From: Flavobacteriales bacterium
GTDB lineage: Bacteria > Bacteroidota > Bacteroidia > Flavobacteriales_D > Sanyastnellaceae
Length of the DNA stretch: 64,000 nt
Assembly: GCA_019694805.1 (NCBI GenBank)
Contig: JAIBBG010000010.1
Coordinates: forward strand, 1-64,000
Reading direction: 5' to 3'
Shown piece after piece: positions 1 to 64,000 of the stretch. The notes below the pieces were generated by a model, which worked only from the letters and a program-made list of their open reading frames with translations, ran no database searches and was not told the origin of the DNA. Both the position numbers and the translations under genes were made by a program. Numbering within the stretch: position 1 is the first letter of the stretch; each line of letters starts with the position of its first letter.

Positions 1-515
1 GATCGACTGTATTGTGATAGAGAACCTGCGAGCCAGATTCCAAAGTTGGGATGAAGTCTTGCAAATAGCCATTGGCAAACTTGACTCGCGAATATTTTTT
101 TGATGAATTTGTATCCATAATCACCGGGACCGAGTCCATCACCATGTCCGATCATCATTTTTACCCCATTCCATTCCCGCTCTATGGGATCACGATAGAG
201 TTTCACACCACATTCCTTTGGAAGGTAGTCGAATATCCACATGTCGTGATTACCGGTGAATAGGTGAACAGGAATGCCACTGTCTGTGATTTCGGAAATT
301 TTCCCGAGCAGGCGTGTGAATCCGCGGGGTACAGCACGTTTGTATTCGAACCAAAAATCAAAAAGATCGCCCACGAGGAAAATTTCAGCAGCATCATGAC
401 GAATAGACTCAAGCCAGGCCACGAGTTTTTTCTCACGGATCAAGCTTGATTCGTGATCAGGTGCACCGAGGTGGAAATCGGAAGCGAAATAGATCTTTTT
501 GTTTTTCTCCAGCAT
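1..515 (-). CDS. lpxH: UDP-2,3-diacylglucosamine diphosphatase, partial at the window edge
   Basis: This calcineurin-type phosphoesterase cleaves UDP-2,3-diacylglucosamine to lipid X in lipid A synthesis, at the inner face of the membrane. About 171 codons are present and the C-terminus lies beyond base 1. Visible metal-site motifs are SDFHLG near residue 12, GDLFDFWFEY near residue 49, TGNHD near residue 88 and GHGDG near residue 123, in the order expected for LpxH. The ATG (515-513) shares one base with the stop of the M1 peptidase gene (TGATG), so the two are probably translationally coupled. lpxK lies upstream on the same strand at 4985-6031. The function call is secure; only the 3' end is missing. 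Confidence 0.93.
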   Translation of the reverse strand, partial: MLEKNKKIYFASDFHLGAPDHESSLIREKKLVAWLESIRHDAAEIFLVGDLFDFWFEYKRAVPRGFTRLLGKISEITDSGIPVHLFTGNHDMWIFDYLPKECGVKLYRDPIEREWNGVKMMIGHGDGLGPGDYGYKFIKKIFASQVCQWLFARLHPNFGIWLAGSLSQYSR

Positions 516-3500
516 CAGTTGCCGACGTTTCTAAGCAGACGAATAGGTTCTGCCAGCTGCAAATTAAGTTCAAACATGATGGTCTCAGCAAAACTGAGAT
601 CACGTGCTTTCACTTCTTCCCTGATATCTGATGAATAAACAAGTGGTACGTAAATCTTGAAAACCTTGGGAATAATACTCAACGCAACCCCAGCATTCCA
701 CAGAGTGCGTGTGGCATCGTTGGTGCGCAATATGGTGTTGACATCATCACCAACATAAGCTTGCTCGTGTTCGTTCTTCAGCATCGCTACGCCACCATAA
801 ACGGAGAATGGCAATGCGATGGGTAGATCGACATCTACATTGAGCGATGTCAGAATACCATCTGCTGATTGCTCCGTGGGAGCAGCAAGTCCACCTTGTG
901 TACGCATGAATTGTTGCGATAAAATTCCCGATGCTTCATTCCTGCCAAGGAAGAGACCATCGTATAGGTAGTCGCTTGCGGTCTGATTGTTCGGACTGTT
1001 TTTATCGTAACGAAGACCGCCATATTGCCCGGCAGCATTCAGGTAAAAGCCGCCACCAATACCCAGATAAAGTCTTGAACGAATTTTTTTCTTGCCCTTG
1101 CCGCGATATACTATATCGAAATTCGCTGTGTGTTGCTGGAATACGGCGAAATTGGTGTAATCACCTCCTTCGAAACTTGCAGCATATCGAAACTCACTTC
1201 GTGGAAACTTACGGGTGATATCTCCGGAAATTCTGATGTGCCCAATCATGTTATCATCGCCTGTTGGTTGAGCAACACTGCTATATCCAGATGTGGCGCC
1301 TTCGTCACTGTCGTGAAGCACATCCCCAATCATGGTGAATGAAATATCAATATTTCCCTGCCAATCTTTTTTGATTCGGTCTGGGAAAAGTTTGGCGTGC
1401 ACATAGGGTGAAATCAAGTGATAGCTTCTCACATATTGCTTCTCATTGTATGGAAATGCATCAGAGCCGAATCGTTGACCACGAACCCCGAAACCAAATT
1501 TTCCATTGTTGTATTCGATGCGGGCGAAACCATCGATTGATTTCGTGGATATGCTGTACATCGGAGCGAAACGCCAATTAAAATTTCGAAGGGGAATGGT
1601 TTGGTTGTGCAATTGCACGCCAAGCATCCATTTGTTGTAATTATTCCATCCGACTAACGGCGTCCAGAAGAGTTGTGTCGTTTCCGGATCATCAACACCC
1701 GAGAAAAATTTCAGAACATGAGGTTCTGTTTTACGCAAAATGCCTTTCGTGCGAATGATGTTGTTGTTGCGGTCGAATTCAGGCATTCCTTGAACCTGAT
1801 TGATTTTGATGATGTCTCCTTTCGTAGCATTTACCTGAACTGTCTTTTTTTCAAAGGGAGAGACACCATCGAACCATGTGCGACTTTGCATTTGTCCATC
1901 ATGAATCACATCAACACAAAATGGTCCTGCAATATCACCATCATTCTTCACTGTTACCTTCATCTGATCACCTGAACCATGGGTAGATCTCACTTTATAG
2001 TCCAGTCTTCCTTTGGTATTCAATAACTCATCGAAGAACCAAGACAAATCTTTTCCTGATGTCTGTTCAAATACTCCGCGGATATCTGCTGGAGAAGGAT
2101 GTTTGAATTTCCACGCTTCAAAATAAGCAGACATACATTGATTGAAAGTTTCTTCACCCAAGTAATTCATCAAGTAGTTGAACGCAATCGCAGTTTTTTT
2201 ATAGACAATACCTCCGTAGTTCAAATCACTGTAAGCATCAGAAGGAGCTTGAATCGGTTGGTCATTGTAGTTACGCGCACTGATGAGGTACATCAACTCC
2301 TCGCTGAGGTATTGATAGGAGTATTTATCCAGTTTGAGCGATTTGCCAATATTGATGTTTCCGGCAAAGGCATCGATCACATTCGCATTTTTATCTGTAG
2401 CCAAAATGGTTCTTGTTTCAAAGAATGAATTGATACCTTCGTCCATCCATGCATTGTCACGTTCATTGCTACCGAGAATACCATAGAACCAATTGTGACC
2501 TACTTCATGTATGATCACAGTAGCAAGTCCGCTTTTCGAACCACTATTACCAATGACTGTGACATTGGGGTATTCCATGCCACCACCTGCACTGATAGTA
2601 CCATCAACTGCGGTGCAGATATCATATGGATAATCTCCTGACCAAAGTGAGTAGTAATACAATCCGTCATTGATGGCTTTGATACCAGTACCTTCCCACT
2701 GCTCACCATTTTCTGGAGTAAACAATGCCCAGGTAGTCACTTTTCTTTTGCTATGAGGAAGTTCGACTTCACCCTTTCTTACAATCCATCTCTTATCAGC
2801 AAACCAACCGAAGTCGTGCACATTGTTTTGAACGTATCGTATGGTTTTGAGCTGAGTTGAAGACGCTGGGAATTTTGGTTCTTTTTTCACTTTGGCGAAT
2901 AATGCAATGCCTTCAGGAGCCGGAGCTGGTAGCTTCGAAAGACTATCCATGCGCTGGATTTCTGAAACTGTTTGTAGGTTTCCTGTTGCGCCTACTATAT
3001 AGTTTTCGGGTAGTGTGATGCTCACATCAAAGCTTCCGAATTCACTGTAGAATTCACCCTGTGTGAGGTATGGCATTTGATGCCATCCATCCTTGTCGTA
3101 GACTGCAGGTTTAGGATACCATTGTGTGATCTGATAACTTTCGCCAACGTGTCCAAGTCGGGAAATGGAGCCACTCGGCAGCTTCACAAAAAATGGTGTC
3201 GAGATTTTGATGCTACCACCCGGCATGATAGGGCGATCTAAATAGATCACAGCGATGTCTTCATATTCTTTCAAAAATTCCCACCTTAGTTTTTTTCCGT
3301 CCGATTGAAAATCGAGAGAGTCGATATAGCCTCTTGATTTTTCATTGGCATACAGCATGAAAAAATTTCCTTTTTCAAACTGCTGCTTCGACATCGCTGT
3401 CTTGGCGTTTTTGTAAGCGTTCGGCCAGAGGTGGATGTAGATATAATCGAGTGTATTTGTGCTATGATTGATGTACTCGAATTCCTCCCAAGCACTCAGT

Positions 3501-3628
3501 GTATGATCTTTATCGTTGAGCTTTACATTGATTTTATAATTCACTTCCTGTTGGAAGTATTTTCCTGATTGAGCAAGCAAAATGAGGTGTGCGAAAAATG
3601 CACACATGGTTAGTGTAATTTTTTTCAT
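515..3628 (-). CDS. M1 family (gluzincin) metallopeptidase with barrel-like C-terminal half
   Basis: The 1037-residue exported zinc peptidase begins with a signal peptide (MKKITLTMCAFFAHLILLAQ). The catalytic motif HEVGH is at about residues 374-378 with the third ligand in WMDEG near 397, i.e. HExxH-x18-E, and GGGMEYP just before it corresponds to the GxMEN exopeptidase motif. From about residue 640 to the end there is no peptidase motif; the sequence turns into alternating aromatic/polar strands typical of outer-membrane barrels and ends in a hydrophobic, non-T9SS tail. An in-frame ATG at 3649 is rejected because it falls inside a promoter -7 box (3647-3654); ATG 3628 fits the signal peptide. 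It overlaps lpxH by one base. M1 assignment is firm; the barrel reading is inference. Confidence 0.9.
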   Translation of the reverse strand: MKKITLTMCAFFAHLILLAQSGKYFQQEVNYKINVKLNDKDHTLSAWEEFEYINHSTNTLDYIYIHLWPNAYKNAKTAMSKQQFEKGNFFMLYANEKSRGYIDSLDFQSDGKKLRWEFLKEYEDIAVIYLDRPIMPGGSIKISTPFFVKLPSGSISRLGHVGESYQITQWYPKPAVYDKDGWHQMPYLTQGEFYSEFGSFDVSITLPENYIVGATGNLQTVSEIQRMDSLSKLPAPAPEGIALFAKVKKEPKFPASSTQLKTIRYVQNNVHDFGWFADKRWIVRKGEVELPHSKRKVTTWALFTPENGEQWEGTGIKAINDGLYYYSLWSGDYPYDICTAVDGTISAGGGMEYPNVTVIGNSGSKSGLATVIIHEVGHNWFYGILGSNERDNAWMDEGINSFFETRTILATDKNANVIDAFAGNINIGKSLKLDKYSYQYLSEELMYLISARNYNDQPIQAPSDAYSDLNYGGIVYKKTAIAFNYLMNYLGEETFNQCMSAYFEAWKFKHPSPADIRGVFEQTSGKDLSWFFDELLNTKGRLDYKVRSTHGSGDQMKVTVKNDGDIAGPFCVDVIHDGQMQSRTWFDGVSPFEKKTVQVNATKGDIIKINQVQGMPEFDRNNNIIRTKGILRKTEPHVLKFFSGVDDPETTQLFWTPLVGWNNYNKWMLGVQLHNQTIPLRNFNWRFAPMYSISTKSIDGFARIEYNNGKFGFGVRGQRFGSDAFPYNEKQYVRSYHLISPYVHAKLFPDRIKKDWQGNIDISFTMIGDVLHDSDEGATSGYSSVAQPTGDDNMIGHIRISGDITRKFPRSEFRYAASFEGGDYTNFAVFQQHTANFDIVYRGKGKKKIRSRLYLGIGGGFYLNAAGQYGGLRYDKNSPNNQTASDYLYDGLFLGRNEASGILSQQFMRTQGGLAAPTEQSADGILTSLNVDVDLPIALPFSVYGGVAMLKNEHEQAYVGDDVNTILRTNDATRTLWNAGVALSIIPKVFKIYVPLVYSSDIREEVKARDLSFAETIMFELNLQLAEPIRLLRNVGN

Positions 3629-3646
3629 CAATCTGTAATCTGGTGT

Positions 3647-3674
3647 CAAAGATACACTTTGTGAAGGTCAACAA
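3647..3674 (-). promoter_or_regulatory. Bacteroidota-type promoter for the M1 peptidase-lpxH operon
   Basis: On the minus strand TTG (3674-3672), a 17-base spacer and TATCTTTG (3654-3647) match the Bacteroidota -33/-7 consensus (TTG-N17-23-TAnnTTTG). The -7 box ends 18 bases before ATG 3628. It overlaps the upstream ATG at 3649 and so decides the start. Confidence 0.7.
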
Positions 3675-3730
3675 CTTACCGGTTATGTAGCTCCATGGCC
3701 GGGTAACATGAAATTTAATATTACATGAAT

Positions 3731-3761
3731 GAAAAAGAAAACGGCACCCTTTCGGATGCCG
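3731..3761 (-). terminator. Rho-independent terminator after the thioredoxin-fold lipoprotein gene
   Basis: A stem ACGGCA/TGCCGT (3741-3746 with 3756-3761), extended by CC/GG pairs around a short loop, is followed on the minus strand by a T-rich run (GTTTTCTTTTT). It lies 30 bases after the stop at 3791 and separates lpxK/thioredoxin from the M1/lpxH unit. Confidence 0.65.
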
Positions 3762-3790
3762 TCCCCTTCAACTGTTACAAATATGGCCAG

Positions 3791-4945
3791 TTAATGGCCG
3801 TAAATCGCTTTGAGCTTTTCCTCAAGCATAGAGCCACGAAAATTGTGACCGATAATATTTCCATCTTTATCTACCAACACAGTAAATGGTATACTTCGAA
3901 CGCCGTATAAATCCGCGGCTTCACTATCCCACCATTTCAAATCACTCACGTGATTAGGCCAGATCAATCCATCGTCGGCAATGGCTTTGAGCCATGGGTC
4001 TTTGGCTTTATCCAATGACACACTGAAAACTTCAAAGCCATCTTTATTGTACTTCTGATAGGCTTTTACAACGTTTGGATTTTCACGACGACAAGGACCA
4101 CACCACGATGCCCAGAAATCAATCAAAACAGTCTTTCCTTTTAGATCGGAAAGCTTACGTGTTTTTCCTTTCGGGTCGCTCAGGGCAATTTCTGGAGCGG
4201 GTTTACCTGGTGCGATATTGGAAGCCGAAGGTGCTCCTCCTTGATCAGCGCCTTTGTCTTTCGAAATAAACATCTGCACCTGTTGCTTGATACCTTTATA
4301 CAGGATGGAATGTCCCATGGGTTTTTCCAGATCAGCAAATACACGGTTGAACAAGACCATATCCGTTCGTGGGTCCAAATGCTGGATAGCGAGCAATGCC
4401 GCCGGTGAAGTACTATGCGTTTCTAACCATGATTTGATGTAATCCGTCCTCGCTTTGCGATTGGTGATCAGTTCCTGATTGAGCATATTTTTCTCCTCAG
4501 GTGTGATTCCCGGTGCGGTCATCTTTTTCTTGAGTTCAACATCTTTGTTGTCGAAAGGTTCGGACTTTAATTCCAATTCATGAAGCGTTTCCGATTCCAG
4601 GCTTCCACTCAGGTGAAGACTTTTGGTAAAATCTTCAAGATTGGCTGTAATTTCTGGAGATTCCGTGCTGTCCGTGATGAGGGTTACAAATTCATCATCA
4701 ACCAGCAGGCGGTAAAAATTCAATTCAAGATTTCTCGATGGTGCCAACACGAATGAGCCATCTGCACCTGCAACAGTAGAGTCAGTGCGCACACTTCTAT
4801 TGTTGATGAAGCTCTCCAGGTAAATGGTTTTTCCCTGAGCGCCGTCAATTTTACCTGAAATGGTTCCTTTAGGCTGATTTGCGCTGCAGGCAGTTATCGT
4901 GATTCCGATAACAATACCCACAGGTATGTACTTATTCAAATTCAT
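3791..4945 (-). CDS. Thioredoxin-fold (TlpA/AhpC-TSA-like) lipoprotein with DUF4369-like N-terminus
   Basis: This 384-residue envelope protein is a probable thiol-disulfide oxidoreductase. A lipoprotein signal ends in ITAC (Cys about residue 21). The first ~115 residues read as the DUF4369-type beta domain common in front of Bacteroidota thioredoxins (GTISGKIDGAQGKTIYLESF), then a helical linker, then a thioredoxin domain from about residue 245 with FWASWCGPCRREN and the cis-Pro segment RSIPFTV. I start at ATG 4945 rather than 4963 because only this gives a compact lipoprotein signal. It follows lpxK by about 40 bases and is probably co-transcribed with it. The substrate cannot be read from sequence. 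Confidence 0.9.
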   Translation of the reverse strand: MNLNKYIPVGIVIGITITACSANQPKGTISGKIDGAQGKTIYLESFINNRSVRTDSTVAGADGSFVLAPSRNLELNFYRLLVDDEFVTLITDSTESPEITANLEDFTKSLHLSGSLESETLHELELKSEPFDNKDVELKKKMTAPGITPEEKNMLNQELITNRKARTDYIKSWLETHSTSPAALLAIQHLDPRTDMVLFNRVFADLEKPMGHSILYKGIKQQVQMFISKDKGADQGGAPSASNIAPGKPAPEIALSDPKGKTRKLSDLKGKTVLIDFWASWCGPCRRENPNVVKAYQKYNKDGFEVFSVSLDKAKDPWLKAIADDGLIWPNHVSDLKWWDSEAADLYGVRSIPFTVLVDKDGNIIGHNFRGSMLEEKLKAIYGH

Positions 4946-4984
4946 GGTTACCTCGAAGGACAATGAACAAAAAGTTAGTTTCTA

Positions 4985-6031
4985 TTATTGCTTGTTGCGT
5001 GCCGAAGAAAACCTACCGAGGATCGTTTTGTTCAAAACATCTTCGCCGGACAGCCATGCCATTTCAATGGGTAATACGAAAATGGCAATGCTTTCAGGCA
5101 GATTCATCAGAGCCAGTTTTGTGGCATCTTTTTCAGTAGTTATCAGGACCGGAACTGCGTCTGCGAAATTACCACATTCAGCTTGCAGACTTTCTATTTC
5201 GTTTCGTGAAAAAATGTGATGATCTGCAAATTTTCGAAATCCGATAAGGGTATAATCCTTCTCCAATTTTCGCTGGAAATCAGTGGTATCCGCAATTCCT
5301 GCAAAACCGAAAATTCTCGACTTTCTATTGAGAATGAGTGGATTGCCATGAATTTGGCGTGGTTCGCCGTATTGGATGGAAGAAAATGCGATGATTTGAT
5401 TTTCAGACGGTTGAATCTTTTGCCTGAATGCTGCCATCATTTCTTCGGTTATCCCTGCCGGACATTTGGTGACCACGATCGCATGAGCTCTTTTTTTGGC
5501 AGAAACCACATCGCGCAGGTCGCCGGCTGGTAGCAACAAATCCTTCCACCAAGGACGGTTGTATGGCATCAATAGGATGCTAAAATCCGGTTTTAACCGA
5601 CGATGTTGGAATGCATCATCGAGCAAAATCAATTCTGCTTTCGTTTTTTCTTTGATTTCTTCGATACCGAAAAGCCTGTCTTCACATACCGCCAGATCGA
5701 GGTCGGGAAATTTCCGATGAATCTGCATCGGTTCATCGCCGATTTCATGGGCATTTGAATCTCTATTGGCCATGTGGAATCCCTTCGTTTTTCTTCCATA
5801 ACCTCTGGATAAAAAGGCCAGTTTGAATTCATGGCACAGTTTACCTATTAGGTATTCTGCATGAGGTGTTTTACCAGTGCCACCAGCGTGCAAATTACCA
5901 ATGATGATGGTGGGTAGCGCTCCGTTTCTGCTGGGTAAAATTCCAGCATCGTACATGGCATGCCGTATCCGGATAATCAATCCGTATAGCAGCGAAAAGG
6001 GCCATGTCAATAGTCTCAAGAAACGGAGCAT
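4985..6031 (-). CDS. lpxK: Tetraacyldisaccharide 4'-kinase
   Basis: LpxK phosphorylates the 4' position of the tetraacyldisaccharide to make lipid IVA at the cytoplasmic membrane. The 348 residues match family length. A hydrophobic N-terminal segment (LLTWPFSLLYGLIIRIR) is followed by the P-loop NLHAGGTGKTPH near residue 46, then the family signatures SRGYGRKTKGF, GDEPMQ, LLDDAFQHRRL and LLPAGDLRD. A TAAGTTTG box (6043-6036) sits only a few bases before the ATG, so the transcript may be nearly leaderless; no good -33 is seen. It heads a short minus-strand unit with the thioredoxin-fold lipoprotein. Confidence 0.96.
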   Translation of the reverse strand: MLRFLRLLTWPFSLLYGLIIRIRHAMYDAGILPSRNGALPTIIIGNLHAGGTGKTPHAEYLIGKLCHEFKLAFLSRGYGRKTKGFHMANRDSNAHEIGDEPMQIHRKFPDLDLAVCEDRLFGIEEIKEKTKAELILLDDAFQHRRLKPDFSILLMPYNRPWWKDLLLPAGDLRDVVSAKKRAHAIVVTKCPAGITEEMMAAFRQKIQPSENQIIAFSSIQYGEPRQIHGNPLILNRKSRIFGFAGIADTTDFQRKLEKDYTLIGFRKFADHHIFSRNEIESLQAECGNFADAVPVLITTEKDATKLALMNLPESIAIFVLPIEMAWLSGEDVLNKTILGRFSSARNKQ

Positions 6032-6626
6032 GGGACAAACTTAAGGACAACATACTATGGAATGCTTGAGTGGCTTGCTGTCTGATGCAAGGATGAAACA
6101 GCATGATATTATTATTCGACAAAAACCTTGGTTTCACTGCGCATATTGACTTGCACCCTTGATTTATACATGAAAACATTGAACCCGGATCTATTGATCG
6201 GAATTGTGAAGAGGTGAGTTTAGTCCAGCATCAAGTCATTGCCTTCTTGTATTTGATGTATCCGACCCATTTTTCAACATCATGATTCTATCTAACTTGT
6301 TTTATTGCATTCAATGGGTACGTGTCAGACTCATATTCATTGTCAATGCTATCACATCGCTATTCTTTGAATATGGATTGAGACTTCATGATACTCGAAT
6401 GAGGTGTAAGGATTTCCGCGAATTGCCACAAAGTCCAACAGCACCAACCAATGTTGATTCGCTATGAGACAGCCGGTGTTCTGATTTTTCTCTGACCTAT
6501 TTTTTCTGTTTTTTAAAACAACAGCAAATCGATGCAAGGGAATTAGGCTATTCCGTCGAACTACAATTCTTGGAATTCGGGTTGAAGAGAAGACGCCACA
6601 ATTATCCTCAGTATTACCTTCGTCGC
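6032..6626. other. Intergenic region between divergent lpxK and the Nif3-family gene
   Basis: These 595 bases separate divergent genes. Apart from the TAAGTTTG box near lpxK I see no RNA gene, repeat array or convincing ORF; the short frames have no recognisable protein character. Promoters for both flanking genes presumably lie here. Confidence 0.5.
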
Positions 6627-7721
6627 ATGATACTGAAAGACATCATTCAATTTCTTGAGGGGCGCGCACATCCTTCCTTGCAGGAAGGATATGACAATAG
6701 TGGACTGATCACTGGAAATCCTGATATGCAAGTGAGCGGTGCGATGATCGCTCTCGATTGCACGGAAGAAGTCGTGAACGAGGCTATTCGCAAGGGTTTC
6801 AACCTGATCATCGCGCATCATCCCATAGTTTTTTCAGGGTTGAAAAAAATCAACGGAAAGAACTATATTGAGCGTACTATAATAGCGGCGATCAAACATG
6901 ACATTGCGATCTATGCCATCCACACCAATTTGGATAACATTGCGGGCGGGGTAAATGGAAAAATTGCTCAAAAACTTGGTCTTCAAGATACCTTCATCTT
7001 GGATCCTCTGTCAGGTAAGCTCAACAAATTGTCTGTTTTTGTACCTGATAGCCATCTCAACGAGGTTAGATCTGCACTTTTTCAAGCTGGAGCAGGAGAA
7101 ATAGGTCAATATGCCCATTGCAGTTGGTCAGTTTCCGGCATCGGGACGTTCAAGGCGGGAGTCGGATCAAATCCTCACGTTGGAGAAATTGGGAAAGATC
7201 ATCAGGAAAGTGAACATAGGCTTGAGGTTGTGTTTCCGGTTTGGAAGAAATCAGCGGTGGAGCGGGCTTTACGCGCATCGCATCCCTACGAGGAAGTCGC
7301 GTTTGATATTTATGCTATTGAAAACCAGTGGCGTGAAGTTGGCGCAGGAACGGTTGGTCAGCTACCACAACCTATGCCTGCCCAAGATTTCCTTCAAATG
7401 TTGAAAACCGTATTGGGCGCAGGGGTAGTGAGACATACCCGTCTTGTGAAGGATGAAGTCAGGAAAATCGCGGTCTGCGGGGGCAGTGGCAGTTTTTTGC
7501 TACGTCAGGCTATATCATCTGGTGCTGATGTATTTGTGACTTCAGATTTCAAATACCATCAGTTTTTTGACGCGGAAGGGCAGATTGTCATTGCCGATAT
7601 TGGTCATTATGAGAGCGAACAGTTCACGATGGAGCTATTAAATGATTGGTTAAAGGAAAAATTTCCTACTTTCGCGTCCCATTTAACGGAGGTTATCACT
7701 AATCCCGTTTATTATCTGTAG
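6627..7721 (+). CDS. Nif3-like dinuclear metal centre hexameric protein
   Basis: This 364-residue protein belongs to the NIF3/YbgI family, ring-shaped hexamers with a two-metal site; the biochemical role is unsettled. Seen: N-terminal ILKDIIQFLE and GYDNSGL, the metal motif IIAHHPIVFSG near residue 66, AIHTNLDN near residue 103, and at the C-terminus GGSGSFLL, TSDFKYHQF and DIGHYESE, which complete the site. The middle ~100 residues are the extra PII-like domain found in the longer members. I chose ATG 6627; the preceding in-frame 19 codons (from 6570) are basic and unlike the family. The next gene starts 4 bases after the stop, a pairing often seen in Bacteroidota. Confidence 0.92.
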   Translation: MILKDIIQFLEGRAHPSLQEGYDNSGLITGNPDMQVSGAMIALDCTEEVVNEAIRKGFNLIIAHHPIVFSGLKKINGKNYIERTIIAAIKHDIAIYAIHTNLDNIAGGVNGKIAQKLGLQDTFILDPLSGKLNKLSVFVPDSHLNEVRSALFQAGAGEIGQYAHCSWSVSGIGTFKAGVGSNPHVGEIGKDHQESEHRLEVVFPVWKKSAVERALRASHPYEEVAFDIYAIENQWREVGAGTVGQLPQPMPAQDFLQMLKTVLGAGVVRHTRLVKDEVRKIAVCGGSGSFLLRQAISSGADVFVTSDFKYHQFFDAEGQIVIADIGHYESEQFTMELLNDWLKEKFPTFASHLTEVITNPVYYL

Positions 7722-7725
7722 TACC

Positions 7726-9489
7726 ATGGCTAAAAAAACAGTGAAGGCTAAAGCAGCAGCAAAGAAGCCTGCACCGGCGAAGAAAGCCGGAGCAGCAGCC
7801 TCTGCTAAAGCCAAAAAGCCCGCCAAGCCTGCGAGTTCAGGTAAAAAGGCGGCCAAGCCAGTTCCTTCGAAAGCTACAGCGGCGAAGAAAAAGCCTGTTG
7901 CGAAAGCACCAGTGAAAGTTGCCGCAAAACCTGCAGCAAAGGCTTCCGTTAAGCCTGCCAAGCCGGTTGCCAAATCGAAGGCAAAACCGGTATCCAAAGT
8001 ACAACCTGCTAAAAAGGTAGCTAAACCGGTGGCCAAGCCGGTTGCTAAGGCGGCCGCTAAACCAGTTTCAAAAGTTCAGCCGAAACCTGCATCAAAACCA
8101 GTTTCGAAGACTGCTCCGAAAGCTCCGGCAAAACCGGTCGCGAAGGAATTGGCGAAACCGGTGGCAAAACCTGCAGCGAAACCTGCTGAAAAGGCTGATA
8201 CCAAACCTGTAGCTAAGCCAGTAGCCAAACAGGAAGCTAAACCAGTTGTTGCTCCGAAGAAGGATGAACCAACTGAAAAGAAGGAAGCGCCTAAGGCAGC
8301 TACACCAGCTCCTAAGGTAGAGGCACCAGCGCCTGCAGCGAAAAAAGAAGTCGTAAAGACTGTTGAACAACAAATGCAGGAGAAAGGTGCTTCAGATCAA
8401 GCACCAACTGCCAAAGGCAGTGCTTCCAAACAAAAGGAAGAATTATTTGTTCCAAAATATCAATTGCCAGCGGTAACTGAAGTGGCCAGGCCAATGCGTC
8501 CGAAACCACCTTCCAAGCCAACAGAAACGGTAGCCAAACCAGTTGCCAATCCTATATATGTGCCACCTGCACCGGACGGTAAACCCGGTATCAAGTTCGC
8601 ACCTATTGCAATTGTTGAGAAACCAAAAGAAAAAGAAAAACCAAATAAATCGGAAGAGGACGAAATGAGTTCAAAGACTTCACCCCGTCTCGCGTTTAAT
8701 GACAGCGACGACAAAAAAGGCGTGAGTGTAGAAGCTAAGCTTCGCGCACTTTACGGTATTCAATTGATTGATTCGAGGATCGACAGGATTCACGCTATGC
8801 GCGGTGAACTTCCTTTGGAAGTTCAGGACCTGGAAGATGATGTAGCCGGATTGGAAGCACGCATTGAAAACGTGAAGGAAGATCTCAAAAACGTTACTGA
8901 GGAAATCACCGGCAAGAAAAATGGCATCAAAAACGCTGAAGCCCTGATTAAAAAGTACAAGGAACAATTGAACAACGTGAAAAACAATCGCGAGTTCGAT
9001 TCTTTGAACAAGGAAATCGAATTTCAGGAATTGGAAATTCAGTTGCACAACAAACGCATCCGTGAGTTTGAAATCACTCAGAAAACAAAACAGGAATTGC
9101 TGACGGCAACAGAAACCAAACTTACCGAACGTAAGAATGACTTGAAGGTGAAAAAAGCTGAATTGGATGATATCGTTTCTTCCACTGAGAAGGAGGAAAA
9201 AATCCTACGTCAGAAAAGCACAGAAGCCAAGAAACTGATAGAAGAGAGATTACTCGCAGCATATGAGCGTATCCGCACGGGTGCACCAAATGGTATGGCA
9301 GTCGTTCCAATTGAACGCGAAGCTTCTGCTGGTTCTTTCATTCAATTGCCTCCACAGAAACAATTGGACGTTGCTGCCCGCAAGCGTGTAATTGTTGATG
9401 AACACAGTGGCCGTATCTTGGTTGATGCTGATCTTGCTCGTGAAGAGCAGGAGAAGATGGATGCACTGTTAGCAAAAGAGCTTCATTAA
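7726..9489 (+). CDS. Coiled-coil protein with H1-like Lys/Ala/Pro tail and degenerate C4 zinc ribbon
   Basis: The 587-residue protein has three parts. Residues 1 to about 225 are almost only Lys, Ala, Pro, Val and Ser in AKP-type repeats like bacterial histone-H1-like tails; about 225-315 is a Pro/Lys-rich linker; about 330-510 is a long charged coiled-coil hairpin (EVQDLEDDVAGLEARIENVK and following). The C-terminus (519-587) aligns by eye with the zinc-ribbon domain of the family usually encoded beside nif3, retaining VVPIEREA, LPPQKQLD and EHSGRILVD, but the CxxC...CxxC cysteines are Ser534, Ser537, Asp558 and Ser561. An internal ATG at 8665, preceded by GGAAGAGGA, could start a tail-less form. 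It is probably co-transcribed with the Nif3-family gene. Nucleic-acid binding by the tail is inference. Confidence 0.85.
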   Translation: MAKKTVKAKAAAKKPAPAKKAGAAASAKAKKPAKPASSGKKAAKPVPSKATAAKKKPVAKAPVKVAAKPAAKASVKPAKPVAKSKAKPVSKVQPAKKVAKPVAKPVAKAAAKPVSKVQPKPASKPVSKTAPKAPAKPVAKELAKPVAKPAAKPAEKADTKPVAKPVAKQEAKPVVAPKKDEPTEKKEAPKAATPAPKVEAPAPAAKKEVVKTVEQQMQEKGASDQAPTAKGSASKQKEELFVPKYQLPAVTEVARPMRPKPPSKPTETVAKPVANPIYVPPAPDGKPGIKFAPIAIVEKPKEKEKPNKSEEDEMSSKTSPRLAFNDSDDKKGVSVEAKLRALYGIQLIDSRIDRIHAMRGELPLEVQDLEDDVAGLEARIENVKEDLKNVTEEITGKKNGIKNAEALIKKYKEQLNNVKNNREFDSLNKEIEFQELEIQLHNKRIREFEITQKTKQELLTATETKLTERKNDLKVKKAELDDIVSSTEKEEKILRQKSTEAKKLIEERLLAAYERIRTGAPNGMAVVPIEREASAGSFIQLPPQKQLDVAARKRVIVDEHSGRILVDADLAREEQEKMDALLAKELH

Positions 9490-9508
9490 TCATCTTGATA
9501 TTTCATCA

Positions 9509-9540
9509 AAAGGGGTTGTCAATAGACAACCCCTTTTTTA
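9509..9540 (+). terminator. Rho-independent terminator after the H1-tail coiled-coil gene
   Basis: A perfect stem GGGGTTGTC/GACAACCCC with an AATA loop is followed by TTTTTT, 20 bases after the stop at 9489. Confidence 0.9.
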
Positions 9541-9849
9541 TTGGATATGAAAAAGGCTGATTGAATCACGAAGTGAATTCATCTGATGTGATGGAGTGAT
9601 TGTTTCGAATTAAGGGCAGAGTGCTTCGCAGTATTGGAATTCGAAGAAGTATTTCTTCCTTCTATTAGCCTTAGAAGATTGGTCTGTATGAAGAACTATG
9701 ATCTGATAAGCCCAACTGGTTTTGATGAAAAGGTGAAACGGCAAACGCGCACAATCATACGAGGTGAATGCGGCACTGATCAGAGAAATGTTAGTTCATT
9801 GATATGGTTCAACGTTGTTGTTCACTTCAATGAGAAAGTGAGAACATGA
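9541..9849. other. Intergenic region between convergent genes
   Basis: About 309 bases between the terminator and the end of the LytTR regulator gene. A 71-codon plus-strand frame (9634-9849) has no protein-like features or start signal. Nothing else is recognisable. Confidence 0.4.
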
Positions 9850-10599
9850 TTAACCTAAACGGTTGAGATAAGCCATAACCACATCCTTTTTTCGGGAGGC
9901 AATGGGTAATTGATTTCCGTTGGTGGTGACAATCATTCCACCATCTGCACGATCCAGTCTGCTGATGTGGATGGTATTCAACAAAAAACTCTGATGAATG
10001 CGCAAGAATCCTTGCTTACCGAGCAGGTCTTCATATTCACCAATAGATTTGGATACAACAATTTTAGTGTTGTCGTGCATGACAAAAGTGGTGTAGTTTT
10101 TATCAGCTTCGCAGTATTCGATATCCTTGATGTCGATGATGTGAATGGATTCGCTTGTCTTCAAAACAATTTTGCCAGTATCATTTTGTTTGGAAGCGAA
10201 TTGTTGTAATAAAAGTTGTAATCTGGTGTCGAGTTCTTTTTTCTGAAATTCAATAAAGGCCCTCTGCACGGCTAAGGTGAGTTCGTGTGGGTCAACTGGT
10301 TTAAGCAAATAGTGTAGGGCAGCAACCTGAAAAGCACGTAACGCAAATTCTTCATGTGCAGTGATAAACACGACTGGTATTTGTTTTTTTCGTAATTCAG
10401 GAATCAAATCGAAACCACTTCCATCGCCGAGATGAATATCTAAAAGGACCAAGTCCGGACTCTGTTCAATCACAACTTTGGTTGCTGCAGCAAGGCTTCC
10501 TGCGGTAAGCAATTCATCGATTTCCGGGCATGAGTTTCGAAGCAATGATGCCATGCCTTCTACTGTCCTCTTTTCATCATCTGCGATCAGTACTTTCAT
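9850..10599 (-). CDS. LytTR-family response regulator
   Basis: This 249-residue cytoplasmic regulator has a receiver domain at 1-120, with acidic pair DDE at 7-9, phospho-acceptor Asp in LVLLDIHLGDGSG near 57, Thr in FITAHE and Lys in YLLKPVD. A LytTR DNA-binding domain follows at about 145-247 (IEYCEADKNYT, FLRIHQSFLLN, LPIASRKK). The start is one base after the stop of the kinase gene, so it is the cognate partner and translationally coupled. LytTR regulators bind paired direct repeats upstream of targets; no target is obvious here. Confidence 0.95.
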   Translation of the reverse strand: MKVLIADDEKRTVEGMASLLRNSCPEIDELLTAGSLAAATKVVIEQSPDLVLLDIHLGDGSGFDLIPELRKKQIPVVFITAHEEFALRAFQVAALHYLLKPVDPHELTLAVQRAFIEFQKKELDTRLQLLLQQFASKQNDTGKIVLKTSESIHIIDIKDIEYCEADKNYTTFVMHDNTKIVVSKSIGEYEDLLGKQGFLRIHQSFLLNTIHISRLDRADGGMIVTTNGNQLPIASRKKDVVMAYLNRLG

Positions 10600-10600
10600 G

Positions 10601-12511
10601 TTATTGTTCTATGAGTGGTAAAAGAAATTTGATTTCTGTTCCTCCTTGGGGAAGGGATTTTACATGCAATTCAATTCGGTTTTGAAGTTCGCGATTGAGG
10701 ATGGTGAGTCGCTCTTTGGTGATCTTCATGGCATGGATTTTTTCCTGAGCATCTTGCGTTGGTGAGTTTTCAAATCCATTTCCATTGTCCTTCACAGTAA
10801 CCTCCAATTTGTTGTTGATTTTGGTAAAACGGATGTGAATTTTTCCGGTATGCTGTATGTTTTTGAATCCATGCTCAATGGAGTTTTCTACGAATGGTTG
10901 AATGAGCATGGCTGGTACTTTGGTTTGCGAAGGAATGATCTGATCATCCATTTCGATATCGTATTCAAATTTTCCTTCAAAACGAAGCTGCTGAATTTCC
11001 AGGTATTTGTTCAGCCATGCACATTCTTTTTCTAAAAATATCCATCCCGCCGCTGAATGATCCAAAATGCCCCTCATGAGTGTGGCAAATGAGGAAAGGA
11101 ATCGGGCGGCTTTCATCGGTTCATTGGCATACATGAAACTTTGGATGGCCGATAGAGAATTGAAAACAAAATGCGGATTCATTTGAGATTGCAGGAGTTG
11201 TTGTCTCAATTCAAGGGTGTGTTGAATTTGTTTTTGTTTCCTCGCCCTTGTATACCAATATGCGGAAAGGATGATGAGAATGAGCAAGAGCGACCAAACA
11301 ATAATTCGCGTGTTTTTTTTGTGTAATTCCAGTTCCAAAATTTCCTGTTGTTGCTTAAGGCTTTCATTTTCTCTGATGTGTCGCTCAAGTTCATATTCAG
11401 ATTCAACACGTTTGATGGCTTCAATAGACTCTTCATTCAGTATACTGTCTTTTAAAGGTATAAATTCTTTCGCAACAGCATGGTATGCCTCATAGTTTTT
11501 TTGAATAGAGAGAATTTCCATTTTGAGTTTGAGGATATCGCGTATCAACTGTCTGGAGCCCATACTTCGGCATTCTGGCAATGCCATCTCCAGGTAATCC
11601 CATGATTCATGCAAATTCTGTCGTTCAAATTCAATGTTGGCTAACAAGATTTGTGATTGAACTTTTTTGAACTGGGCGCCTATCTGTTCATAGGTTGAAA
11701 TGGCATCCATCACCAATTGTCTTGCTGCATCGAGGTTGCCTTTACCTCTGTAGACATCGGCCAGAATGCGATTGCCATCTGCGATACCTTCCGTTTGCTG
11801 AAGTTCTTCATATAGATCGAGACAGAGATTTGCATAGAATTCAGCAGAATCAATTTGATGTGTTTCGATGTAAACACAACCAAGGTCATAGGCCATCACA
11901 GCGATGCCATCTTTTTCGCCAAGATCTTTGAAGTAAGAGAGGGCGAGATGTGCCGATTTGAGTGCATTGTCCCAGTCTTTCAGGATGAAGTATGTTCCAT
12001 GAATATTACTCCAAGTGGTCGCTATAGCGCTTTTATCCCCGATGACTTCGTAAAGTTTCAAAGCCCTGAATTGCAGTTTTTGAGCTTCACTATATCGCCC
12101 TAACATGTAAAGTACAGAACCTTTGTTGCCTAAAGAACCTGCAAGTCCGGCATTGTTTTCTGTTTTTTCGTCATAATAAATAGCGCTATCCATGTAATGA
12201 ATCGCGAGATCACCTTGACCTCCACTGATGGCCGCTACAGCAAGAGCATTGTATAGCCTGGCAAGATGTTTATCGCTTCCTGCTTGTCTGCACAACGCGA
12301 TGCCTTCCTGGGCAATCCATTGCGCAGAATCAATATTTACACTGATATACGCCCTTGAAATCTCTGCATACAGTTTTGTTTTTTCATCAATGTGTTGTGC
12401 TTGACTCAGTGCTTGCCAAAGCTCTTCGGCATGACGAGGATTAGCCGCATACAACTGGACTGATGTTAGGAAGCACCATATTCCAATGGATATATGTAAT
12501 AGTGGTTTCAC
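10601..12511 (-). CDS. TPR-containing LytS-type sensor histidine kinase
   Basis: The 636-residue membrane kinase has a signal-like N-terminus (KPLLHISIGIWCFLTSVQLYA), a predicted periplasmic block of tetratricopeptide repeats at roughly 25-330 (e.g. GLAGSLGNKGSVLYMLGRYSEA), a coiled coil, one membrane segment near 385 (IIVWSLLLILIILSAYWY), and the His_kinase domain with QMNPHFVFNSL (the His is the phospho-acceptor) and an HATPase with ENSIEHGFKN and DNGNGF. I prefer the GTG at 12511: the ATG at 12538 lies inside the terminator hairpin of the upstream kelch gene, and starting at GTG gives a normal signal. It is coupled to the LytTR regulator. The sensed ligand is unknown. Confidence 0.88.
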   Translation of the reverse strand: MKPLLHISIGIWCFLTSVQLYAANPRHAEELWQALSQAQHIDEKTKLYAEISRAYISVNIDSAQWIAQEGIALCRQAGSDKHLARLYNALAVAAISGGQGDLAIHYMDSAIYYDEKTENNAGLAGSLGNKGSVLYMLGRYSEAQKLQFRALKLYEVIGDKSAIATTWSNIHGTYFILKDWDNALKSAHLALSYFKDLGEKDGIAVMAYDLGCVYIETHQIDSAEFYANLCLDLYEELQQTEGIADGNRILADVYRGKGNLDAARQLVMDAISTYEQIGAQFKKVQSQILLANIEFERQNLHESWDYLEMALPECRSMGSRQLIRDILKLKMEILSIQKNYEAYHAVAKEFIPLKDSILNEESIEAIKRVESEYELERHIRENESLKQQQEILELELHKKNTRIIVWSLLLILIILSAYWYTRARKQKQIQHTLELRQQLLQSQMNPHFVFNSLSAIQSFMYANEPMKAARFLSSFATLMRGILDHSAAGWIFLEKECAWLNKYLEIQQLRFEGKFEYDIEMDDQIIPSQTKVPAMLIQPFVENSIEHGFKNIQHTGKIHIRFTKINNKLEVTVKDNGNGFENSPTQDAQEKIHAMKITKERLTILNRELQNRIELHVKSLPQGGTEIKFLLPLIEQ

Positions 12512-12528
12512 GTTGCAAAATAATGAAA

Positions 12529-12556
12529 GCCGGAGCATCTATGATGCTCCGGCTTT
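12529..12556 (-). terminator. Strong hairpin after the kelch-repeat gene
   Basis: A perfect stem GCCGGAGCATC/GATGCTCCGGC (12529-12539 with 12542-12552, 2-base TA loop) lies about 50 bases past the kelch stop. It has TTTTT on the plus strand and a weaker T-rich tail (TTTCATTATTTT) on the minus strand. It contains the upstream ATG of the following kinase gene. Confidence 0.65.
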
Positions 12557-12600
12557 TTGATGTGTTCACTGCTTGCTTGCTAATTAGTGTGTGTCATTCG

Positions 12601-15102
12601 TCAATTGTGTTTGATCAAAGTGAACATCATCGGGGTAGTGTTAGCGAAAAAGAGAGTCAAGTGATACAAGCCGCATGGCCATGAGCTGGTATCCACTTTG
12701 TTGTTTTCAATGGTATAGATATCGGCAATCATACTTCCGGTCGCATCTCTCAAAACAGCACTTGTAGCGCTGCCAGAAGGTCCGGAAATACAGAGCTCAT
12801 TCTGGAAAGGGTTGGGATAAATCAGAATTTGATTTTGCTGAACATGAAACACATCATTGATCATCACATCCAAACATTCTGAGGTGACTTCGCATTCACC
12901 TTGAGTGATGATTACGGCATAGGATCCATTTTGAGTCGGCGTAAACTCATTGTTATTCGATCCGACTTCCTGCTTCGTCTCACAGTTGATCCAGGTATAG
13001 TCACCTTGATTGTCTTCTACAGCAATGGTCGACTCATCGAAACTCAATTGTGCCTGTAGGTTAACGATATTCAGAGTTAGTGTTACGATACTATCACAAC
13101 CTACATCTGAAGTGAGCATTTGATCGTATATACCTGAAGTCTCGTAAGCAATATCATTCCATAAAAAGGTTCCACACGAAGTTGTGCTCCAATTTGTATG
13201 GATGGTTGGATGAATGGTAACCTGAAGAAATATGGTGCTGTCACAACCAGATTCATTGAGCAGATGTCTTTCATAGGTTCCACTTTCAGTAAATATTTCT
13301 TCATGGAACAACACAGATTCGCAACCTTCCACATGGATGGTTGAGCTAGATGTATGAGTGATATCTAAATTGAGAACAATGGTGCTATCACATCCGGCAA
13401 GACTCTGCAACACCTGTGTATAAACACCAGAGGAAGTGTAAGTGATGTCATTCAGAGAATAACTTTCACATGCACTCACTGTCATGTTCACCAAGGCATT
13501 CACAGAAAGTGAAGCACCATTGTATCCCAATTGTCCAAATTCATTGATGATTAAAATTTCTCCTATTGTGTTCGGAGTGATCTGTATGATGATTTCTGTA
13601 TCGCTGATCGAAACAGGAATGATTTCATTTTCTCCGATAAAAATTTGCGCACCAGTAAAATGTTGTCCAGTGAATGTGATGTTTGCAACATCACCGCAGT
13701 ATGTGTCTTGATCAACCGCGAGAAGAATTGGGGGTGTTGCATCTACCGCATCATATTTCCAAACATCGCCAAGAGCACCGATGAGGTTGTTATTGTCCTT
13801 GCCAATGCCACCAATAAGCCAGAAATCACCATGGATATCTTTGGTACATCCCAATAGATTTCTTGCTCCGGGATAGTAAAGTGTCGAGGCAGTGCCCTGG
13901 GGTCCATATTGACCAATACCATTCACGGTGGTTGAACCATGCATATATGTCCAGTAGTGATTTTCTGTATTCAATCTCCACAAATCACATCGAACACCGA
14001 AACCATTGTATTCAGAATGCCCGCCAAAAAACCAAAGATCTCCGGCATCATCCGTCCAATAAGCCATATCCGCGCGTGAACCGGGATGGTTTGTTACAGA
14101 CTCGATTCCTTTAGTTCCGTATGTAGAAGAGGTGCCATTCGTATTCGATCCATTGATCCATGCCCATTGATCGGAGACCGGATCATACTTCCAGAAATCG
14201 TTCATCTGATCGTTCACCGTGTTATCCTGATTTCGGATACCATACCCACCGTAGACATACATATTGCCTATGAGGTCCATCCAACCTGCACATGACGCTC
14301 GGGATGAAGGAACATTGTCTTCATCGAAAACTCCCTGACTGCCCCATACCGGATTTTGATTGCTTTGGTTACCGCCACTTACCCATGTCCACTCAAGTGT
14401 TAGGGGATCGAAATTCCACAACTGATTGAGGTGTCCCTGCACATTGTAAATTTTACCAATACCTCCAAAGAGCCAGAATTTTCCATCATTTCCTTTCCAA
14501 TAGGCATGATGAGATGAAGCACATGGTGTATTGCCTGGCGCGGCTATTCCTTTAGTTCCCAGAACAAAATTTTGATTGATCACATTTGAACCGTGCATCC
14601 ATGTCCAATTGTTGGTAGTGATATTGTATTTCCAGAGATCATTGTAGAATTGAGCTGAGCCCGACTCAACGGGTTTGTTTCCACCAAATAACCAGAGATT
14701 ACCATCGTTATCAATCCATGACGCTGCACTGAATCTTGCTCCCGGTCTGCTGGTAGCGCTTTCTACTCCCAAAGTTCCATAACTGCCGGATGACATATCA
14801 ATTGAAGTCCCCTTCATCCATGTCCACATCTGCGTTGTAGGATCATATTTCCATAAATCGTTGAGCCCATGATAACCTTCAGGTGCACCACCGAAGATCC
14901 AGATGTTGTCGTTTTGATCTATCCAAATACATGCACTCTCTCTGGAGCCCGGTGTGTTGGATGAAGAAGCAACACCCATCGTACCCCAAACAGGTTCTGC
15001 ACTTCGGAATAGATCGCTCGCTATCCAAGTAAAACTTCCCTGCTGAGCGTGCAATTGACACATTAGCGCGAATACCGTCAAAAAAGTGGTAATGGTTTTC
15101 AT
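12601..15102 (-). CDS. Kelch-repeat T9SS-secreted surface protein
   Basis: The 833-residue exported protein starts with a signal peptide (MKTITTFLTVFALMCQLHA). Residues ~25-460 hold about seven kelch-type units (NDLWKYDP, WTWM, LWLFGG motifs), predicting a beta propeller. About 465-545 resembles an IPT/TIG Ig-like domain. About 550-690 has three ~45-residue units ending GCDSTIVLNL or similar, each with two cysteines, a module common in Bacteroidota secreted proteins. The last ~80 residues are a T9SS type A sorting domain (ILIYPNPFQNELCI, GLYHLTLF). A probable adhesin or binding protein; the ligand is unknown. It has its own hairpin downstream and an intergenic region upstream, so it may be monocistronic. 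Confidence 0.9.
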   Translation of the reverse strand: MKTITTFLTVFALMCQLHAQQGSFTWIASDLFRSAEPVWGTMGVASSSNTPGSRESACIWIDQNDNIWIFGGAPEGYHGLNDLWKYDPTTQMWTWMKGTSIDMSSGSYGTLGVESATSRPGARFSAASWIDNDGNLWLFGGNKPVESGSAQFYNDLWKYNITTNNWTWMHGSNVINQNFVLGTKGIAAPGNTPCASSHHAYWKGNDGKFWLFGGIGKIYNVQGHLNQLWNFDPLTLEWTWVSGGNQSNQNPVWGSQGVFDEDNVPSSRASCAGWMDLIGNMYVYGGYGIRNQDNTVNDQMNDFWKYDPVSDQWAWINGSNTNGTSSTYGTKGIESVTNHPGSRADMAYWTDDAGDLWFFGGHSEYNGFGVRCDLWRLNTENHYWTYMHGSTTVNGIGQYGPQGTASTLYYPGARNLLGCTKDIHGDFWLIGGIGKDNNNLIGALGDVWKYDAVDATPPILLAVDQDTYCGDVANITFTGQHFTGAQIFIGENEIIPVSISDTEIIIQITPNTIGEILIINEFGQLGYNGASLSVNALVNMTVSACESYSLNDITYTSSGVYTQVLQSLAGCDSTIVLNLDITHTSSSTIHVEGCESVLFHEEIFTESGTYERHLLNESGCDSTIFLQVTIHPTIHTNWSTTSCGTFLWNDIAYETSGIYDQMLTSDVGCDSIVTLTLNIVNLQAQLSFDESTIAVEDNQGDYTWINCETKQEVGSNNNEFTPTQNGSYAVIITQGECEVTSECLDVMINDVFHVQQNQILIYPNPFQNELCISGPSGSATSAVLRDATGSMIADIYTIENNKVDTSSWPCGLYHLTLFFANTTPMMFTLIKHN

Positions 15103-15305
15103 CTCTTTTGTTGGATCAAAATTGCGTCAACCATTTGCGGTAAACTGAGGAGATGAAGAAGTGGGTGTATTGGATGAATATTCGTACGGTCGGACTGTAT
15201 AATTGAGGTGATACAATGTCAAGACAATGACACGATGAATGAAAACATGAGTCGCAATGAGGGGATTGAAGCGAATGTCGCTATTGCAATAGATTCGAAG
15301 TAAGC

Positions 15306-16772
15306 TTATCTGGACATGATGTCGGCCATTTTGGCTCCCATCTTTTCAATAAAATAATATTCATTGTTGGATAATATGATCACGCTGCGATCTGTTTCCA
15401 TGAAATGGATGATCATTGTGATGTAACCGGGCCATGATCCAGTGTGATAAGCTATATGTTGGTTCTTATCGTCCTGATGGACAGCCCATCCATAACCATA
15501 TTCAACTTTTTCACCACTGTCGAGATGAGTGTTTGACATGGCTTTCAAAGTGGTGTTTTCCGAAATGAGTTGATGACTACGCAATGCTTTTTCCCAAAGA
15601 GCCAAATCTCGTATACATGAGTTTACAGTGCCATCGCCAGTAATGCCATCGAGCCAAAAGACAACGTCTTGTTCAGGAAGATTATCCGGTAAATCATACC
15701 GTTGATTTTTGGTATCATACACATAGCCGTAAGCATAATTTACAACCCTTTCTGATGAAGACCTTCTTGTGTTGTAAATGCGGGAGTGATCCATACCAAG
15801 CGGTTTAAAGATTTTTTTCATCATGAAGTCTTCATAAGACATACCCGATGCTCTTTCTATGATGGTTGATAGCACGGCATAACCCGTATTGCTGTATTCA
15901 TGTTTTTCGCCAGCTTTAAAATCAACTTTGGGTTTATACTTTGCAAAACATGCGATCAAATCACTATTGAATGCTATCTTGGTTTTATCCCATTTTTTAT
16001 CCATCAATTCCATATAATCAGGCAAGCCACCCGTGTGATTGAGGAGATGGCGAATGCGCACATCTTTGTATGGCAATTCGGGGATATACTTGGTTATGGG
16101 ATCTTCGAGGTCTAGTTTGCCTTCTTCGAAAAGCATCAAAATCGCAATGGCAGTGAATTGTTTGCTGCATGAAGCAAGTTCAAAAACAGAACTGTCATTC
16201 AAAGGTGCATGAGTAGTATAGTCTGATTCACCGATACATGCCTTATAAACCGTTTTTCCATCTTCAATGACCAATACACAACCATTGAATTTGGTGACAT
16301 TTTTTTTCAATTGTACGAGACTGTCAATGGAAGCGAGTCGCTCATCAAGTGATTTGTTTTGCGGTTTTCTCGGGAAAATCATTTTAACACCGCTTTTCCT
16401 GATGCCAATGATTTTGTTTTTATCGCTGATGCTATATCCCATTTCCATCACCTCTGTGGTATCGTTGGAAAATTTGATTTTCACAGAAACGGATTTTGGT
16501 GATCTGTTAGTGATATCAACGATTTCTGGCTGACCAAACATCATTTTATCTCCTTCGAACAGTCCTTTCACTGACGATGTGGGAAGCACAAGTCGCATCA
16601 GCCAATTCATCTGCTTCCGCATAGCACGGTAATCGTCATTCTGGTAGTGGTTATAGAATGTGCGAATGACTTGATGTTGCTCTGTAGCGTTGGGGACCTG
16701 TGCATTGCTCGTAGCATGACACAACAGTATGGCAATCGCTATGAGTACTCGGAGGTAGTGGAATGGCATCAT
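15306..16772 (-). CDS. Serine hydrolase, class C beta-lactamase/penicillin-binding fold
   Basis: The 488-residue exported enzyme has a signal peptide (MMPFHYLRVLIAIAILLCHATSNA), an N-terminal ~110-residue domain resembling DUF3887-type modules, and a beta-lactamase-family domain from about 135. Catalytic motifs seen are SCSK within ELASCSKQFTAIAI (SxxK), YSNTGY (YxN) and the HTGSWPGY segment in place of KTG. Such proteins include esterases, D-amino peptidases and carboxypeptidases, so antibiotic resistance should not be assumed. It lies alone between the kelch gene and the Crp/Fnr gene, all on the minus strand with ~200-base gaps. Confidence 0.92.
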   Translation of the reverse strand: MMPFHYLRVLIAIAILLCHATSNAQVPNATEQHQVIRTFYNHYQNDDYRAMRKQMNWLMRLVLPTSSVKGLFEGDKMMFGQPEIVDITNRSPKSVSVKIKFSNDTTEVMEMGYSISDKNKIIGIRKSGVKMIFPRKPQNKSLDERLASIDSLVQLKKNVTKFNGCVLVIEDGKTVYKACIGESDYTTHAPLNDSSVFELASCSKQFTAIAILMLFEEGKLDLEDPITKYIPELPYKDVRIRHLLNHTGGLPDYMELMDKKWDKTKIAFNSDLIACFAKYKPKVDFKAGEKHEYSNTGYAVLSTIIERASGMSYEDFMMKKIFKPLGMDHSRIYNTRRSSSERVVNYAYGYVYDTKNQRYDLPDNLPEQDVVFWLDGITGDGTVNSCIRDLALWEKALRSHQLISENTTLKAMSNTHLDSGEKVEYGYGWAVHQDDKNQHIAYHTGSWPGYITMIIHFMETDRSVIILSNNEYYFIEKMGAKMADIMSR

Positions 16773-16951
16773 TGGATCTTGGTCAAAAAAACTGACACAA
16801 AATACTAAATGATTTTTTGGATTGATGTTGATAGTAATTTTGGGTCACCCGTTGTAACCAATTCCATCTTCATGATCCCAAAGAAAGTTGTCTATTCGAT
16901 ACAAGAGGAATCTTATAGCGAATAGTCATTGATCAGCCTACTAACCCATCA

Positions 16952-17581
16952 TCAAACGAATTCTGTCTGGAATACTCTTTCATTGGATTTCAAATAGATC
17001 TTGCCATGCTCAATGGTGATCTCGCCGCTTGCATTCATTTTTCTTATGGCGCGAATGACTGTTTCTACGCGCAAACCTGTCATGCCGGCGATTTGTCTTC
17101 TTGTCATGGTCACTTTTTGCATTCTGGGACAGAAGCTTTTGCCAGTATTGCGCAAGTAATCAAGCAAGGTCTTGATGCGATGAGATGGAGATTGCGAGGC
17201 CAGTTCGCGGAATAGCAAATTGCGGTATGTAATTCTTGTGGAAAGAAGTTTTAAAAAATCATGAGTAATCTCCGGATTATCGTGCAAGAGTCGATGAAAG
17301 TCTTTCGTTTCTAAGTGATAAACGCGGCAAGGTTCATCGGCTATGAATGAAGAGGTGTAGGTCAAGTGATCAAATAACGATGTTTCCCCAAAGCACTCTT
17401 CCGGCATAATGATGTCGTGCAATGTTTCTTTATTCTTACCTTCAAGATTTGTCCAATTCACGGAGCCTGAAACCAATTGAAAGTATCCTGCACAATGTTC
17501 TCCTTCGCGGATAATCACATGGCCTGTGCGATATTCATTTAATACAGCTCCGTATTCAATAAGTAAATTTTTGGCGATCAT
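16952..17581 (-). CDS. Crp/Fnr-family transcriptional regulator
   Basis: The 209-residue protein has a cyclic-nucleotide-binding-like beta barrel (residues ~10-125, with GEHCAGYFQLVSG and ECFGETSLFD) and a C-terminal Crp-type winged helix (RRQIAGMTGLRVETVIRAIRKM near 165-186). It lacks the clustered N-terminal cysteines of an Fnr iron-sulfur sensor. The first gene upstream on the same strand is the H-NOX operon's kinase (ends 17879); a perfect Crp-type palindrome stands before that operon. Whether this protein binds it is unknown. Effector not deducible. Confidence 0.93.
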   Translation of the reverse strand: MIAKNLLIEYGAVLNEYRTGHVIIREGEHCAGYFQLVSGSVNWTNLEGKNKETLHDIIMPEECFGETSLFDHLTYTSSFIADEPCRVYHLETKDFHRLLHDNPEITHDFLKLLSTRITYRNLLFRELASQSPSHRIKTLLDYLRNTGKSFCPRMQKVTMTRRQIAGMTGLRVETVIRAIRKMNASGEITIEHGKIYLKSNERVFQTEFV

Positions 17582-17878
17582 GTTTATTTGTTCAATTTTT
17601 GGTTAGACAGGGCATAGCATTTTAGGTTAGGTACATGCCTGAACCGATTATTTTTCATCATTAGCTTTAGTTCTTCAATTTGCCGGCGAGCAAGCGAGTC
17701 TTGTGCCAAAATGCTAATCTTCATGGAATCAGCATGCTAAGATTTCGTGGAGCCATATACGTGTGCAGAATATGTATTTTATTTCCGAAAAATGGAAAAC
17801 AAGGTCATTGAATTTTCCATTGAACAGGCAAATTGAAGACGCTGAGTGAACGTTGATACCCTTCAACTAGAACTTCAA

Positions 17879-20800
17879 TCAATTCTCTGAATGGCTATCC
17901 TCCAAGGATGACATGGTGATGGAGCGGAGTTGGTCAATGAGTTGCTCTACCAAATGACGAGAGGGCAGATGAGAGTCGGTCGCTTCATTTTCGATTTGCT
18001 GGCAAAGCGAAGCGAGGTCATGCAGTTTGAGCAATGCCAGTCCCGGTCTGATCTTGTGAGCTATCTTCACAATCGAACCAAATTGATCATTCTTCAAGTA
18101 GTTTTCGAGTGAGAGAAGATCTTTTTGAATTCCATCATTGAACAGCTTTTTGAGATGTTGTATGTTCTGCGGCTCCATATCGGAAGGCCAACCAACGTGG
18201 GAAAAATCTGGTGTATGGTTTGGCGATGGATTATTCTGTTTAATCTTTCGATCTGAACTGAGGTATTCAATCACCTTGGTTTGAATATCGATATCTTCAA
18301 ATGGTTTAATGATGTAATCATTCATACCAATTTTGATGAATTCCTCCAGTTTGTGTTTGAAGGCATTGGCAGTAAGTGCAATGATCGGCGCATCTGTCAG
18401 TTGATGTTCACGAATGTATTTTGTGGTTTCAATGCCATCGAAATTTGGCATTTGAATGTCCATCAAGATCAAATCGAAATTCTTCTCTCTGATATACTCA
18501 ATCGCTTGAAGTCCATTCTCTGCTTCTTCAAGTGAACACTCAAGAGGAAGAAGAGACTGTCGTGCAATAAACCTATTGAGTTCATTGTCCTCAACAAGGA
18601 GAATAGACTTTCCTAATAGGGAAGGAGCATTTTGTTTTTTGGGGGCCGAATTGTTTTCGTTGTTACTGGCTTTTTCCAGAAATAAACGAATGGTAAACTG
18701 TGTTCCCTCGCCTTTGCTGCTTCGAACAGAAATACTCCCTTTCATCAGATGAACAAGATCTCGCGAAATGGCCATACCAAGACCGGTACCTTCGAAATTC
18801 CTGGCCGATGAATCTTCCTCCTGACTGAATTTTTCGAAGAGCTTCTGGGAGTAAGTCTCGGACATTCCCCGACCTGTATCCGTCACAGTGATTTCAAGGT
18901 TGGCCGTCGTCGTATTTTCTGCAAGCTGATGGACTGAAAGAAAGACATGACCTTGATCTGTAAATTTAATGGCGTTACCCACAATATTAATCAAAACTTG
19001 TTTGAGGCGGAGTTCATCGCCAAGAAGCAATGGGCTTATCTTTTCATCAACATGAATTTTCAATTCTATGTTCTTCTCTTCGGCTTGTGCATGAAATACC
19101 GAATAGAGATCGTTGCATACCTCGCGAATGCTGAATGGATTTACCTGGATGGTCATTTCTCCGGATTCGATTTTGGCCATATCAAGGATATTCCTCACGA
19201 TGGACAACAAATGCACGGCTGAAGTTTCTGCTTGTTTCAAATAGGGGAGTTGTCCGGGTAATGGTGATTCTTTCCCTATTTGCCTGATCATCCCAAGAAT
19301 CGCATGCAGTGGTGTTCTGATTTCATGGCTCATGTTGGCCAGGAAAAGTTCTTTTGCTTTGCTGGCAGCTTCAGCAAATGACTTTTCTTCTCCTAGTTGG
19401 CGTTCAAGCGTTTTTTGTTTCGTGATATCGAGGTGAATTCCAATGGAACCAATGAGACTGCCATTGTCATCGTAATTTGGTGCACCACTGATGAGCCAGA
19501 ATTTTTTCTCTCCTTGTTTGGTTGTAATTTCTAATTCATAGCTATCCGAAATTCCTTTTTCCCGAAGCGTATTTTTATCATACACCACTTCTGCATGCAC
19601 GTCTGTGGTCAATAATTTACTGGCCAATTGTCCTTTGAGTTCCTGGAGCGAATAACCCGACATGTCAAGCATGCTTTGATTGGCAAAAAGGATATGGTCA
19701 TCATGATCAACTTCCAGCAAACCGAGATTTATATTGGCAATGATGTTCCTGAACTTCTCTTCCTGACGGGCAAGTTGTTGTTCCCATTGTTGTCGATTTC
19801 GAATATTGATCAACATATGGCTGAAGAGCTCAAGCAACTTCAATTCAGATTCCGAGTACCTTCTTGCTGTGATGGATGAATCGAAACCAATGAAACCAAC
19901 GAGATTTTCAGAATCAATGATGGGAACCGTTATGAACGTTTTGATGCGATAGGTTCCATAACGTTCGATCATTCCAAGTTGCTCACTTTCTGAAAGCGAT
20001 TTGAAATCCGTAAGGGAAAAGGTCTTTCCTTCTCTGTGATTTCTGATAACCGGTTCAAAGCCTTCAAGAGGATGGCTATCATATTGCGTCATGCGCCTGG
20101 TAATTCCATCCACATTCCATTCAAATTTTAAATGGACAAAATTTTGTGTGAAGTCATAGTCAAAAATGTAGACGCGTTCTGATTTGAAGAATGTCCCCAG
20201 TTTTTTGAGAGATTCGTGAATGATCTGATCTTCACTGTGGTACTCGTTTTTCAAAAACAGAAAGGCGATGTCGATGAGCAATTCCTGTTGAAGGATCTCT
20301 GTTTTTAATGCAGCTTCAGCTATTTGTTGTGAGGTGATGTCTGTCATGTGACAGTCCATTCTCACAAAATTTCCGGATTGATCGCTGACCAATTTTCCTT
20401 TATGCCTGATCCACTTTTTCTTTCCTTCAGCAGTGATGATGATGTGTTCTTTTTCAAAAAAACCTTTTTCAAGCAATTGTTCCCGGAAGTCATATGCCAA
20501 CACATAATCTTGTTCTGTGAGAACTGTTTTCCACCAATCTTCCTTATTGAGCCAAAACTCTGGTGGATAACCAGTGAGTTGTTCAACAGAAGGAGTTACA
20601 AATGTTATAAGATGTTCTGGATAAGACGTGGTATAGACAACATCCGTCATTTCCAACAAAATGCTCTCGAGTACTTGTTTGGTTTCCCTTAATTCATTCT
20701 CATGATTCTTTTGGGAAGTGATATCAATCGCAAAAACAATGTATTTCTGATGGTGATCGGTTACATACTTCTGAATACTTTGTGCAATCCAAATCGCATT

Positions 20801-21544
20801 GTGATTTTTTTTGAGGAGAATGGACTCTATGCTGACAGATGGTTTGTCGGTTGTTTTCAAATGCATAATGGCATTTTTCAGCTCGGCAGCATGTATTCCA
20901 TTCATGAGTGAATACCCTGATTTTCCCATCAATTCTTGATTGGAATAACCAATTTTATGTTCAAAGCTTGTATTGACGGATTCGAGTACACCATTTTCAT
21001 CTACGGCGAAGATCATTTCTGATGCATTCTCCATGATCATGCGGTATCGCGACTCTGACTGACGAAGTTTTGAAGCACCTTCATGGACACTTTTCATCAG
21101 CGTATTCATTTCGTCAGAATGAATCTCCACTTGTTTCAATAAATGAAGGAAATCGAAGGTGGGATCATGAACCGCAAAATCTTTCAGGATTAATTCGTCT
21201 TCTTGCAAGGCATCCACAGAGTTGATCCACATGGTGCCGAGAAATGCCAATTCGTTGATCTGAGGTATGTGACTGATTTGACCGCGTAGTATCAATTTTT
21301 GTCTAACTCGATGTTTGAGATAAATCGGTTGACCGATTGTTCTCATGAGTTGATCTCGATCCCACGAGTGATAGTGAGGCCTAATGATTTCGAAGTGATC
21401 CAGAAGAGCCTCACCGGCAATATTGCCGAGTATTTTTTTTAAAGTCGTTCCGGTAGAGGCCATGATGAGGCCTTCATTGAAAACAATGTGAAAAGGAAAT
21501 AGCTGATCTACAAATTCTAGGATGGGTTTTTCCTTTAGTTCCAT
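17879..21544 (-). CDS. Hybrid sensor histidine kinase with H-NOX-associated domain, PAS/GAF array, receiver and HPt
   Basis: The 1221-residue kinase has, in order: an H-NOX-associated (HNOBA-type) domain at ~1-150 (FPFHIVFNEGLIMASTGTTL, GQISHI, AFLGTMWINSVDAL), a short coiled coil, PAS at ~165-285 and ~290-410, GAF at ~420-585, PAS at ~595-715, HisKA with MSHEIRTPLH, HATPase with NIVGNAIKF, DTGRGM and GTGLGM, a receiver at ~985-1105 (LLVEDNELN, LILMDIQMPNFDG, IKPF), and an HPt at the C-terminus with AHKIRPGLALL. No membrane segment is visible, so it is probably cytoplasmic. Its start overlaps the H-NOX gene by 10 bases. The inferred path is H-NOX, kinase, internal receiver, HPt, then the sigma-54 regulator. 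Confidence 0.93.
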   Translation of the reverse strand: MELKEKPILEFVDQLFPFHIVFNEGLIMASTGTTLKKILGNIAGEALLDHFEIIRPHYHSWDRDQLMRTIGQPIYLKHRVRQKLILRGQISHIPQINELAFLGTMWINSVDALQEDELILKDFAVHDPTFDFLHLLKQVEIHSDEMNTLMKSVHEGASKLRQSESRYRMIMENASEMIFAVDENGVLESVNTSFEHKIGYSNQELMGKSGYSLMNGIHAAELKNAIMHLKTTDKPSVSIESILLKKNHNAIWIAQSIQKYVTDHHQKYIVFAIDITSQKNHENELRETKQVLESILLEMTDVVYTTSYPEHLITFVTPSVEQLTGYPPEFWLNKEDWWKTVLTEQDYVLAYDFREQLLEKGFFEKEHIIITAEGKKKWIRHKGKLVSDQSGNFVRMDCHMTDITSQQIAEAALKTEILQQELLIDIAFLFLKNEYHSEDQIIHESLKKLGTFFKSERVYIFDYDFTQNFVHLKFEWNVDGITRRMTQYDSHPLEGFEPVIRNHREGKTFSLTDFKSLSESEQLGMIERYGTYRIKTFITVPIIDSENLVGFIGFDSSITARRYSESELKLLELFSHMLINIRNRQQWEQQLARQEEKFRNIIANINLGLLEVDHDDHILFANQSMLDMSGYSLQELKGQLASKLLTTDVHAEVVYDKNTLREKGISDSYELEITTKQGEKKFWLISGAPNYDDNGSLIGSIGIHLDITKQKTLERQLGEEKSFAEAASKAKELFLANMSHEIRTPLHAILGMIRQIGKESPLPGQLPYLKQAETSAVHLLSIVRNILDMAKIESGEMTIQVNPFSIREVCNDLYSVFHAQAEEKNIELKIHVDEKISPLLLGDELRLKQVLINIVGNAIKFTDQGHVFLSVHQLAENTTTANLEITVTDTGRGMSETYSQKLFEKFSQEEDSSARNFEGTGLGMAISRDLVHLMKGSISVRSSKGEGTQFTIRLFLEKASNNENNSAPKKQNAPSLLGKSILLVEDNELNRFIARQSLLPLECSLEEAENGLQAIEYIREKNFDLILMDIQMPNFDGIETTKYIREHQLTDAPIIALTANAFKHKLEEFIKIGMNDYIIKPFEDIDIQTKVIEYLSSDRKIKQNNPSPNHTPDFSHVGWPSDMEPQNIQHLKKLFNDGIQKDLLSLENYLKNDQFGSIVKIAHKIRPGLALLKLHDLASLCQQIENEATDSHLPSRHLVEQLIDQLRSITMSSLEDSHSEN

Positions 21545-22080
21545 GTGATTTTAAAGACCTGATGTGTACCAGGAGCATCATTTTCCGATAACATGACAAT
21601 TTCTACCGGGGTATTGTACAATTCGGAAAGACCTCCAATCAATCCAATCAAGAAATTGGTAAGTCCTTTTCTTCTGGATATATATTCCAAATGAAGTTCC
21701 TTCTCGCTGATCAGTGTTGTCTTGAATTCCGGTGGGGTCAACTTAGGATAAAGCATCATTACCCTGTTGTGAAATACAGGCAGACTCATCAGGAATTCGC
21801 TGAGCGAAGTTCCTCCGCTTGAAAGTAGATAACCATATTTTACGGACGCGGTTTTTAGAATCCACCAATTGCCCAGATCCTGTAAAATATCACCGACTGG
21901 TTTTTGTGTTTCATCAGCAATAGCAACAGCCAGCTTGTAAGTGATTTCATCATCATAGGGTTCACTGCTGACAAAAAAATCGTTTTCAACACCACTATTT
22001 TGTTTGATGTTCGACCAGGTATTTTCACCGTAATGATGCAATACCATTTCCTGGATTGATTTATTTACGATACCGTACAT
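21535..22080 (-). CDS. H-NOX (HNOB) haem nitric-oxide/oxygen-binding protein
   Basis: The 181-residue haem protein is the probable NO sensor of this operon. It begins with the family's MYG and has YDDEITYKL, GDILQDLGNWW, the proximal haem ligand His104 in FHNRVMMLYP, and the propionate-binding YxSxR motif as Tyr133, Ser135 and Arg137. In my hand alignment to the remembered Thermoanaerobacter sequence, the distal tyrosine that stabilises O2 corresponds to Asn142 here, suggesting an NO-selective rather than O2-binding pocket. It sits one base after the regulator stop and overlaps the kinase by 10 bases, so all three are one translational unit. Confidence 0.95.
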   Translation of the reverse strand: MYGIVNKSIQEMVLHHYGENTWSNIKQNSGVENDFFVSSEPYDDEITYKLAVAIADETQKPVGDILQDLGNWWILKTASVKYGYLLSSGGTSLSEFLMSLPVFHNRVMMLYPKLTPPEFKTTLISEKELHLEYISRRKGLTNFLIGLIGGLSELYNTPVEIVMLSENDAPGTHQVFKITWN

Positions 22081-22081
22081 G

Positions 22082-23430
22082 CTATTCCTTGATGATTTTG
22101 TTTTCTTTGATGAGTAAGTAAATTCTTGATTTGGCTATTTTAAGGTGTTCAGCGGTCCTCACAACATTCCAATCATAATGTTTGAGATGATGCAGGATGA
22201 TTTCAAGTTCGAATTCTTCAAGCGTTTTGGCTTTTTCTAGGTGGTTGATTTTAGAATTCAGGGGATAAAAACTGATGTCCTGTTCATCAATTACATGATC
22301 AGTGCACATCACACAAGCAAGATCAATAACCGCTTTGAGTTCTCTGACATTTCCGGGGAAGTCATGATTCATGAGTTTGTTTTTCGCGCCATCTGTTATC
22401 CGGAATTCTGGAAGCTCGTTCTTCGCCGAGAAGTCATGCATAAAATGGATGGCAAGGAGAAGAATATCGTTTCCACGTTTTCGCAATGAAGGAATATCTA
22501 TCGACAGTCCAACGATTCGGTAATAGAGATCTTCTCGGAATCGACCGGCTTTTACTTCTTCCGCAAGATTTTTATGTGTGGATGTGATCAGTCGAATATC
22601 AATCGGAATGGATTGATTGCTGCCAATATGATTCAGTTCTCTTTCCTGCAGTACCCGTAGCAACTTTGCTTGAAGTTGGATATCCATCTCTCCGATTTCA
22701 TCCAGAAAAAGGGTACCACCTTCTGCCTCTTCAAACTTACCTTTTCTTGTTTGTATGGCTCCGGTGAATGCTCCTTTTTCGAATCCGAATAGTTCGCTTT
22801 CGATCAATGTTGAAGGTATAGCTGCAACATTCACCGAGACAAATTTGGCCTTAGATCGCTTACTCTGTTGGTGAATTGCTTTGGCAAATACCTCTTTACC
22901 AACGCCTGTTTCTCCTGTAAGCGAAACATTGATATCCGATAAAGCTGCCTTTCTCGCCAGCACAATACACTTCTGCAAAACTTCTGAATTGCCTATTAAA
23001 TTTTGTTCGGAGTCAAAGTTGGTGCTAAGTTGTTCTTTGAGTTTTGCTACTTCTTTTTTCAGTGTAGCATTCTCCAAAAGATGCTGAATCGATTTGCGAA
23101 GCATCTCGTGGGTATGGTCGTCTTTCAGGATATAGTCTTTCGCTCCCGAGCGCAATAATTGCACAGCATTGCGAACATCGTCTTTACCACTGATGACGAT
23201 AATCGGTGTTTCCGGTACTGTTTCGAGAATTGATTGAATGAGCGCTTCACCGGTAATGTCGGGCAGACCAAGATCAGTGCAGATAATATCCGGACATTCA
23301 TTTACTCTTTTCAACAAGGACAAGCCACTCGTGAAAAGGTGGACTTCATAATCTGGATTCAAAGAGACCTGGTATTGCAGCAATTGACCATACCATTCAT
23401 CATCTTCAAGTATGAAGATTTTTTTGTCAT
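22082..23430 (-). CDS. Sigma-54-dependent response regulator (NtrC type), apparent frameshift near 5' end
   Basis: Expected length is about 449 residues: receiver (phospho-acceptor in [13 protein letters not shown]), AAA+ domain with [17 protein letters not shown] (sigma-54 contact) and [10 protein letters not shown], and a C-terminal Fis-type helix-turn-helix ([19 protein letters not shown]). The uninterrupted frame reaches back to a stop at 23440-23438 with no ATG, GTG or TTG before TTG 23383, which would delete the first receiver strand. ATG 23430 reads MTKK, then leaves frame at an A7 run (23425-23419); one extra A gives [18 protein letters not shown], a textbook receiver start. This is either an indel, an assembly error or programmed slippage. 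First gene of the H-NOX operon. Confidence 0.85.
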
Positions 23431-23734
23431 CAAAAAGTTATCGCTCGATTAAGTTAAATCATTATCGCTGAAAAAATGTGATCGTAGTCACAAAATTTCT
23501 TCAGCTTCAAAAAACTGTAAATGCGGTCACCTGTTCTGTAGTGCTCTGTTCAACAGGGAAATGACAACAATTACATTTCCTTTAACCTGTCAGAAGAACA
23601 TGAAATCCGTCCAAATATATTGTGATAAAATAACAAAAGATTCAACAAATTGTTCATCGAGATCAATGTATCCTCATCGCATTTCGCACGGTGAAATGGT
23701 GGCATGAACAAGAGGCTTGGACGCAATAGAAGAG
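23431..23734. other. Upstream region of the H-NOX operon
   Basis: About 300 bases hold the regulatory region of the H-NOX operon: the TGTGA-N6-TCACA palindrome at 23477-23492 and an imperfect inverted repeat CCTGTT/AACAGG at about 23530-23557. No convincing sigma-54 (GG-N10-GC) promoter or protein-coding frame is visible. Confidence 0.45.
23477..23492. promoter_or_regulatory. Crp-type palindrome TGTGATCGTAGTCACA
   Basis: This is a perfect 5-base inverted repeat TGTGA-N6-TCACA, identical to the enterobacterial CRP core consensus, 47 bases before the ATG at 23430 of the H-NOX operon. A Crp/Fnr protein is encoded just beyond the operon (16952-17581). It was the only such site I noticed in the window. 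Function is inference. Confidence 0.5.
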
Positions 23735-23768
23735 TTGCCATCACGATACATAAGGATCGTGATGGCAA
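23735..23768 (-). terminator. Hairpin downstream of the helical-repeat gene
   Basis: A perfect 13-base stem TTGCCATCACGAT/ATCGTGATGGCAA with an 8-base loop lies about 50 bases after the stop at 23817. The minus-strand tail CTCTTCT is only moderately T-rich, so it could be a terminator or an RNA 3' stabiliser. Confidence 0.55.
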
Positions 23769-23816
23769 AATACTTTTCGTTCTGATGGAGATGGAATAAT
23801 GCTTCGCAGTCAGAAA

Positions 23817-25343
23817 TTACTTCTGTCTCCGCTGAACAATTTCTTCAAAACTTTCACCGGAAATTTTACTTTCCAACCAACTCACAAAATCGAAATGTTT
23901 CATCAATACTTCGTCTTCAGGTTGCAGGACAAGCTTCTTGAGTTGCTCTTTGAATTGGAGCATGATATTCTTCTTTTCAGTGACGCTCTGCGTTCTGATC
24001 AGTTTTTTGAATTGTTCAATGATGAGTTTCTCCATCGGGAAATCGCGCATGCGTTTCTGAAGATAACGTGATGTCGATTTGATGGTGTATTCGAGTAAGT
24101 CATGATTGCCCAATTCGTAATGGATTACGAGATTGAAAAGGCGGGCATAACTATAGATGTCTTGACGCAAATCGTTTTCATTGTCATTCAGCACTTTATT
24201 CAACCATGACAATGCTTTGCTATGTTGGCCAGCGCCGAAATAGATATATGCGAATTGATAGAAGAATGCAAGTTCGTGTTCTTTATGAAGTTTGCCTTCA
24301 TAATTGGTCATCTGTCGGGTAATTTCTTCAACCTCTTTCACACCTTTATTGAATTGACCGGTGAAATGACTGAGACCAAGTTCGGCCAATCCCGTGTTTT
24401 TGAAAATCGTGGTTTCGAGATCGGGAAAATCAAATCCTTCTTCCTCTTTCAGTGATCTCATCAAAGCGATCATTTCTCTTGCTTCACTGTATCTGCCCAA
24501 ATCGGTAAGACAAGTGATGATGTTGGACAAAGTGCGGATATAACGCTTTGGTAAATCGCCACGTAATGCTTTGTGTTCATCGAGAATTTGTTTGACACGC
24601 ATGAATTTAGCCAACGCCGTTTCTGAATCACCATTGGCCATATTGCAAAAGGCTTGCGTATAGTAACAAATGGTAGCAGCACGCATGGAAAGAGCCGTGT
24701 TTTTTCCTTTGATCAATGGATGATTGACAATGTCTTCAATGATCCTGCGGTTTTCTTCCGTTCTTGAATAGCCGCCACTTCTGAATACGTAATTAATCTT
24801 GGAATAGAGAACGTGGTACTCTGCGAGATTGCGAAGTCGTTCCAACACATCTTTTTCTTCTTCGATGAGTTTGTCAAGGTCCACAAAACGCCCATCCTCA
24901 AAAGATTCTTCCAGCAATGTTTTTTCCCAGTTGATCAGTTCAAAGAGATAATAAAACTTCTCATATTTCTGAGCTATCTTCTTTGCACGTTCCAAAAACT
25001 TGCCGCATTCGTCGAATAACGCTTTGTTGTAAAGAATCTCAATGTTTTTGATCTCCTGCTTCAACATGCTACTCACAGATGTTTCTCCGTAATAGCTGCG
25101 AAGTGCTTTGAGGATCAATTTATATAAGTGATTTTTTTCTGAAGGAAGATGTTTGATGAACTTTTCTCCTTTGAAAGTCTTTTTCACGACCTCTTCATCA
25201 TACTCGCTCATCCTATCGATCAAATCGAATAGACGCACATAGTTTTTATCTCCGCTTTGAAGAGCACTTTGGAGTTTAAAGAATCTTTTCTCACTTTTAG
25301 TCAGTGATTTGATCAGATCAAAGAGTTCATTACTCGGTTTCAT
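23817..25343 (-). CDS. Helical-repeat (TPR-like) protein of unknown function
   Basis: The 508-residue soluble protein has no signal peptide or membrane segment. It begins MKPSNELFDLIKSLTKSEKRF and consists of amphipathic helices with TPR-like units (e.g. FAYIYFGAGQHSKALSWLNKVL near 360). I recognise it as a type common in Bacteroidota genomes but know no assigned function. It is divergent from the T9SS M1 peptidase at 25651 and upstream of the H-NOX operon on the same strand, but separated by a strong hairpin, so a functional link is unlikely. Confidence 0.82.
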   Translation of the reverse strand: MKPSNELFDLIKSLTKSEKRFFKLQSALQSGDKNYVRLFDLIDRMSEYDEEVVKKTFKGEKFIKHLPSEKNHLYKLILKALRSYYGETSVSSMLKQEIKNIEILYNKALFDECGKFLERAKKIAQKYEKFYYLFELINWEKTLLEESFEDGRFVDLDKLIEEEKDVLERLRNLAEYHVLYSKINYVFRSGGYSRTEENRRIIEDIVNHPLIKGKNTALSMRAATICYYTQAFCNMANGDSETALAKFMRVKQILDEHKALRGDLPKRYIRTLSNIITCLTDLGRYSEAREMIALMRSLKEEEGFDFPDLETTIFKNTGLAELGLSHFTGQFNKGVKEVEEITRQMTNYEGKLHKEHELAFFYQFAYIYFGAGQHSKALSWLNKVLNDNENDLRQDIYSYARLFNLVIHYELGNHDLLEYTIKSTSRYLQKRMRDFPMEKLIIEQFKKLIRTQSVTEKKNIMLQFKEQLKKLVLQPEDEVLMKHFDFVSWLESKISGESFEEIVQRRQK

Positions 25344-25650
25344 GGTGCAAATTAGTTTGGTTCTTTTAGGATTCCAAGCAAACTATTTACTGGACTTGGC
25401 CAAATTACCCTACCAGAATTCCTTTAAATTTTGAAAGGCATTGAAAAACAGCGTTATAGGTGAAGCCTAAGAAGTTGGAAAATAGGTTTCCTGCACCTTG
25501 TTCATAGGCCTTATTTTATCGTTCAAATGGTATTCTTTCGATGTTTTGCCGAAATGAGAATCTCTGACTTTTTATCCTCTTCAAGTAGTATTCACAGGTT
25601 AAAATATTGAACAGAATGAAAGGCTTCTCGCTAAAGTGTACATTTAGGCC
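25344..25650. other. Divergent intergenic region
   Basis: These 307 bases lie between divergent genes. On the minus strand TTG-N20-TAATTTG is a possible promoter for the helical-repeat gene, one base short of the -7 consensus; TACATTTA just before 25651 is one mismatch from it. No RNA, repeat or ORF is seen. Confidence 0.35.
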
Positions 25651-28080
25651 ATGAACAAAAAGATCAACATCACTACACTTTGTTTGATTCTGATCACGGG
25701 TTGGTTAAGTGCTCAGATGTCACCTGTCCATCATTCATCCTGTCAGAAAAGGAAGTTCATTCCGAAATCTGGTGGCAGTGCACTGGGTGATCCGGGAAAC
25801 CTGCGAAGTGATACGCTGGATGTTCTCGGTTATAACATCACATTGGACATGACCATGATGAATTCAGCTGAATTGAGTGCCTCATGCGAAGTGGCATTCA
25901 GGTCAAAAATGAATGCTGTTTCCTCCATCAATTTAGATTTGATTTCGTTGATAGTGGATAGTGTGATTTCGGGAAATCAATCATTGAATTTTTCACACAC
26001 CAATGGACTTCTTCATATCGTATTGCCTACTGTGATGAACGAAAATGATGAAGCTTCGCTGAAAGTTCACTACCATGGTACGCCCGGTCAGGATGCGTCT
26101 TGGGGAGGTTTTTATTTTCAGGCAGGTTATGCCTACAACATGGGCGTTGCTTTCACCTCCGAGCCACATAATTATGGCCGTGCATGGTTTCCATGTTTCG
26201 ACAATTTTGTAGAGCGAAGCACTTATCAGTTTCATGTATTGACGAATCAAAATCGCACAGCATATTGCAATGGCACTCGCACAGGTACGGAAGTGGTAGG
26301 GCAGGATTCACTGCTCACTCATTGGCAATTGAATGAAGAAATTCCATCATATCTGGCAAGCGTTTCTGTTTGCAACTACGTCGAAGTGAATCAGAGTTTT
26401 CCTGGTATGTCTGGTCAAGACATTCCTATTGTGCTTGTAGCAAAAGCCATAGATACGACTGATATGAAAAACAGCATGATGAACCTTGATGAATGGATGG
26501 TCGCTGCTGAATCGCACTATGGTCCATACAGATGGCCACGTGTTGGATATTGCGCTGTTCCCTTTAATGGAGGAGCAATGGAACACGCCACCAATATTTC
26601 ATATCCCTTGTTTGCAATAGATGGAACGCTGGCATGGGAGACTTTGTATGCTCATGAAGTGTCGCATCATTGGTGGGGTGATTTGATCACATGTCGAAAT
26701 GCATCTGATATGTGGATCAACGAAGGTTGGGCCAGTTTCAGCGAAGCTCTATTTATGGAATCCATTTATGGCACAGAAGCTTATCTCGAGTTCACAAGAA
26801 ACAATCACAAAGATGTTTTACTTCATGCTCATCGCAGTGATGGTGCTCGTTATCCGGTTAGTGGTGTTCCTTCGTCGTTGACTTATGGCGAACACGTTTA
26901 TCATAAAGGAGCAGACATGGCTCATACGTTGCGCGGTTACATGGGTGATGAGGCCTTTTTTGACGCCATTCGGGGTTTTATGGATGAATATGCATTCGAT
27001 GATGTAAGCAGTGAAGACCTTCGCGATTTTTTTCAGAATTATACAACGGCGGATCTCACAGCCTTTTTCGATAACTGGATTTTTGCACCAGGATTTCCGG
27101 AATTCAGAATCGTTGATTGGGAATTGACTGGTGGTAACATGGTTACTGTAACTGTTGAGCAGCATAAGCATTATGCTAACGATTACTATTCTTCGGTTCC
27201 CATGCAGTTGTATGCACGTTCTGTCGATGGAACTATTTTTTCAACACCAGTCGTTCTTAACGGTGAAACAACCATTCTCACTGAGAATTTACCGGCTGGT
27301 TTTATTCCTGATGTTTTTTTTCTCAATGTGGATGAAAAAATTTCTCAGGCTGTACTCGGTGAATCACAAGTCATCACCACCACAGGTTCTCACGATTTTG
27401 ATTATGCCGAAATGGATTTCGATGTAGATGATTTGAATGGCAATGACTCCATATATGTGAGGGTTGAAAATCATTTTGCCGCAGCAGATGAAATACAAAG
27501 TCAACCTGAGTTTTTCATTTCTCCTGACCGTTGGTGGGATGTTTACCTCAGTAGCGAAAGCAATGATCCTGTATGTAGCGCATCCATTAAATATTACGGC
27601 AATGAATCGCAGAACAATTATTACGACTCACTCTTTTTCGCCCAAGTGGAGAATCTCGGTTGGAATGAAGACAGCATCATTCTGGTTTATCGTTCAGCCC
27701 CCGGTGAGCTCTGGCAAGAGTGGTCGAACTATGATGTAGTAACAACTCCGGGCTTAACCAATTGGACCGGAAGGATAGACTTCGATGGCGTACTGGAAGG
27801 TCAATATGCATTTGCATTGCGAACTGGTGTGAGCGGGATCAACGACAATGCCGATTCACGTGACGTTCATATTTTCAAAAAACAAGATGAAATTGTCATC
27901 AATGCATTTCATCAAAAGGGAAATGTCATCGTCACAGATGCCCATGGAAAATTATTGAGCAATGTTGATGTCAACAATCAGTACAACATACCATGCAGTG
28001 GATGGGCTCACGGATTGTACCATGTAACCTGGACTGATGAACAAACCGGAGACAGGTATGTTATCAAATTGGTTCTTTAA
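25651..28080 (+). CDS. M1 family aminopeptidase secreted by T9SS
   Basis: The 809-residue secreted zinc peptidase has a signal peptide (MNKKINITTLCLILITGWLSAQ), an N-terminal M1 beta domain, the GGAMEHA exopeptidase motif near residue 307, and HEVSHHWWGD at 335-344 with the third zinc ligand in NEGWASF 18 residues later. The C-terminal ~80 residues look like a T9SS sorting domain, with conserved GLYHVTW and a final YVIKLVL. Unlike the other M1 gene (515-3628) it has no barrel-like half. A queuosine-precursor transporter gene follows 9 bases after its stop and is probably co-transcribed. Confidence 0.93.
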   Translation: MNKKINITTLCLILITGWLSAQMSPVHHSSCQKRKFIPKSGGSALGDPGNLRSDTLDVLGYNITLDMTMMNSAELSASCEVAFRSKMNAVSSINLDLISLIVDSVISGNQSLNFSHTNGLLHIVLPTVMNENDEASLKVHYHGTPGQDASWGGFYFQAGYAYNMGVAFTSEPHNYGRAWFPCFDNFVERSTYQFHVLTNQNRTAYCNGTRTGTEVVGQDSLLTHWQLNEEIPSYLASVSVCNYVEVNQSFPGMSGQDIPIVLVAKAIDTTDMKNSMMNLDEWMVAAESHYGPYRWPRVGYCAVPFNGGAMEHATNISYPLFAIDGTLAWETLYAHEVSHHWWGDLITCRNASDMWINEGWASFSEALFMESIYGTEAYLEFTRNNHKDVLLHAHRSDGARYPVSGVPSSLTYGEHVYHKGADMAHTLRGYMGDEAFFDAIRGFMDEYAFDDVSSEDLRDFFQNYTTADLTAFFDNWIFAPGFPEFRIVDWELTGGNMVTVTVEQHKHYANDYYSSVPMQLYARSVDGTIFSTPVVLNGETTILTENLPAGFIPDVFFLNVDEKISQAVLGESQVITTTGSHDFDYAEMDFDVDDLNGNDSIYVRVENHFAAADEIQSQPEFFISPDRWWDVYLSSESNDPVCSASIKYYGNESQNNYYDSLFFAQVENLGWNEDSIILVYRSAPGELWQEWSNYDVVTTPGLTNWTGRIDFDGVLEGQYAFALRTGVSGINDNADSRDVHIFKKQDEIVINAFHQKGNVIVTDAHGKLLSNVDVNNQYNIPCSGWAHGLYHVTWTDEQTGDRYVIKLVL

Positions 28081-28089
28081 AATAGGAGC

Positions 28090-28800
28090 ATGACGATCAC
28101 CACCAATTCAACACGACGAGAATGGCTTTTTGTCATTCTTGCGGGATTTTTTATTACGAATGCTGTCACTGCTGAATTGATATCCAATAAGCTGATTGAT
28201 ATTCCATTTTCGTTTTCGCTTTTCGGCCGTGAAGTTGGGCCATTCGTAACGATCATTGGGGTATTGCCATGGCCGGTGGTTTTTCTCGTCACCGATGTGA
28301 TCAATGAGTTTTATGGTAAGCAGGCGATCAGAAAATTGTCTTGGATTACCGCAGCACTCATTGCTTATTGTTTCATCATGGTCATCATCTCGATGAGTAT
28401 TCCGGCGAATACCACCATCAGTCCTTACACAGCAACAGATGCAGAATACAATAAAGTTTTTGGACAGAGCAGATGGGTAATCGTGGGAAGCATCATGGCA
28501 TTTTTGGTTTCGCAAATTCTGGATGCGACATTGTTTGCATGGATCAAATCAAAGACGGGTAATAGGATGATCTGGTTGCGAAGCACCGGCTCTACGGTGA
28601 TCTCTCAACTTATCGATTCGTACATCGTATTGTATATCGGATTCATCTTACCCGGTACACTTTCCATGAGTGCCTTCTGGGAAATAGCACCGACGAACTA
28701 TGTGTTGAAATTGATCATTGCGATCTTACTCACACCGTTGATTTATCTTGGTCATTGGGCTGTGAGAAAATACCTTGGTGAAGCGCATCAGAATCTGTAG
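28090..28800 (+). CDS. yhhQ: Queuosine precursor transporter (VUT/YhhQ family)
   Basis: The 236-residue inner-membrane protein has six predicted membrane segments. Family signatures are TNAVTAELISNKLI near residue 23, LVTDVINEFYGKQ near residue 72 and STVISQLIDSYIVLYIGF near residue 175. The family imports preQ0/preQ1 or related precursors for tRNA queuosine modification. It starts 9 bases after the T9SS peptidase stop, with AGGAG before the ATG. Its last 13 bases overlap the convergent FadL-like gene. Confidence 0.92.
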   Translation: MTITTNSTRREWLFVILAGFFITNAVTAELISNKLIDIPFSFSLFGREVGPFVTIIGVLPWPVVFLVTDVINEFYGKQAIRKLSWITAALIAYCFIMVIISMSIPANTTISPYTATDAEYNKVFGQSRWVIVGSIMAFLVSQILDATLFAWIKSKTGNRMIWLRSTGSTVISQLIDSYIVLYIGFILPGTLSMSAFWEIAPTNYVLKLIIAILLTPLIYLGHWAVRKYLGEAHQNL

Positions 28801-30242
28801 CCGATGGAAGCTATACCTTGAATCAATCTGGTGTCAATACTTGCTGCATTGACGAACCTTGGATCATACATATAATACGTTGAGCTCTTTTCAGTATAGC
28901 CTAATCCCATATCGATGCACAGGTAGTCATTTCTGAATCCAAGTCCGCCTGTATAGGTGATGAAAGGTGTATTCGTTCCACCAGCATTATTGACAAGAGG
29001 ATTCTGTTGATACATGGCACCTCCACGAACATAATAAGTTCCCAGCACCCGCATTTCGAGACCGACCCTTACTTTGTGCGTACTTCTGTAAATGGATTGG
29101 ATTACGGTGTTTTCGGCGGAGTAATCATAATCATTGCTGGCCGTTCCGCGCATTTTGATGCGATCGTAATTGGTGTATTCATAATCTGCGGAGATCACGC
29201 CAACCTTACCGAGAATGAAGGCGGCATTTGCCATGGTTACGGCAGGGGTACGAATGCTGTAGTCTGTGATAAGGTCGGGAGATGTGTATTTTTCTTCTCC
29301 ACCGATATCCGGATTGGTCATAATTTCCACCGAATAAATTTCGTGCAATGAAATTCTGGTAGGAGTGTGGAAGGCAGCGCCGATCCTCAGCCATTCTGAA
29401 GGTTTCACCAAAATGCCCAATTTGAAGTTGATTCCTGTTCCATCTGAACGCAATTTTTCATGATAGTTGAATGAAGTAATGGGTTGCGAGCTGTCAAACT
29501 TTTCAGAATAATTGCCTTTTTCTTGAAAACGGATGCCCTGAAAATTCAGTGATGCACCGAAATAGATGAAATCTCTGTAATTCGCTCCAAAACCGAAAGC
29601 GGTTTCCCCCATAGCACCAACGCGGGAAACACTTTTGCGTTGAGTATTTTCTCCAGTGCTGGTGGTGTAATAAGAAGAGCCAATAGAATCTGAAGGATTG
29701 ATAAGCCATGAGACATAAGCAAGTCCTGCGGTGAAAGGAAATTCGTCGTTGATATGATCCGGATTGACACCATTGGCCTGAACCACAAAAGGATTCAACA
29801 ATGAACTTTCTGATGTACCCTGAATGGTGAAATTTTCATAGAACGAATTACACTTGGCATATGTCACACCGAAATTCAACGCTTTCCAGTCGCTGTTTTC
29901 TTCATCGGTGGTACTACCAATCATTCCAATGCTGTTGAGGTTGAATTGAGTTCTGCCATTCAGCGATTCTTTGCCTTCATAAGATGATGCTGAGAATTGA
30001 TCGTTGAGTCCGAATGACAATTCAACACCGCCTCTTTTGTACATACCGATACCCGCAGGATTGGTGTAAAAACTGGAGAGGTCAGCACCCAGTGCACCGA
30101 AAGCGCCACCCATTCCAAGCGATCTTGCCGTAACCGGTGTTTGTCGGAGTGAATACCGTAAAGCATCAACTTCGTTTTGTCCCATCATCCATGAACTGAA
30201 TGAAGCAAACAGGCAAGAGACGATGAAATATTTCTTCATCAT
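28788..30242 (-). CDS. FadL/OmpP1-family outer-membrane transport protein
   Basis: The 484-residue exported barrel has a signal peptide (MMKKYFIVSCLFASFSSWMMG) and the family's N-terminal motif LGMGGAFGALGADLSSFYTNPAGIG near residue 42 (quoted in part), then alternating beta strands ending in the outer-membrane-type IASIGYRF. FadL-type proteins let hydrophobic compounds through the outer membrane; the Bacteroidota versions have unknown substrates. It follows the Tyr-rich lipoprotein gene by 21 bases, so the two are likely co-transcribed. The 3' end overlaps yhhQ by 13 bases. Confidence 0.9.
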   Translation of the reverse strand: MMKKYFIVSCLFASFSSWMMGQNEVDALRYSLRQTPVTARSLGMGGAFGALGADLSSFYTNPAGIGMYKRGGVELSFGLNDQFSASSYEGKESLNGRTQFNLNSIGMIGSTTDEENSDWKALNFGVTYAKCNSFYENFTIQGTSESSLLNPFVVQANGVNPDHINDEFPFTAGLAYVSWLINPSDSIGSSYYTTSTGENTQRKSVSRVGAMGETAFGFGANYRDFIYFGASLNFQGIRFQEKGNYSEKFDSSQPITSFNYHEKLRSDGTGINFKLGILVKPSEWLRIGAAFHTPTRISLHEIYSVEIMTNPDIGGEEKYTSPDLITDYSIRTPAVTMANAAFILGKVGVISADYEYTNYDRIKMRGTASNDYDYSAENTVIQSIYRSTHKVRVGLEMRVLGTYYVRGGAMYQQNPLVNNAGGTNTPFITYTGGLGFRNDYLCIDMGLGYTEKSSTYYMYDPRFVNAASIDTRLIQGIASIGYRF

Positions 30243-30263
30243 GGTTTTCAGTTTAATGTGAAA

Positions 30264-31736
30264 TTATTTTCTACGTGGACCAGAAACAGAACCGCCACCA
30301 CCGTTACCACCTCCGCTTCTTGAGCCGCCACCACTATTTCCTCCTCCCACTTGACCACCACCACTTCTGCTGGGATTACCACCATTGGAAGGTGCTTTGT
30401 GTTGAATTTCCGGAGTGTGTGTTGGAGTAGAAGGTCTTGTTTCCCTTGAAGGCGACAAGTCACGTGAAGGCGTTTGCACCCGTTCAGGTTGACGTGTATT
30501 CTCACGCGTTGGTGTATTCATTGGAGGCATCTTCATGGAAGGTGAAGATTGCGTTGATGGAACATTTTGGGTCGATGGAATATTCTCTCGGCTGTAATTG
30601 TCACCTGCGTTTTGTTGCGAAGGAGCCTGGTATGTCGGACGTGAATTGTTGTTCGGAACCGAATGCTGCTCTGTGTTTTGAGAGGCATTGTATTCAGGTC
30701 GTGTTGAATTCACATAAGTCGGACGAGGTCTTTCAGATGTTGTATTTGCTGTTGATGATTGAGGCGTAGAGAAGGATGTAGATGGCGATACGTCACGTGA
30801 TGGCTTTTGTGTCATCACATCGGTATTTTCTGTATTCTGATCGATAACCACAGGTTTGTGAGAAGATTGTCCCATCGTATTTTCATTCAATCCAATGTGA
30901 GCAGGATTGGCATCCAGTGATGGGCGAGAAGTGGTCTGAAGTACAGCAGGTTTTGCCATGGCTGAGCTCGTGGCCATCACTGGCTGATCGCCGATAGCGG
31001 GCTTCACTTCACGTCCGGTGTAAAATAAATCTTCACCGTATGTTGAATTTTCAATGGTACCCGTTGCCAAGGGATTGCGATGACCAAAAAGAACACCTGC
31101 ATAATCATTCTCATCGTTCCAGTAGTTGCCTCCCCAATAGCCGCCGTAATATGGGTTGTTATAACCATAATAAGGATTGTAGTAATTGTAAGGTGAATAC
31201 CAGGTATTGTATCCCCACTGATTATAATACCAAGGGTTGTAATAACCGGAGTACCAGCCGTAACCGTAAGAGTAATAAGGATTGTAATAAGGATAACAGC
31301 CCCAGTTGTATCCGAAATTGAATGCGAAATACCAGCCATTCCAAGGATCCCAACCCAGATTGTATCTGGTGCCTGGCCAGCAACTGTAGGATCCATATCC
31401 ATAACTGCCATATCCACTTCCATAACCACAACCCCATGGACTCTGATACACGTTGCCGTAATAATTGTTCGTTACATTACCGCTTTGATTGGTGGCATTG
31501 TCGCCATCCACATAATCTTCTTCGGTATTTGAAGGCACGGAGGAAGTAGCTTGATCACCTTCGGCCATTTGGGCTTCATCATCCACCAATGCAAAGTCTG
31601 AGATATAGGTATCCGACGGCTGATAATAGACCTCATCGGTTTCGTAGGTCCCTTTTCCTGTCGTAGCATATTTGTTGCTATTGCAGGAAGAAAGTACCGT
31701 TGCAGCGAGGAAAATCGGAAGGATAAATCTTTTCAT
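30264..31736 (-). CDS. Low-complexity Tyr/Gly/Asn-rich lipoprotein
   Basis: The 490-residue envelope protein has a lipoprotein signal ending LSSC (Cys18). Residues ~90-215 are dominated by Tyr, Gly, Asn, Trp and Pro (e.g. YYNPYYSYGYGWYSGYYNPW). Residues ~240-430 are rich in Ser, Thr, Pro, Asn and Gln with recurring RPTY, SRD and TRE words. The last ~50 are Gly/Ser runs ending PRRK. No catalytic motif. It is co-oriented with, and 21 bases from, the FadL-like gene. Such composition suggests a disordered, possibly adhesive or phase-separating surface protein; that is inference. Confidence 0.85.
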   Translation of the reverse strand: MKRFILPIFLAATVLSSCNSNKYATTGKGTYETDEVYYQPSDTYISDFALVDDEAQMAEGDQATSSVPSNTEEDYVDGDNATNQSGNVTNNYYGNVYQSPWGCGYGSGYGSYGYGSYSCWPGTRYNLGWDPWNGWYFAFNFGYNWGCYPYYNPYYSYGYGWYSGYYNPWYYNQWGYNTWYSPYNYYNPYYGYNNPYYGGYWGGNYWNDENDYAGVLFGHRNPLATGTIENSTYGEDLFYTGREVKPAIGDQPVMATSSAMAKPAVLQTTSRPSLDANPAHIGLNENTMGQSSHKPVVIDQNTENTDVMTQKPSRDVSPSTSFSTPQSSTANTTSERPRPTYVNSTRPEYNASQNTEQHSVPNNNSRPTYQAPSQQNAGDNYSRENIPSTQNVPSTQSSPSMKMPPMNTPTRENTRQPERVQTPSRDLSPSRETRPSTPTHTPEIQHKAPSNGGNPSRSGGGQVGGGNSGGGSRSGGGNGGGGSVSGPRRK

Positions 31737-31837
31737 GGAGGTTGAATTTGCCTTTGATCAGTAAAGTTAACGCGGCCATTTCATTTTTGTTCTCATTTCT
31801 CATTTTTTATCTAACTGAAAAAAGTGAGTTCAGCAAT

Positions 31838-31845
31838 TACTTTTG
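31838..31845 (+). promoter_or_regulatory. -7 box for proS
   Basis: TACTTTTG matches TAnnTTTG exactly, 38 bases before ATG 31884, with a weak CTG at the -33 position (20-base spacer). It lies inside the longer reading frame that starts at 31824 and so argues for the 31884 start. Confidence 0.5.
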
Positions 31846-31883
31846 TGCGCGATTTTATTACGCAACTACCATACCAATACATT

Positions 31884-33362
31884 ATGGCTGAGAAACTTAC
31901 TCCTAGAGCAACTGACTATTCAAAATGGTACAATGAACTGGTGATCAACGCTGACCTTGCAGAGCATAGCGCTGTGCGAGGATGCATGGTCATCAAACCC
32001 TATGGTTTTGCCATTTGGGAAAAAATGCGTGATGCGTTGGACAAGATGTTCAAGGATACCGGGCATCAGAATGCCTATTTCCCGTTGTTCGTGCCGAGAA
32101 GTTTCCTGGAAAAGGAGGAAGGTCATGCAGAAGGTTTTGCCAAAGAATGCGCTGTGGTTACCCACTACCGTTTGAAGGTAAATCCTGATGAAAAGGGCAA
32201 ACTGATGGTGGACAGCGAATCAAAACTGGAAGAGGAATTGATTGTTCGTCCAACTTCTGAAGCCATCATCTGGAATACTTATAAAGGTTGGATTCAGAGC
32301 TACAGAGATCTGCCAATCCTCATCAACCAATGGGCGAATGTGGTTCGCTGGGAGATGCGTACGCGTTTGTTTTTGCGCACTGCTGAATTCCTTTGGCAAG
32401 AAGGACACACAGCGCATGCGTCTTCACAGGAGGCGATTGCAGAGACCAAACAGATGTTGGAAGTTTATGCAGATTTCGCAGAGCGATTTATGGCAATGCC
32501 GGTGATCAAAGGGAGCAAATCAGAAAGCGAACGATTTGCGGGAGCATTGGATACCATGTGTATAGAAGCGTTGATGCAGGACGGAAAAGCACTGCAGGCA
32601 GGTACATCTCACTTCCTCGGTCAAAATTTTGCGAAAGCTTTTGATGTGAAGTTCACTTCGAAAGAAGGAGTGCTGGACTATGTATGGGCAACATCATGGG
32701 GTGTTTCTACACGGCTGATGGGGGCTTTGATCATGACCCACAGCGATGATCAGGGTTTGAGATTGCCACCGATGTTGGCTCCAATTCACGTGGTGATTGT
32801 TCCGATTTACAAAGGAGAAGAACAGCTCGCTACCATTTCGGAAAAAATCAAACCATTGATGACTGAACTGAAGGCGAAGGGAATCACGGTGAAATATGAT
32901 GATGACGATACCAAACGTAGCGGATGGAAATTTGCCGAATATGAATTGAAAGGTGTTCCAGTACGCGTGGCGATTGGACCTAAAGATTTGGAAAATGGCA
33001 CCATTGAAATCGCGCGTCGTGACAATGGCACCAAACAGACAATTCCTATGGAAGGTGCTTCGCAACACATTCAGCAGTTGTTGGATGAAATCCAAAAGAA
33101 TCTATTCGATCAAGCCTTAGCTCATCGTGATTCGCACATCACGAAGGTGGATAGTTATGAGGAATTCAAAAAGTTGCTTGATGAAAAGGGTGGATTTTTC
33201 CTTGCGCATTGGGATGGCTCTAAAGAAACAGAGGAAAAAGTAAAAACGGAAACGAAGGCGACAATACGCTGTTTGCCTTTCGATATGGGAATGGAAGAAG
33301 GCAAGTGCATGGTTACAGGCAAACCTTCGGCCAGAAGGGTGCTCTGGGCGAGGGCATATTGA
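31884..33362 (+). CDS. proS: Proline--tRNA ligase (archaeal/eukaryotic-like type)
   Basis: The 492-residue class II synthetase charges tRNA-Pro. Motif 2 region VVRWEMRTR, the PTSEAIIW segment and QEGHTAH are visible, then motif 3 with [10 protein letters not shown] region, an anticodon-binding domain from ~285, and the C-terminal zinc-like/Tyr-ending extension of this subtype ([18 protein letters not shown]). There is no inserted editing domain, as expected for this type. ATG 31884 is chosen from the promoter box and family length. A bidirectional terminator follows. Confidence 0.97.
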
Positions 33363-33379
33363 TCAATTCCACTGATAAC

Positions 33380-33417
33380 AAAAGGGGTGAATGTTCCATA
33401 AAACATTCACCCCTTTT
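33380..33417. terminator. Bidirectional terminator between proS and the FG-GAP gene
   Basis: A perfect 16-base stem AAAAGGGGTGAATGTT/AACATTCACCCCTTTT with a 6-base loop has T runs on both strands and sits between convergent stops at 33362 and 33437. Confidence 0.9.
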
Positions 33418-33436
33418 CTTTTGCCCATGTGATCGT

Positions 33437-36217
33437 TTACTTTTTGATCGCACTCAGGTGTTTTCTCGTACCATTGTTCGAAGTGAGGATAACGCGATAG
33501 ACTCCTGATGGTAGATCATCAGTGTTGATTGTCTGTAGTCCGGAGTTGGTTCCAGTGTAAACGACACGTCCAGTTTGATCGACTATTTGCGTCTCTTTCA
33601 CCACCAATGATCCCGGTTGAATGAAGAGTACATCTTCAAATGGAACTGGCCACACGCTCGCATTCGTTTCTATATTTTCATCAATCCCGATGATGGTTGT
33701 GATATTGATGGTGGAAAAATTCGAACATCCATTTTCATCTATGCAGACCACCTGATATTCACCGATGCCGTATGGACCAACATTCATGGTATTGCTTGTT
33801 TCGTTTTCCAGTACCACGTCATTCAACAACCATTGATATGATGCAAAGCCGCTGTTAGCCGTAATCGTATTTCCATTTTGTGAAATCGTGATATTGGGTA
33901 AATCGAATACATCCAAGAATAAAACACGCACACTGTCACATCCAGTTATAGAAGTGATGGTATCCGTATAAAAGCCAGGATCAGAAATGAATTCGCCACC
34001 AAATTCATAATCGGTAAGTGGACAAATAAGAGCTTCTTCCACTGCATAAGATCTTGGACAATTTATGCTATCATTTTGAAGCCAACCTATTCTTCGGTTT
34101 ACCACAGAGTTGTATAAAATGTCATTGTCGCCATCGTTGTCCATGTCTTTGATGATCACATATTTTGGAGCACTTACTATAGCTGTTACAGGCTGTAGTG
34201 AAAAATTCCCTACGCCGTCATTGTAGAATAATTGAAGGTTGGAATCATTGCCATATGAAGTCGCAATGTCCATATCACCGTCAGAATCGATATCACCGAG
34301 TGCAAGAGCGGCGATATCTGAGAAGTCTTCTGAAATGATGATGGGAGTAAATAAATCACTGCCTTCATTGCGCAACCAACCCAGGTAATCTGCATTCGTC
34401 GATCCAAAAACGAGGTCTTCATCTCCATCACCATCCATGTCCGCATGTTCAAGTGGTGCTTGAATACCGAGATCAGATTGTTGACTGGTGAAATAGTCCA
34501 GCAAAGTGACACAATACACGGAAGAGAAACTTCCATTGTTGTTTTTCATAAAGTTCACGGTAGTGTTGAATGTATTGATGTCATAGCCGAAATAGAGGAT
34601 GTCCAAATTGCTATCGCCGTCCACATCCATCACTTCATAGTCTGAAGTAGGATCAAAATTGAAATTGGTTGCAACATAACTGTTGCCATTCCATTCCCAT
34701 CTTTTAAGTGGGCTCACATGAAAGAGTATGTCATGTTTGCCATCATTGTCGAGATCACCTACCCACATGCTTAGTCCGTTGACACCTGTAGCCACAGTGC
34801 TTTGAGTGAATGTACCATTATTGTTGACAAGCCAGTAGATATAATCAGCTACTTGACAGAGCAAATCCAAATCCCCATCATTGTCTTTATCGTAAGAAAG
34901 AAATTCCCGAACAGAAGTCGAAAAGCTCACATTTGCACCAGTGAGAAATTGATCTGTGGCATATTCCATTTTTTCATCATAGCGTTGCTGGAAATAGCTC
35001 ACTTGTCCGGCTGGTCCTGAAACGATGACATCCGGATTCAAATCTGGTCCCATGTCTATCACCAGTGGAATGCCATTAGCGTGGAGATAGTTATCAAACA
35101 CACGTTGAAAGTTGTTGTTTGCACGTTTCCATATTTCAATGTTATTGGAGATGATGTCTTGAAAACCGTCACCATCGATATCGAGGTAAGCATCCATATC
35201 ACCAATATATCCATCACCAACCACTTGTGAAACGAAGGTACCGTTTGGGTTTTGTTTCATCAATAACAATTGCTCATTATCGCTGGCAAAAAAGTCAGTG
35301 TCACCATCGCTATCATAATCCAGTCCAATGCCTATGTATGCATAGTTTGAAATCGAAAGGCTGATGGAAGAATTAGCGAATGTCCAGTCACCATTGTTTT
35401 CTATGATGATGGTGTTTCCGGAATTGAAATGGGAAGCCAAAACCAAATCAGGATAGCCGTCATCATTGGTGTCTATGACAGAGCCGTCTCCTGCACCTGG
35501 AAGATTCAAACTTTCATGGGCGATGAAATTCATACCACCAGTATTTTCTTGAGCCACTAAGACAAAATTTCCTGATGAAAAACTGTAATATGCGGTCATC
35601 AGATCTTTGTCGCCATCGAGATCCAGATCTTCTACTCCATACAGCCTTGTGGGTTGTCCGGTATATGAAATCATCGATTGTGTGAAAGTATTGTCACCGT
35701 TGTTGGTCAAGAGCCATATGACATTGCTGTTGGCGTAATCGTCGTAGACTACATCCATATCGCCATCATCATCGAGGTCAAGGGTAAACATGCTCTGAAG
35801 TCCTTCATAGGGAGCATAACCCATGAAATACCATTGAAATGAATGATCAGGTTGGTGAATAGCCAAAAAGAAAGTTTCAGAATCTGTGGTTTCGGTTTCG
35901 CAGGCAATGATGAAGTCATCAAGTCCATCATTGTTGTACTCGAAACCATGTAGGTATAACACATTATAAAATGAATCGGCCAGTTGTTCCAACTGTAGGA
36001 TATGATCGTCGTTGTTGCGAAGGAGGAACAGCTCCCTCAAATTATTGTTGCCATAGAGGATATCCGGATTACCGTCGTCATCATAATCCAGAACTGTGGT
36101 TGTTTGATCGGTGTACACCTGCGTGCTGCTAAACTGGATCATCCGTTGTGACCAAGTTTGTGAGATAGCAATCCGACAAAGCAAGACAAGAAGGGTTACG
36201 CAATAGATTTTTTTCAT
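33437..36217 (-). CDS. FG-GAP/VCBS repeat T9SS-secreted protein
   Basis: The 926-residue secreted protein has a signal peptide (MKKIYCVTLLVLLCRIAIS). Residues ~25-690 hold more than ten FG-GAP-like units built on calcium-binding loops of the form DxDxDGxxD (e.g. DLDLDGDKDLM, DIDSDGDMDIA), predicting a beta propeller. Around 695-745 is one Cys-containing unit ending GCDSVRVLFLDV, the same module seen in the kelch protein. An Ig-like segment (~745-830) and a T9SS type A sorting domain (~845-926) finish it. Probably a surface or matrix protein; ligand unknown. Monocistronic by its flanks. Confidence 0.92.
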   Translation of the reverse strand: MKKIYCVTLLVLLCRIAISQTWSQRMIQFSSTQVYTDQTTTVLDYDDDGNPDILYGNNNLRELFLLRNNDDHILQLEQLADSFYNVLYLHGFEYNNDGLDDFIIACETETTDSETFFLAIHQPDHSFQWYFMGYAPYEGLQSMFTLDLDDDGDMDVVYDDYANSNVIWLLTNNGDNTFTQSMISYTGQPTRLYGVEDLDLDGDKDLMTAYYSFSSGNFVLVAQENTGGMNFIAHESLNLPGAGDGSVIDTNDDGYPDLVLASHFNSGNTIIIENNGDWTFANSSISLSISNYAYIGIGLDYDSDGDTDFFASDNEQLLLMKQNPNGTFVSQVVGDGYIGDMDAYLDIDGDGFQDIISNNIEIWKRANNNFQRVFDNYLHANGIPLVIDMGPDLNPDVIVSGPAGQVSYFQQRYDEKMEYATDQFLTGANVSFSTSVREFLSYDKDNDGDLDLLCQVADYIYWLVNNNGTFTQSTVATGVNGLSMWVGDLDNDGKHDILFHVSPLKRWEWNGNSYVATNFNFDPTSDYEVMDVDGDSNLDILYFGYDINTFNTTVNFMKNNNGSFSSVYCVTLLDYFTSQQSDLGIQAPLEHADMDGDGDEDLVFGSTNADYLGWLRNEGSDLFTPIIISEDFSDIAALALGDIDSDGDMDIATSYGNDSNLQLFYNDGVGNFSLQPVTAIVSAPKYVIIKDMDNDGDNDILYNSVVNRRIGWLQNDSINCPRSYAVEEALICPLTDYEFGGEFISDPGFYTDTITSITGCDSVRVLFLDVFDLPNITISQNGNTITANSGFASYQWLLNDVVLENETSNTMNVGPYGIGEYQVVCIDENGCSNFSTINITTIIGIDENIETNASVWPVPFEDVLFIQPGSLVVKETQIVDQTGRVVYTGTNSGLQTINTDDLPSGVYRVILTSNNGTRKHLSAIKK

Positions 36218-36461
36218 ACTGAAGTCATAAATAGAAGTAATTTGAAATGTCTGCCGGAAAGAACAACACCACCGAAGTCAATTCAGGAATACCAAGTATC
36301 GAGAAGTGGATAGGGGTGATGTTTGAGAGTAAAATTAAGAATAATTGAGTCTTCACATCACATGGGACTGGAATTGTTCATCATGAAAATGAACTTCCTG
36401 AAATCAATACCGGTTGATTCAGAAAAAATGGTCACATTTGTGGAAATAAAATAAGAAGGAC

Positions 36462-37118
36462 ATGTCAACATTTGGAGTACTTGGAACCGGAGCGGTGGGA
36501 CAAATGATTGCCGGTAAATTGATCGATCTGGGTCATGAAGTCTTGATGGGTTCTCGAACCATGGACAATGAAAAGGCACTGAAATTTGCTGGTTCTTTTC
36601 CAGGTAAAAGTTTCAATGGACTTTTTGCGGATGCTTTTCAATTCAGCGATATCGTCTTCAATTGCACCCATGGTGTTGCCTCATTGGATGTGCTGCGTTC
36701 AGTTGGAAAGGAGAATCTCCGGGATAAGTTATTGATTGATTTGTCCAACCCACTTGACTTCAGCCATGGGATGCCTCCAACTCTCTCCATTTGCAACACT
36801 TCTTCGTTGGCTGAATCCATACAATCTGAATTTCCTGAACTTAAAGTGGTGAAGGCATTAAATACAACTTGGTGCGGTATCATGGTGAATCCGGGAATGA
36901 TTGGTGGAGGAGATCACAACACTTTTGTTTCAGGACATGATGAATCTGCCAAACAGCGAGTAAAGGAAATTTTGGTTTCTTTCGGATGGATGGAGAAAAA
37001 CATCCTTGACCTTGGAGATCTTACTGCAGCGCGAGGTATGGAAATGTATCTGCCACTCTGGTTGCGGATTTGGGGCGCGACGAAGAATGGGGCGTTTAAT
37101 GTCAAAATCGTTTCGTGA
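36462..37118 (+). CDS. NADP-dependent F420-reductase-like dinucleotide-binding protein
   Basis: The 218-residue cytoplasmic protein opens with a Rossmann motif GVLGTGAVGQMIAGKL and continues with SRTMDNEKA, IVFNCTHGVASLD, DLSNPLDFS, VKALNTTWCGIMVNP and a late FGWMEKNILDLGDLTAARGMEMYLPLW stretch (in parts), typical of the NADPH-dependent F420 reductase/NADP oxidoreductase family. Bacteria without F420 carry such homologues with unknown substrates. An AGAAGGA sequence precedes the ATG. A heptamer repeat array begins six bases after the stop. Confidence 0.85.
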   Translation: MSTFGVLGTGAVGQMIAGKLIDLGHEVLMGSRTMDNEKALKFAGSFPGKSFNGLFADAFQFSDIVFNCTHGVASLDVLRSVGKENLRDKLLIDLSNPLDFSHGMPPTLSICNTSSLAESIQSEFPELKVVKALNTTWCGIMVNPGMIGGGDHNTFVSGHDESAKQRVKEILVSFGWMEKNILDLGDLTAARGMEMYLPLWLRIWGATKNGAFNVKIVS

Positions 37119-37547
37119 AAGGCGAATGACGAATGGTGAATGGTGAATGGTGAATTGTGAATGGTGAATGGTGAATTGTGAATGGTGAATTGTGAATGGT
37201 GAATTGTTTTCAGTTTTGAGAAAGGAAGGAATATTTCACCTTGAAATGTGTTGATTAGAACATGCTGAGAAGCTCAGATATCTTGGAGAAGCGAGCGGCT
37301 TTCGTCATAAAGGAATTAGTATGCCTCAACCTTAAACCTTGAACTTTGAACTTTGAACCTTGAACCTTGAACCGAAAAAGTATCAGGTATCATGTATTAG
37401 GTATTAGGAGCGCCAAAATTCTTTTGCGAGGCGAGCATCATTTGTCAAACAACCACCTGACCACTGCCAATTTTAAATATTAAATTTTAAATCTTCAATT
37501 CCCCCCACAACCTTAAACCTTGAACTTTGAACCTAATTCCCGCCATC
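37119..37547. repeat. Intergenic patch of at least four heptanucleotide repeat families
   Basis: Between convergent stops lie: eleven contiguous 7-base units GAATGGT/GAATTGT (37131-37207, with a degenerate unit at 37124); six units CCTTGAA/CTTTGAA/CCTTAAA (37330-37371) and three more at 37511-37531; four units TATCAGG/TATTAGG (37381-37408); and five AT-rich units ending AAT such as TTTAAAT (37465-37499). All have period 7 but unrelated sequence. No ORF or hairpin terminator is evident. I recall similar words between genes in other Bacteroidota; function unknown. Confidence 0.9.
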
Positions 37548-39188
37548 TCACTTCACCACTTCTCCGCCCACAATCGTCATCACCACTTCTGTTGACAGTA
37601 TGTCTTTCTCTTCGATCTTGAGAATATCACGATCAAGCATCACAATATCGGCGAATTTTCCGACTTCCAAACTGCCTTTTTTATTTTCTTCAAAATTGGC
37701 AATGGCGGCCCAGATGGTCATTCCGCGCAATGCATCTTCTCTTGTCAAAGCATTTTCTTTTTGCCATCCCTCTTCAGGTTGTCCAACGAGGTCTTTGCGT
37801 GAAACAGCAGCATAAAATGTTTTCAAAGGTGAAATGTCTTCAATTGGGAAATCGGTTCCCAGTGCTGCCATGCCGAGTTGCTCTTTCAATTCGCGATAGG
37901 TGTAAGCACGTCGAACTCGATTGCGACCTAACCGCAATTCTGCCCACGGCATATCGCTTGTTGCATGTGTTGGTTGAATACTTGGAATCACATGAAGTTG
38001 TGCAAAGCGCGGTAAATCATTTTCATGAACAACCTGAGCATGTTCAATGCGCCAACGATGATCGGGTAGATCGCCGATCATTTCCTCATAGATATTCAGC
38101 ATGACTCTGTTGGCACTATCTCCAATGGCATGAGTGCATACCTGAAAGCCGTGCTCTCGCAATTGCCACATGTTTTTTCTGAAATGATTGATGCTATCGA
38201 GAAGCATCCCATATACAGGACCGGGCATCACATCAGAATAAGGAGCAAGCAAACAAGCGCCGCGTGATCCTAATGCACCATCCGCATAAAACTTAAATGC
38301 TCTCACACTCAAACGATCTGTGGTATCAATACCGTTTTTCAAATAGTATTCATAATTGGCAGGATCATCGGACAACATAGCGTAAATGCGCATTTTTAAT
38401 TGTCCATTTGACTGAAGCTCTTTGATGAGGTCGATGTCTTTCTTCATGATACCGGCATCATCTACAGTGGTGAGGCCAACATCAAAACAGTTTTTCTGTG
38501 CATCGAGCAAAGCACGGACATCGAATTCTTTATCTGGTGCAGGAAGAATTTTCTCAACCAAGTTCATGGCATTATCAATGAGCACTCCGGTTGGTACACC
38601 ATTTTGTGTGAGGATATTTCCACCATTCACCTGGGTTGAAGCTGTAATGCCTGCCATTTCAAGTGTCTTGCTATTCACCAGCATGGCATGTCCATCAATT
38701 CTCTTCAGCATCACTGGTCTATCCGGAAACAAACTATCGAGTATTTCTTTCGTTGGAAATTCCTGAATAGCCCAATCGTTTTGATCCCAACCTCTGCCGC
38801 GAATCCACAGGTCTGTGCTTTTTTGAGCATGTTCTTTCACCCGCATCATCACATCATCGAAAGAAGTCGTTCCAACCAAATTCACTTCCTGCAATGTTCT
38901 ACCATAACCCAGGAAATGGCAATGCGCATCAATGAAGCCAGGATAGATGAATTTTTTTCCGCAATCAATCACTTTGGGTGCATCATACTCATTCATGATT
39001 TCCCTTTCTTTTCCAATGGCAATGATTTTACCGTCTTTGATAGCCAATGCTTCAAATGTGCTGAAAGCATCGTCTACCGTGTAGATCACAGCATTGTGCA
39101 AAATGACATCGGCTTCTTTGTTTTTGAAGTGACATCCTGTAATCAGTGTAGCTACGAATGCCAGGATTATGCTGTAGTAAAATCTCAT
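37548..39188 (-). CDS. Amidohydrolase (YtcJ-type) lipoprotein
   Basis: The 546-residue metal-dependent hydrolase has a lipoprotein signal ending LITGC (Cys19). The amidohydrolase domain shows GFIDAHCHFLG near residue 82 (HxH metal ligands), later VCTHAIGD and WRIEHAQVV with metal-ligand histidines, and GTDFPIEDISPL near the C-terminus with the conserved Asp. The YtcJ group hydrolyses amide or imide bonds; substrate unknown. Its ATG overlaps the SDR stop by one base (TGATG), so the two form an operon. A lipid anchor on this enzyme places it in the envelope. Confidence 0.92.
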   Translation of the reverse strand: MRFYYSIILAFVATLITGCHFKNKEADVILHNAVIYTVDDAFSTFEALAIKDGKIIAIGKEREIMNEYDAPKVIDCGKKFIYPGFIDAHCHFLGYGRTLQEVNLVGTTSFDDVMMRVKEHAQKSTDLWIRGRGWDQNDWAIQEFPTKEILDSLFPDRPVMLKRIDGHAMLVNSKTLEMAGITASTQVNGGNILTQNGVPTGVLIDNAMNLVEKILPAPDKEFDVRALLDAQKNCFDVGLTTVDDAGIMKKDIDLIKELQSNGQLKMRIYAMLSDDPANYEYYLKNGIDTTDRLSVRAFKFYADGALGSRGACLLAPYSDVMPGPVYGMLLDSINHFRKNMWQLREHGFQVCTHAIGDSANRVMLNIYEEMIGDLPDHRWRIEHAQVVHENDLPRFAQLHVIPSIQPTHATSDMPWAELRLGRNRVRRAYTYRELKEQLGMAALGTDFPIEDISPLKTFYAAVSRKDLVGQPEEGWQKENALTREDALRGMTIWAAIANFEENKKGSLEVGKFADIVMLDRDILKIEEKDILSTEVVMTIVGGEVVK

Positions 39189-39958
39189 CAGTTGGAATTT
39201 CTATTGAAAGTAGTTGCATTGGCTTGTGCGGTGGGCATGATCACCAGATCATTGATGCAAACATGAGGCGGGCGTGTTGCAATGAACCATGCAGCTTCGG
39301 CAATATCGCGTGCATCCAATGGCATGAAACCTTTGTAAGTTGCATCAGCCTTTGACTGATCACCACTGAATCTCACCAGGCTGAATTCTGTTTCAGCTGC
39401 ACCAGGAGCAATTTGCGAAACGCGGATATGATGCGGAAGAAAATCCAAGCGCATGTTTTTAGTCAATCCATCGACAGCGAATTTTGTTGCACTATATACG
39501 TTGCCACCTGTGTAGGATTCTTTACCAGCGATAGATCCGATATTGATGATGGTACCCTTTTTCCTTTCGATCAAAAGCGGAGAAACGGCTTTGGTCACAT
39601 AAAGCAATCCTTTGATGTTCGTATCGATCATCGTTACCCACTGCATCGAATCGCCTTCTTGAAGCACTTCTTTACCCAATGCGAGCCCGGCGTTGTTGAC
39701 CAAGACGTCGATGTTTTTCCAATCAGCGGGAAGAGAGTTCACGGCGTTATTGACTTCCATTTCATCTCTCACATCAAAACACAGAGGCAGCACTGATGTC
39801 TTGTATTTGTTTTCGAGTTCTGTTTTCAATGCATCCAATCTTTCTTGACGGCGACCAGTGATGATCACTTTCCATTGATGCGAAGCAAAGATTTCAGCGA
39901 TGGCTCTTCCGAATCCTGAAGTCGCTCCGGTGACGAATAATATTCCCGTGGTTGACAT
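39188..39958 (-). CDS. Short-chain dehydrogenase/reductase
   Basis: This 256-residue NAD(P)-dependent oxidoreductase has the glycine-rich GATSGFGRAIAE near residue 11, an Arg-containing ITGRRQERLD stretch suggesting NADP preference, NNAGLALG, IINIGSIAGKESY and the catalytic YSATKFAVDG (Tyr, Lys). It resembles the YdfG serine/3-hydroxy acid dehydrogenase group. Translationally coupled to the amidohydrolase by TGATG. No signal peptide, so it works in the cytoplasm unlike its partner. Confidence 0.93.
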   Translation of the reverse strand: MSTTGILFVTGATSGFGRAIAEIFASHQWKVIITGRRQERLDALKTELENKYKTSVLPLCFDVRDEMEVNNAVNSLPADWKNIDVLVNNAGLALGKEVLQEGDSMQWVTMIDTNIKGLLYVTKAVSPLLIERKKGTIINIGSIAGKESYTGGNVYSATKFAVDGLTKNMRLDFLPHHIRVSQIAPGAAETEFSLVRFSGDQSKADATYKGFMPLDARDIAEAAWFIATRPPHVCINDLVIMPTAQANATTFNRNSN

Positions 39959-40015
39959 ATCGGGCGAAGTTAGAACGGTTAGGCATCATGACATTTTAAT
40001 TTCATGAAAAAATAA

Positions 40016-40048
40016 AAAAGCCGGCTCCACGAGGAAACCGGCCTTTTT
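40016..40048 (-). terminator. Terminator after pckA
   Basis: Stem GCCGG/CCGGC with inner CTCC/GAGG pairing (40020-40042) has AAAAAAG before and TTTTTT after, so it can act on both strands. It lies 25 bases past the pckA stop. Confidence 0.8.
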
Positions 40049-40067
40049 TATAGTGGACAGTTTTGAG

Positions 40068-41684
40068 TTATGCTTTTGTCATCACTTTCGGACTTGCTGC
40101 AAGGATTTCTGCACTTGCAAATTCTTTGAACTTGTCGAAATTCTTAACGAATTTCTCAGCCAGTTCATTTGCTTTCGCATCATAAGCAGCTTTGTCTTTC
40201 CATGTGTTACGTGGATTGAGCAATTCTGCTGGAACATCTGGACAAGATTTTGGGAATGCCAAACCGAAAATTTCGTGGGTGTCATATTCAACACCATCGA
40301 GTTTACCTTCGAGGGCTGCAGTGATCATCGCACGGGTAAATTTCAGTTTCATACGCTCACCTGTGCCATATGCACCGCCGCTCCATCCAGTATTGATCAA
40401 CCAAACTTTAGCACCGCTTGAAGCGAGTTTAGCACCAAGCATATCTGCATATTTGGTTGGGTGGAGTGGAAGGAAAGGAGCTCCGAAACAAGCAGAGAAT
40501 GTTGTGGTTGGTTCGGTTACGCCTGCTTCTGTTCCAGCCACTTTAGCAGTATATCCGCTGATGAACTGATACATCGCTTGACCTACCGTGAGTTTTGAGA
40601 TTGGAGGCAAAACGCCGAACGCATCACATGTGAGGAAGAAAATATTTTTTGGAATTCCACCAACTGATGGATCCATGGTATTGTCGATGTGAGTAAGAGG
40701 ATAGCTCACACGGGTATTCTCTGTTTTTTCACAATTCGCGTAATCAGGAGTTACACCATCATCCATGAAGCCGATGTTTTCGAGTATGGCACCGAAACGA
40801 ATGGCGTCATAAATCTGTGGTTCCTTTTCACGAGAGAGATCAATGGTTTTTGCATAACAGCCACCTTCGAAATTAAACACTGTGGTGTCTGTCCAACCGT
40901 GCTCATCATCACCAATCAACTTTCTGTTTGGATCAGAAGAAAGTGTGGTTTTGCCTGTACCGCTAAGACCGAAGAAAACGGCAGTGTCACCACCATTGCC
41001 AACGTTAGCCGAACAATGCATGCTCAACACATTTTTATCTTGAGGAAGCACATAGTTCAGTACAGTGAAGATACCTTTTTTAATTTCTCCAGTGTAACCA
41101 GTACCACCGATGATAGCGATTTTTTTGGTGAAATTCAGGATAGCGAAATTGTGTTGACGTGTGCCATCCACATCAGGAATGGCCATGAATCCCGGAGCAC
41201 AGATCACGTTCCATTCAGGAGTGAAATTTTCCATTTCCTCTGAAGTAGGGCGGATGAACATGTTGTAAGCAAACATGTTGCTCCATGGGAATTCTGTGAT
41301 GACACGAACACCAAGGCGGTAGCGTGGGTCAGCACATGCAAATACGTCACGCACGTATACATCACGACCTGTCAGGTATGCGTTGATGCGTGCATGCAGA
41401 CGGTCAAATTTTTCTGAATCGAAAGGAAGATTGAACTGACCGCCCCACCAGATGGTGTCTTTGGTCACGTCATCAACCACAATGAATTTATCTTTAGGAG
41501 AACGACCGGTGAATTCGCCGGTGTCAATTGCCAGAGCGCCTGTATTGGTGAGAACGCCTTGTCCGAGAGTAAGAGTTTCTTCCGTGAGTTCTGCCGGATG
41601 AAGATTCCAATAAGCAGTTCCTACGTGTTGAAGACCTAAATAATCAAGTGTTGCCGCTTCCGGCTTTTTTCCTATATGAGTCAT
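40068..41684 (-). CDS. pckA: Phosphoenolpyruvate carboxykinase (ATP)
   Basis: The 538-residue enzyme interconverts oxaloacetate and phosphoenolpyruvate in gluconeogenesis and matches the usual ATP-PEPCK length. Seen are FTGRSPKDKFIV, the P-loop FFGLSGTGKTTLS near residue 235, the metal-binding LIGDDEHGW, NFEGGCYAKTI and, near the C-terminus, NTGWSGGAYGTGERM. The ATG at 41684 is preferred to 41726, which lies in the -7 box of the promoter. Monocistronic, flanked by promoter and terminator. Confidence 0.97.
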   Translation of the reverse strand: MTHIGKKPEAATLDYLGLQHVGTAYWNLHPAELTEETLTLGQGVLTNTGALAIDTGEFTGRSPKDKFIVVDDVTKDTIWWGGQFNLPFDSEKFDRLHARINAYLTGRDVYVRDVFACADPRYRLGVRVITEFPWSNMFAYNMFIRPTSEEMENFTPEWNVICAPGFMAIPDVDGTRQHNFAILNFTKKIAIIGGTGYTGEIKKGIFTVLNYVLPQDKNVLSMHCSANVGNGGDTAVFFGLSGTGKTTLSSDPNRKLIGDDEHGWTDTTVFNFEGGCYAKTIDLSREKEPQIYDAIRFGAILENIGFMDDGVTPDYANCEKTENTRVSYPLTHIDNTMDPSVGGIPKNIFFLTCDAFGVLPPISKLTVGQAMYQFISGYTAKVAGTEAGVTEPTTTFSACFGAPFLPLHPTKYADMLGAKLASSGAKVWLINTGWSGGAYGTGERMKLKFTRAMITAALEGKLDGVEYDTHEIFGLAFPKSCPDVPAELLNPRNTWKDKAAYDAKANELAEKFVKNFDKFKEFASAEILAASPKVMTKA

Positions 41685-41723
41685 TGTCAATTGTTTGGTT
41701 CGACTTTCTATTGAATCGAGTTG

Positions 41724-41758
41724 CAAAAATAATCGATCAAAATGGTGGTTTTTTCAAA
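41724..41758 (-). promoter_or_regulatory. Promoter of pckA
   Basis: On the minus strand TTTG (41758-41755), a 23-base spacer and TATTTTTG (41731-41724) give a full Bacteroidota consensus, with the -7 box 39 bases before ATG 41684. Confidence 0.65.
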
Positions 41759-41831
41759 TTTATTTCACCATGATGAAAATCAATGGGGCATGCACATCCT
41801 ATGGCGATCATGAAAGGCAAAGCACTGGGCT

Positions 41832-41839
41832 TATGTTTG
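41832..41839 (+). promoter_or_regulatory. -7 box for the fasciclin lipoprotein gene
   Basis: TATGTTTG matches TAnnTTTG exactly, 18 bases before ATG 41858. No clear -33 was found. It supports the later start. Confidence 0.4.
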
Positions 41840-41857
41840 CGCGGTAAAATTGAAACC

Positions 41858-42460
41858 ATGAATAAGACTTTGATTTGGATGATGGCGGCTTCGATGGGTA
41901 TCCTGAGTTGCGCTGAAAAGACTGGAAATCAGGAACAGGGAACTGAGAACAAGGAGAACACAAGGAAAGAATCCCCCATCAGTACAGAAGCAGATTTGCC
42001 AACCAAAGCCACGGACATCGACCTGGCGAGATATGCTACGAGTACTTCTACTATCGGGACATTTGGTTATTTGTTGGGTAAAAGCACCTGGTTTGAAAAA
42101 CTGAAAGATCAGAAGATTACTTTTTTCTGTCCGACCGATGAGTCGCTGAAAAACTACAATATCAGTGTGATTTCTCAATTGAAATTGCCGGAGAACAAAG
42201 GTGTATTGGACAAAATTATCGGCTCTCACCTGGTGAAAGAGGATTTGAATCTTGCCACTATCTATAGGATGAAAGAACTGGTAGCAGCAGATGGCAGTAA
42301 ACTCGTGGTAGATTCTGCTTCACAAACCATCAACGGAATTGCATTCAGTGGTCAGGAAGTCATCACCAAAGGCGGAACCATCGTGGTGATCCGCGGTATT
42401 ATCAACCACGATGAAGATGCTGTGAAGGCATCCGTGAAAGAACATATGAAGAAAAAGTAA
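41858..42460 (+). CDS. Fasciclin-domain lipoprotein
   Basis: The 200-residue envelope protein has a lipoprotein signal (MNKTLIWMMAASMGILSC, Cys18), a Glu/Asn/Lys-rich linker, and one FAS1 domain from about residue 60 (FGYLLGKSTWFEKLKDQKITFFCPTDESL, here quoted across several motif positions; the H-box region near IIGSHLVKEDLNLATI; and the final GGTIVVIRGIIN). FAS1 domains mediate adhesion or matrix contacts; the lipid anchor puts this one on the periphery of a membrane. In-frame ATGs at 41783, 41801 and 41810 are rejected because they lack the lipoprotein signal at the right place. Confidence 0.88.
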   Translation: MNKTLIWMMAASMGILSCAEKTGNQEQGTENKENTRKESPISTEADLPTKATDIDLARYATSTSTIGTFGYLLGKSTWFEKLKDQKITFFCPTDESLKNYNISVISQLKLPENKGVLDKIIGSHLVKEDLNLATIYRMKELVAADGSKLVVDSASQTINGIAFSGQEVITKGGTIVVIRGIINHDEDAVKASVKEHMKKK

Positions 42461-42729
42461 TCAGGGATTTTCTATACCTACTGATTTTTTTGTAGGAGCG
42501 GGTAGAAGTGGAGCACATCGAGGGTGATTGAACTCGATTTTTTCATGGCGATCTCTGTACTTCTTCAAACTATGCATCTCCATTGCCGAAACCACGTGAT
42601 TCAGTTCTCAACCGCATCTTCAATCAACACCAAATTGAGTTAGCAAGCCGGCTCATCATTAGATTTCTGATACCCCAATCGAGTGCGCTTGTTAGCTGCA
42701 CATATAGAAGGGACAATGGATGATCCCAA

Positions 42730-43254
42730 TCAAAAGTATTTTGCCATCTCTATGCGCACACCGAGCAATGCTTCGCGTATGGCGCTGTTGGTCACTGTAG
42801 CTTCCAATTTGAGAATTTCGCGACTCAATTCGATCGCAGGACTTTCCGGGCGAACTCTGGTGAAAGCCACCTTGATCAATTCCGTAGTTTCTTCTTTCGC
42901 ACGACGCACTTTTTCCCAACACTCTTTGCTGACATAAATCTGCAATGAAACATTGTGATCGAATTCTTCGCGGATTGATTTGATCAATTCCATTTGCAAC
43001 ATAGCTGCATTGATGGTGCTTTGGTTATGACGCATCACCAAACTCTGCGGAGTAATTCTTTCCAGCATGATTGTAATGCGTTCGTATGCTGTAATGCGCA
43101 ATGAAGCCAACGCTTTGTTGTTGTCCTGCCGCATAATGAATGCCCAGCCCCGCTCTTTAAATTTCAGCCAACGGTTAAATAAGATGATGATGACGATCAT
43201 GATCGCTGCCAGTGCGACAAGCATGATGATGAACTTAAAAAAATGATGGTGCAT
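42730..43254 (-). CDS. Membrane-anchored protein of unknown function (DUF7935-like)
   Basis: The 174-residue protein has one N-terminal membrane helix (FIIMLVALAAIMIVIIILF) followed by a conserved-looking cytoplasmic helical domain with RITAYERITIMLERITP, MQLE-like LLQMELIKSI, IREEFDHNVSLQIYVS and WEKVRRAKEE. From memory this resembles a Bacteroidota-restricted family catalogued as DUF7935; I could not check. No enzymatic motif. It sits between the fasciclin gene and a second small protein gene with 65-base spacing on the same strand. Confidence 0.75.
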   Translation of the reverse strand: MHHHFFKFIIMLVALAAIMIVIIILFNRWLKFKERGWAFIMRQDNNKALASLRITAYERITIMLERITPQSLVMRHNQSTINAAMLQMELIKSIREEFDHNVSLQIYVSKECWEKVRRAKEETTELIKVAFTRVRPESPAIELSREILKLEATVTNSAIREALLGVRIEMAKYF

Positions 43255-43319
43255 ACAGGTTCGAAATTTTCGTTGCCAAATTAGAAAGGAAAAAGGTTGA
43301 GAATATTGTCAATCACCTC

Positions 43320-43634
43320 CTACGCTTTTTCCAAATCCTTTTCTACGAGGATATACAGAGCTTGCGCCGATCCATTGTTCTGATGAATTTCAATGGGCTG
43401 AGTTGGATTTTCCGGCCATTTTTTGGTGAATGAAACGGGAATGTTTACAGTCACTTTGCCCGATTCGAATTTCGCTTCCAGCACTTCGAGATTCCATGGG
43501 GACAATTCGAAATTCAGCGCATCATAAATGCTAAATCGGACCATCATGCTCACTGTTTCGTTGTTCGAGAGTTTCACCAATTCATCCTGATTGATCCTGA
43601 TCCTGATGCTGTTGTTGGCAAGCCTGATTTTCAT
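43320..43634 (-). CDS. Small conserved-type protein (DUF7009-like)
   Basis: The 104-residue soluble protein starts MKIRLANNSIRIRINQDELVKL, reads as a small mixed beta domain and ends acidic/basic without membrane or signal features. It resembles, from memory, the short Bacteroidota family DUF7009. It is in the same orientation as the preceding membrane-anchored gene (42730-43254) and may share its transcript. Function unknown. Confidence 0.72.
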   Translation of the reverse strand: MKIRLANNSIRIRINQDELVKLSNNETVSMMVRFSIYDALNFELSPWNLEVLEAKFESGKVTVNIPVSFTKKWPENPTQPIEIHQNNGSAQALYILVEKDLEKA

Positions 43635-43711
43635 GGTTTGTAAAACTAATCAATTCATGACGAAGTGAGTGAATTCCCGTTGATCCTGTCGAGAATTTCC
43701 TCAGGTTCTTC

Positions 43712-43759
43712 CCAAAAAAAAATCCACAAAGACACCGTGTATGGCGCTTTGTGGATTTT
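43712..43759 (-). terminator. Terminator after the dioxygenase-family gene
   Basis: Stem AAAATCCACAAAG/CTTTGTGGATTTT (43719-43731 with 43747-43759) is followed on the minus strand by an uninterrupted T9 run, 16 bases past the stop at 43775. Confidence 0.88.
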
Positions 43760-43774
43760 GAGTTTTGAATTGAA

Positions 43775-44734
43775 TTATTTTTTCAAACCGATTTCAGCAA
43801 GTCGTTCATCGAGGAATTCACCTGCAGTAATAGGTTCCCATTTTGCTTTTTCACCAGCAGGCACACAAGACGGCAAACAATCGAGTTTCATGCTGCTTCT
43901 TGGGTGAAGGAAAAACGGAATGCTGTATCTGCTAGTTCCCCATTTTTCTCGCGGCGGATTTACTACCCTGTGGGTTGTGCTTTTCAGTTTACCGTTCGTG
44001 TGACGTTGAAGCATATCACCGACATTCACTACAATGTGATCCGGCAATGCTGTTACGGCTACCCATTCATTTTTCTTGTTCAATACTTCCAGTCCATCAG
44101 CAGATGCACCAATGAGCAATGTGATCAAGTTAATGTCCTCATGCTGACCAGCACGCACAGCACTTTTTGGTTCAGAAGTGATGGGTGGATAGTGAATGGG
44201 ACGAAGGATAGAATTGCCATTTTTAATTTTATCATCAAAATAAAATTCATCCAATCCGAGGTAGATAGCAATGGCGCGAAGCATGTATTTTCCTGTGAGT
44301 TCAAGATCGCGGTAGGCTTTTAATCCGACACGATTGAATTCAGGCAATTCATCCACATAGATGTTTTTCGGATATTCAGATTTGATCGGATCATCGCCTT
44401 CAACTTCCTGACCAAAATGCCAGAATTCTTTCAAGTCGCCGGCATTGCTTCCTTTGGCATGTTCACGACCAAAAGAAGTGTATCCTCTTTGACCTGCGAT
44501 CACAGGATCTTCGTATTTTTTTTTGATGTCATCAGGAAGATCGTAAAATGCTTTGACTTCCTTGTAGAGAGTGTCTACAGTGTGTTCGTCGATGAGGTGA
44601 TTTTTCACGGCAACAAAACCGATGTCTTCATAGGCTTTGCCCAGGTCTGCGACGAATTTTTGTTTTTGTTCTGGCGTGCCATGGGTAAACATGGCGAGAT
44701 CCACACTAGGGATGCCCATTTCCTGTAAGCTCAT
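43775..44734 (-). CDS. Isopenicillin-N-synthase-family 2-oxoglutarate/Fe(II) dioxygenase
   Basis: The 319-residue cytoplasmic protein has the N-terminal IPNS-type region (IPSVDLAMF, IGFVAVKNHLID, FYDLPDDIKKKY) and the double-stranded beta-helix core with iron ligands in GQHEDINLITLL (His, Asp) and STTHRVVNPP (His), plus SRYSIPFFLHP with the Arg-x-Ser that binds 2-oxoglutarate. Substrate cannot be told; bacterial members act on diverse small molecules. ATG 44734 is preferred to the track-long 44767 start, although 44719 (MGIPSVD) is also possible. Confidence 0.9.
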   Translation of the reverse strand: MSLQEMGIPSVDLAMFTHGTPEQKQKFVADLGKAYEDIGFVAVKNHLIDEHTVDTLYKEVKAFYDLPDDIKKKYEDPVIAGQRGYTSFGREHAKGSNAGDLKEFWHFGQEVEGDDPIKSEYPKNIYVDELPEFNRVGLKAYRDLELTGKYMLRAIAIYLGLDEFYFDDKIKNGNSILRPIHYPPITSEPKSAVRAGQHEDINLITLLIGASADGLEVLNKKNEWVAVTALPDHIVVNVGDMLQRHTNGKLKSTTHRVVNPPREKWGTSRYSIPFFLHPRSSMKLDCLPSCVPAGEKAKWEPITAGEFLDERLAEIGLKK

Positions 44735-44833
44735 ATTCGTGGTATTTATGAAGTGCAAGTTATACAAAAATGACCAACGGACACAGGAAAATTAAGCCGC
44801 TATATATGTTAACGGCTATGTCATCCAAGGGGA

Positions 44834-45004
44834 TCAACTCCAGGTATGTCCGTTGAGACTGATCAGATCTGACAAAGGAATTCTGTTGCCATCCGACGTG
44901 TAAAGCACTTCGTTGTTTTGCTCTTTTCTCAAACTGAACATGTTGGTGACAATCGTTCTGATCATCCCATTGTCGATGTAATGAATGATGTTGGATCTTG
45001 TCAT
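44834..45004 (-). CDS. Small 56-residue protein, unknown function
   Basis: ATG 45004 to TGA 44834 encodes 56 residues beginning MTRSNIIHYIDNGMIRTIVT and ending SLNGHTWS, with a balanced composition and the segment YTSDGNRIPLSDLI that reads like folded protein. It fills the gap upstream of the dioxygenase-family gene, with a different frame (44760-45029) producing an implausible His/Gln/Lys-rich product. No signal or membrane segment. It could be an independent small gene or a leader; I do not recognise it. Confidence 0.6.
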   Translation of the reverse strand: MTRSNIIHYIDNGMIRTIVTNMFSLRKEQNNEVLYTSDGNRIPLSDLISLNGHTWS

Positions 45005-45044
45005 GGTAGTATTTGTTTTTCAATGACAAAATAGCCTTCGCAGT

Positions 45045-46226
45045 ATGAACTCCTTATGGATAAACCATGAAGAATCAGTTAACGATCATCATGAAGCCTA
45101 TGATTTATTCCAAAATTTGGCATTGGGCATTGAAATAGATTCTGTTTCCTTATATTCGCTTCGCATGTTGGTACAGACCACGAATATTTACCGCAAATCG
45201 GCCACGGACTACGATCGACTGCTATCAGAAGGATGGTTTCGTGGCACGGGCGTATTGTATCGTAGTGAATTGGTCTGTATTCGGGAGGACATTTATTCCG
45301 TGCAGCATATCCGTTTGCCCATTACATATTTCGAACGCCGGAAAAGTCATGAGAAAATTTACCGAAGAAATCGGGCAAAATTTCGCATCGAAATTGGTGA
45401 GCCTGATTACGATGAACGTCGTGAGGAGTTGTACAATCAACATCGCGGTAGATTTTTAGCTTTTGTTCACCACCGCTTTCTGGACCTGATGCAATCGAGC
45501 ATGCACTCGGGCAATTTCGACACTAAGGAAATCAGGGTATTCGATGGCGATAAACTCATTGCCATCAGTTATTTTGACCATGGAATTCGGGCGATGGCTT
45601 CTATCATGTGCATTTTCGATCCGGCTTATGCCAAATACAGTTTAGGGACTTATACCATGCTCGAGGAAATCGAGTATGGTAGAAATAACAGGGCGGAATA
45701 TTACTACCCGGGTTATGTCCTGGATCAGCCTTCGAGTTTCGACTACAAGCTCACCCTTGGTGAGTATGAATGGATGGGCAAAGACCGGAAATGGTACACG
45801 AAGGAGAATATTCCACCATACAAAACAACAGGCATGCTGTTTCGGGAGAAATCCAAAGAACTGCGGATTATCCTCTCAATGAATGGCATTGAGGCAAGAT
45901 ATCGTATTTATCCATATTTCACCCTCGGGTTTGTGATGGATGATTCAGAAGAATTGCTGAAGTTACCCTTCGTTTTCACTTTCACTGAAAATGAAAAATT
46001 GATGGGGGCTTCATTTGATCACAACAAGGAAAAATTCGTTGTTTTTGGTATCACCGAAAAGCCAGATTTTCTGGTGTCCAACCACATGCAGATGTCAGAC
46101 GATTATCTCTATGGAAGCCTCTATGAGTTTACGGTATACGGTATTTCCAACGTGAGGCCTTTGGATGATTTCATCACAGAATCACAGCAATTAATGGCTC
46201 TTAGTCAGCATGAACGCTTACGATGA
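45045..46226 (+). CDS. Arginyl-tRNA--protein transferase (ATE)-like GNAT-fold protein
   Basis: The 393-residue protein aligns by eye with the C-terminal half of ATE/Bpt aminoacyl-tRNA protein transferases: VYDRLLSEGWFRGTGVLY-like opening, the FRIEIGEPDYDERREELYNQH helix region, YFDHGIRAMASIMCIFDP and especially SLGTYTMLEEIEYGR followed by EYYYPGYVLDQPSSFDYK. The N-terminal Cys cluster of true ATE enzymes is missing and an extra ~130 residues follow the core. It could transfer amino acids to protein N-termini or act on another substrate. Its stop overlaps the next gene by 17 bases. Confidence 0.75.
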   Translation: MNSLWINHEESVNDHHEAYDLFQNLALGIEIDSVSLYSLRMLVQTTNIYRKSATDYDRLLSEGWFRGTGVLYRSELVCIREDIYSVQHIRLPITYFERRKSHEKIYRRNRAKFRIEIGEPDYDERREELYNQHRGRFLAFVHHRFLDLMQSSMHSGNFDTKEIRVFDGDKLIAISYFDHGIRAMASIMCIFDPAYAKYSLGTYTMLEEIEYGRNNRAEYYYPGYVLDQPSSFDYKLTLGEYEWMGKDRKWYTKENIPPYKTTGMLFREKSKELRIILSMNGIEARYRIYPYFTLGFVMDDSEELLKLPFVFTFTENEKLMGASFDHNKEKFVVFGITEKPDFLVSNHMQMSDDYLYGSLYEFTVYGISNVRPLDDFITESQQLMALSQHERLR

Positions 46227-46530
46227 ATCACTACAATGGATTGAAGCGCATGCCATTCCCTGTCCGTTTCATCTGATCACAGGATGTGATTGTCCGGGTT
46301 GTGGTATGCAACGATCTGTCTACTCCCTTTTGCGCGGACATTTTTCTGAAAGCTTACAACATCATCCAGCCGGAATCCTGTTTGTATTGTTCGTCCTGAC
46401 ATTCATGACACACCTTCAACTTCGCAATAGATACAGCCGAAAAGCATTGGATGTGTTGCTGATAGGTGTGGTTGCAGTTTCGCTGATCCAATACGTGATT
46501 CGGTGGATCAACGGGGAGTTGTGTTTTTGA
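46210..46530 (+). CDS. DUF2752 membrane protein
   Basis: The 106-residue protein carries the DUF2752 signature CDCPGCGMQRSVYSLLRGHF near residue 27, in which the CPxCGxxR motif is typical, and two membrane helices (GILFVLFVLTFMTHL; VLLIGVVAVSLIQYVI). The family's function is unknown. Start ATG 46210 lies 17 bases inside the ATE-like gene, so the two are translationally coupled. Confidence 0.9.
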   Translation: MNAYDESLQWIEAHAIPCPFHLITGCDCPGCGMQRSVYSLLRGHFSESLQHHPAGILFVLFVLTFMTHLQLRNRYSRKALDVLLIGVVAVSLIQYVIRWINGELCF

Positions 46531-46604
46531 TGAATCTTTTTCTGGCTGGCTATAACTTTTATCATCAGTGATCGTCCCATGACAGGACAGATAGATATCT
46601 TTCC

Positions 46605-46612
46605 TAATTTTG
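46605..46612 (+). promoter_or_regulatory. -7 box before a CarboxypepD_reg-like gene
   Basis: TAATTTTG matches TAnnTTTG and ends 8 bases before ATG 46621; no clear -33. It falls in the longer frame starting at 46579 and favours the later start. Confidence 0.4.
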
Positions 46613-46620
46613 TACTGCTG

Positions 46621-47226
46621 ATGAAAAAACTCCTCCTCTTTGTGTTGTTGGCTGTTTCCGCTTGTTCAGGGTGGTCACAGGTTAAAAAGGCCATCCAGGT
46701 ATCCGGTGTAGTAGTGGCGACTGATTCACTCATACCCGTTCCGTATGCCACCATTTACAGGAGCAATGACCGCAGGGGTACATTTGCGGATTACAATGGG
46801 TATTTCACCATGCCTGCTTTGGTCGGAGATACCATCCACTTCACCAGCGTAGGATTGAAAAATTCGTATTTCGTCATTCCAGATGACAGTATTCAAACCC
46901 ACATCAGTATTGTACAATGGATGGAAGTGACGGAAATTCTACTTCCTGAAGTTTTGGTGCGACCATATCCAAGTCCTGGCAACCTGCGCCGCGAATTGCT
47001 TGCATTGGATCTTCCGGGCGATAGGTATTACCGATTCAGCAGGGAAGCTGTGAATGCGAAGGATTATGATGGTCTGGCTGATTTGTCTGAGAATGCCGTG
47101 AATGAAGCCAATGATATGATGATCACAAGGTATACTTCCGGTTTCAAGAGTGGAGGTAACTTACTGGATGCCGCCGCATGGAGCAATTTCGTCAGGACAT
47201 TAAAACGAAGTGATCGGAAGAAATAA
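46621..47226 (+). CDS. Exported CarboxypepD_reg-like domain protein
   Basis: The 201-residue protein has a signal peptide (MKKLLLFVLLAVSACSGWSQ) and one carboxypeptidase-regulatory-like beta domain at ~25-110 (VSGVVVATDSLIPVPYATIY, GTFADYNGYFTMPALVGDTI, FTSVGL) followed by a ~90-residue charged tail. Such domains often front TonB-dependent receptors in Bacteroidota, but here no barrel follows. Convergent with a gene of the same architecture at 47278-48036. Function unknown. Confidence 0.85.
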   Translation: MKKLLLFVLLAVSACSGWSQVKKAIQVSGVVVATDSLIPVPYATIYRSNDRRGTFADYNGYFTMPALVGDTIHFTSVGLKNSYFVIPDDSIQTHISIVQWMEVTEILLPEVLVRPYPSPGNLRRELLALDLPGDRYYRFSREAVNAKDYDGLADLSENAVNEANDMMITRYTSGFKSGGNLLDAAAWSNFVRTLKRSDRKK

Positions 47227-47277
47227 CGGCAAGCGACTACGTTGTGGTTGGCCTTGGTTCTTGATTCGAAATAAAAC

Positions 47278-48036
47278 TTAGTCTTTATCGTAGTCGTAAT
47301 CTGATTCCTTGAGTTTTTGTTGCTGTCTGCGCAACAATTTGTAGTCTCGAAATCTGTCTCGCACATAGATCAGAAAATCATATTGCGTGCTTGTCTTCAT
47401 GAATTCATCCGACACATTCAGATAATCAATAAAGGCATCAAACTCTTCATCGTCGAGTTGAATGATATCGTAATCCACATAATGATGAAAAAGCTCTTTG
47501 AGCAACTCGCGCTTGCGGTCTTCATTCACCATCATCGCTACAGCCCGCTTCGATTGTTCCTTACGACTGAATTGTTGATACAGGAAGGTGATCGGACTCG
47601 CAGCTGCATTGATGCCACTGAGCATATAGTCTTCTTCGTTATATCCCAATCTATTGATGTCTTCCTGAATTCTTTCGAGTTCGCGGGGAGCAAATACGGT
47701 AACATCTGGTAGGACATAAATCCTGGTATCCAGAAATAACTTTACCTGATAGCCAGGCTTTAACACCGAATCGACGTAACACAAATCCCGCGAATGATAG
47801 CCCAAAGAGGTGATGGTGACAGTATCACTTTTGGCGCATTGAATGCTAAAACTTCCGTCAGCTTTTCCAAAAGAGCCCGATTTGGTCCTTTTGTTTACGA
47901 TGATCACATTCGAAACAGGATTGTCGTATTCATCACGCACTTTACCCGATATGATAATGGACGTGGAATCTGCAACCTGTGCCAGATGCGTCATAGCCGT
48001 GGCCATGAATGTGATGATCAGAAAAAATTTATTCAT
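47278..48036 (-). CDS. Exported CarboxypepD_reg-like domain protein
   Basis: The 252-residue protein has a signal peptide (MNKFFLIITFMATAMTHLAQ), a carboxypeptidase-regulatory-like domain at ~25-105 (IISGKVRDEYDNPVSNVIIV, GKADGSFSI, ITSLGYHSRDL) and a C-terminal ~140-residue helical, highly charged segment ending KESDYDYDKD. I start at 48036; the frame extends to 48144 but without a signal. Same architecture as the convergent gene 46621-47226, suggesting an old duplication. Confidence 0.85.
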   Translation of the reverse strand: MNKFFLIITFMATAMTHLAQVADSTSIIISGKVRDEYDNPVSNVIIVNKRTKSGSFGKADGSFSIQCAKSDTVTITSLGYHSRDLCYVDSVLKPGYQVKLFLDTRIYVLPDVTVFAPRELERIQEDINRLGYNEEDYMLSGINAAASPITFLYQQFSRKEQSKRAVAMMVNEDRKRELLKELFHHYVDYDIIQLDDEEFDAFIDYLNVSDEFMKTSTQYDFLIYVRDRFRDYKLLRRQQQKLKESDYDYDKD

Positions 48037-48188
48037 AATTCGAAACGTGACGGGCAGGTCACTGATTTCAAATACCCGTCCAAAATGCTTAGACGAATAA
48101 TTGCGCCGAAAATTACAGCGAATCATTGCAGGAATAGATTTCAACCTCCTGAACTGGGTTAAATTGCAACCGTTAGGAGCTTAGTGTA

Positions 48189-48210
48189 TTGCGAACACTT
48201 ATATTCGCAA
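48189..48210. promoter_or_regulatory. Inverted repeat upstream of the 14-module protein gene
   Basis: A perfect 7-base inverted repeat TTGCGAA-N8-TTCGCAA lies 29 bases before ATG 48240, overlapping TATATTCG, which is one mismatch from the -7 consensus. This is where an operator would sit; function is inference. Confidence 0.4.
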
Positions 48211-48239
48211 CTGCTTAATAAATTTACTTAATTACCCTC

Positions 48240-51200
48240 ATGAAACGAATTCTATTCTCGCTTGGTCTTGTCATGCTCTTTTTGCACTCGCAGGCATTGG
48301 TTAAGCTCACTTATGTCAATCCGACAACGAGTGAAATCAGCATTACAAACTTTGGTTCAACAACGGTGGATATTACCAATTACCGCTTTTGCGCTTTGTT
48401 CGAATATGCCAACCTATCACAACCGACTGTATCGATTGTGAGTGGTGATTTTAATCTTTCACCAAATGAAACGGTTACTGTCATGTGGAATTCCTCATCT
48501 GGTTTTAACACCACGGCGAGTGATCTCGGACTTTATCTCGGAACAGGTGCATTCAGTAGTCCTTCTGCTATGGTGGATTTTTTCCAGTATGGAGATTCTG
48601 GACAGGGACGTGAAAATGTGGCGGCATCAGCAGGACTGTGGACCGCAGGAACATTTTTGACAGGCAGCGGGCCATGGTATTACATCGGCAATGGAATAGC
48701 AAGTGGTGCAGCACAATGGTCCTCCACGCTCAATGTGGATGTGACCTTTTATGTCGACATGAATAACGAGACAGTGAGTCCCAACGGAGTGCATGTGGTT
48801 GGAGATTTTCAAGGCTGGGTGGAAAATGGTTCACCAATGACAGACGCTGATGCAGATGGTGTTTACGAATACACTGCTTCTGTAGAAACCAATACAACAT
48901 TGATTTATACCTTCCTCAATGGAGATACTTACGCTGGACAAGAAGCAGTTCCTTCTACTTGTGGACAAGACAACGGCTTTGGAGGTTACAACCGCACACT
49001 CGATGTTGCAGATGTAAACATTGCGGCAGATACTGTTTGTTTCAGTTCATGTTCTGCATGTGAAATCATCGTTGAACCCACTTTTGTTGATGTGACATTC
49101 TACGTTGACATGAACAACGAAACCGTGAACGCAAACGGAGTTCATGTTGTAGGAAATTTCCAAAACTGGGTAGCAGACGGTTCACCAATGACCGATGCTG
49201 ATGCAGATGGTGTTTACGAATACACTGCTTCTGTAGAAACCAATACAACATTGATCTACACCTTCCTCAATGGCGATACCTACGCTGGACAAGAAGCAGT
49301 TCCTTCCACTTGTGGACAAGACAACGGCTTTGGAGGTTACAACCGCACACTCGATGTTGCTGATGTAAACCTTGCAGCAGATACTGTATGTTTCAGTTCT
49401 TGTTCAGCATGTGAAATCATCGTTGAACCCACTTTTGTTGATGTGACATTCTATGTCGACATGAACAACGAAACAGTGAACGCAAATGGTGTTCACGTCG
49501 TTGGAAATTTCCAAAACTGGGTAGCAGACGGTTCGCCAATGACCGACGCTGATGCAGATGGTGTTTACGAATACACGGCATCAGTAGAAACCAATACAAC
49601 ATTGATCTACACCTTCCTCAATGGAGATACTTACGCTGGACAGGAATCAGTTCCTTCCACTTGTGGACAAGACAACGGATTTGGAGGTTACAACCGCACA
49701 CTCGATGTTGCTGATGTAAACATCGCAGCAGATACTGTTTGTTTCAGTTCATGTTCAACATGTGAAATTATTGTTGAACCCACTTTTGTAGATGTTACAT
49801 TCTATGTCGACATGAACAATGAAACCGTAAACGCAAACGGAGTTCACGTTGTAGGAAATTTCCAAAACTGGGTAGCAGATGGTTCACCAATGACCGACGT
49901 TGATGCAGATGGCGTTTACGAACACACCGCATCAGTAGAAACCAATACAACATTGATTTATACCTTCCTCAATGGAGATACATACGCTGGACAAGAAGCA
50001 GTTCCTTCCACTTGTGGACAAGACAACGGATTTGGAGGTTACAACCGCACACTCGATGTAGCTGATGTAAACATCGCTGCAGATACAGTTTGTTTCAGTT
50101 CATGTTCTGCATGTGAAATCATCGTTGAACCCACATTTGTAGATGTGACATTCTACGTTGACATGAACAATGAGACCGTAAACGCAAACGGAGTTCACGT
50201 TGTAGGAAATTTCCAAAACTGGATAGCAGACGGTTCACCAATGACCGACGTTGATGCAGATGGCGTTTACGAATACACTGCTTCAGTAGAAACCAATACA
50301 ACATTGATTTATACCTTCCTCAATGGCGATACTTATGCTGGTCAGGAAGCAGTTCCTTCCGCTTGCGGTCAAGACAACGGCTTTGGAGGTTATAACCGCA
50401 CACTCGATGTTGCTGATGTAAACATCGCAGCAGATACTGTTTGTTTCAGTTCTTGTTCAGCATGTGAAATCATCGTTGAACCCACTTTTGTAGATGTGAC
50501 ATTCTACGTTGACATGAACAACGAAACGGTAAACGCAAACGGAGTTCACGTTGTAGGAAATTTCCAAAACTGGGTAGCAGATGGTTCACCAATGACCGAC
50601 GTTGATGCAGATGGCGTTTACGAATACACCGCATCAGTAGAAACCAATACAACATTGATCTACACCTTCCTCAATGGCGATACCTACGCTGGACAAGAAG
50701 CAGTTCCTTCCACTTGTGGACAAGACAACGGATTTGGAGGTTACAACCGCACACTCGATGTAGCTGATGTAAACATCGCTGCAGATACGGTGTGTTTCAG
50801 TTCTTGCACGGCATGTGATATCATTGTTGAACCCACTTTTGTTGATGTGACATTCTATGTTGACATGAACAACGAAACCGTAAACGCAAACGGTGTTCAC
50901 GTTGTAGGAAATTTCCAAAACTGGATAGCAGACGGTTCACCAATGACCGACGTTGATGCAGATGGTGTTTACGAATACACTGCTTCTGTAGAAACCAATA
51001 CAACATTGATCTACACCTTCCTCAATGGCGATACTTATGCTGGTCAGGAAGCAGTTCCTTCCGCTTGTGGACAAGACAACGGCTTTGGAGGTTACAACCG
51101 CACACTCGATGTAGCTGATGTAAACATCGCTGCAGATACGGTGTGTTTCAGTTCTTGCACGGCATGTGATATCATTGTTGAACCCACTTTTGTTGATGTG

Positions 51201-53831
51201 ACATTCTATGTTGACATGAATAATGAAACAGTAAGTGCCAACGGCGTTCACATCGCAGGCAGTTTCCAAAACTGGAATCCTGCAACCAGCGAAATGACCG
51301 ATGTTGATCAGGATGGTATTTATGAGTATACCGCATCCATCGACACCACGCTCACCATTCAATATGTATTCATCAATGGCAATGCATGGACAGGACAAGA
51401 AGTTGTACCATCAGCTTGTGGTGTGAGCAATGGTTTTGGTGGTTATAACAGATCGCTGGAAATCGCAGAAGAAGACATGATCCTCGATGTGGTATGTTTC
51501 GCTACATGCGAAGCATGCATCATTGTTGATCCGGGTATGTACGACATCACATTCAGGGTGAATATGGTGAACGAAGTAGTGGATGCAGCCGGTGTGACCA
51601 TGCTCGCCGTTTCCTCTTTGACACCTGCCAATCAGGTTGCATTGACCGATGATAATGCTGACGGTGTTTATGAAGTTACCCTCAGCTATCTCACCGGCGA
51701 TACCATCTGGTATCAATTCGTGAATGGCGACAACTTCCTCGGAGAAGAAGATGTGCCTTCGGCTTGCGGTGAATCATATGGCATCTATGGCATATCCAGA
51801 AAAACCATCGTTGGCGAAGCTGACGTTGTGCTGCCAGTGGTTTGTTTCAATGAATGCGCCAACTGCGTGACATCAGCCACCAACCAGATCACCTTCCTGG
51901 TGAATATGAACGAACAAACAGTTTCTCCGGATGGCGTTCACCTCGTGGGCAATTTCCAAGGATGGGATCCAGCAGCGACTCCGATGAATGATGATGACGG
52001 AGACGGTGTATACAGCGTAACCATTGAAACCGATGAATGGGCGAATCTCAGCTTTAAATTCATCAATGGAAATACCTTCGACGGAGTTGAAAACGTACCT
52101 TCAACATGTGGATTGCCTGATGGCAACGGAGGTTATAATCGTCTACTGGAAACAGGTGGTGTCGATATCACGTTTGGTCCTGTGTGTTTCGGATCATGCA
52201 CCGATTGCATCATCAATCCAGCCACAGTCAGCGTAACCTTCCTTGTGAATATGGCAGACCAGATTGTGGATGCCAATGGAGTTCATTATGCAGGAGCCTT
52301 GCAAGGTTGGGATCCTTCATCTTCTGAAATGACTGACGACGATGGAGATGGTATTTATGAAATCACCCTTGAGGCCCAAGTCAATACTGCACAACAATTC
52401 CGATTCATCAATGGTAATGATTGGCCATTTGGAGAATCTGTTCCCGCTGCTTGCGGCGTAGACGATGGCTTTGGCGGATTGAACCGCAGTGTGTTTGTAG
52501 GTGTTGAAGACATGACCTTCGGTCCGGTATGTTTCGGTGCTTGTGTTGATTGCGAAGACGTCGTGATTCCAACCACAGTAAACGTGACCTTCCAGGTGAA
52601 CATGGCTAATGAAACAGTAAGTGCTGATGGCGTTCACATTGCGGGAAGCTTCCAGGGATGGAATCCTGCAACGACCGCTATGACTGACGACAACAGCGAT
52701 GGCATTTACGAATACACCACTGCGATCGATACCAATAGTCAGGTATTGTTTGTATACATCAACGGCAATGCTTGGACAGGTCAGGAACCTGTGCCATCAG
52801 CATGCGGCCAAGACAACGGCTTCGGTGGTTACAATCGATTGTTGAATGTAGCTGAGGCCGATACCACATATGGTCCGGTTTGTTTCAGTGAATGTGAAGA
52901 CTGCGCACCATTTGCACCGGTATTGGTGACATTCCGTGTGGACATGAGCAATCAAGTTGTGAATGCTGAAGGTGTATTTATGGCTGGCAGTTTCAATAAC
53001 TGGGATCCAACAGCAACACAATTGAGTGAGTATGAACCTAACCATTATCAGGCGGTGGTAGTGCTCAATGCTGGTGAACACGTCAACTATAAATTCCTCA
53101 ATGGCAGCGATTGGACGGGAGCAGAATCAGTGCCAGTAGACTGCGGTGAAGATGATGGATCAGGCAACATCAACCGTTCTTATGATGCTGGAACATCCAA
53201 TGAAACTGTAGACATCGTTTGTTTCAACGAATGCAGCACATGCACTGTAGTGAATATGTTGGACATCACCTTCCAGGTAGATATGGGTCAGAATACCATC
53301 AGTGTCGATGGCATTCATTTAGCGGGATCGTTTAATGCTTTCTCACCGACAGCGACACCGATGACCAATACAGTAGATAACGTATATACCGCTACTGTTT
53401 CTGTTCCTGAGAATACACAGCTCACTTACAAATTCATCAATGGATCAGACTTTACTGGTGTAGAATCGGTTCCATTTGCATGCGGAGTAGATGATGGCTT
53501 TGGTGGATACAACAGATCATTCACCACCAATCAAAGTGATGTAACGCTTCCTGAAGTTTGTTTTAGTTCATGTGAAGATTGTCCGGTTGGTGTTGGAGAA
53601 ATGGAAGTCAACATGTTTACCGTGTATCCAATACCTGCAGAAGGTCAATTTGTGATCAGAATGAATCAAAGTAGCCGTGCAGATTTCAGGATCTTTGACA
53701 GCACCGGAAAATTGATGATGAGCGATCGACTTGAAGGAACCATCACTGAAGTGAATGTTGGAGGATGGACGTCTGGTCTCTACCATGTCGAGATTGATGG
53801 TGTTGGCAAACAGCGCATCATGGTGAAGTAA
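48240..53831 (+). CDS. Giant T9SS-secreted protein with lamin-tail domain and fourteen Cys-containing modules
   Basis: The 1863-residue secreted protein has a signal peptide (MKRILFSLGLVMLFLHSQA) and a lamin-tail-like beta domain at ~20-150. Then come fourteen ~117-residue modules (residues ~166-1780) of the form VDMNNETVNANGVHVVGNFQNW...DADGVYEYT...FLNGDTYAGQE...CG...NR...VCFxxCxxC. Their first half resembles a starch-binding/CBM-like beta sandwich, the second half holds four cysteines. Modules 1-7 (48735-51191) are nearly identical and repeat every 351 bases; 8-14 are diverged. A T9SS type A sorting domain closes it (VYPIPAEGQF, GLYHVEI). Probably a cell-surface carbohydrate-binding or matrix protein; inference. 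Confidence 0.93.
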   Translation: MKRILFSLGLVMLFLHSQALVKLTYVNPTTSEISITNFGSTTVDITNYRFCALFEYANLSQPTVSIVSGDFNLSPNETVTVMWNSSSGFNTTASDLGLYLGTGAFSSPSAMVDFFQYGDSGQGRENVAASAGLWTAGTFLTGSGPWYYIGNGIASGAAQWSSTLNVDVTFYVDMNNETVSPNGVHVVGDFQGWVENGSPMTDADADGVYEYTASVETNTTLIYTFLNGDTYAGQEAVPSTCGQDNGFGGYNRTLDVADVNIAADTVCFSSCSACEIIVEPTFVDVTFYVDMNNETVNANGVHVVGNFQNWVADGSPMTDADADGVYEYTASVETNTTLIYTFLNGDTYAGQEAVPSTCGQDNGFGGYNRTLDVADVNLAADTVCFSSCSACEIIVEPTFVDVTFYVDMNNETVNANGVHVVGNFQNWVADGSPMTDADADGVYEYTASVETNTTLIYTFLNGDTYAGQESVPSTCGQDNGFGGYNRTLDVADVNIAADTVCFSSCSTCEIIVEPTFVDVTFYVDMNNETVNANGVHVVGNFQNWVADGSPMTDVDADGVYEHTASVETNTTLIYTFLNGDTYAGQEAVPSTCGQDNGFGGYNRTLDVADVNIAADTVCFSSCSACEIIVEPTFVDVTFYVDMNNETVNANGVHVVGNFQNWIADGSPMTDVDADGVYEYTASVETNTTLIYTFLNGDTYAGQEAVPSACGQDNGFGGYNRTLDVADVNIAADTVCFSSCSACEIIVEPTFVDVTFYVDMNNETVNANGVHVVGNFQNWVADGSPMTDVDADGVYEYTASVETNTTLIYTFLNGDTYAGQEAVPSTCGQDNGFGGYNRTLDVADVNIAADTVCFSSCTACDIIVEPTFVDVTFYVDMNNETVNANGVHVVGNFQNWIADGSPMTDVDADGVYEYTASVETNTTLIYTFLNGDTYAGQEAVPSACGQDNGFGGYNRTLDVADVNIAADTVCFSSCTACDIIVEPTFVDVTFYVDMNNETVSANGVHIAGSFQNWNPATSEMTDVDQDGIYEYTASIDTTLTIQYVFINGNAWTGQEVVPSACGVSNGFGGYNRSLEIAEEDMILDVVCFATCEACIIVDPGMYDITFRVNMVNEVVDAAGVTMLAVSSLTPANQVALTDDNADGVYEVTLSYLTGDTIWYQFVNGDNFLGEEDVPSACGESYGIYGISRKTIVGEADVVLPVVCFNECANCVTSATNQITFLVNMNEQTVSPDGVHLVGNFQGWDPAATPMNDDDGDGVYSVTIETDEWANLSFKFINGNTFDGVENVPSTCGLPDGNGGYNRLLETGGVDITFGPVCFGSCTDCIINPATVSVTFLVNMADQIVDANGVHYAGALQGWDPSSSEMTDDDGDGIYEITLEAQVNTAQQFRFINGNDWPFGESVPAACGVDDGFGGLNRSVFVGVEDMTFGPVCFGACVDCEDVVIPTTVNVTFQVNMANETVSADGVHIAGSFQGWNPATTAMTDDNSDGIYEYTTAIDTNSQVLFVYINGNAWTGQEPVPSACGQDNGFGGYNRLLNVAEADTTYGPVCFSECEDCAPFAPVLVTFRVDMSNQVVNAEGVFMAGSFNNWDPTATQLSEYEPNHYQAVVVLNAGEHVNYKFLNGSDWTGAESVPVDCGEDDGSGNINRSYDAGTSNETVDIVCFNECSTCTVVNMLDITFQVDMGQNTISVDGIHLAGSFNAFSPTATPMTNTVDNVYTATVSVPENTQLTYKFINGSDFTGVESVPFACGVDDGFGGYNRSFTTNQSDVTLPEVCFSSCEDCPVGVGEMEVNMFTVYPIPAEGQFVIRMNQSSRADFRIFDSTGKLMMSDRLEGTITEVNVGGWTSGLYHVEIDGVGKQRIMVK
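48735..51191 (+). repeat. Seven tandem 351-bp repeats inside the giant surface-protein gene
   Basis: Units begin at 48735, 49086, 49437, 49788, 50139, 50490 and 50841, each exactly 351 bases with few substitutions, mostly synonymous (e.g. Ala/Thr and Val/Ile switches such as NWV/NWI, PSTCG/PSACG). An eighth, diverged unit begins at 51192. The exact length keeps the frame after unequal recombination. Confidence 0.95.
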
Positions 53832-53851
53832 GATAATCCTCTCGATAAATT

Positions 53852-53884
53852 AAAAAGCCGCATGATGTCATGCGGCTTTTTTAT
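53852..53884 (+). terminator. Terminator after the giant surface-protein gene
   Basis: Perfect stem AAAAAGCCGCATGA/TCATGCGGCTTTTT with a TG loop and a T run, about 20 bases past the stop at 53831; near-symmetric and potentially bidirectional. Confidence 0.9.
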
Positions 53885-54079
53885 TCATCTATTCCGAAAT
53901 TTTGAAATGGATTTTCAGATTTAAACTCTTTGGTTTTTAGGAGTAATAGTAAAATCACTCAAAATTGTCGCATTTTTTAGAATTGATTTTTCAAACTAGA
54001 ACATAAAAGTTTCTATTTTTCTAATGAGGAAAAGTCGAGATATAAATTCGTTGGATGATTTTAAAATGAACGAACTCCC

Positions 54080-54883
54080 CTAAAAAAACCGCCCAACCAC
54101 TTCAATCATTTGATGATGAATTCTACCGTTGGTGCAAATGAGGTCTTCGCCGAAGATGGGATTGTTGGCACCATTGAATTCGGTGACAAGTCCGCCGGCT
54201 TCGCGGATGATGATGGTACCCGCTGCGACATCCCATGGATTGAGTCCGTATTCATAAAAGCCTTCGAATCTGCCGATGGCTGTCCAGGCCATGTCCAGTG
54301 CAGCACTGCCGAGTCGGCGCATGCCGCGGGTGCTGCGCATCAATTCGCGGAAGAGGGCAATGTATTGCTGCTCGCGACCAAAGTCATCATAGGGAAACCC
54401 GGTGGCCAGCAACGCTTGTTCGAGTTTGTCGATTCCTGAAACCTTTATTCGATGTTGATTCATGAATGCCCCGCCTCCCTGATAAGCAGAATAACATTCG
54501 TTGCTGCTGGGATCGAAGATCACTCCGGACAAGGGAATGGTGCCCGCACACAAAGCCACGCTGGTGCACCATACTGGTACGCCATGCACAAAATTGGTGG
54601 TACCATCCAATGGATCGATCACCCAATTGAGCCCTGAGGCTGATCTTTCTCCGGTACCTTCTTCAGCTACGAATCCTGCCTCGGGAACGAGCTTGTGCAA
54701 GGCTTCTACAAATCGACGCTCGCTTTCTTTGTCTACTACGGTCACCAGGTTGTTGGTGGTTTTGATCTCAACATTGCCCTCGTGAATGTGGGTTTGTTCC
54801 TTCATCCAGTTGCCGGTTTCTACGCTGATTTCTACCAGCTTTGCCGTGATATCGGCCAATTCGTTTTGGTTAAATTCTTTCAC
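54080..54883 (-). CDS. suhB: Inositol-1-monophosphatase family protein
   Basis: The 267-residue Mg2+-dependent phosphatase has VAEEGTGER (metal-binding Glu), the signature WVIDPLDGTTNFVHG near residue 81 and WDVAAGTIIIREAGG near residue 213. Length fits SuhB/IMPase. The frame begins with GTG at 54883, which is the only start before MKEQT; a TATCTTTA box lies just upstream on the minus strand. Divergent from the GT-C-like gene at 54948 with a 64-base gap. Substrate within the family is uncertain. Confidence 0.93.
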   Translation of the reverse strand: MKEFNQNELADITAKLVEISVETGNWMKEQTHIHEGNVEIKTTNNLVTVVDKESERRFVEALHKLVPEAGFVAEEGTGERSASGLNWVIDPLDGTTNFVHGVPVWCTSVALCAGTIPLSGVIFDPSSNECYSAYQGGGAFMNQHRIKVSGIDKLEQALLATGFPYDDFGREQQYIALFRELMRSTRGMRRLGSAALDMAWTAIGRFEGFYEYGLNPWDVAAGTIIIREAGGLVTEFNGANNPIFGEDLICTNGRIHHQMIEVVGRFF

Positions 54884-54908
54884 GGGTTAAAGATATTGTC
54901 ATGATTGG

Positions 54909-54939
54909 TTTGCACGTGCTGTCCAGTCCACGATATTTG
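54909..54939 (+). promoter_or_regulatory. Promoter of the GT-C-like/GT2 operon
   Basis: TTTG (54909-54912), a 19-base spacer and GATATTTG (54932-54939), one mismatch from TAnnTTTG. The -7 box ends 8 bases before ATG 54948, implying a very short leader. Confidence 0.6.
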
Positions 54940-54947
54940 ACCCGTGA

Positions 54948-57236
54948 ATGAAAAGCCCTGTTGGCTTTGATCATGTAAGCCCCAAACTTTTGAAGGACCG
55001 TTATCTCTGGATTACTTTTTTCATTACCCTTCTGCTGTGCCTGCTGGCATTCGGCGAGGTGATGCGTTCGCCGGATGATTATCTCTTTAGCACCGATGGC
55101 GATGGACTTCAGACTTACTACCAGAGCATTTACCATGTGAAATACGACTCTACCTATATGCATCAGCAGGGGTTGAACTATCCGCATGGCGAAAATATTT
55201 TTTTTACCGGTGGTCAGCCTCTCGCCACCAATGTGGTGAAGTTTATTCAGCCGGTCATCGACCTGACAGATCACATGGTGGGCATCACCAACTGGCTTAT
55301 GATTTTCAGCGTGCTGATTTGTCCACTCTTTCTCTATCTCATCTTGAAAGACTTGGGCATGAAACCACTGGTGAGTATACTCTTCACCATTGGCATCACT
55401 TTTCTTTCACAACAATGGGAAAGGTTTGGCGGACACTATCCACTGGCATGGCTCTATGCTGTGCCGGGAATGATCTGGTTATTGATGAAATACCATCAGT
55501 CCGGTGCGTGGAAGTGGACATGGATCATTGCTGGATATCTCACTTTCCTCATCCTGGCTCATATTTATTATTTGGTGTTTTTCGCCGTGATCGCCGCTGG
55601 ATTTTGGATGGCTTTTGCATTGTTCAATGCGCAACGCACGCAGTCAATCTGGAAGATTACTTTACAAACGGGACTGCAAATTGTATTGCCTTTTTTACTG
55701 TTGCAATGGCTCATGCATACTGGCGCGGAGGTGACGGATCGCACCCGAATTCCATGGGGATTTATGGTTTATCGTTCAGCATGGGGTGGTTATCTCTTTC
55801 CTTATGGTATGTGGTACGAACATCTATTCACCGCATTGAAACCTAAAAACGGCGTAGAGTGGGAGGGATTGGCTTACGTCGGTGGATCGGTGATCCTCAT
55901 GTTTGTATTCCTGCTATTCAAATCCATTTTCCGTTGGAAGAAAACCATCCTTCATTTTTCCTCCCATGAAAATCGAATCTATCTCGCGCTGGCTATTTCG
56001 GCGATGTTATGTATCGCCGTGTCTTTCGCTTTCCCATTTAATTATGGATTGGAAAAATTGCTTTACAAATTGGGACCCGTTCAACAATTCCGCGGTATTG
56101 GAAGATTCGCTTTTGTCGCTTTTTACCTCATTGAAATAGGCGTGATCGGTATGTTCTTCCGGTTGTTTCGTGAAAGCAAATACACCACGTGGATATTGGC
56201 AAGTCTGTTTGCTCTGCTTATGTTGAGTGAAGCTGGAACACGCCTGCACCGCGCCGCAGCGGGTATGAGGCATGAACGTGGAATGATGTTGCGCAATACA
56301 CAACCATTGCCCGGTGCAATCGATGTTTCCAGTTACCAGGCCATTTTGCCATTTCCATTTTTCCATATAGGATCGGAAAATGTTGGAGCCGATGCACCAT
56401 CGTCGATGAAAAATTTTGTCTACGATCTTTCACTCAGAACAGGACTGCCATCCTTTGCGGCATCCATGTCGAGAACATCTATTTCGCAATCATTCGATCA
56501 ATTGGCATTGGCACAGGAAGTCATGCAAATGCCTGATGTCCTATATCGACTCGATGATGACAAAGCCATTTTGGTAGTGTGCGATACACAAACCATGTTG
56601 CCACATCAAAAGGAATTGATCAAACATTGTCCACACCTGTTCGATGAAAATGGATACGCCTTCTACCGACTTGAACTCGACGAGAGGATGGTAATGCACA
56701 ATGCTTATGAGTGGGTATTGCTGAAGCATCAACTCGAGTTGATTGAAATGGACACCGATGAATTGTATCCTGCGGGTGAACAAACTTGGACCGTGCAGAA
56801 AGATGCCGATGTTTATAGAGAAGACAGCCTTTATGAATCCACGTTTGAATTTCATTGGATGAGATGGAAAGAACTCGACGTGAAGCCTACATGGCGTGGA
56901 CGTGATGTCGTGATTTCTTTTTATGTGGAAAATTTCCGTCAGGATTTATTACCACGAACAGTGCTCGAAGTGGTGCAAAAACAAGGCGAAAAGACCACAG
57001 GATATTTCACAGAATTCATCGGCAAACGATTTGTGGCTATGCATGGCCAAGATGCTTTGATAGAATGCACGATTCCTGTCGATAGCACATCTGAAAAACT
57101 TGTTCTTTCCTTTGAAAACAAATTGATTACAGGTCAGCAAATCCGTTGTCGTGATCTTCAGATTTGTCCTGAAGGTGTGGATTGCCTCATATTGCGGGGC
57201 GAAAAGCGATTCCTGAACAACAGGAACTACCAATAG
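54948..57236 (+). CDS. Polytopic membrane protein, GT-C glycosyltransferase-like
   Basis: The 762-residue protein has about ten membrane helices in the first ~470 residues and a ~290-residue soluble C-terminal domain. The first loop after helix 1 carries acidic STDGDGLQTYY and later YPHGENIFFTGGQP, an arrangement like the catalytic loop of GT-C enzymes that use lipid-linked sugars. I do not recognise a specific family. The downstream gene encodes a GT2 glycosyltransferase starting 5 bases after this stop, which fits a polyprenyl-sugar donor plus transferase pair. Gene call firm; activity is inference. Confidence 0.8.
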   Translation: MKSPVGFDHVSPKLLKDRYLWITFFITLLLCLLAFGEVMRSPDDYLFSTDGDGLQTYYQSIYHVKYDSTYMHQQGLNYPHGENIFFTGGQPLATNVVKFIQPVIDLTDHMVGITNWLMIFSVLICPLFLYLILKDLGMKPLVSILFTIGITFLSQQWERFGGHYPLAWLYAVPGMIWLLMKYHQSGAWKWTWIIAGYLTFLILAHIYYLVFFAVIAAGFWMAFALFNAQRTQSIWKITLQTGLQIVLPFLLLQWLMHTGAEVTDRTRIPWGFMVYRSAWGGYLFPYGMWYEHLFTALKPKNGVEWEGLAYVGGSVILMFVFLLFKSIFRWKKTILHFSSHENRIYLALAISAMLCIAVSFAFPFNYGLEKLLYKLGPVQQFRGIGRFAFVAFYLIEIGVIGMFFRLFRESKYTTWILASLFALLMLSEAGTRLHRAAAGMRHERGMMLRNTQPLPGAIDVSSYQAILPFPFFHIGSENVGADAPSSMKNFVYDLSLRTGLPSFAASMSRTSISQSFDQLALAQEVMQMPDVLYRLDDDKAILVVCDTQTMLPHQKELIKHCPHLFDENGYAFYRLELDERMVMHNAYEWVLLKHQLELIEMDTDELYPAGEQTWTVQKDADVYREDSLYESTFEFHWMRWKELDVKPTWRGRDVVISFYVENFRQDLLPRTVLEVVQKQGEKTTGYFTEFIGKRFVAMHGQDALIECTIPVDSTSEKLVLSFENKLITGQQIRCRDLQICPEGVDCLILRGEKRFLNNRNYQ

Positions 57237-57241
57237 GCCAG

Positions 57242-57931
57242 GTGAAATTCAGTCTGATCATTCCAAGTTATAACAATGCCGGGGAGCTCATGCGAGAGTT
57301 GCCGGGGCTGATCAGTTATTTCCAATCGAAACAATACGATGCAGAGGTGATCATCGTGAATGATGGTTCAACACAAACTTCGTCGTTACAAGAGTTTTGT
57401 TCTCAAAATGGATTTCAGTTGATTCATCATAAAACCAATCAGGGTAAAGGCGCTTCCGTTCGCACAGGCATGATGAGTGCATCGTCGGCTGTTCGCATTT
57501 TCACCGATGCTGATATTCCTTTTCAATACCACATTTTCGACGACATCCTCCAGCGGTTCAATCAACCCGGCGTGAAAATCGTATGTGGGGATCGTCGCAA
57601 ATCGGATTATTTCCGCAGAACACCGTTGATTCGAAGAATGGGAAGCGGTGTATTCTCCTGGTTGGTGAATGTGATCATGTTGCGAAATATGGGCGACACC
57701 CAATGTGGTATCAAGGCCTTCAGGCAAGATGTGATCGCACAGGTATTCGGACAATCACACCTCAATGGATTTGCCGCCGATATCGAATGGCTTTACCGAG
57801 CCCATCTTGCCAAGGTAAAAATCGAATGGGTCAATGCTGAGTTTCGCAATGCGGGCGAAAGTTCCGTGGTCTTCTGGAAACAGGCGTTGAAGATGTTTAA
57901 AGATCTTATCATACTCAGAATCAAGGGCTGA
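57242..57931 (+). CDS. GT2 family glycosyltransferase (polyprenyl-phosphate sugar synthase-like)
   Basis: The 229-residue GT-A enzyme opens FSLIIPSYNNAGELM and shows VIIVNDGSTQ, NQGKGASVRTGM, FTDADIPF (DxD-type metal site) and DTQCGIKAFRQD, the last typical of dolichyl-/undecaprenyl-phosphate sugar synthases. No C-terminal membrane helices are present. I start at GTG 57242, five bases after the upstream stop; a longer frame from TTG 57182 would overlap the upstream gene and add an unrelated leader. Likely makes the lipid-linked sugar used by the upstream membrane protein (inference). Confidence 0.88.
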   Translation: MKFSLIIPSYNNAGELMRELPGLISYFQSKQYDAEVIIVNDGSTQTSSLQEFCSQNGFQLIHHKTNQGKGASVRTGMMSASSAVRIFTDADIPFQYHIFDDILQRFNQPGVKIVCGDRRKSDYFRRTPLIRRMGSGVFSWLVNVIMLRNMGDTQCGIKAFRQDVIAQVFGQSHLNGFAADIEWLYRAHLAKVKIEWVNAEFRNAGESSVVFWKQALKMFKDLIILRIKG

Positions 57932-58081
57932 AAACTGGTTTATCCATGTAGGATTGTTCATTGGTTTCGAAAGCCAATGATCTTTCTTCTGATTAATCTC
58001 ACTTTCTTTGAAAAACACACAACCGGGATAGCCTATTTACCGTACAAGCCCCCGGTGTTTTTTAACAACAACAAAACTTCT

Positions 58082-58765
58082 ATGAAGAAAATCTTTTTCG
58101 CAGCGCTCATGATCTTGAGCGCATTGTACTCACGTTCACAAAGTGATTCAGTTTATGTTGATCTGGGCATCAACTCTATCCGATTGATCAACCTCGGATT
58201 GGGTGCGCAAAATGTCAATCCGGATGTATGGAATCCATATCTCCTGACTGTAGACATTCACTATAGGAGATTAGGACTTCGTGCCGGTATTGGACATACA
58301 TCGCATGGTAAAACAGAATTGCCGGTAGATGCCAATGGCATGTCCAAAACGGAATCAGACACCTTGCGTACTGATTTGAGGTTTGGGTTGAATTGGGAAA
58401 TAGCCCTCGCATCCAAATGGACATTCAAAGTTGGAGCAGATTATTACACGGCCAATGCTGAGAATACATTCATCTCAAAATACGTGAATGAGGCAGATGA
58501 AACCATTGAGACCAATCGCAAGAAGATTTACAAAGAGTCCGGATTTTCTCCTTTTCTCTACGTGCAATATCACATCACACCAAGGGTTAGTCTCGGCACT
58601 GAATTGTTGTGGAGATTTGGAACTTACACTGCTGAAGATGGCGAAGTGAGTAGCATCAAGCCTGAAGGTGGCGACGCGGTGGTTACAGACATCACCAGAA
58701 AGTATGAAGGAACCAAGCGCGGAATCATGGCGCCAACGGCATTATTCCTTAATTTTAGGTTCTGA
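58082..58765 (+). CDS. Outer-membrane beta-barrel protein of unknown function
   Basis: The 227-residue exported protein has a signal peptide (MKKIFFAALMILSALYSRSQ) and alternating amphipathic strands (LLTVDIHYRRLGLRAGIGH, WTFKVGADYYT, VSLGTELLWRFG) ending in the barrel-type C-terminal Phe (ALFLNFRF). I chose ATG 58082; a longer frame from 57977 lacks a signal at its start. The haem peroxidase lipoprotein begins 8 bases after the stop, so the two form an operon and probably act together in the envelope. Confidence 0.85.
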   Translation: MKKIFFAALMILSALYSRSQSDSVYVDLGINSIRLINLGLGAQNVNPDVWNPYLLTVDIHYRRLGLRAGIGHTSHGKTELPVDANGMSKTESDTLRTDLRFGLNWEIALASKWTFKVGADYYTANAENTFISKYVNEADETIETNRKKIYKESGFSPFLYVQYHITPRVSLGTELLWRFGTYTAEDGEVSSIKPEGGDAVVTDITRKYEGTKRGIMAPTALFLNFRF

Positions 58766-58773
58766 AAAACGAG

Positions 58774-59976
58774 ATGAAGATGGTCAACAGATGGAGTTTA
58801 GCAACGGTTGTGATTTTGCTTGGGGTCATTTCATTTAACTCATGCAAAAAGACGGATGATATCCAACCGCGTAAACGTCTTCCGGTATTGCCAGATGAAC
58901 CATACGATTATGCCACTCCGCCGAATGAAACATTTTTTGTTCCATTCGGAGATTCTGTGATCGACAATGATGTTGCGACTTTAGGTCGTGTCTTGTTTTA
59001 TGATGTCAGCCTTTCACGCAACAACCGCGTTAGTTGCGGAACTTGCCACCGACAGATCAATGGTTTTGCTGATAACAGAGCTTTCTCGAACGGACTTTTG
59101 GATTCGCTCACCGGTCGTAATACCCAAACGATCGTGAATACTGGAACACAAGTAGGTTTCTTTTGGGACCTGCGTGAGTCGACACTCGATCACATGGTAC
59201 TGCAGCCTATTGCCAATCACATTGAGATGGGTATTGCTGACACGCTTTATATGGAGGACAAAGTGAGAAAGATCGATTACTATCCTCCTTTGTTTGTGAA
59301 AGCATTTGGAAGTGAAGAGGTGACATCTAAAAAAATCGGTAGAGCCATTGCACAATTTGTCAAGTCTATTGTGTCTGTGAGCACCAAATATGATGAAGGA
59401 AGGATGATGCAAGTGAATCCGGTTTCCAATCAAAGTAATCTTGTAGACTTCGCCAATTACAATGAGATGGAAAATCTCGGTAAACATCTTTTCTTCCGAA
59501 AATTTGCTTGCTCACAATGTCATGGTGGTGTGAATCTCGATGGAAGTTTATCAGCTCCGAAGAACATTGGACTCGAAGTGGATTATGTCGACAATGGCAT
59601 GCCTGGTGTTGATGAGTTCGGTGTAAAACGAGATGGTTTCTTTAAAACACCGTCGCTCAGAAATGTTGCACTGACTGCGCCTTACATGCACAACGGGGTA
59701 TTCAATACATTGGAAGAAGTGATTGAGTTTTACAACAGTGGCATACAACCACATCCACAACTGTCGCAAGAGTTGCGTGTGCGAGAACAAGGCGGACTCA
59801 CACCTGAACACCTCGGACCAGTCATTGATTTCAATCTGGTTCCTTTGAATCAGGGAACATTGCCACAAAAGATGTTCATGACCGCACAGGAAAAAGCTGC
59901 GCTCGTTGCTTTCTTAAAAACCCTTACCGATTATGAGGTATTGACGGATCCGAAATTTTCCGATCCATTCAAATAA
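58774..59976 (+). CDS. Di-haem cytochrome c peroxidase (CCP/MauG family) lipoprotein
   Basis: The 400-residue periplasmic-side lipoprotein has a signal ending FNSC (Cys25). Two haem c sites are CGTCH near residue 90 and CSQCH near residue 248, with GRVLFYDVSLS before the first and the distal-ligand segment PYMHNGVF near 307 after the second. CCP/MauG proteins reduce peroxide or oxidise a partner; lipid anchoring and pairing with a small barrel protein suggest an envelope redox function. Overall length and spacing are normal. Convergent with metF one base away. Confidence 0.93.
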   Translation: MKMVNRWSLATVVILLGVISFNSCKKTDDIQPRKRLPVLPDEPYDYATPPNETFFVPFGDSVIDNDVATLGRVLFYDVSLSRNNRVSCGTCHRQINGFADNRAFSNGLLDSLTGRNTQTIVNTGTQVGFFWDLRESTLDHMVLQPIANHIEMGIADTLYMEDKVRKIDYYPPLFVKAFGSEEVTSKKIGRAIAQFVKSIVSVSTKYDEGRMMQVNPVSNQSNLVDFANYNEMENLGKHLFFRKFACSQCHGGVNLDGSLSAPKNIGLEVDYVDNGMPGVDEFGVKRDGFFKTPSLRNVALTAPYMHNGVFNTLEEVIEFYNSGIQPHPQLSQELRVREQGGLTPEHLGPVIDFNLVPLNQGTLPQKMFMTAQEKAALVAFLKTLTDYEVLTDPKFSDPFK

Positions 59977-60930
59977 TCAGAACACGGCTTTGGCAATTTC
60001 TTTCGTGCTTTTCGCTTTACCCATGGTGTAATAGTGGAGCACCGGTACACCTGATTTCATCAATTCTTTGGATTGTTGAATGCACCATTCCACCCCAATT
60101 TTTCTCACCTCTTCATCAGACTTCGCTTTCTCAACCATTTGAACCAATTCATCCGGTAGGTTGATGTGAAAATGATGAGGGATCACATTCAGTTGAGAAC
60201 GCGTAGCCAGTGGTTTCAATCCGGGAATGATGGGCACATTTATTCCGGCTTCTTTGCATTCATCGACGAACCTGAAGAACGCACGATTATCATAAAACAT
60301 TTGAGTAACGATATACTCAGCACCCGCGTCAATTTTAGCTTTGAGATAACGCAAATCAGATTTTCTGTTGGGCGCTTCGAAGTGTTTTTCAGGATAACCG
60401 GCAACACCGATGCAGAAATTTGTTTTCTGAACATCATTTAAATCCGCATCTAAATATTCGCCTTTGTTCATGGCAACGACCTGTTTCACCAGATCAACGG
60501 CGTATGCATGACCTTCAGGTTCAGGTTTGAATCGGCCTTCGCTTTTGATTGGATCGCCGCGAAGCACAAGAACATTATCCAGCCCAACAAAATTCAAATC
60601 GATCAACGCATCTTCCGTATCCTGTTTGGAAAAACCACCACAGATGATGTGCGGAACAGTGTCCACTTTATAGCGGTTGCTGATGGCAGCACAAATACCT
60701 ACCGTGCCCGGACGTTTGCGCACCACTTGTTTTTCAAGTAGTCCATTGCCGGCATCGCGAAACACATATTCCTCGCGGTGATAGGTAACATCCACAAATG
60801 CAGGAGAAAAATCCATCAATTCATCCATAGTTTGAAAAATGGAATTGATGTTTTGTCCTTTTAATGGAGGAAGGATCTCAATGGAAAAAAGAGTTGACTT
60901 GGCTTTTGAAATATGTTCTGTGACTTTCAT
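59977..60930 (-). CDS. metF: Methylenetetrahydrofolate reductase
   Basis: The 317-residue flavoprotein reduces 5,10-methylene-THF to 5-methyl-THF, the methyl donor for methionine synthase. Seen are SIEILPP at the N-terminus (catalytic Glu), VDVTYHRE, LVLRGDP (FAD/folate motif), IGVAGYPEKH and YIVTQMFYDN. It follows metH by 21 bases, completing a methionine unit. The stop abuts the convergent peroxidase gene with no spacer. Confidence 0.97.
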   Translation of the reverse strand: MKVTEHISKAKSTLFSIEILPPLKGQNINSIFQTMDELMDFSPAFVDVTYHREEYVFRDAGNGLLEKQVVRKRPGTVGICAAISNRYKVDTVPHIICGGFSKQDTEDALIDLNFVGLDNVLVLRGDPIKSEGRFKPEPEGHAYAVDLVKQVVAMNKGEYLDADLNDVQKTNFCIGVAGYPEKHFEAPNRKSDLRYLKAKIDAGAEYIVTQMFYDNRAFFRFVDECKEAGINVPIIPGLKPLATRSQLNVIPHHFHINLPDELVQMVEKAKSDEEVRKIGVEWCIQQSKELMKSGVPVLHYYTMGKAKSTKEIAKAVF

Positions 60931-60951
60931 ATACAGTATTCAAATTTTTAT

Positions 60952-63645
60952 TCAGATTAAAACGGGTGATAACCATCTTTCCGCTTCATCGCGGCTGATG
61001 CCTCTTCTTCTTGCGTAATCGGTAAGTTGATCTTCGGCAATTTTTCCCAGACCAAAATATTTCGCTTGTGGATGTGCGAAGTAATAACCGCTTACAGCAG
61101 CAGCGGGGAACATTGCGAGCGAATCAGTGAGATGCAATCCAATATTTTTTTCGACATCCAGCAATCTCCAAATGGTCTTTTTTTCGAGGTGATCCGGACA
61201 TGCAGGATATCCTGGCGCTGGTCTGATGCCGCGGTATTTTTCTGCAATCAAATCATCAGATTGTAGATTTTCATCTGATGCATAACCCCAAATTTGAGTG
61301 CGTATTTTATGATGCATGTATTCTGCAAGGGCTTCAGCAAAACGATCGGCCAATGCTTTCACCAGAATAGCAGAATAGTCATCGTGATCCGCTTCGAATT
61401 TTTTCACCAATTCATCCTGACCAAATCCGGCGCAAACGGCGAAACAACCGACATAGTCTTGTAGCCCCGATTCAATCGGAGCGATAAAATCCGACAAGGC
61501 AAGATTGGGTTGACCCGCTGCTTTTTGAATCTGCTGACGAAGTGTGATGAAGGTTTCTTCACCATGTTCCGTTTGCAGTATGATATCGTCACCAACGGCG
61601 TTCGCAGGAAAGATGCCAGTGACCGCTTTGGCATGCAAGAGTTTTTCATCCACCAATCGCTTCAGCATGCTTTGCGCATCGTGGTAAAGTTGTGAGGCTT
61701 GTTCTCCCACAACTTCATCTTTCAGAATGGCGGGAAATCTTCCTGCCAATTCCCATGATTGGAAAAACGGTGTCCAGTCGATGAAAGGAACAAGTTCTTC
61801 GAGTGCGATCTGATCATGTACCATTACACCCAGCTGTTGAGGATGAGCAATGGTATCTGAGTCGAATGTCGCCTTCAATGCATGTTGTCGTGCATCAGCA
61901 ATGGATAACATCGATTTCGCATGCTGGTGTGCTGCATAGTTGATTCTGACTTGTTCGTATTCCGCACGGGTAGTGGCAATGTATTGTTCGCTTTGTTCTT
62001 GACTGAGGAGGTTGCTCACCACAGTCACAGCGCGACTCGCATCCAATACATGCACGACAGGATGATCGTAATGCGGCTCAATCTTCACGGCGGTATGCAC
62101 GCGAGAAGTGGTGGCACCACCGATGAGCAATGGAATGTTCATGCCACGGCGTTTCATCTCCTTGGCCACATGAATCATTTCATCCAAAGAAGGAGTGATC
62201 AATCCTGAAAGCCCAATGGCATCGACATTTTCCGCTATGGCAGTATCGAGAATTTTATCGGCAGCAACCATCACTCCGAGATCGATGATCTCATAATTGT
62301 TGCAAGCCAATACAACACCAACGATGTTTTTTCCGATATCGTGAACATCACCTTTCACGGTGGCGAGCAAAACTTTACCTGCACCTTGCGAAACCGATTG
62401 TTGTTTTTCTGCTTCGAGATAAGGTTGCAAATAGGCAACGGCTTTTTTCATGACACGTGCGCTTTTCACCACCTGTGGAAGAAACATTTTTCCACTTCCG
62501 AATAGATCACCCACTATGCTCATGCCGGCCATCAATGGACCTTCAATCACATACAATGGTCTTCCGTATTTCACCCTTGCTTCTTCTGTATCTTCATCTA
62601 TGAAATCGATGATACCTTTCACGAGTGCATGTGCCAAGCGATTTTCAACGGTGTCATTGCGCCAAGTCAAATCCTGCTTGTTTTCTTTTTTCGCTGAAGC
62701 TTTGTTTTTTTCTGCGAAGTCGAGCAAACGTTCCGTAGCGTCAGCGCGGCGATTGAGCACCACATCCTCGACGAGTTCGAGGAGGTCTTTGGGAATTTCA
62801 TCGTACACCTCCAATTGAGAAGGATTCACAATCCCCATGTCTAAACCATGGCGGATACCATGATATAGAAACACAGAATGAATCGCTTCACGCACGCGGT
62901 TGTTACCACGGAAGCTAAAAGACACATTCGAAACACCACCGCTCACCAATGCGCCAGGCAGATGATTTTTGATCCATTGCGTAGCATGGAAGAAATGCAC
63001 GGCGTTATTGCGGTGTTCTTCCATACCGGTTCCCACAGGAAAAATATTCGGATCGAAAATGATGTCGTGTGGATTGAATCCTGCTTGTGTCGTCAGAATG
63101 CGATAAGCACGTTCACAAATTTCAATACGACGTTCATACGAATCAGCTTGTCCATGTTCATCAAAAGCCATCACGATAACCGCTGCACCATAACGTTTGA
63201 TCTTTTTTGCTTTTGCGAGAAAGTCAACCTCTCCTTCTTTCAGGGAGATTGAGTTCACCACACATTTTCCCTGTACACATTTTAAACCTGCTTCGATGAT
63301 TTCCCATTTCGAAGAATCGATCATCACCGGAATACGTGCAATATCAGGTTCACTGGCGATGAGGTTGAGGAATCGCGTCATGGCTTTTACACCATCGATC
63401 AATCCTTCATCCATATTCACGTCAAGAATCTGCGCACCACCTTCTACTTGTTCTTTGGCAATAAAAAGGGCCTCGTCAAATTTTTCTTCTTTGATGAGGT
63501 CGAGGAATTTTTTAGAACCTGTCACGTTACAACGTTCACCTACGTTGATGAAGTTGGAATCCGATGTGGCAATCAGCGGTTCGAGTCCTGAAAGCTTCAG
63601 TTTATAAGACTGACCTGTGGTTGTTTTTGTGTCTTCTGCAATCAT
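60952..63645 (-). CDS. metH: Methionine synthase, folate/cobalamin/activation modules (split MetH)
   Basis: The 897-residue protein has the methyl-THF (pterin-binding) domain at ~1-290 ([33 protein letters not shown]), the cap at ~330-440, the B12 domain at ~440-580 with [12 protein letters not shown] (cobalt-ligand His) and a C-terminal S-adenosylmethionine-dependent reactivation domain (~590-897, [29 protein letters not shown]). The N-terminal homocysteine-binding domain is absent because it is encoded by the preceding gene, 11 bases upstream. Together they rebuild full MetH. Confidence 0.96.
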
Positions 63646-63656
63646 ATCTTCCCAGT

Positions 63657-64000
63657 TCAGTTAACAGCAATAAGTTGTTCGGTTGATCTTGGTGAAAACG
63701 ACTTGGCAACTTCCGCAATCGCTCGGATGTGATCGGGTGTAGTACCGCAGCATCCACCGACAATATTCACGATACCTCGATCGAGATAGTTTTTCACCAA
63801 CTGTGCCATTTCATCGGGCGATTGATCGTAGTGTCCCATTGCATTGGGTAATCCGGCATTGGGATAAGCACTCACTAAGAATGGCGCATTTTCGCTAAGC
63901 ACTTCCACATAAGGCTGAAGCTGTTTTGCACCCAATGCGCAATTAAATCCGATGCTGAGCAATGGAGCATGCGACATAGAAATCAAAAATGCATCTGCAG
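63657..64000 (-). CDS. Homocysteine S-methyltransferase module of split methionine synthase, partial
   Basis: The final ~114 codons of the zinc-dependent homocysteine-binding domain of methionine synthase run off the right edge. Visible are [12 protein letters not shown] (with the first zinc-ligand Cys), PNAGLPNA and [11 protein letters not shown] (the Cys pair that completes the zinc site), ending at a normal stop (63657). In single-chain MetH this domain is fused to the next one; here a stop and 11 bases separate them. The start lies beyond the window. Confidence 0.95.

What the first reader, a model, noticed from the sequence alone, without database searches (positions are those of the whole stretch)
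37124..37531. Four unrelated repeat families sharing a 7-base period in one intergenic region
Within about 400 bases stand (GAATGGT/GAATTGT)11, (CCTTGAA/CTTTGAA)6 plus 3, (TATTAGG/TATCAGG)4 and (TTTAAAT/ATTAAAT)-type 5 units; CTGACCA-CTGCCAA near 37457-37470 may be a fifth. Different words, same period, same site. A period-7 process (replication slippage, a template-driven enzyme, or a protein reading 7-base steps) would explain it; coincidence of four microsatellites is unlikely.
Basis: seen in the sequence. Interest (0 to 1): 0.65.

Follow-up and report, generated by a model that had tools for sequence, protein, structure and literature searches.

The report
Seven-base repeats that end S23 cassettes
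A gap between two genes holds several short DNA words, each repeated every seven bases; the same kind of seven-base arrays recurs across this genome and many other bacteria, where it very often brackets a small gene (S23, the '23S rRNA-intervening sequence protein') as inverted ends, which points to a seven-base-step mobile cassette whose worn-down ends are probably what we see here.

Summary
Four arrays with a 7-base period lie at 37115-37532 between convergent genes; the suggested fifth is not an array. In 464 kb sampled from this genome, period 7 gives 11 arrays and the other periods from 2 to 24 give 0-2 each. The words recur together at about 25 sites in the genome, and in about 11% of 396 Bacteroidota genomes. 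The families are not all unrelated. TATTAGG and TTTAAAT are the two arms of one interspersed element with a ~60-nt core. In other copies of that element CCTTGAA stands exactly where the window has TTTTAAA.

Following the arrays outward gave the main result. Heptad arrays hug S23 (PF05635, 'four helix bundle protein') genes in Bacteroidota genomes, in plasmids of other phyla and in phage contigs. They lie within 100 bp of the ORF, usually as inverted pairs, with words that differ by copy. Empty sites lack them, so they arrive with the cassette. I found no report of this in the open library.

The window has no S23 gene and no inverted pair. Best reading: ORF-less (solo or non-autonomous) heptad ends of this cassette type, expanded by slippage. 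That last step is inferred (about 0.5).

The parts
36462..37118 (+). upstream gene (NADP oxidoreductase-like, my reading of the sequence), convergent; its stop codon borders the first array
   Evidence: sequence
37115..37204 (.). heptad array 1, GTGAATG with GTGAATT units, 12.9 copies
   Evidence: (TRF)
37328..37373 (.). heptad array 2, AACCTTG/AACTTTG, 6.6 copies
37380..37408 (.). heptad array 3, GTATTAG/GTATCAG, 4 units; left arm of the interspersed element
37409..37471 (.). ~60-nt core of the interspersed element (GAGCGCCAAAA...GAGGCGAGCATC...CTGCCAA); matching copies on C103, C98, C31, C38, C19, C37, C1, C43
37469..37500 (.). heptad array 4, TTTTAAA/TATTAAA, 4.6 units; right arm of the element, the position where other copies carry CCTTGAA/CTTTGAA
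37509..37532 (.). short second AACCTTG array next to the end of the downstream gene
37548..39188 (-). downstream convergent gene (amidohydrolase-like, my reading of the sequence)

Best explanation
The four arrays belong to one genome-wide class of period-7 ('heptad') arrays whose word is free to change while the period is fixed. In many bacteria such arrays are the ends, usually inverted, of a small mobile cassette that carries an S23 (PF05635) gene. In this window they stand without an S23 gene: one array follows the stop codon of the upstream gene, and others are the arms of a ~60-nt interspersed element present about a dozen times in the genome. Proposed working: the cassette enters intergenic DNA, or genes, by replacing a stretch of target and brings its heptad ends. 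S23, or a partner, recognises the 7-base step or the paired ends rather than a fixed word. The arrays then grow, shrink and homogenise by slippage or conversion, which keeps the period and lets the word change. Solo or non-autonomous ends accumulate where they do least harm, in convergent and other non-promoter gaps. Shown: the period-7 excess, recurrence, word change at homologous arrays, the S23-heptad association in three data sets, and empty sites without heptads. Inferred: that the window arrays derive from such cassettes, that S23 reads the heptads, and slippage as the growth mode.
For: Period-7 excess. Words recur and co-occur in the genome; in the phylum: 23 and 26 of 396 genomes. Homologous arrays with different words in aligned copies of one element. 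S23 association: in 57 Bacteroidota loci, arrays fall 10 upstream and 14 downstream in the first 100 bp and 0-3 per 100 bp beyond. Plasmid loci: 15 and 18 in the first 100 bp, 0-3 beyond; 19 of 21 loci have an array next to the ORF. Viral contigs: 10 of 13 near. Two-sided cases are inverted in 6/6, 12 of 17 and 5/5. Control Y1_Tnp genes: 0 of 22 within 200 bp. Against isolated ORFs of the same genomes p = 0.0004 near, 0.0006 both sides. Empty sites without heptads; cassette ends coincide with heptads. In this genome, the words GTGAATG and TTTAAAT lie next to S23 genes (C57 and C37). Coxiella 23S IVS has GACAGAT heptads before its S23 ORF, with strain-variable copy number (PMC4990558). Convergent gaps with arrays 21/154, divergent 4/126 (summed).
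Against: The window has no S23 gene (an S23-like fragment seen by eye is unsupported), no inverted arms and no unusual RNA fold. Only 19 of 57 Bacteroidota S23 genes have a nearby array, and most arrays in heptad-rich genomes are not near S23. S23-rich genomes can have few arrays in 40-kb samples. One genome (G350) has the words but no S23 match. Inverted arms pair no better than arms with shuffled unit order, which speaks against selection on exact pairing. No target-site duplication was seen.
Confidence: 0.5

Rival explanations
1. Ordinary heptanucleotide simple-sequence repeats made by polymerase slippage, which favours 7 because of the stretch held by the polymerase; S23 cassettes merely sit in, or stimulate, such repeats.
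For: Heptanucleotides are the commonest 5-11-nt repeats in many bacteria, with this explanation proposed by Mrazek et al. 2007 as cited in PMC4679880 and PMC4692102. Imperfect neighbouring units fit slippage plus mutation.
Against: Does not explain arrays concentrated within 100 bp of S23 ORFs, usually inverted, in several phyla, nor cassette ends coinciding with arrays while empty sites have none. Homologous arrays change every unit together.
Confidence: 0.3
2. The arrays are kept as RNA features (terminators, RNase III stems, or regulator binding sites) near gene ends.
For: Inverted pairs in G293 and around S23 fold into long stems; 28 of 110 arrays have an inverted partner within 600 bp, permutation mean 10; preference for convergent gaps.
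Against: The window has no inverted pair and folds no better than shuffles (z = 0.76 and 1.55); exact pairing between arms is not selected.
Confidence: 0.1
3. The window cluster is just one more copy of a genome-specific interspersed element (heptad-core-heptad, MITE-like) unrelated to S23.
For: About a dozen core copies, some in ~120-bp tandem units on C98 and C103.
Against: Leaves period 7 and the first array (GTGAATG, outside the element) unexplained; the same words flank S23 genes in this genome.
Confidence: 0.1

Closest known systems
Heptanucleotide long simple-sequence repeats (Mrazek et al. 2007, as cited in PMC4679880); GGGAATC/GGGGATT repeats of Xanthomonas and Nostoc (PMC4692102)
   Same: 7-base period, intergenic, many copies; in Xanthomonas about 70 inverted pairs were reported
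   Different: Those reports follow a few fixed words; here the period is constant and the word changes within and between arrays. No S23 link is mentioned in the text of PMC4692102.
TAACTGA direct repeats (MacGregor 2015, PMC4679880)
   Same: Heptamer arrays shared by Bacteroidetes and Cyanobacteria; other heptamers noted in the same intergenic regions
   Different: Interpreted as translational control upstream of start codons; here the gap is convergent, with no start codon nearby.
S23-encoding intervening sequences of 23S rRNA (Coxiella, Leptospira; PMC4990558)
   Same: An S23 ORF enclosed by complementary ends; GACAGAT heptads before the ORF in Coxiella, copy number varying by strain
   Different: Those sit in rRNA and are cut by RNase III; the cassettes here sit between or inside protein genes, and the window copy has no ORF.
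Constant-size, variable-sequence tandem repeats (Subirana and Messeguer, PMC8161180)
   Same: Period kept, sequence free
   Different: Periods 20-21 and 52 nt rather than 7.

Membership tests
Heptanucleotide simple-sequence repeat | 7-nt tandem unit in excess over other periods in the genome | tested here: met
Heptanucleotide simple-sequence repeat | recurs at many intergenic sites | tested here: met
S23 cassette with heptad ends (proposed here) | S23 (PF05635) ORF between the arrays | tested here: not met
   no Pfam hit on the one open fragment tested in the window
S23 cassette with heptad ends (proposed here) | inverted heptad arms | tested here: not met
   no inverted repeats at 37100-37560
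S23 cassette with heptad ends (proposed here) | same words as arrays next to S23 genes of the same genome | tested here: met
   GTGAATG at C57 and TTTAAAT at C37
S23 cassette with heptad ends (proposed here) | array absent at the empty site in a close relative | tested here: inconclusive
   no close relative of this genome was found; shown only for Nostoc cassettes
23S rRNA intervening sequence | insertion in the 23S rRNA gene | tested here: not met
   lies between protein genes; no Rfam match
MITE/REP-type palindromic element | terminal inverted repeats or palindrome | tested here: not met
TAACTGA repeat | the word TAACTGA upstream of start codons | tested here: not met
   words differ and the gap is convergent

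The most novel reading that the evidence does not exclude
S23 (four-helix-bundle) proteins are the trans-acting partners of bacterial heptad arrays: they recognise a 7-base step rather than a sequence, move cassettes bracketed by such arrays between genomes, plasmids and phages (also into 23S rRNA as IVS), and leave behind the otherwise unexplained heptanucleotide repeats of Bacteroidota, Cyanobacteria and Xanthomonas, including those in this window.
Probability: 0.35. Interest if true: 0.88.

Novelty: new variant of a known kind. Interest (0 to 1): 0.68.

Why it matters
Heptanucleotide repeats have been known in bacteria for decades without an agreed cause, and S23 genes, best known from fragmented 23S rRNA, have no agreed function. 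Finding one tightly at the ends of the other, in chromosomes, plasmids and phages of several phyla, with empty sites that lack both, makes both questions testable together and suggests a minimal mobile cassette that often sits among defence genes.

Tried and rejected
S23 relic in the window (ATG at 37264, MLRSSDILEKRAAFVIKEL...): looked S23-like by eye, no Pfam hit; dropped.
Stop-codon function of the words: 90 of 110 arrays have a stop on some strand against 76 for shuffled words; too weak.
Mirrored unit order in inverted arms: not better than shuffled units; dropped.
RNA structure or known RNA family in the window: none.
RAYT/Y1 transposase as partner: no arrays within 200 bp of 22 Y1_Tnp genes.
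Transition-biased (deamination-like) word change: 237 transitions, 307 transversions; no bias.
Genome-level correlation of S23 and words: 41 of 45 word-positive against 258 of 351 other genomes (Fisher p = 0.005), uncorrected for phylogeny; not relied on. One of the four exceptions (G104) has a cut-off S23-like fragment at a contig end.

Full report
WHAT IS IN THE WINDOW. The gap between two convergent ORFs (36462-37118 + and 37548-39188 -) holds arrays with a 7-base period: GTGAATG 37115-37204, AACCTTG 37328-37373 and 37509-37532, GTATTAG 37380-37408, TTTTAAA 37469-37500. A lag scan of the window and of 400 kb of contig C88 gave 3 and 8 arrays at period 7, 0-2 at every other period from 2 to 24, and none in a second-order Markov control. 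The 'CTGACCA-CTGCCAA' family is not an array.

RECURRENCE. The words recur in this 3.85-Mb draft genome: 27, 30 and 7 pattern matches with zero reversed controls, at overlapping sites, several of them near contig ends. In the phylum sample, GTGAATNG x3 occurs in 23 and GAACYTT x3 in 26 of 396 genomes. In 200-kb samples of four of these genomes, period 7 gives 34, 30, 22 and 16 arrays and no other period exceeds 6. Words drift step by step inside arrays while the period stays 7.

THE FAMILIES ARE PARTLY ONE THING. A DNA search with the middle of the gap found about a dozen copies of one element. Aligned, they share a ~60-nt core (GAGGCGAGCATC...CAACC...TGCCAA). Directly after TGCCAA stands a heptad array in the same register in all copies, but its word is TTTTAAA/TATTAAA in some (including the window) and CCTTGAA/CTTTGAA in others. 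So two of the 'unrelated' words are alternative states of one homologous array, and all units changed together. GTATTAG is the other arm of the element. On contigs C98 and C103 the element forms ~120-bp tandem units.

LINK TO S23. At C57 of this genome two inverted GTGAATG arrays bracket an S23 (PF05635) ORF. I tested this with internal controls. (a) 57 S23 loci of Bacteroidota: arrays per 100 bp from the ORF are 10, 1, 2, 1, 0... upstream and 14, 0, 0, 1... downstream; six loci have arrays on both sides, all inverted; 22 Y1_Tnp control loci have none within 200 bp. Against isolated ORFs of the same genomes, 15/28 near (expected 6.8, p = 0.0004) and 6/28 on both sides (expected 1.1, p = 0.0006). 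(b) 21 S23 loci on plasmids of Cyanobacteria, Chloroflexota, Spirochaetota, Bacteroidota and Bacillota: 15, 3, 2, 0... and 18, 2, 0, 1...; 19 of 21 have an array next to the ORF; of 17 two-sided loci 12 are inverted, 4 direct, 1 tie. (c) 13 S23 loci in viral contigs: 10 near, 5 on both sides, all inverted. Words differ from locus to locus: TAATTCG, GTCGGAG, AAATTCA, CAGTTAC, GAGTAAT. PMC4990558 reports GACAGAT heptads, strain-variable in number, before the S23 ORF of the Coxiella 23S intervening sequence.

EMPTY SITES. In three Nostoc plasmids an S23 cassette lies inside a DNA cytosine methyltransferase gene that is intact in others. Homology to the intact copy stops 5 nt before the left heptad array and resumes just after the right one; 328 nt of the gene are missing. 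A second cassette replaces 188 nt of another gene that three other plasmids keep. A third lies between cas2 and cas1, which are adjacent and without heptads in another strain. So the arrays arrive with the cassette. No target-site duplication is evident.

WHAT THE WINDOW COPY IS. It has no S23 hit, no inverted arms, no unusual fold and no Rfam family. Its words GTGAATG and TTTAAAT are words found next to S23 genes of the same genome (C57 and C37). The best reading is solo or non-autonomous heptad ends, plus one copy of a heptad-core-heptad element. That is an inference; no close relative was found to show an empty site.

LIMITS. Most arrays are not next to S23, and most Bacteroidota S23 genes in the sample are not next to an array. 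The genome-level correlation is weak and uncorrected for phylogeny. Arms of inverted pairs do not pair better than shuffled ones. The literature search covered open papers only; I found no report of the S23-heptad link there. Gene names and S23 background not cited to a call rest on my own knowledge.

Noticed in passing
48734-51275: A 351-bp tandem repeat, 7.2 copies at 92% match, far longer than the heptad arrays; possibly a repeated domain in a coding region.
   Followed up: no
L036 (G000:C83:7684-10701): About four tandem ~200-400-bp units, each with a CCTTGAAC heptad array, a terminator-like GC-rich hairpin with a T run, and a unique stretch.
   Followed up: no
L337, L342, L345, L349, L350, L351: S23 cassettes repeatedly sit inside defence operons: next to DNA methylases, helicases, DISARM drmD/BREX pglX, type I R-M; also between cas2 and cas1 (L333, L335) and beside XisI/XisH (L340, L347).
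   Followed up: partly
L343:1425-1890, L346, L360: An S23 cassette interrupts a DNA cytosine methyltransferase gene on Nostoc plasmids, with 328 nt of the gene lost.
   Followed up: yes
L344 (Nostoc sp. UHCC 0870 plasmid): An S23 gene flanked by a near-perfect inverted repeat that is not heptad-based, a possible different kind of cassette end.
   Followed up: no
L117:14883-15162 (G293): Heptad arrays enclosing long nested palindromes (GTGCGAGACC...GGTCTCGCAC and GTCGCC...GGCGAC).
   Followed up: no
G000 contigs C19, C37, C57, C88, C43, C1: Heptad arrays and S23 genes often lie near contig ends of the draft, so both are probably undercounted.
   Followed up: partly
L030 (G000:C22), between what read as atpA and atpG: A heptad hairpin (TTCAAGG arms, ~13-nt loop) between what look like two ATP synthase genes.
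   Followed up: no
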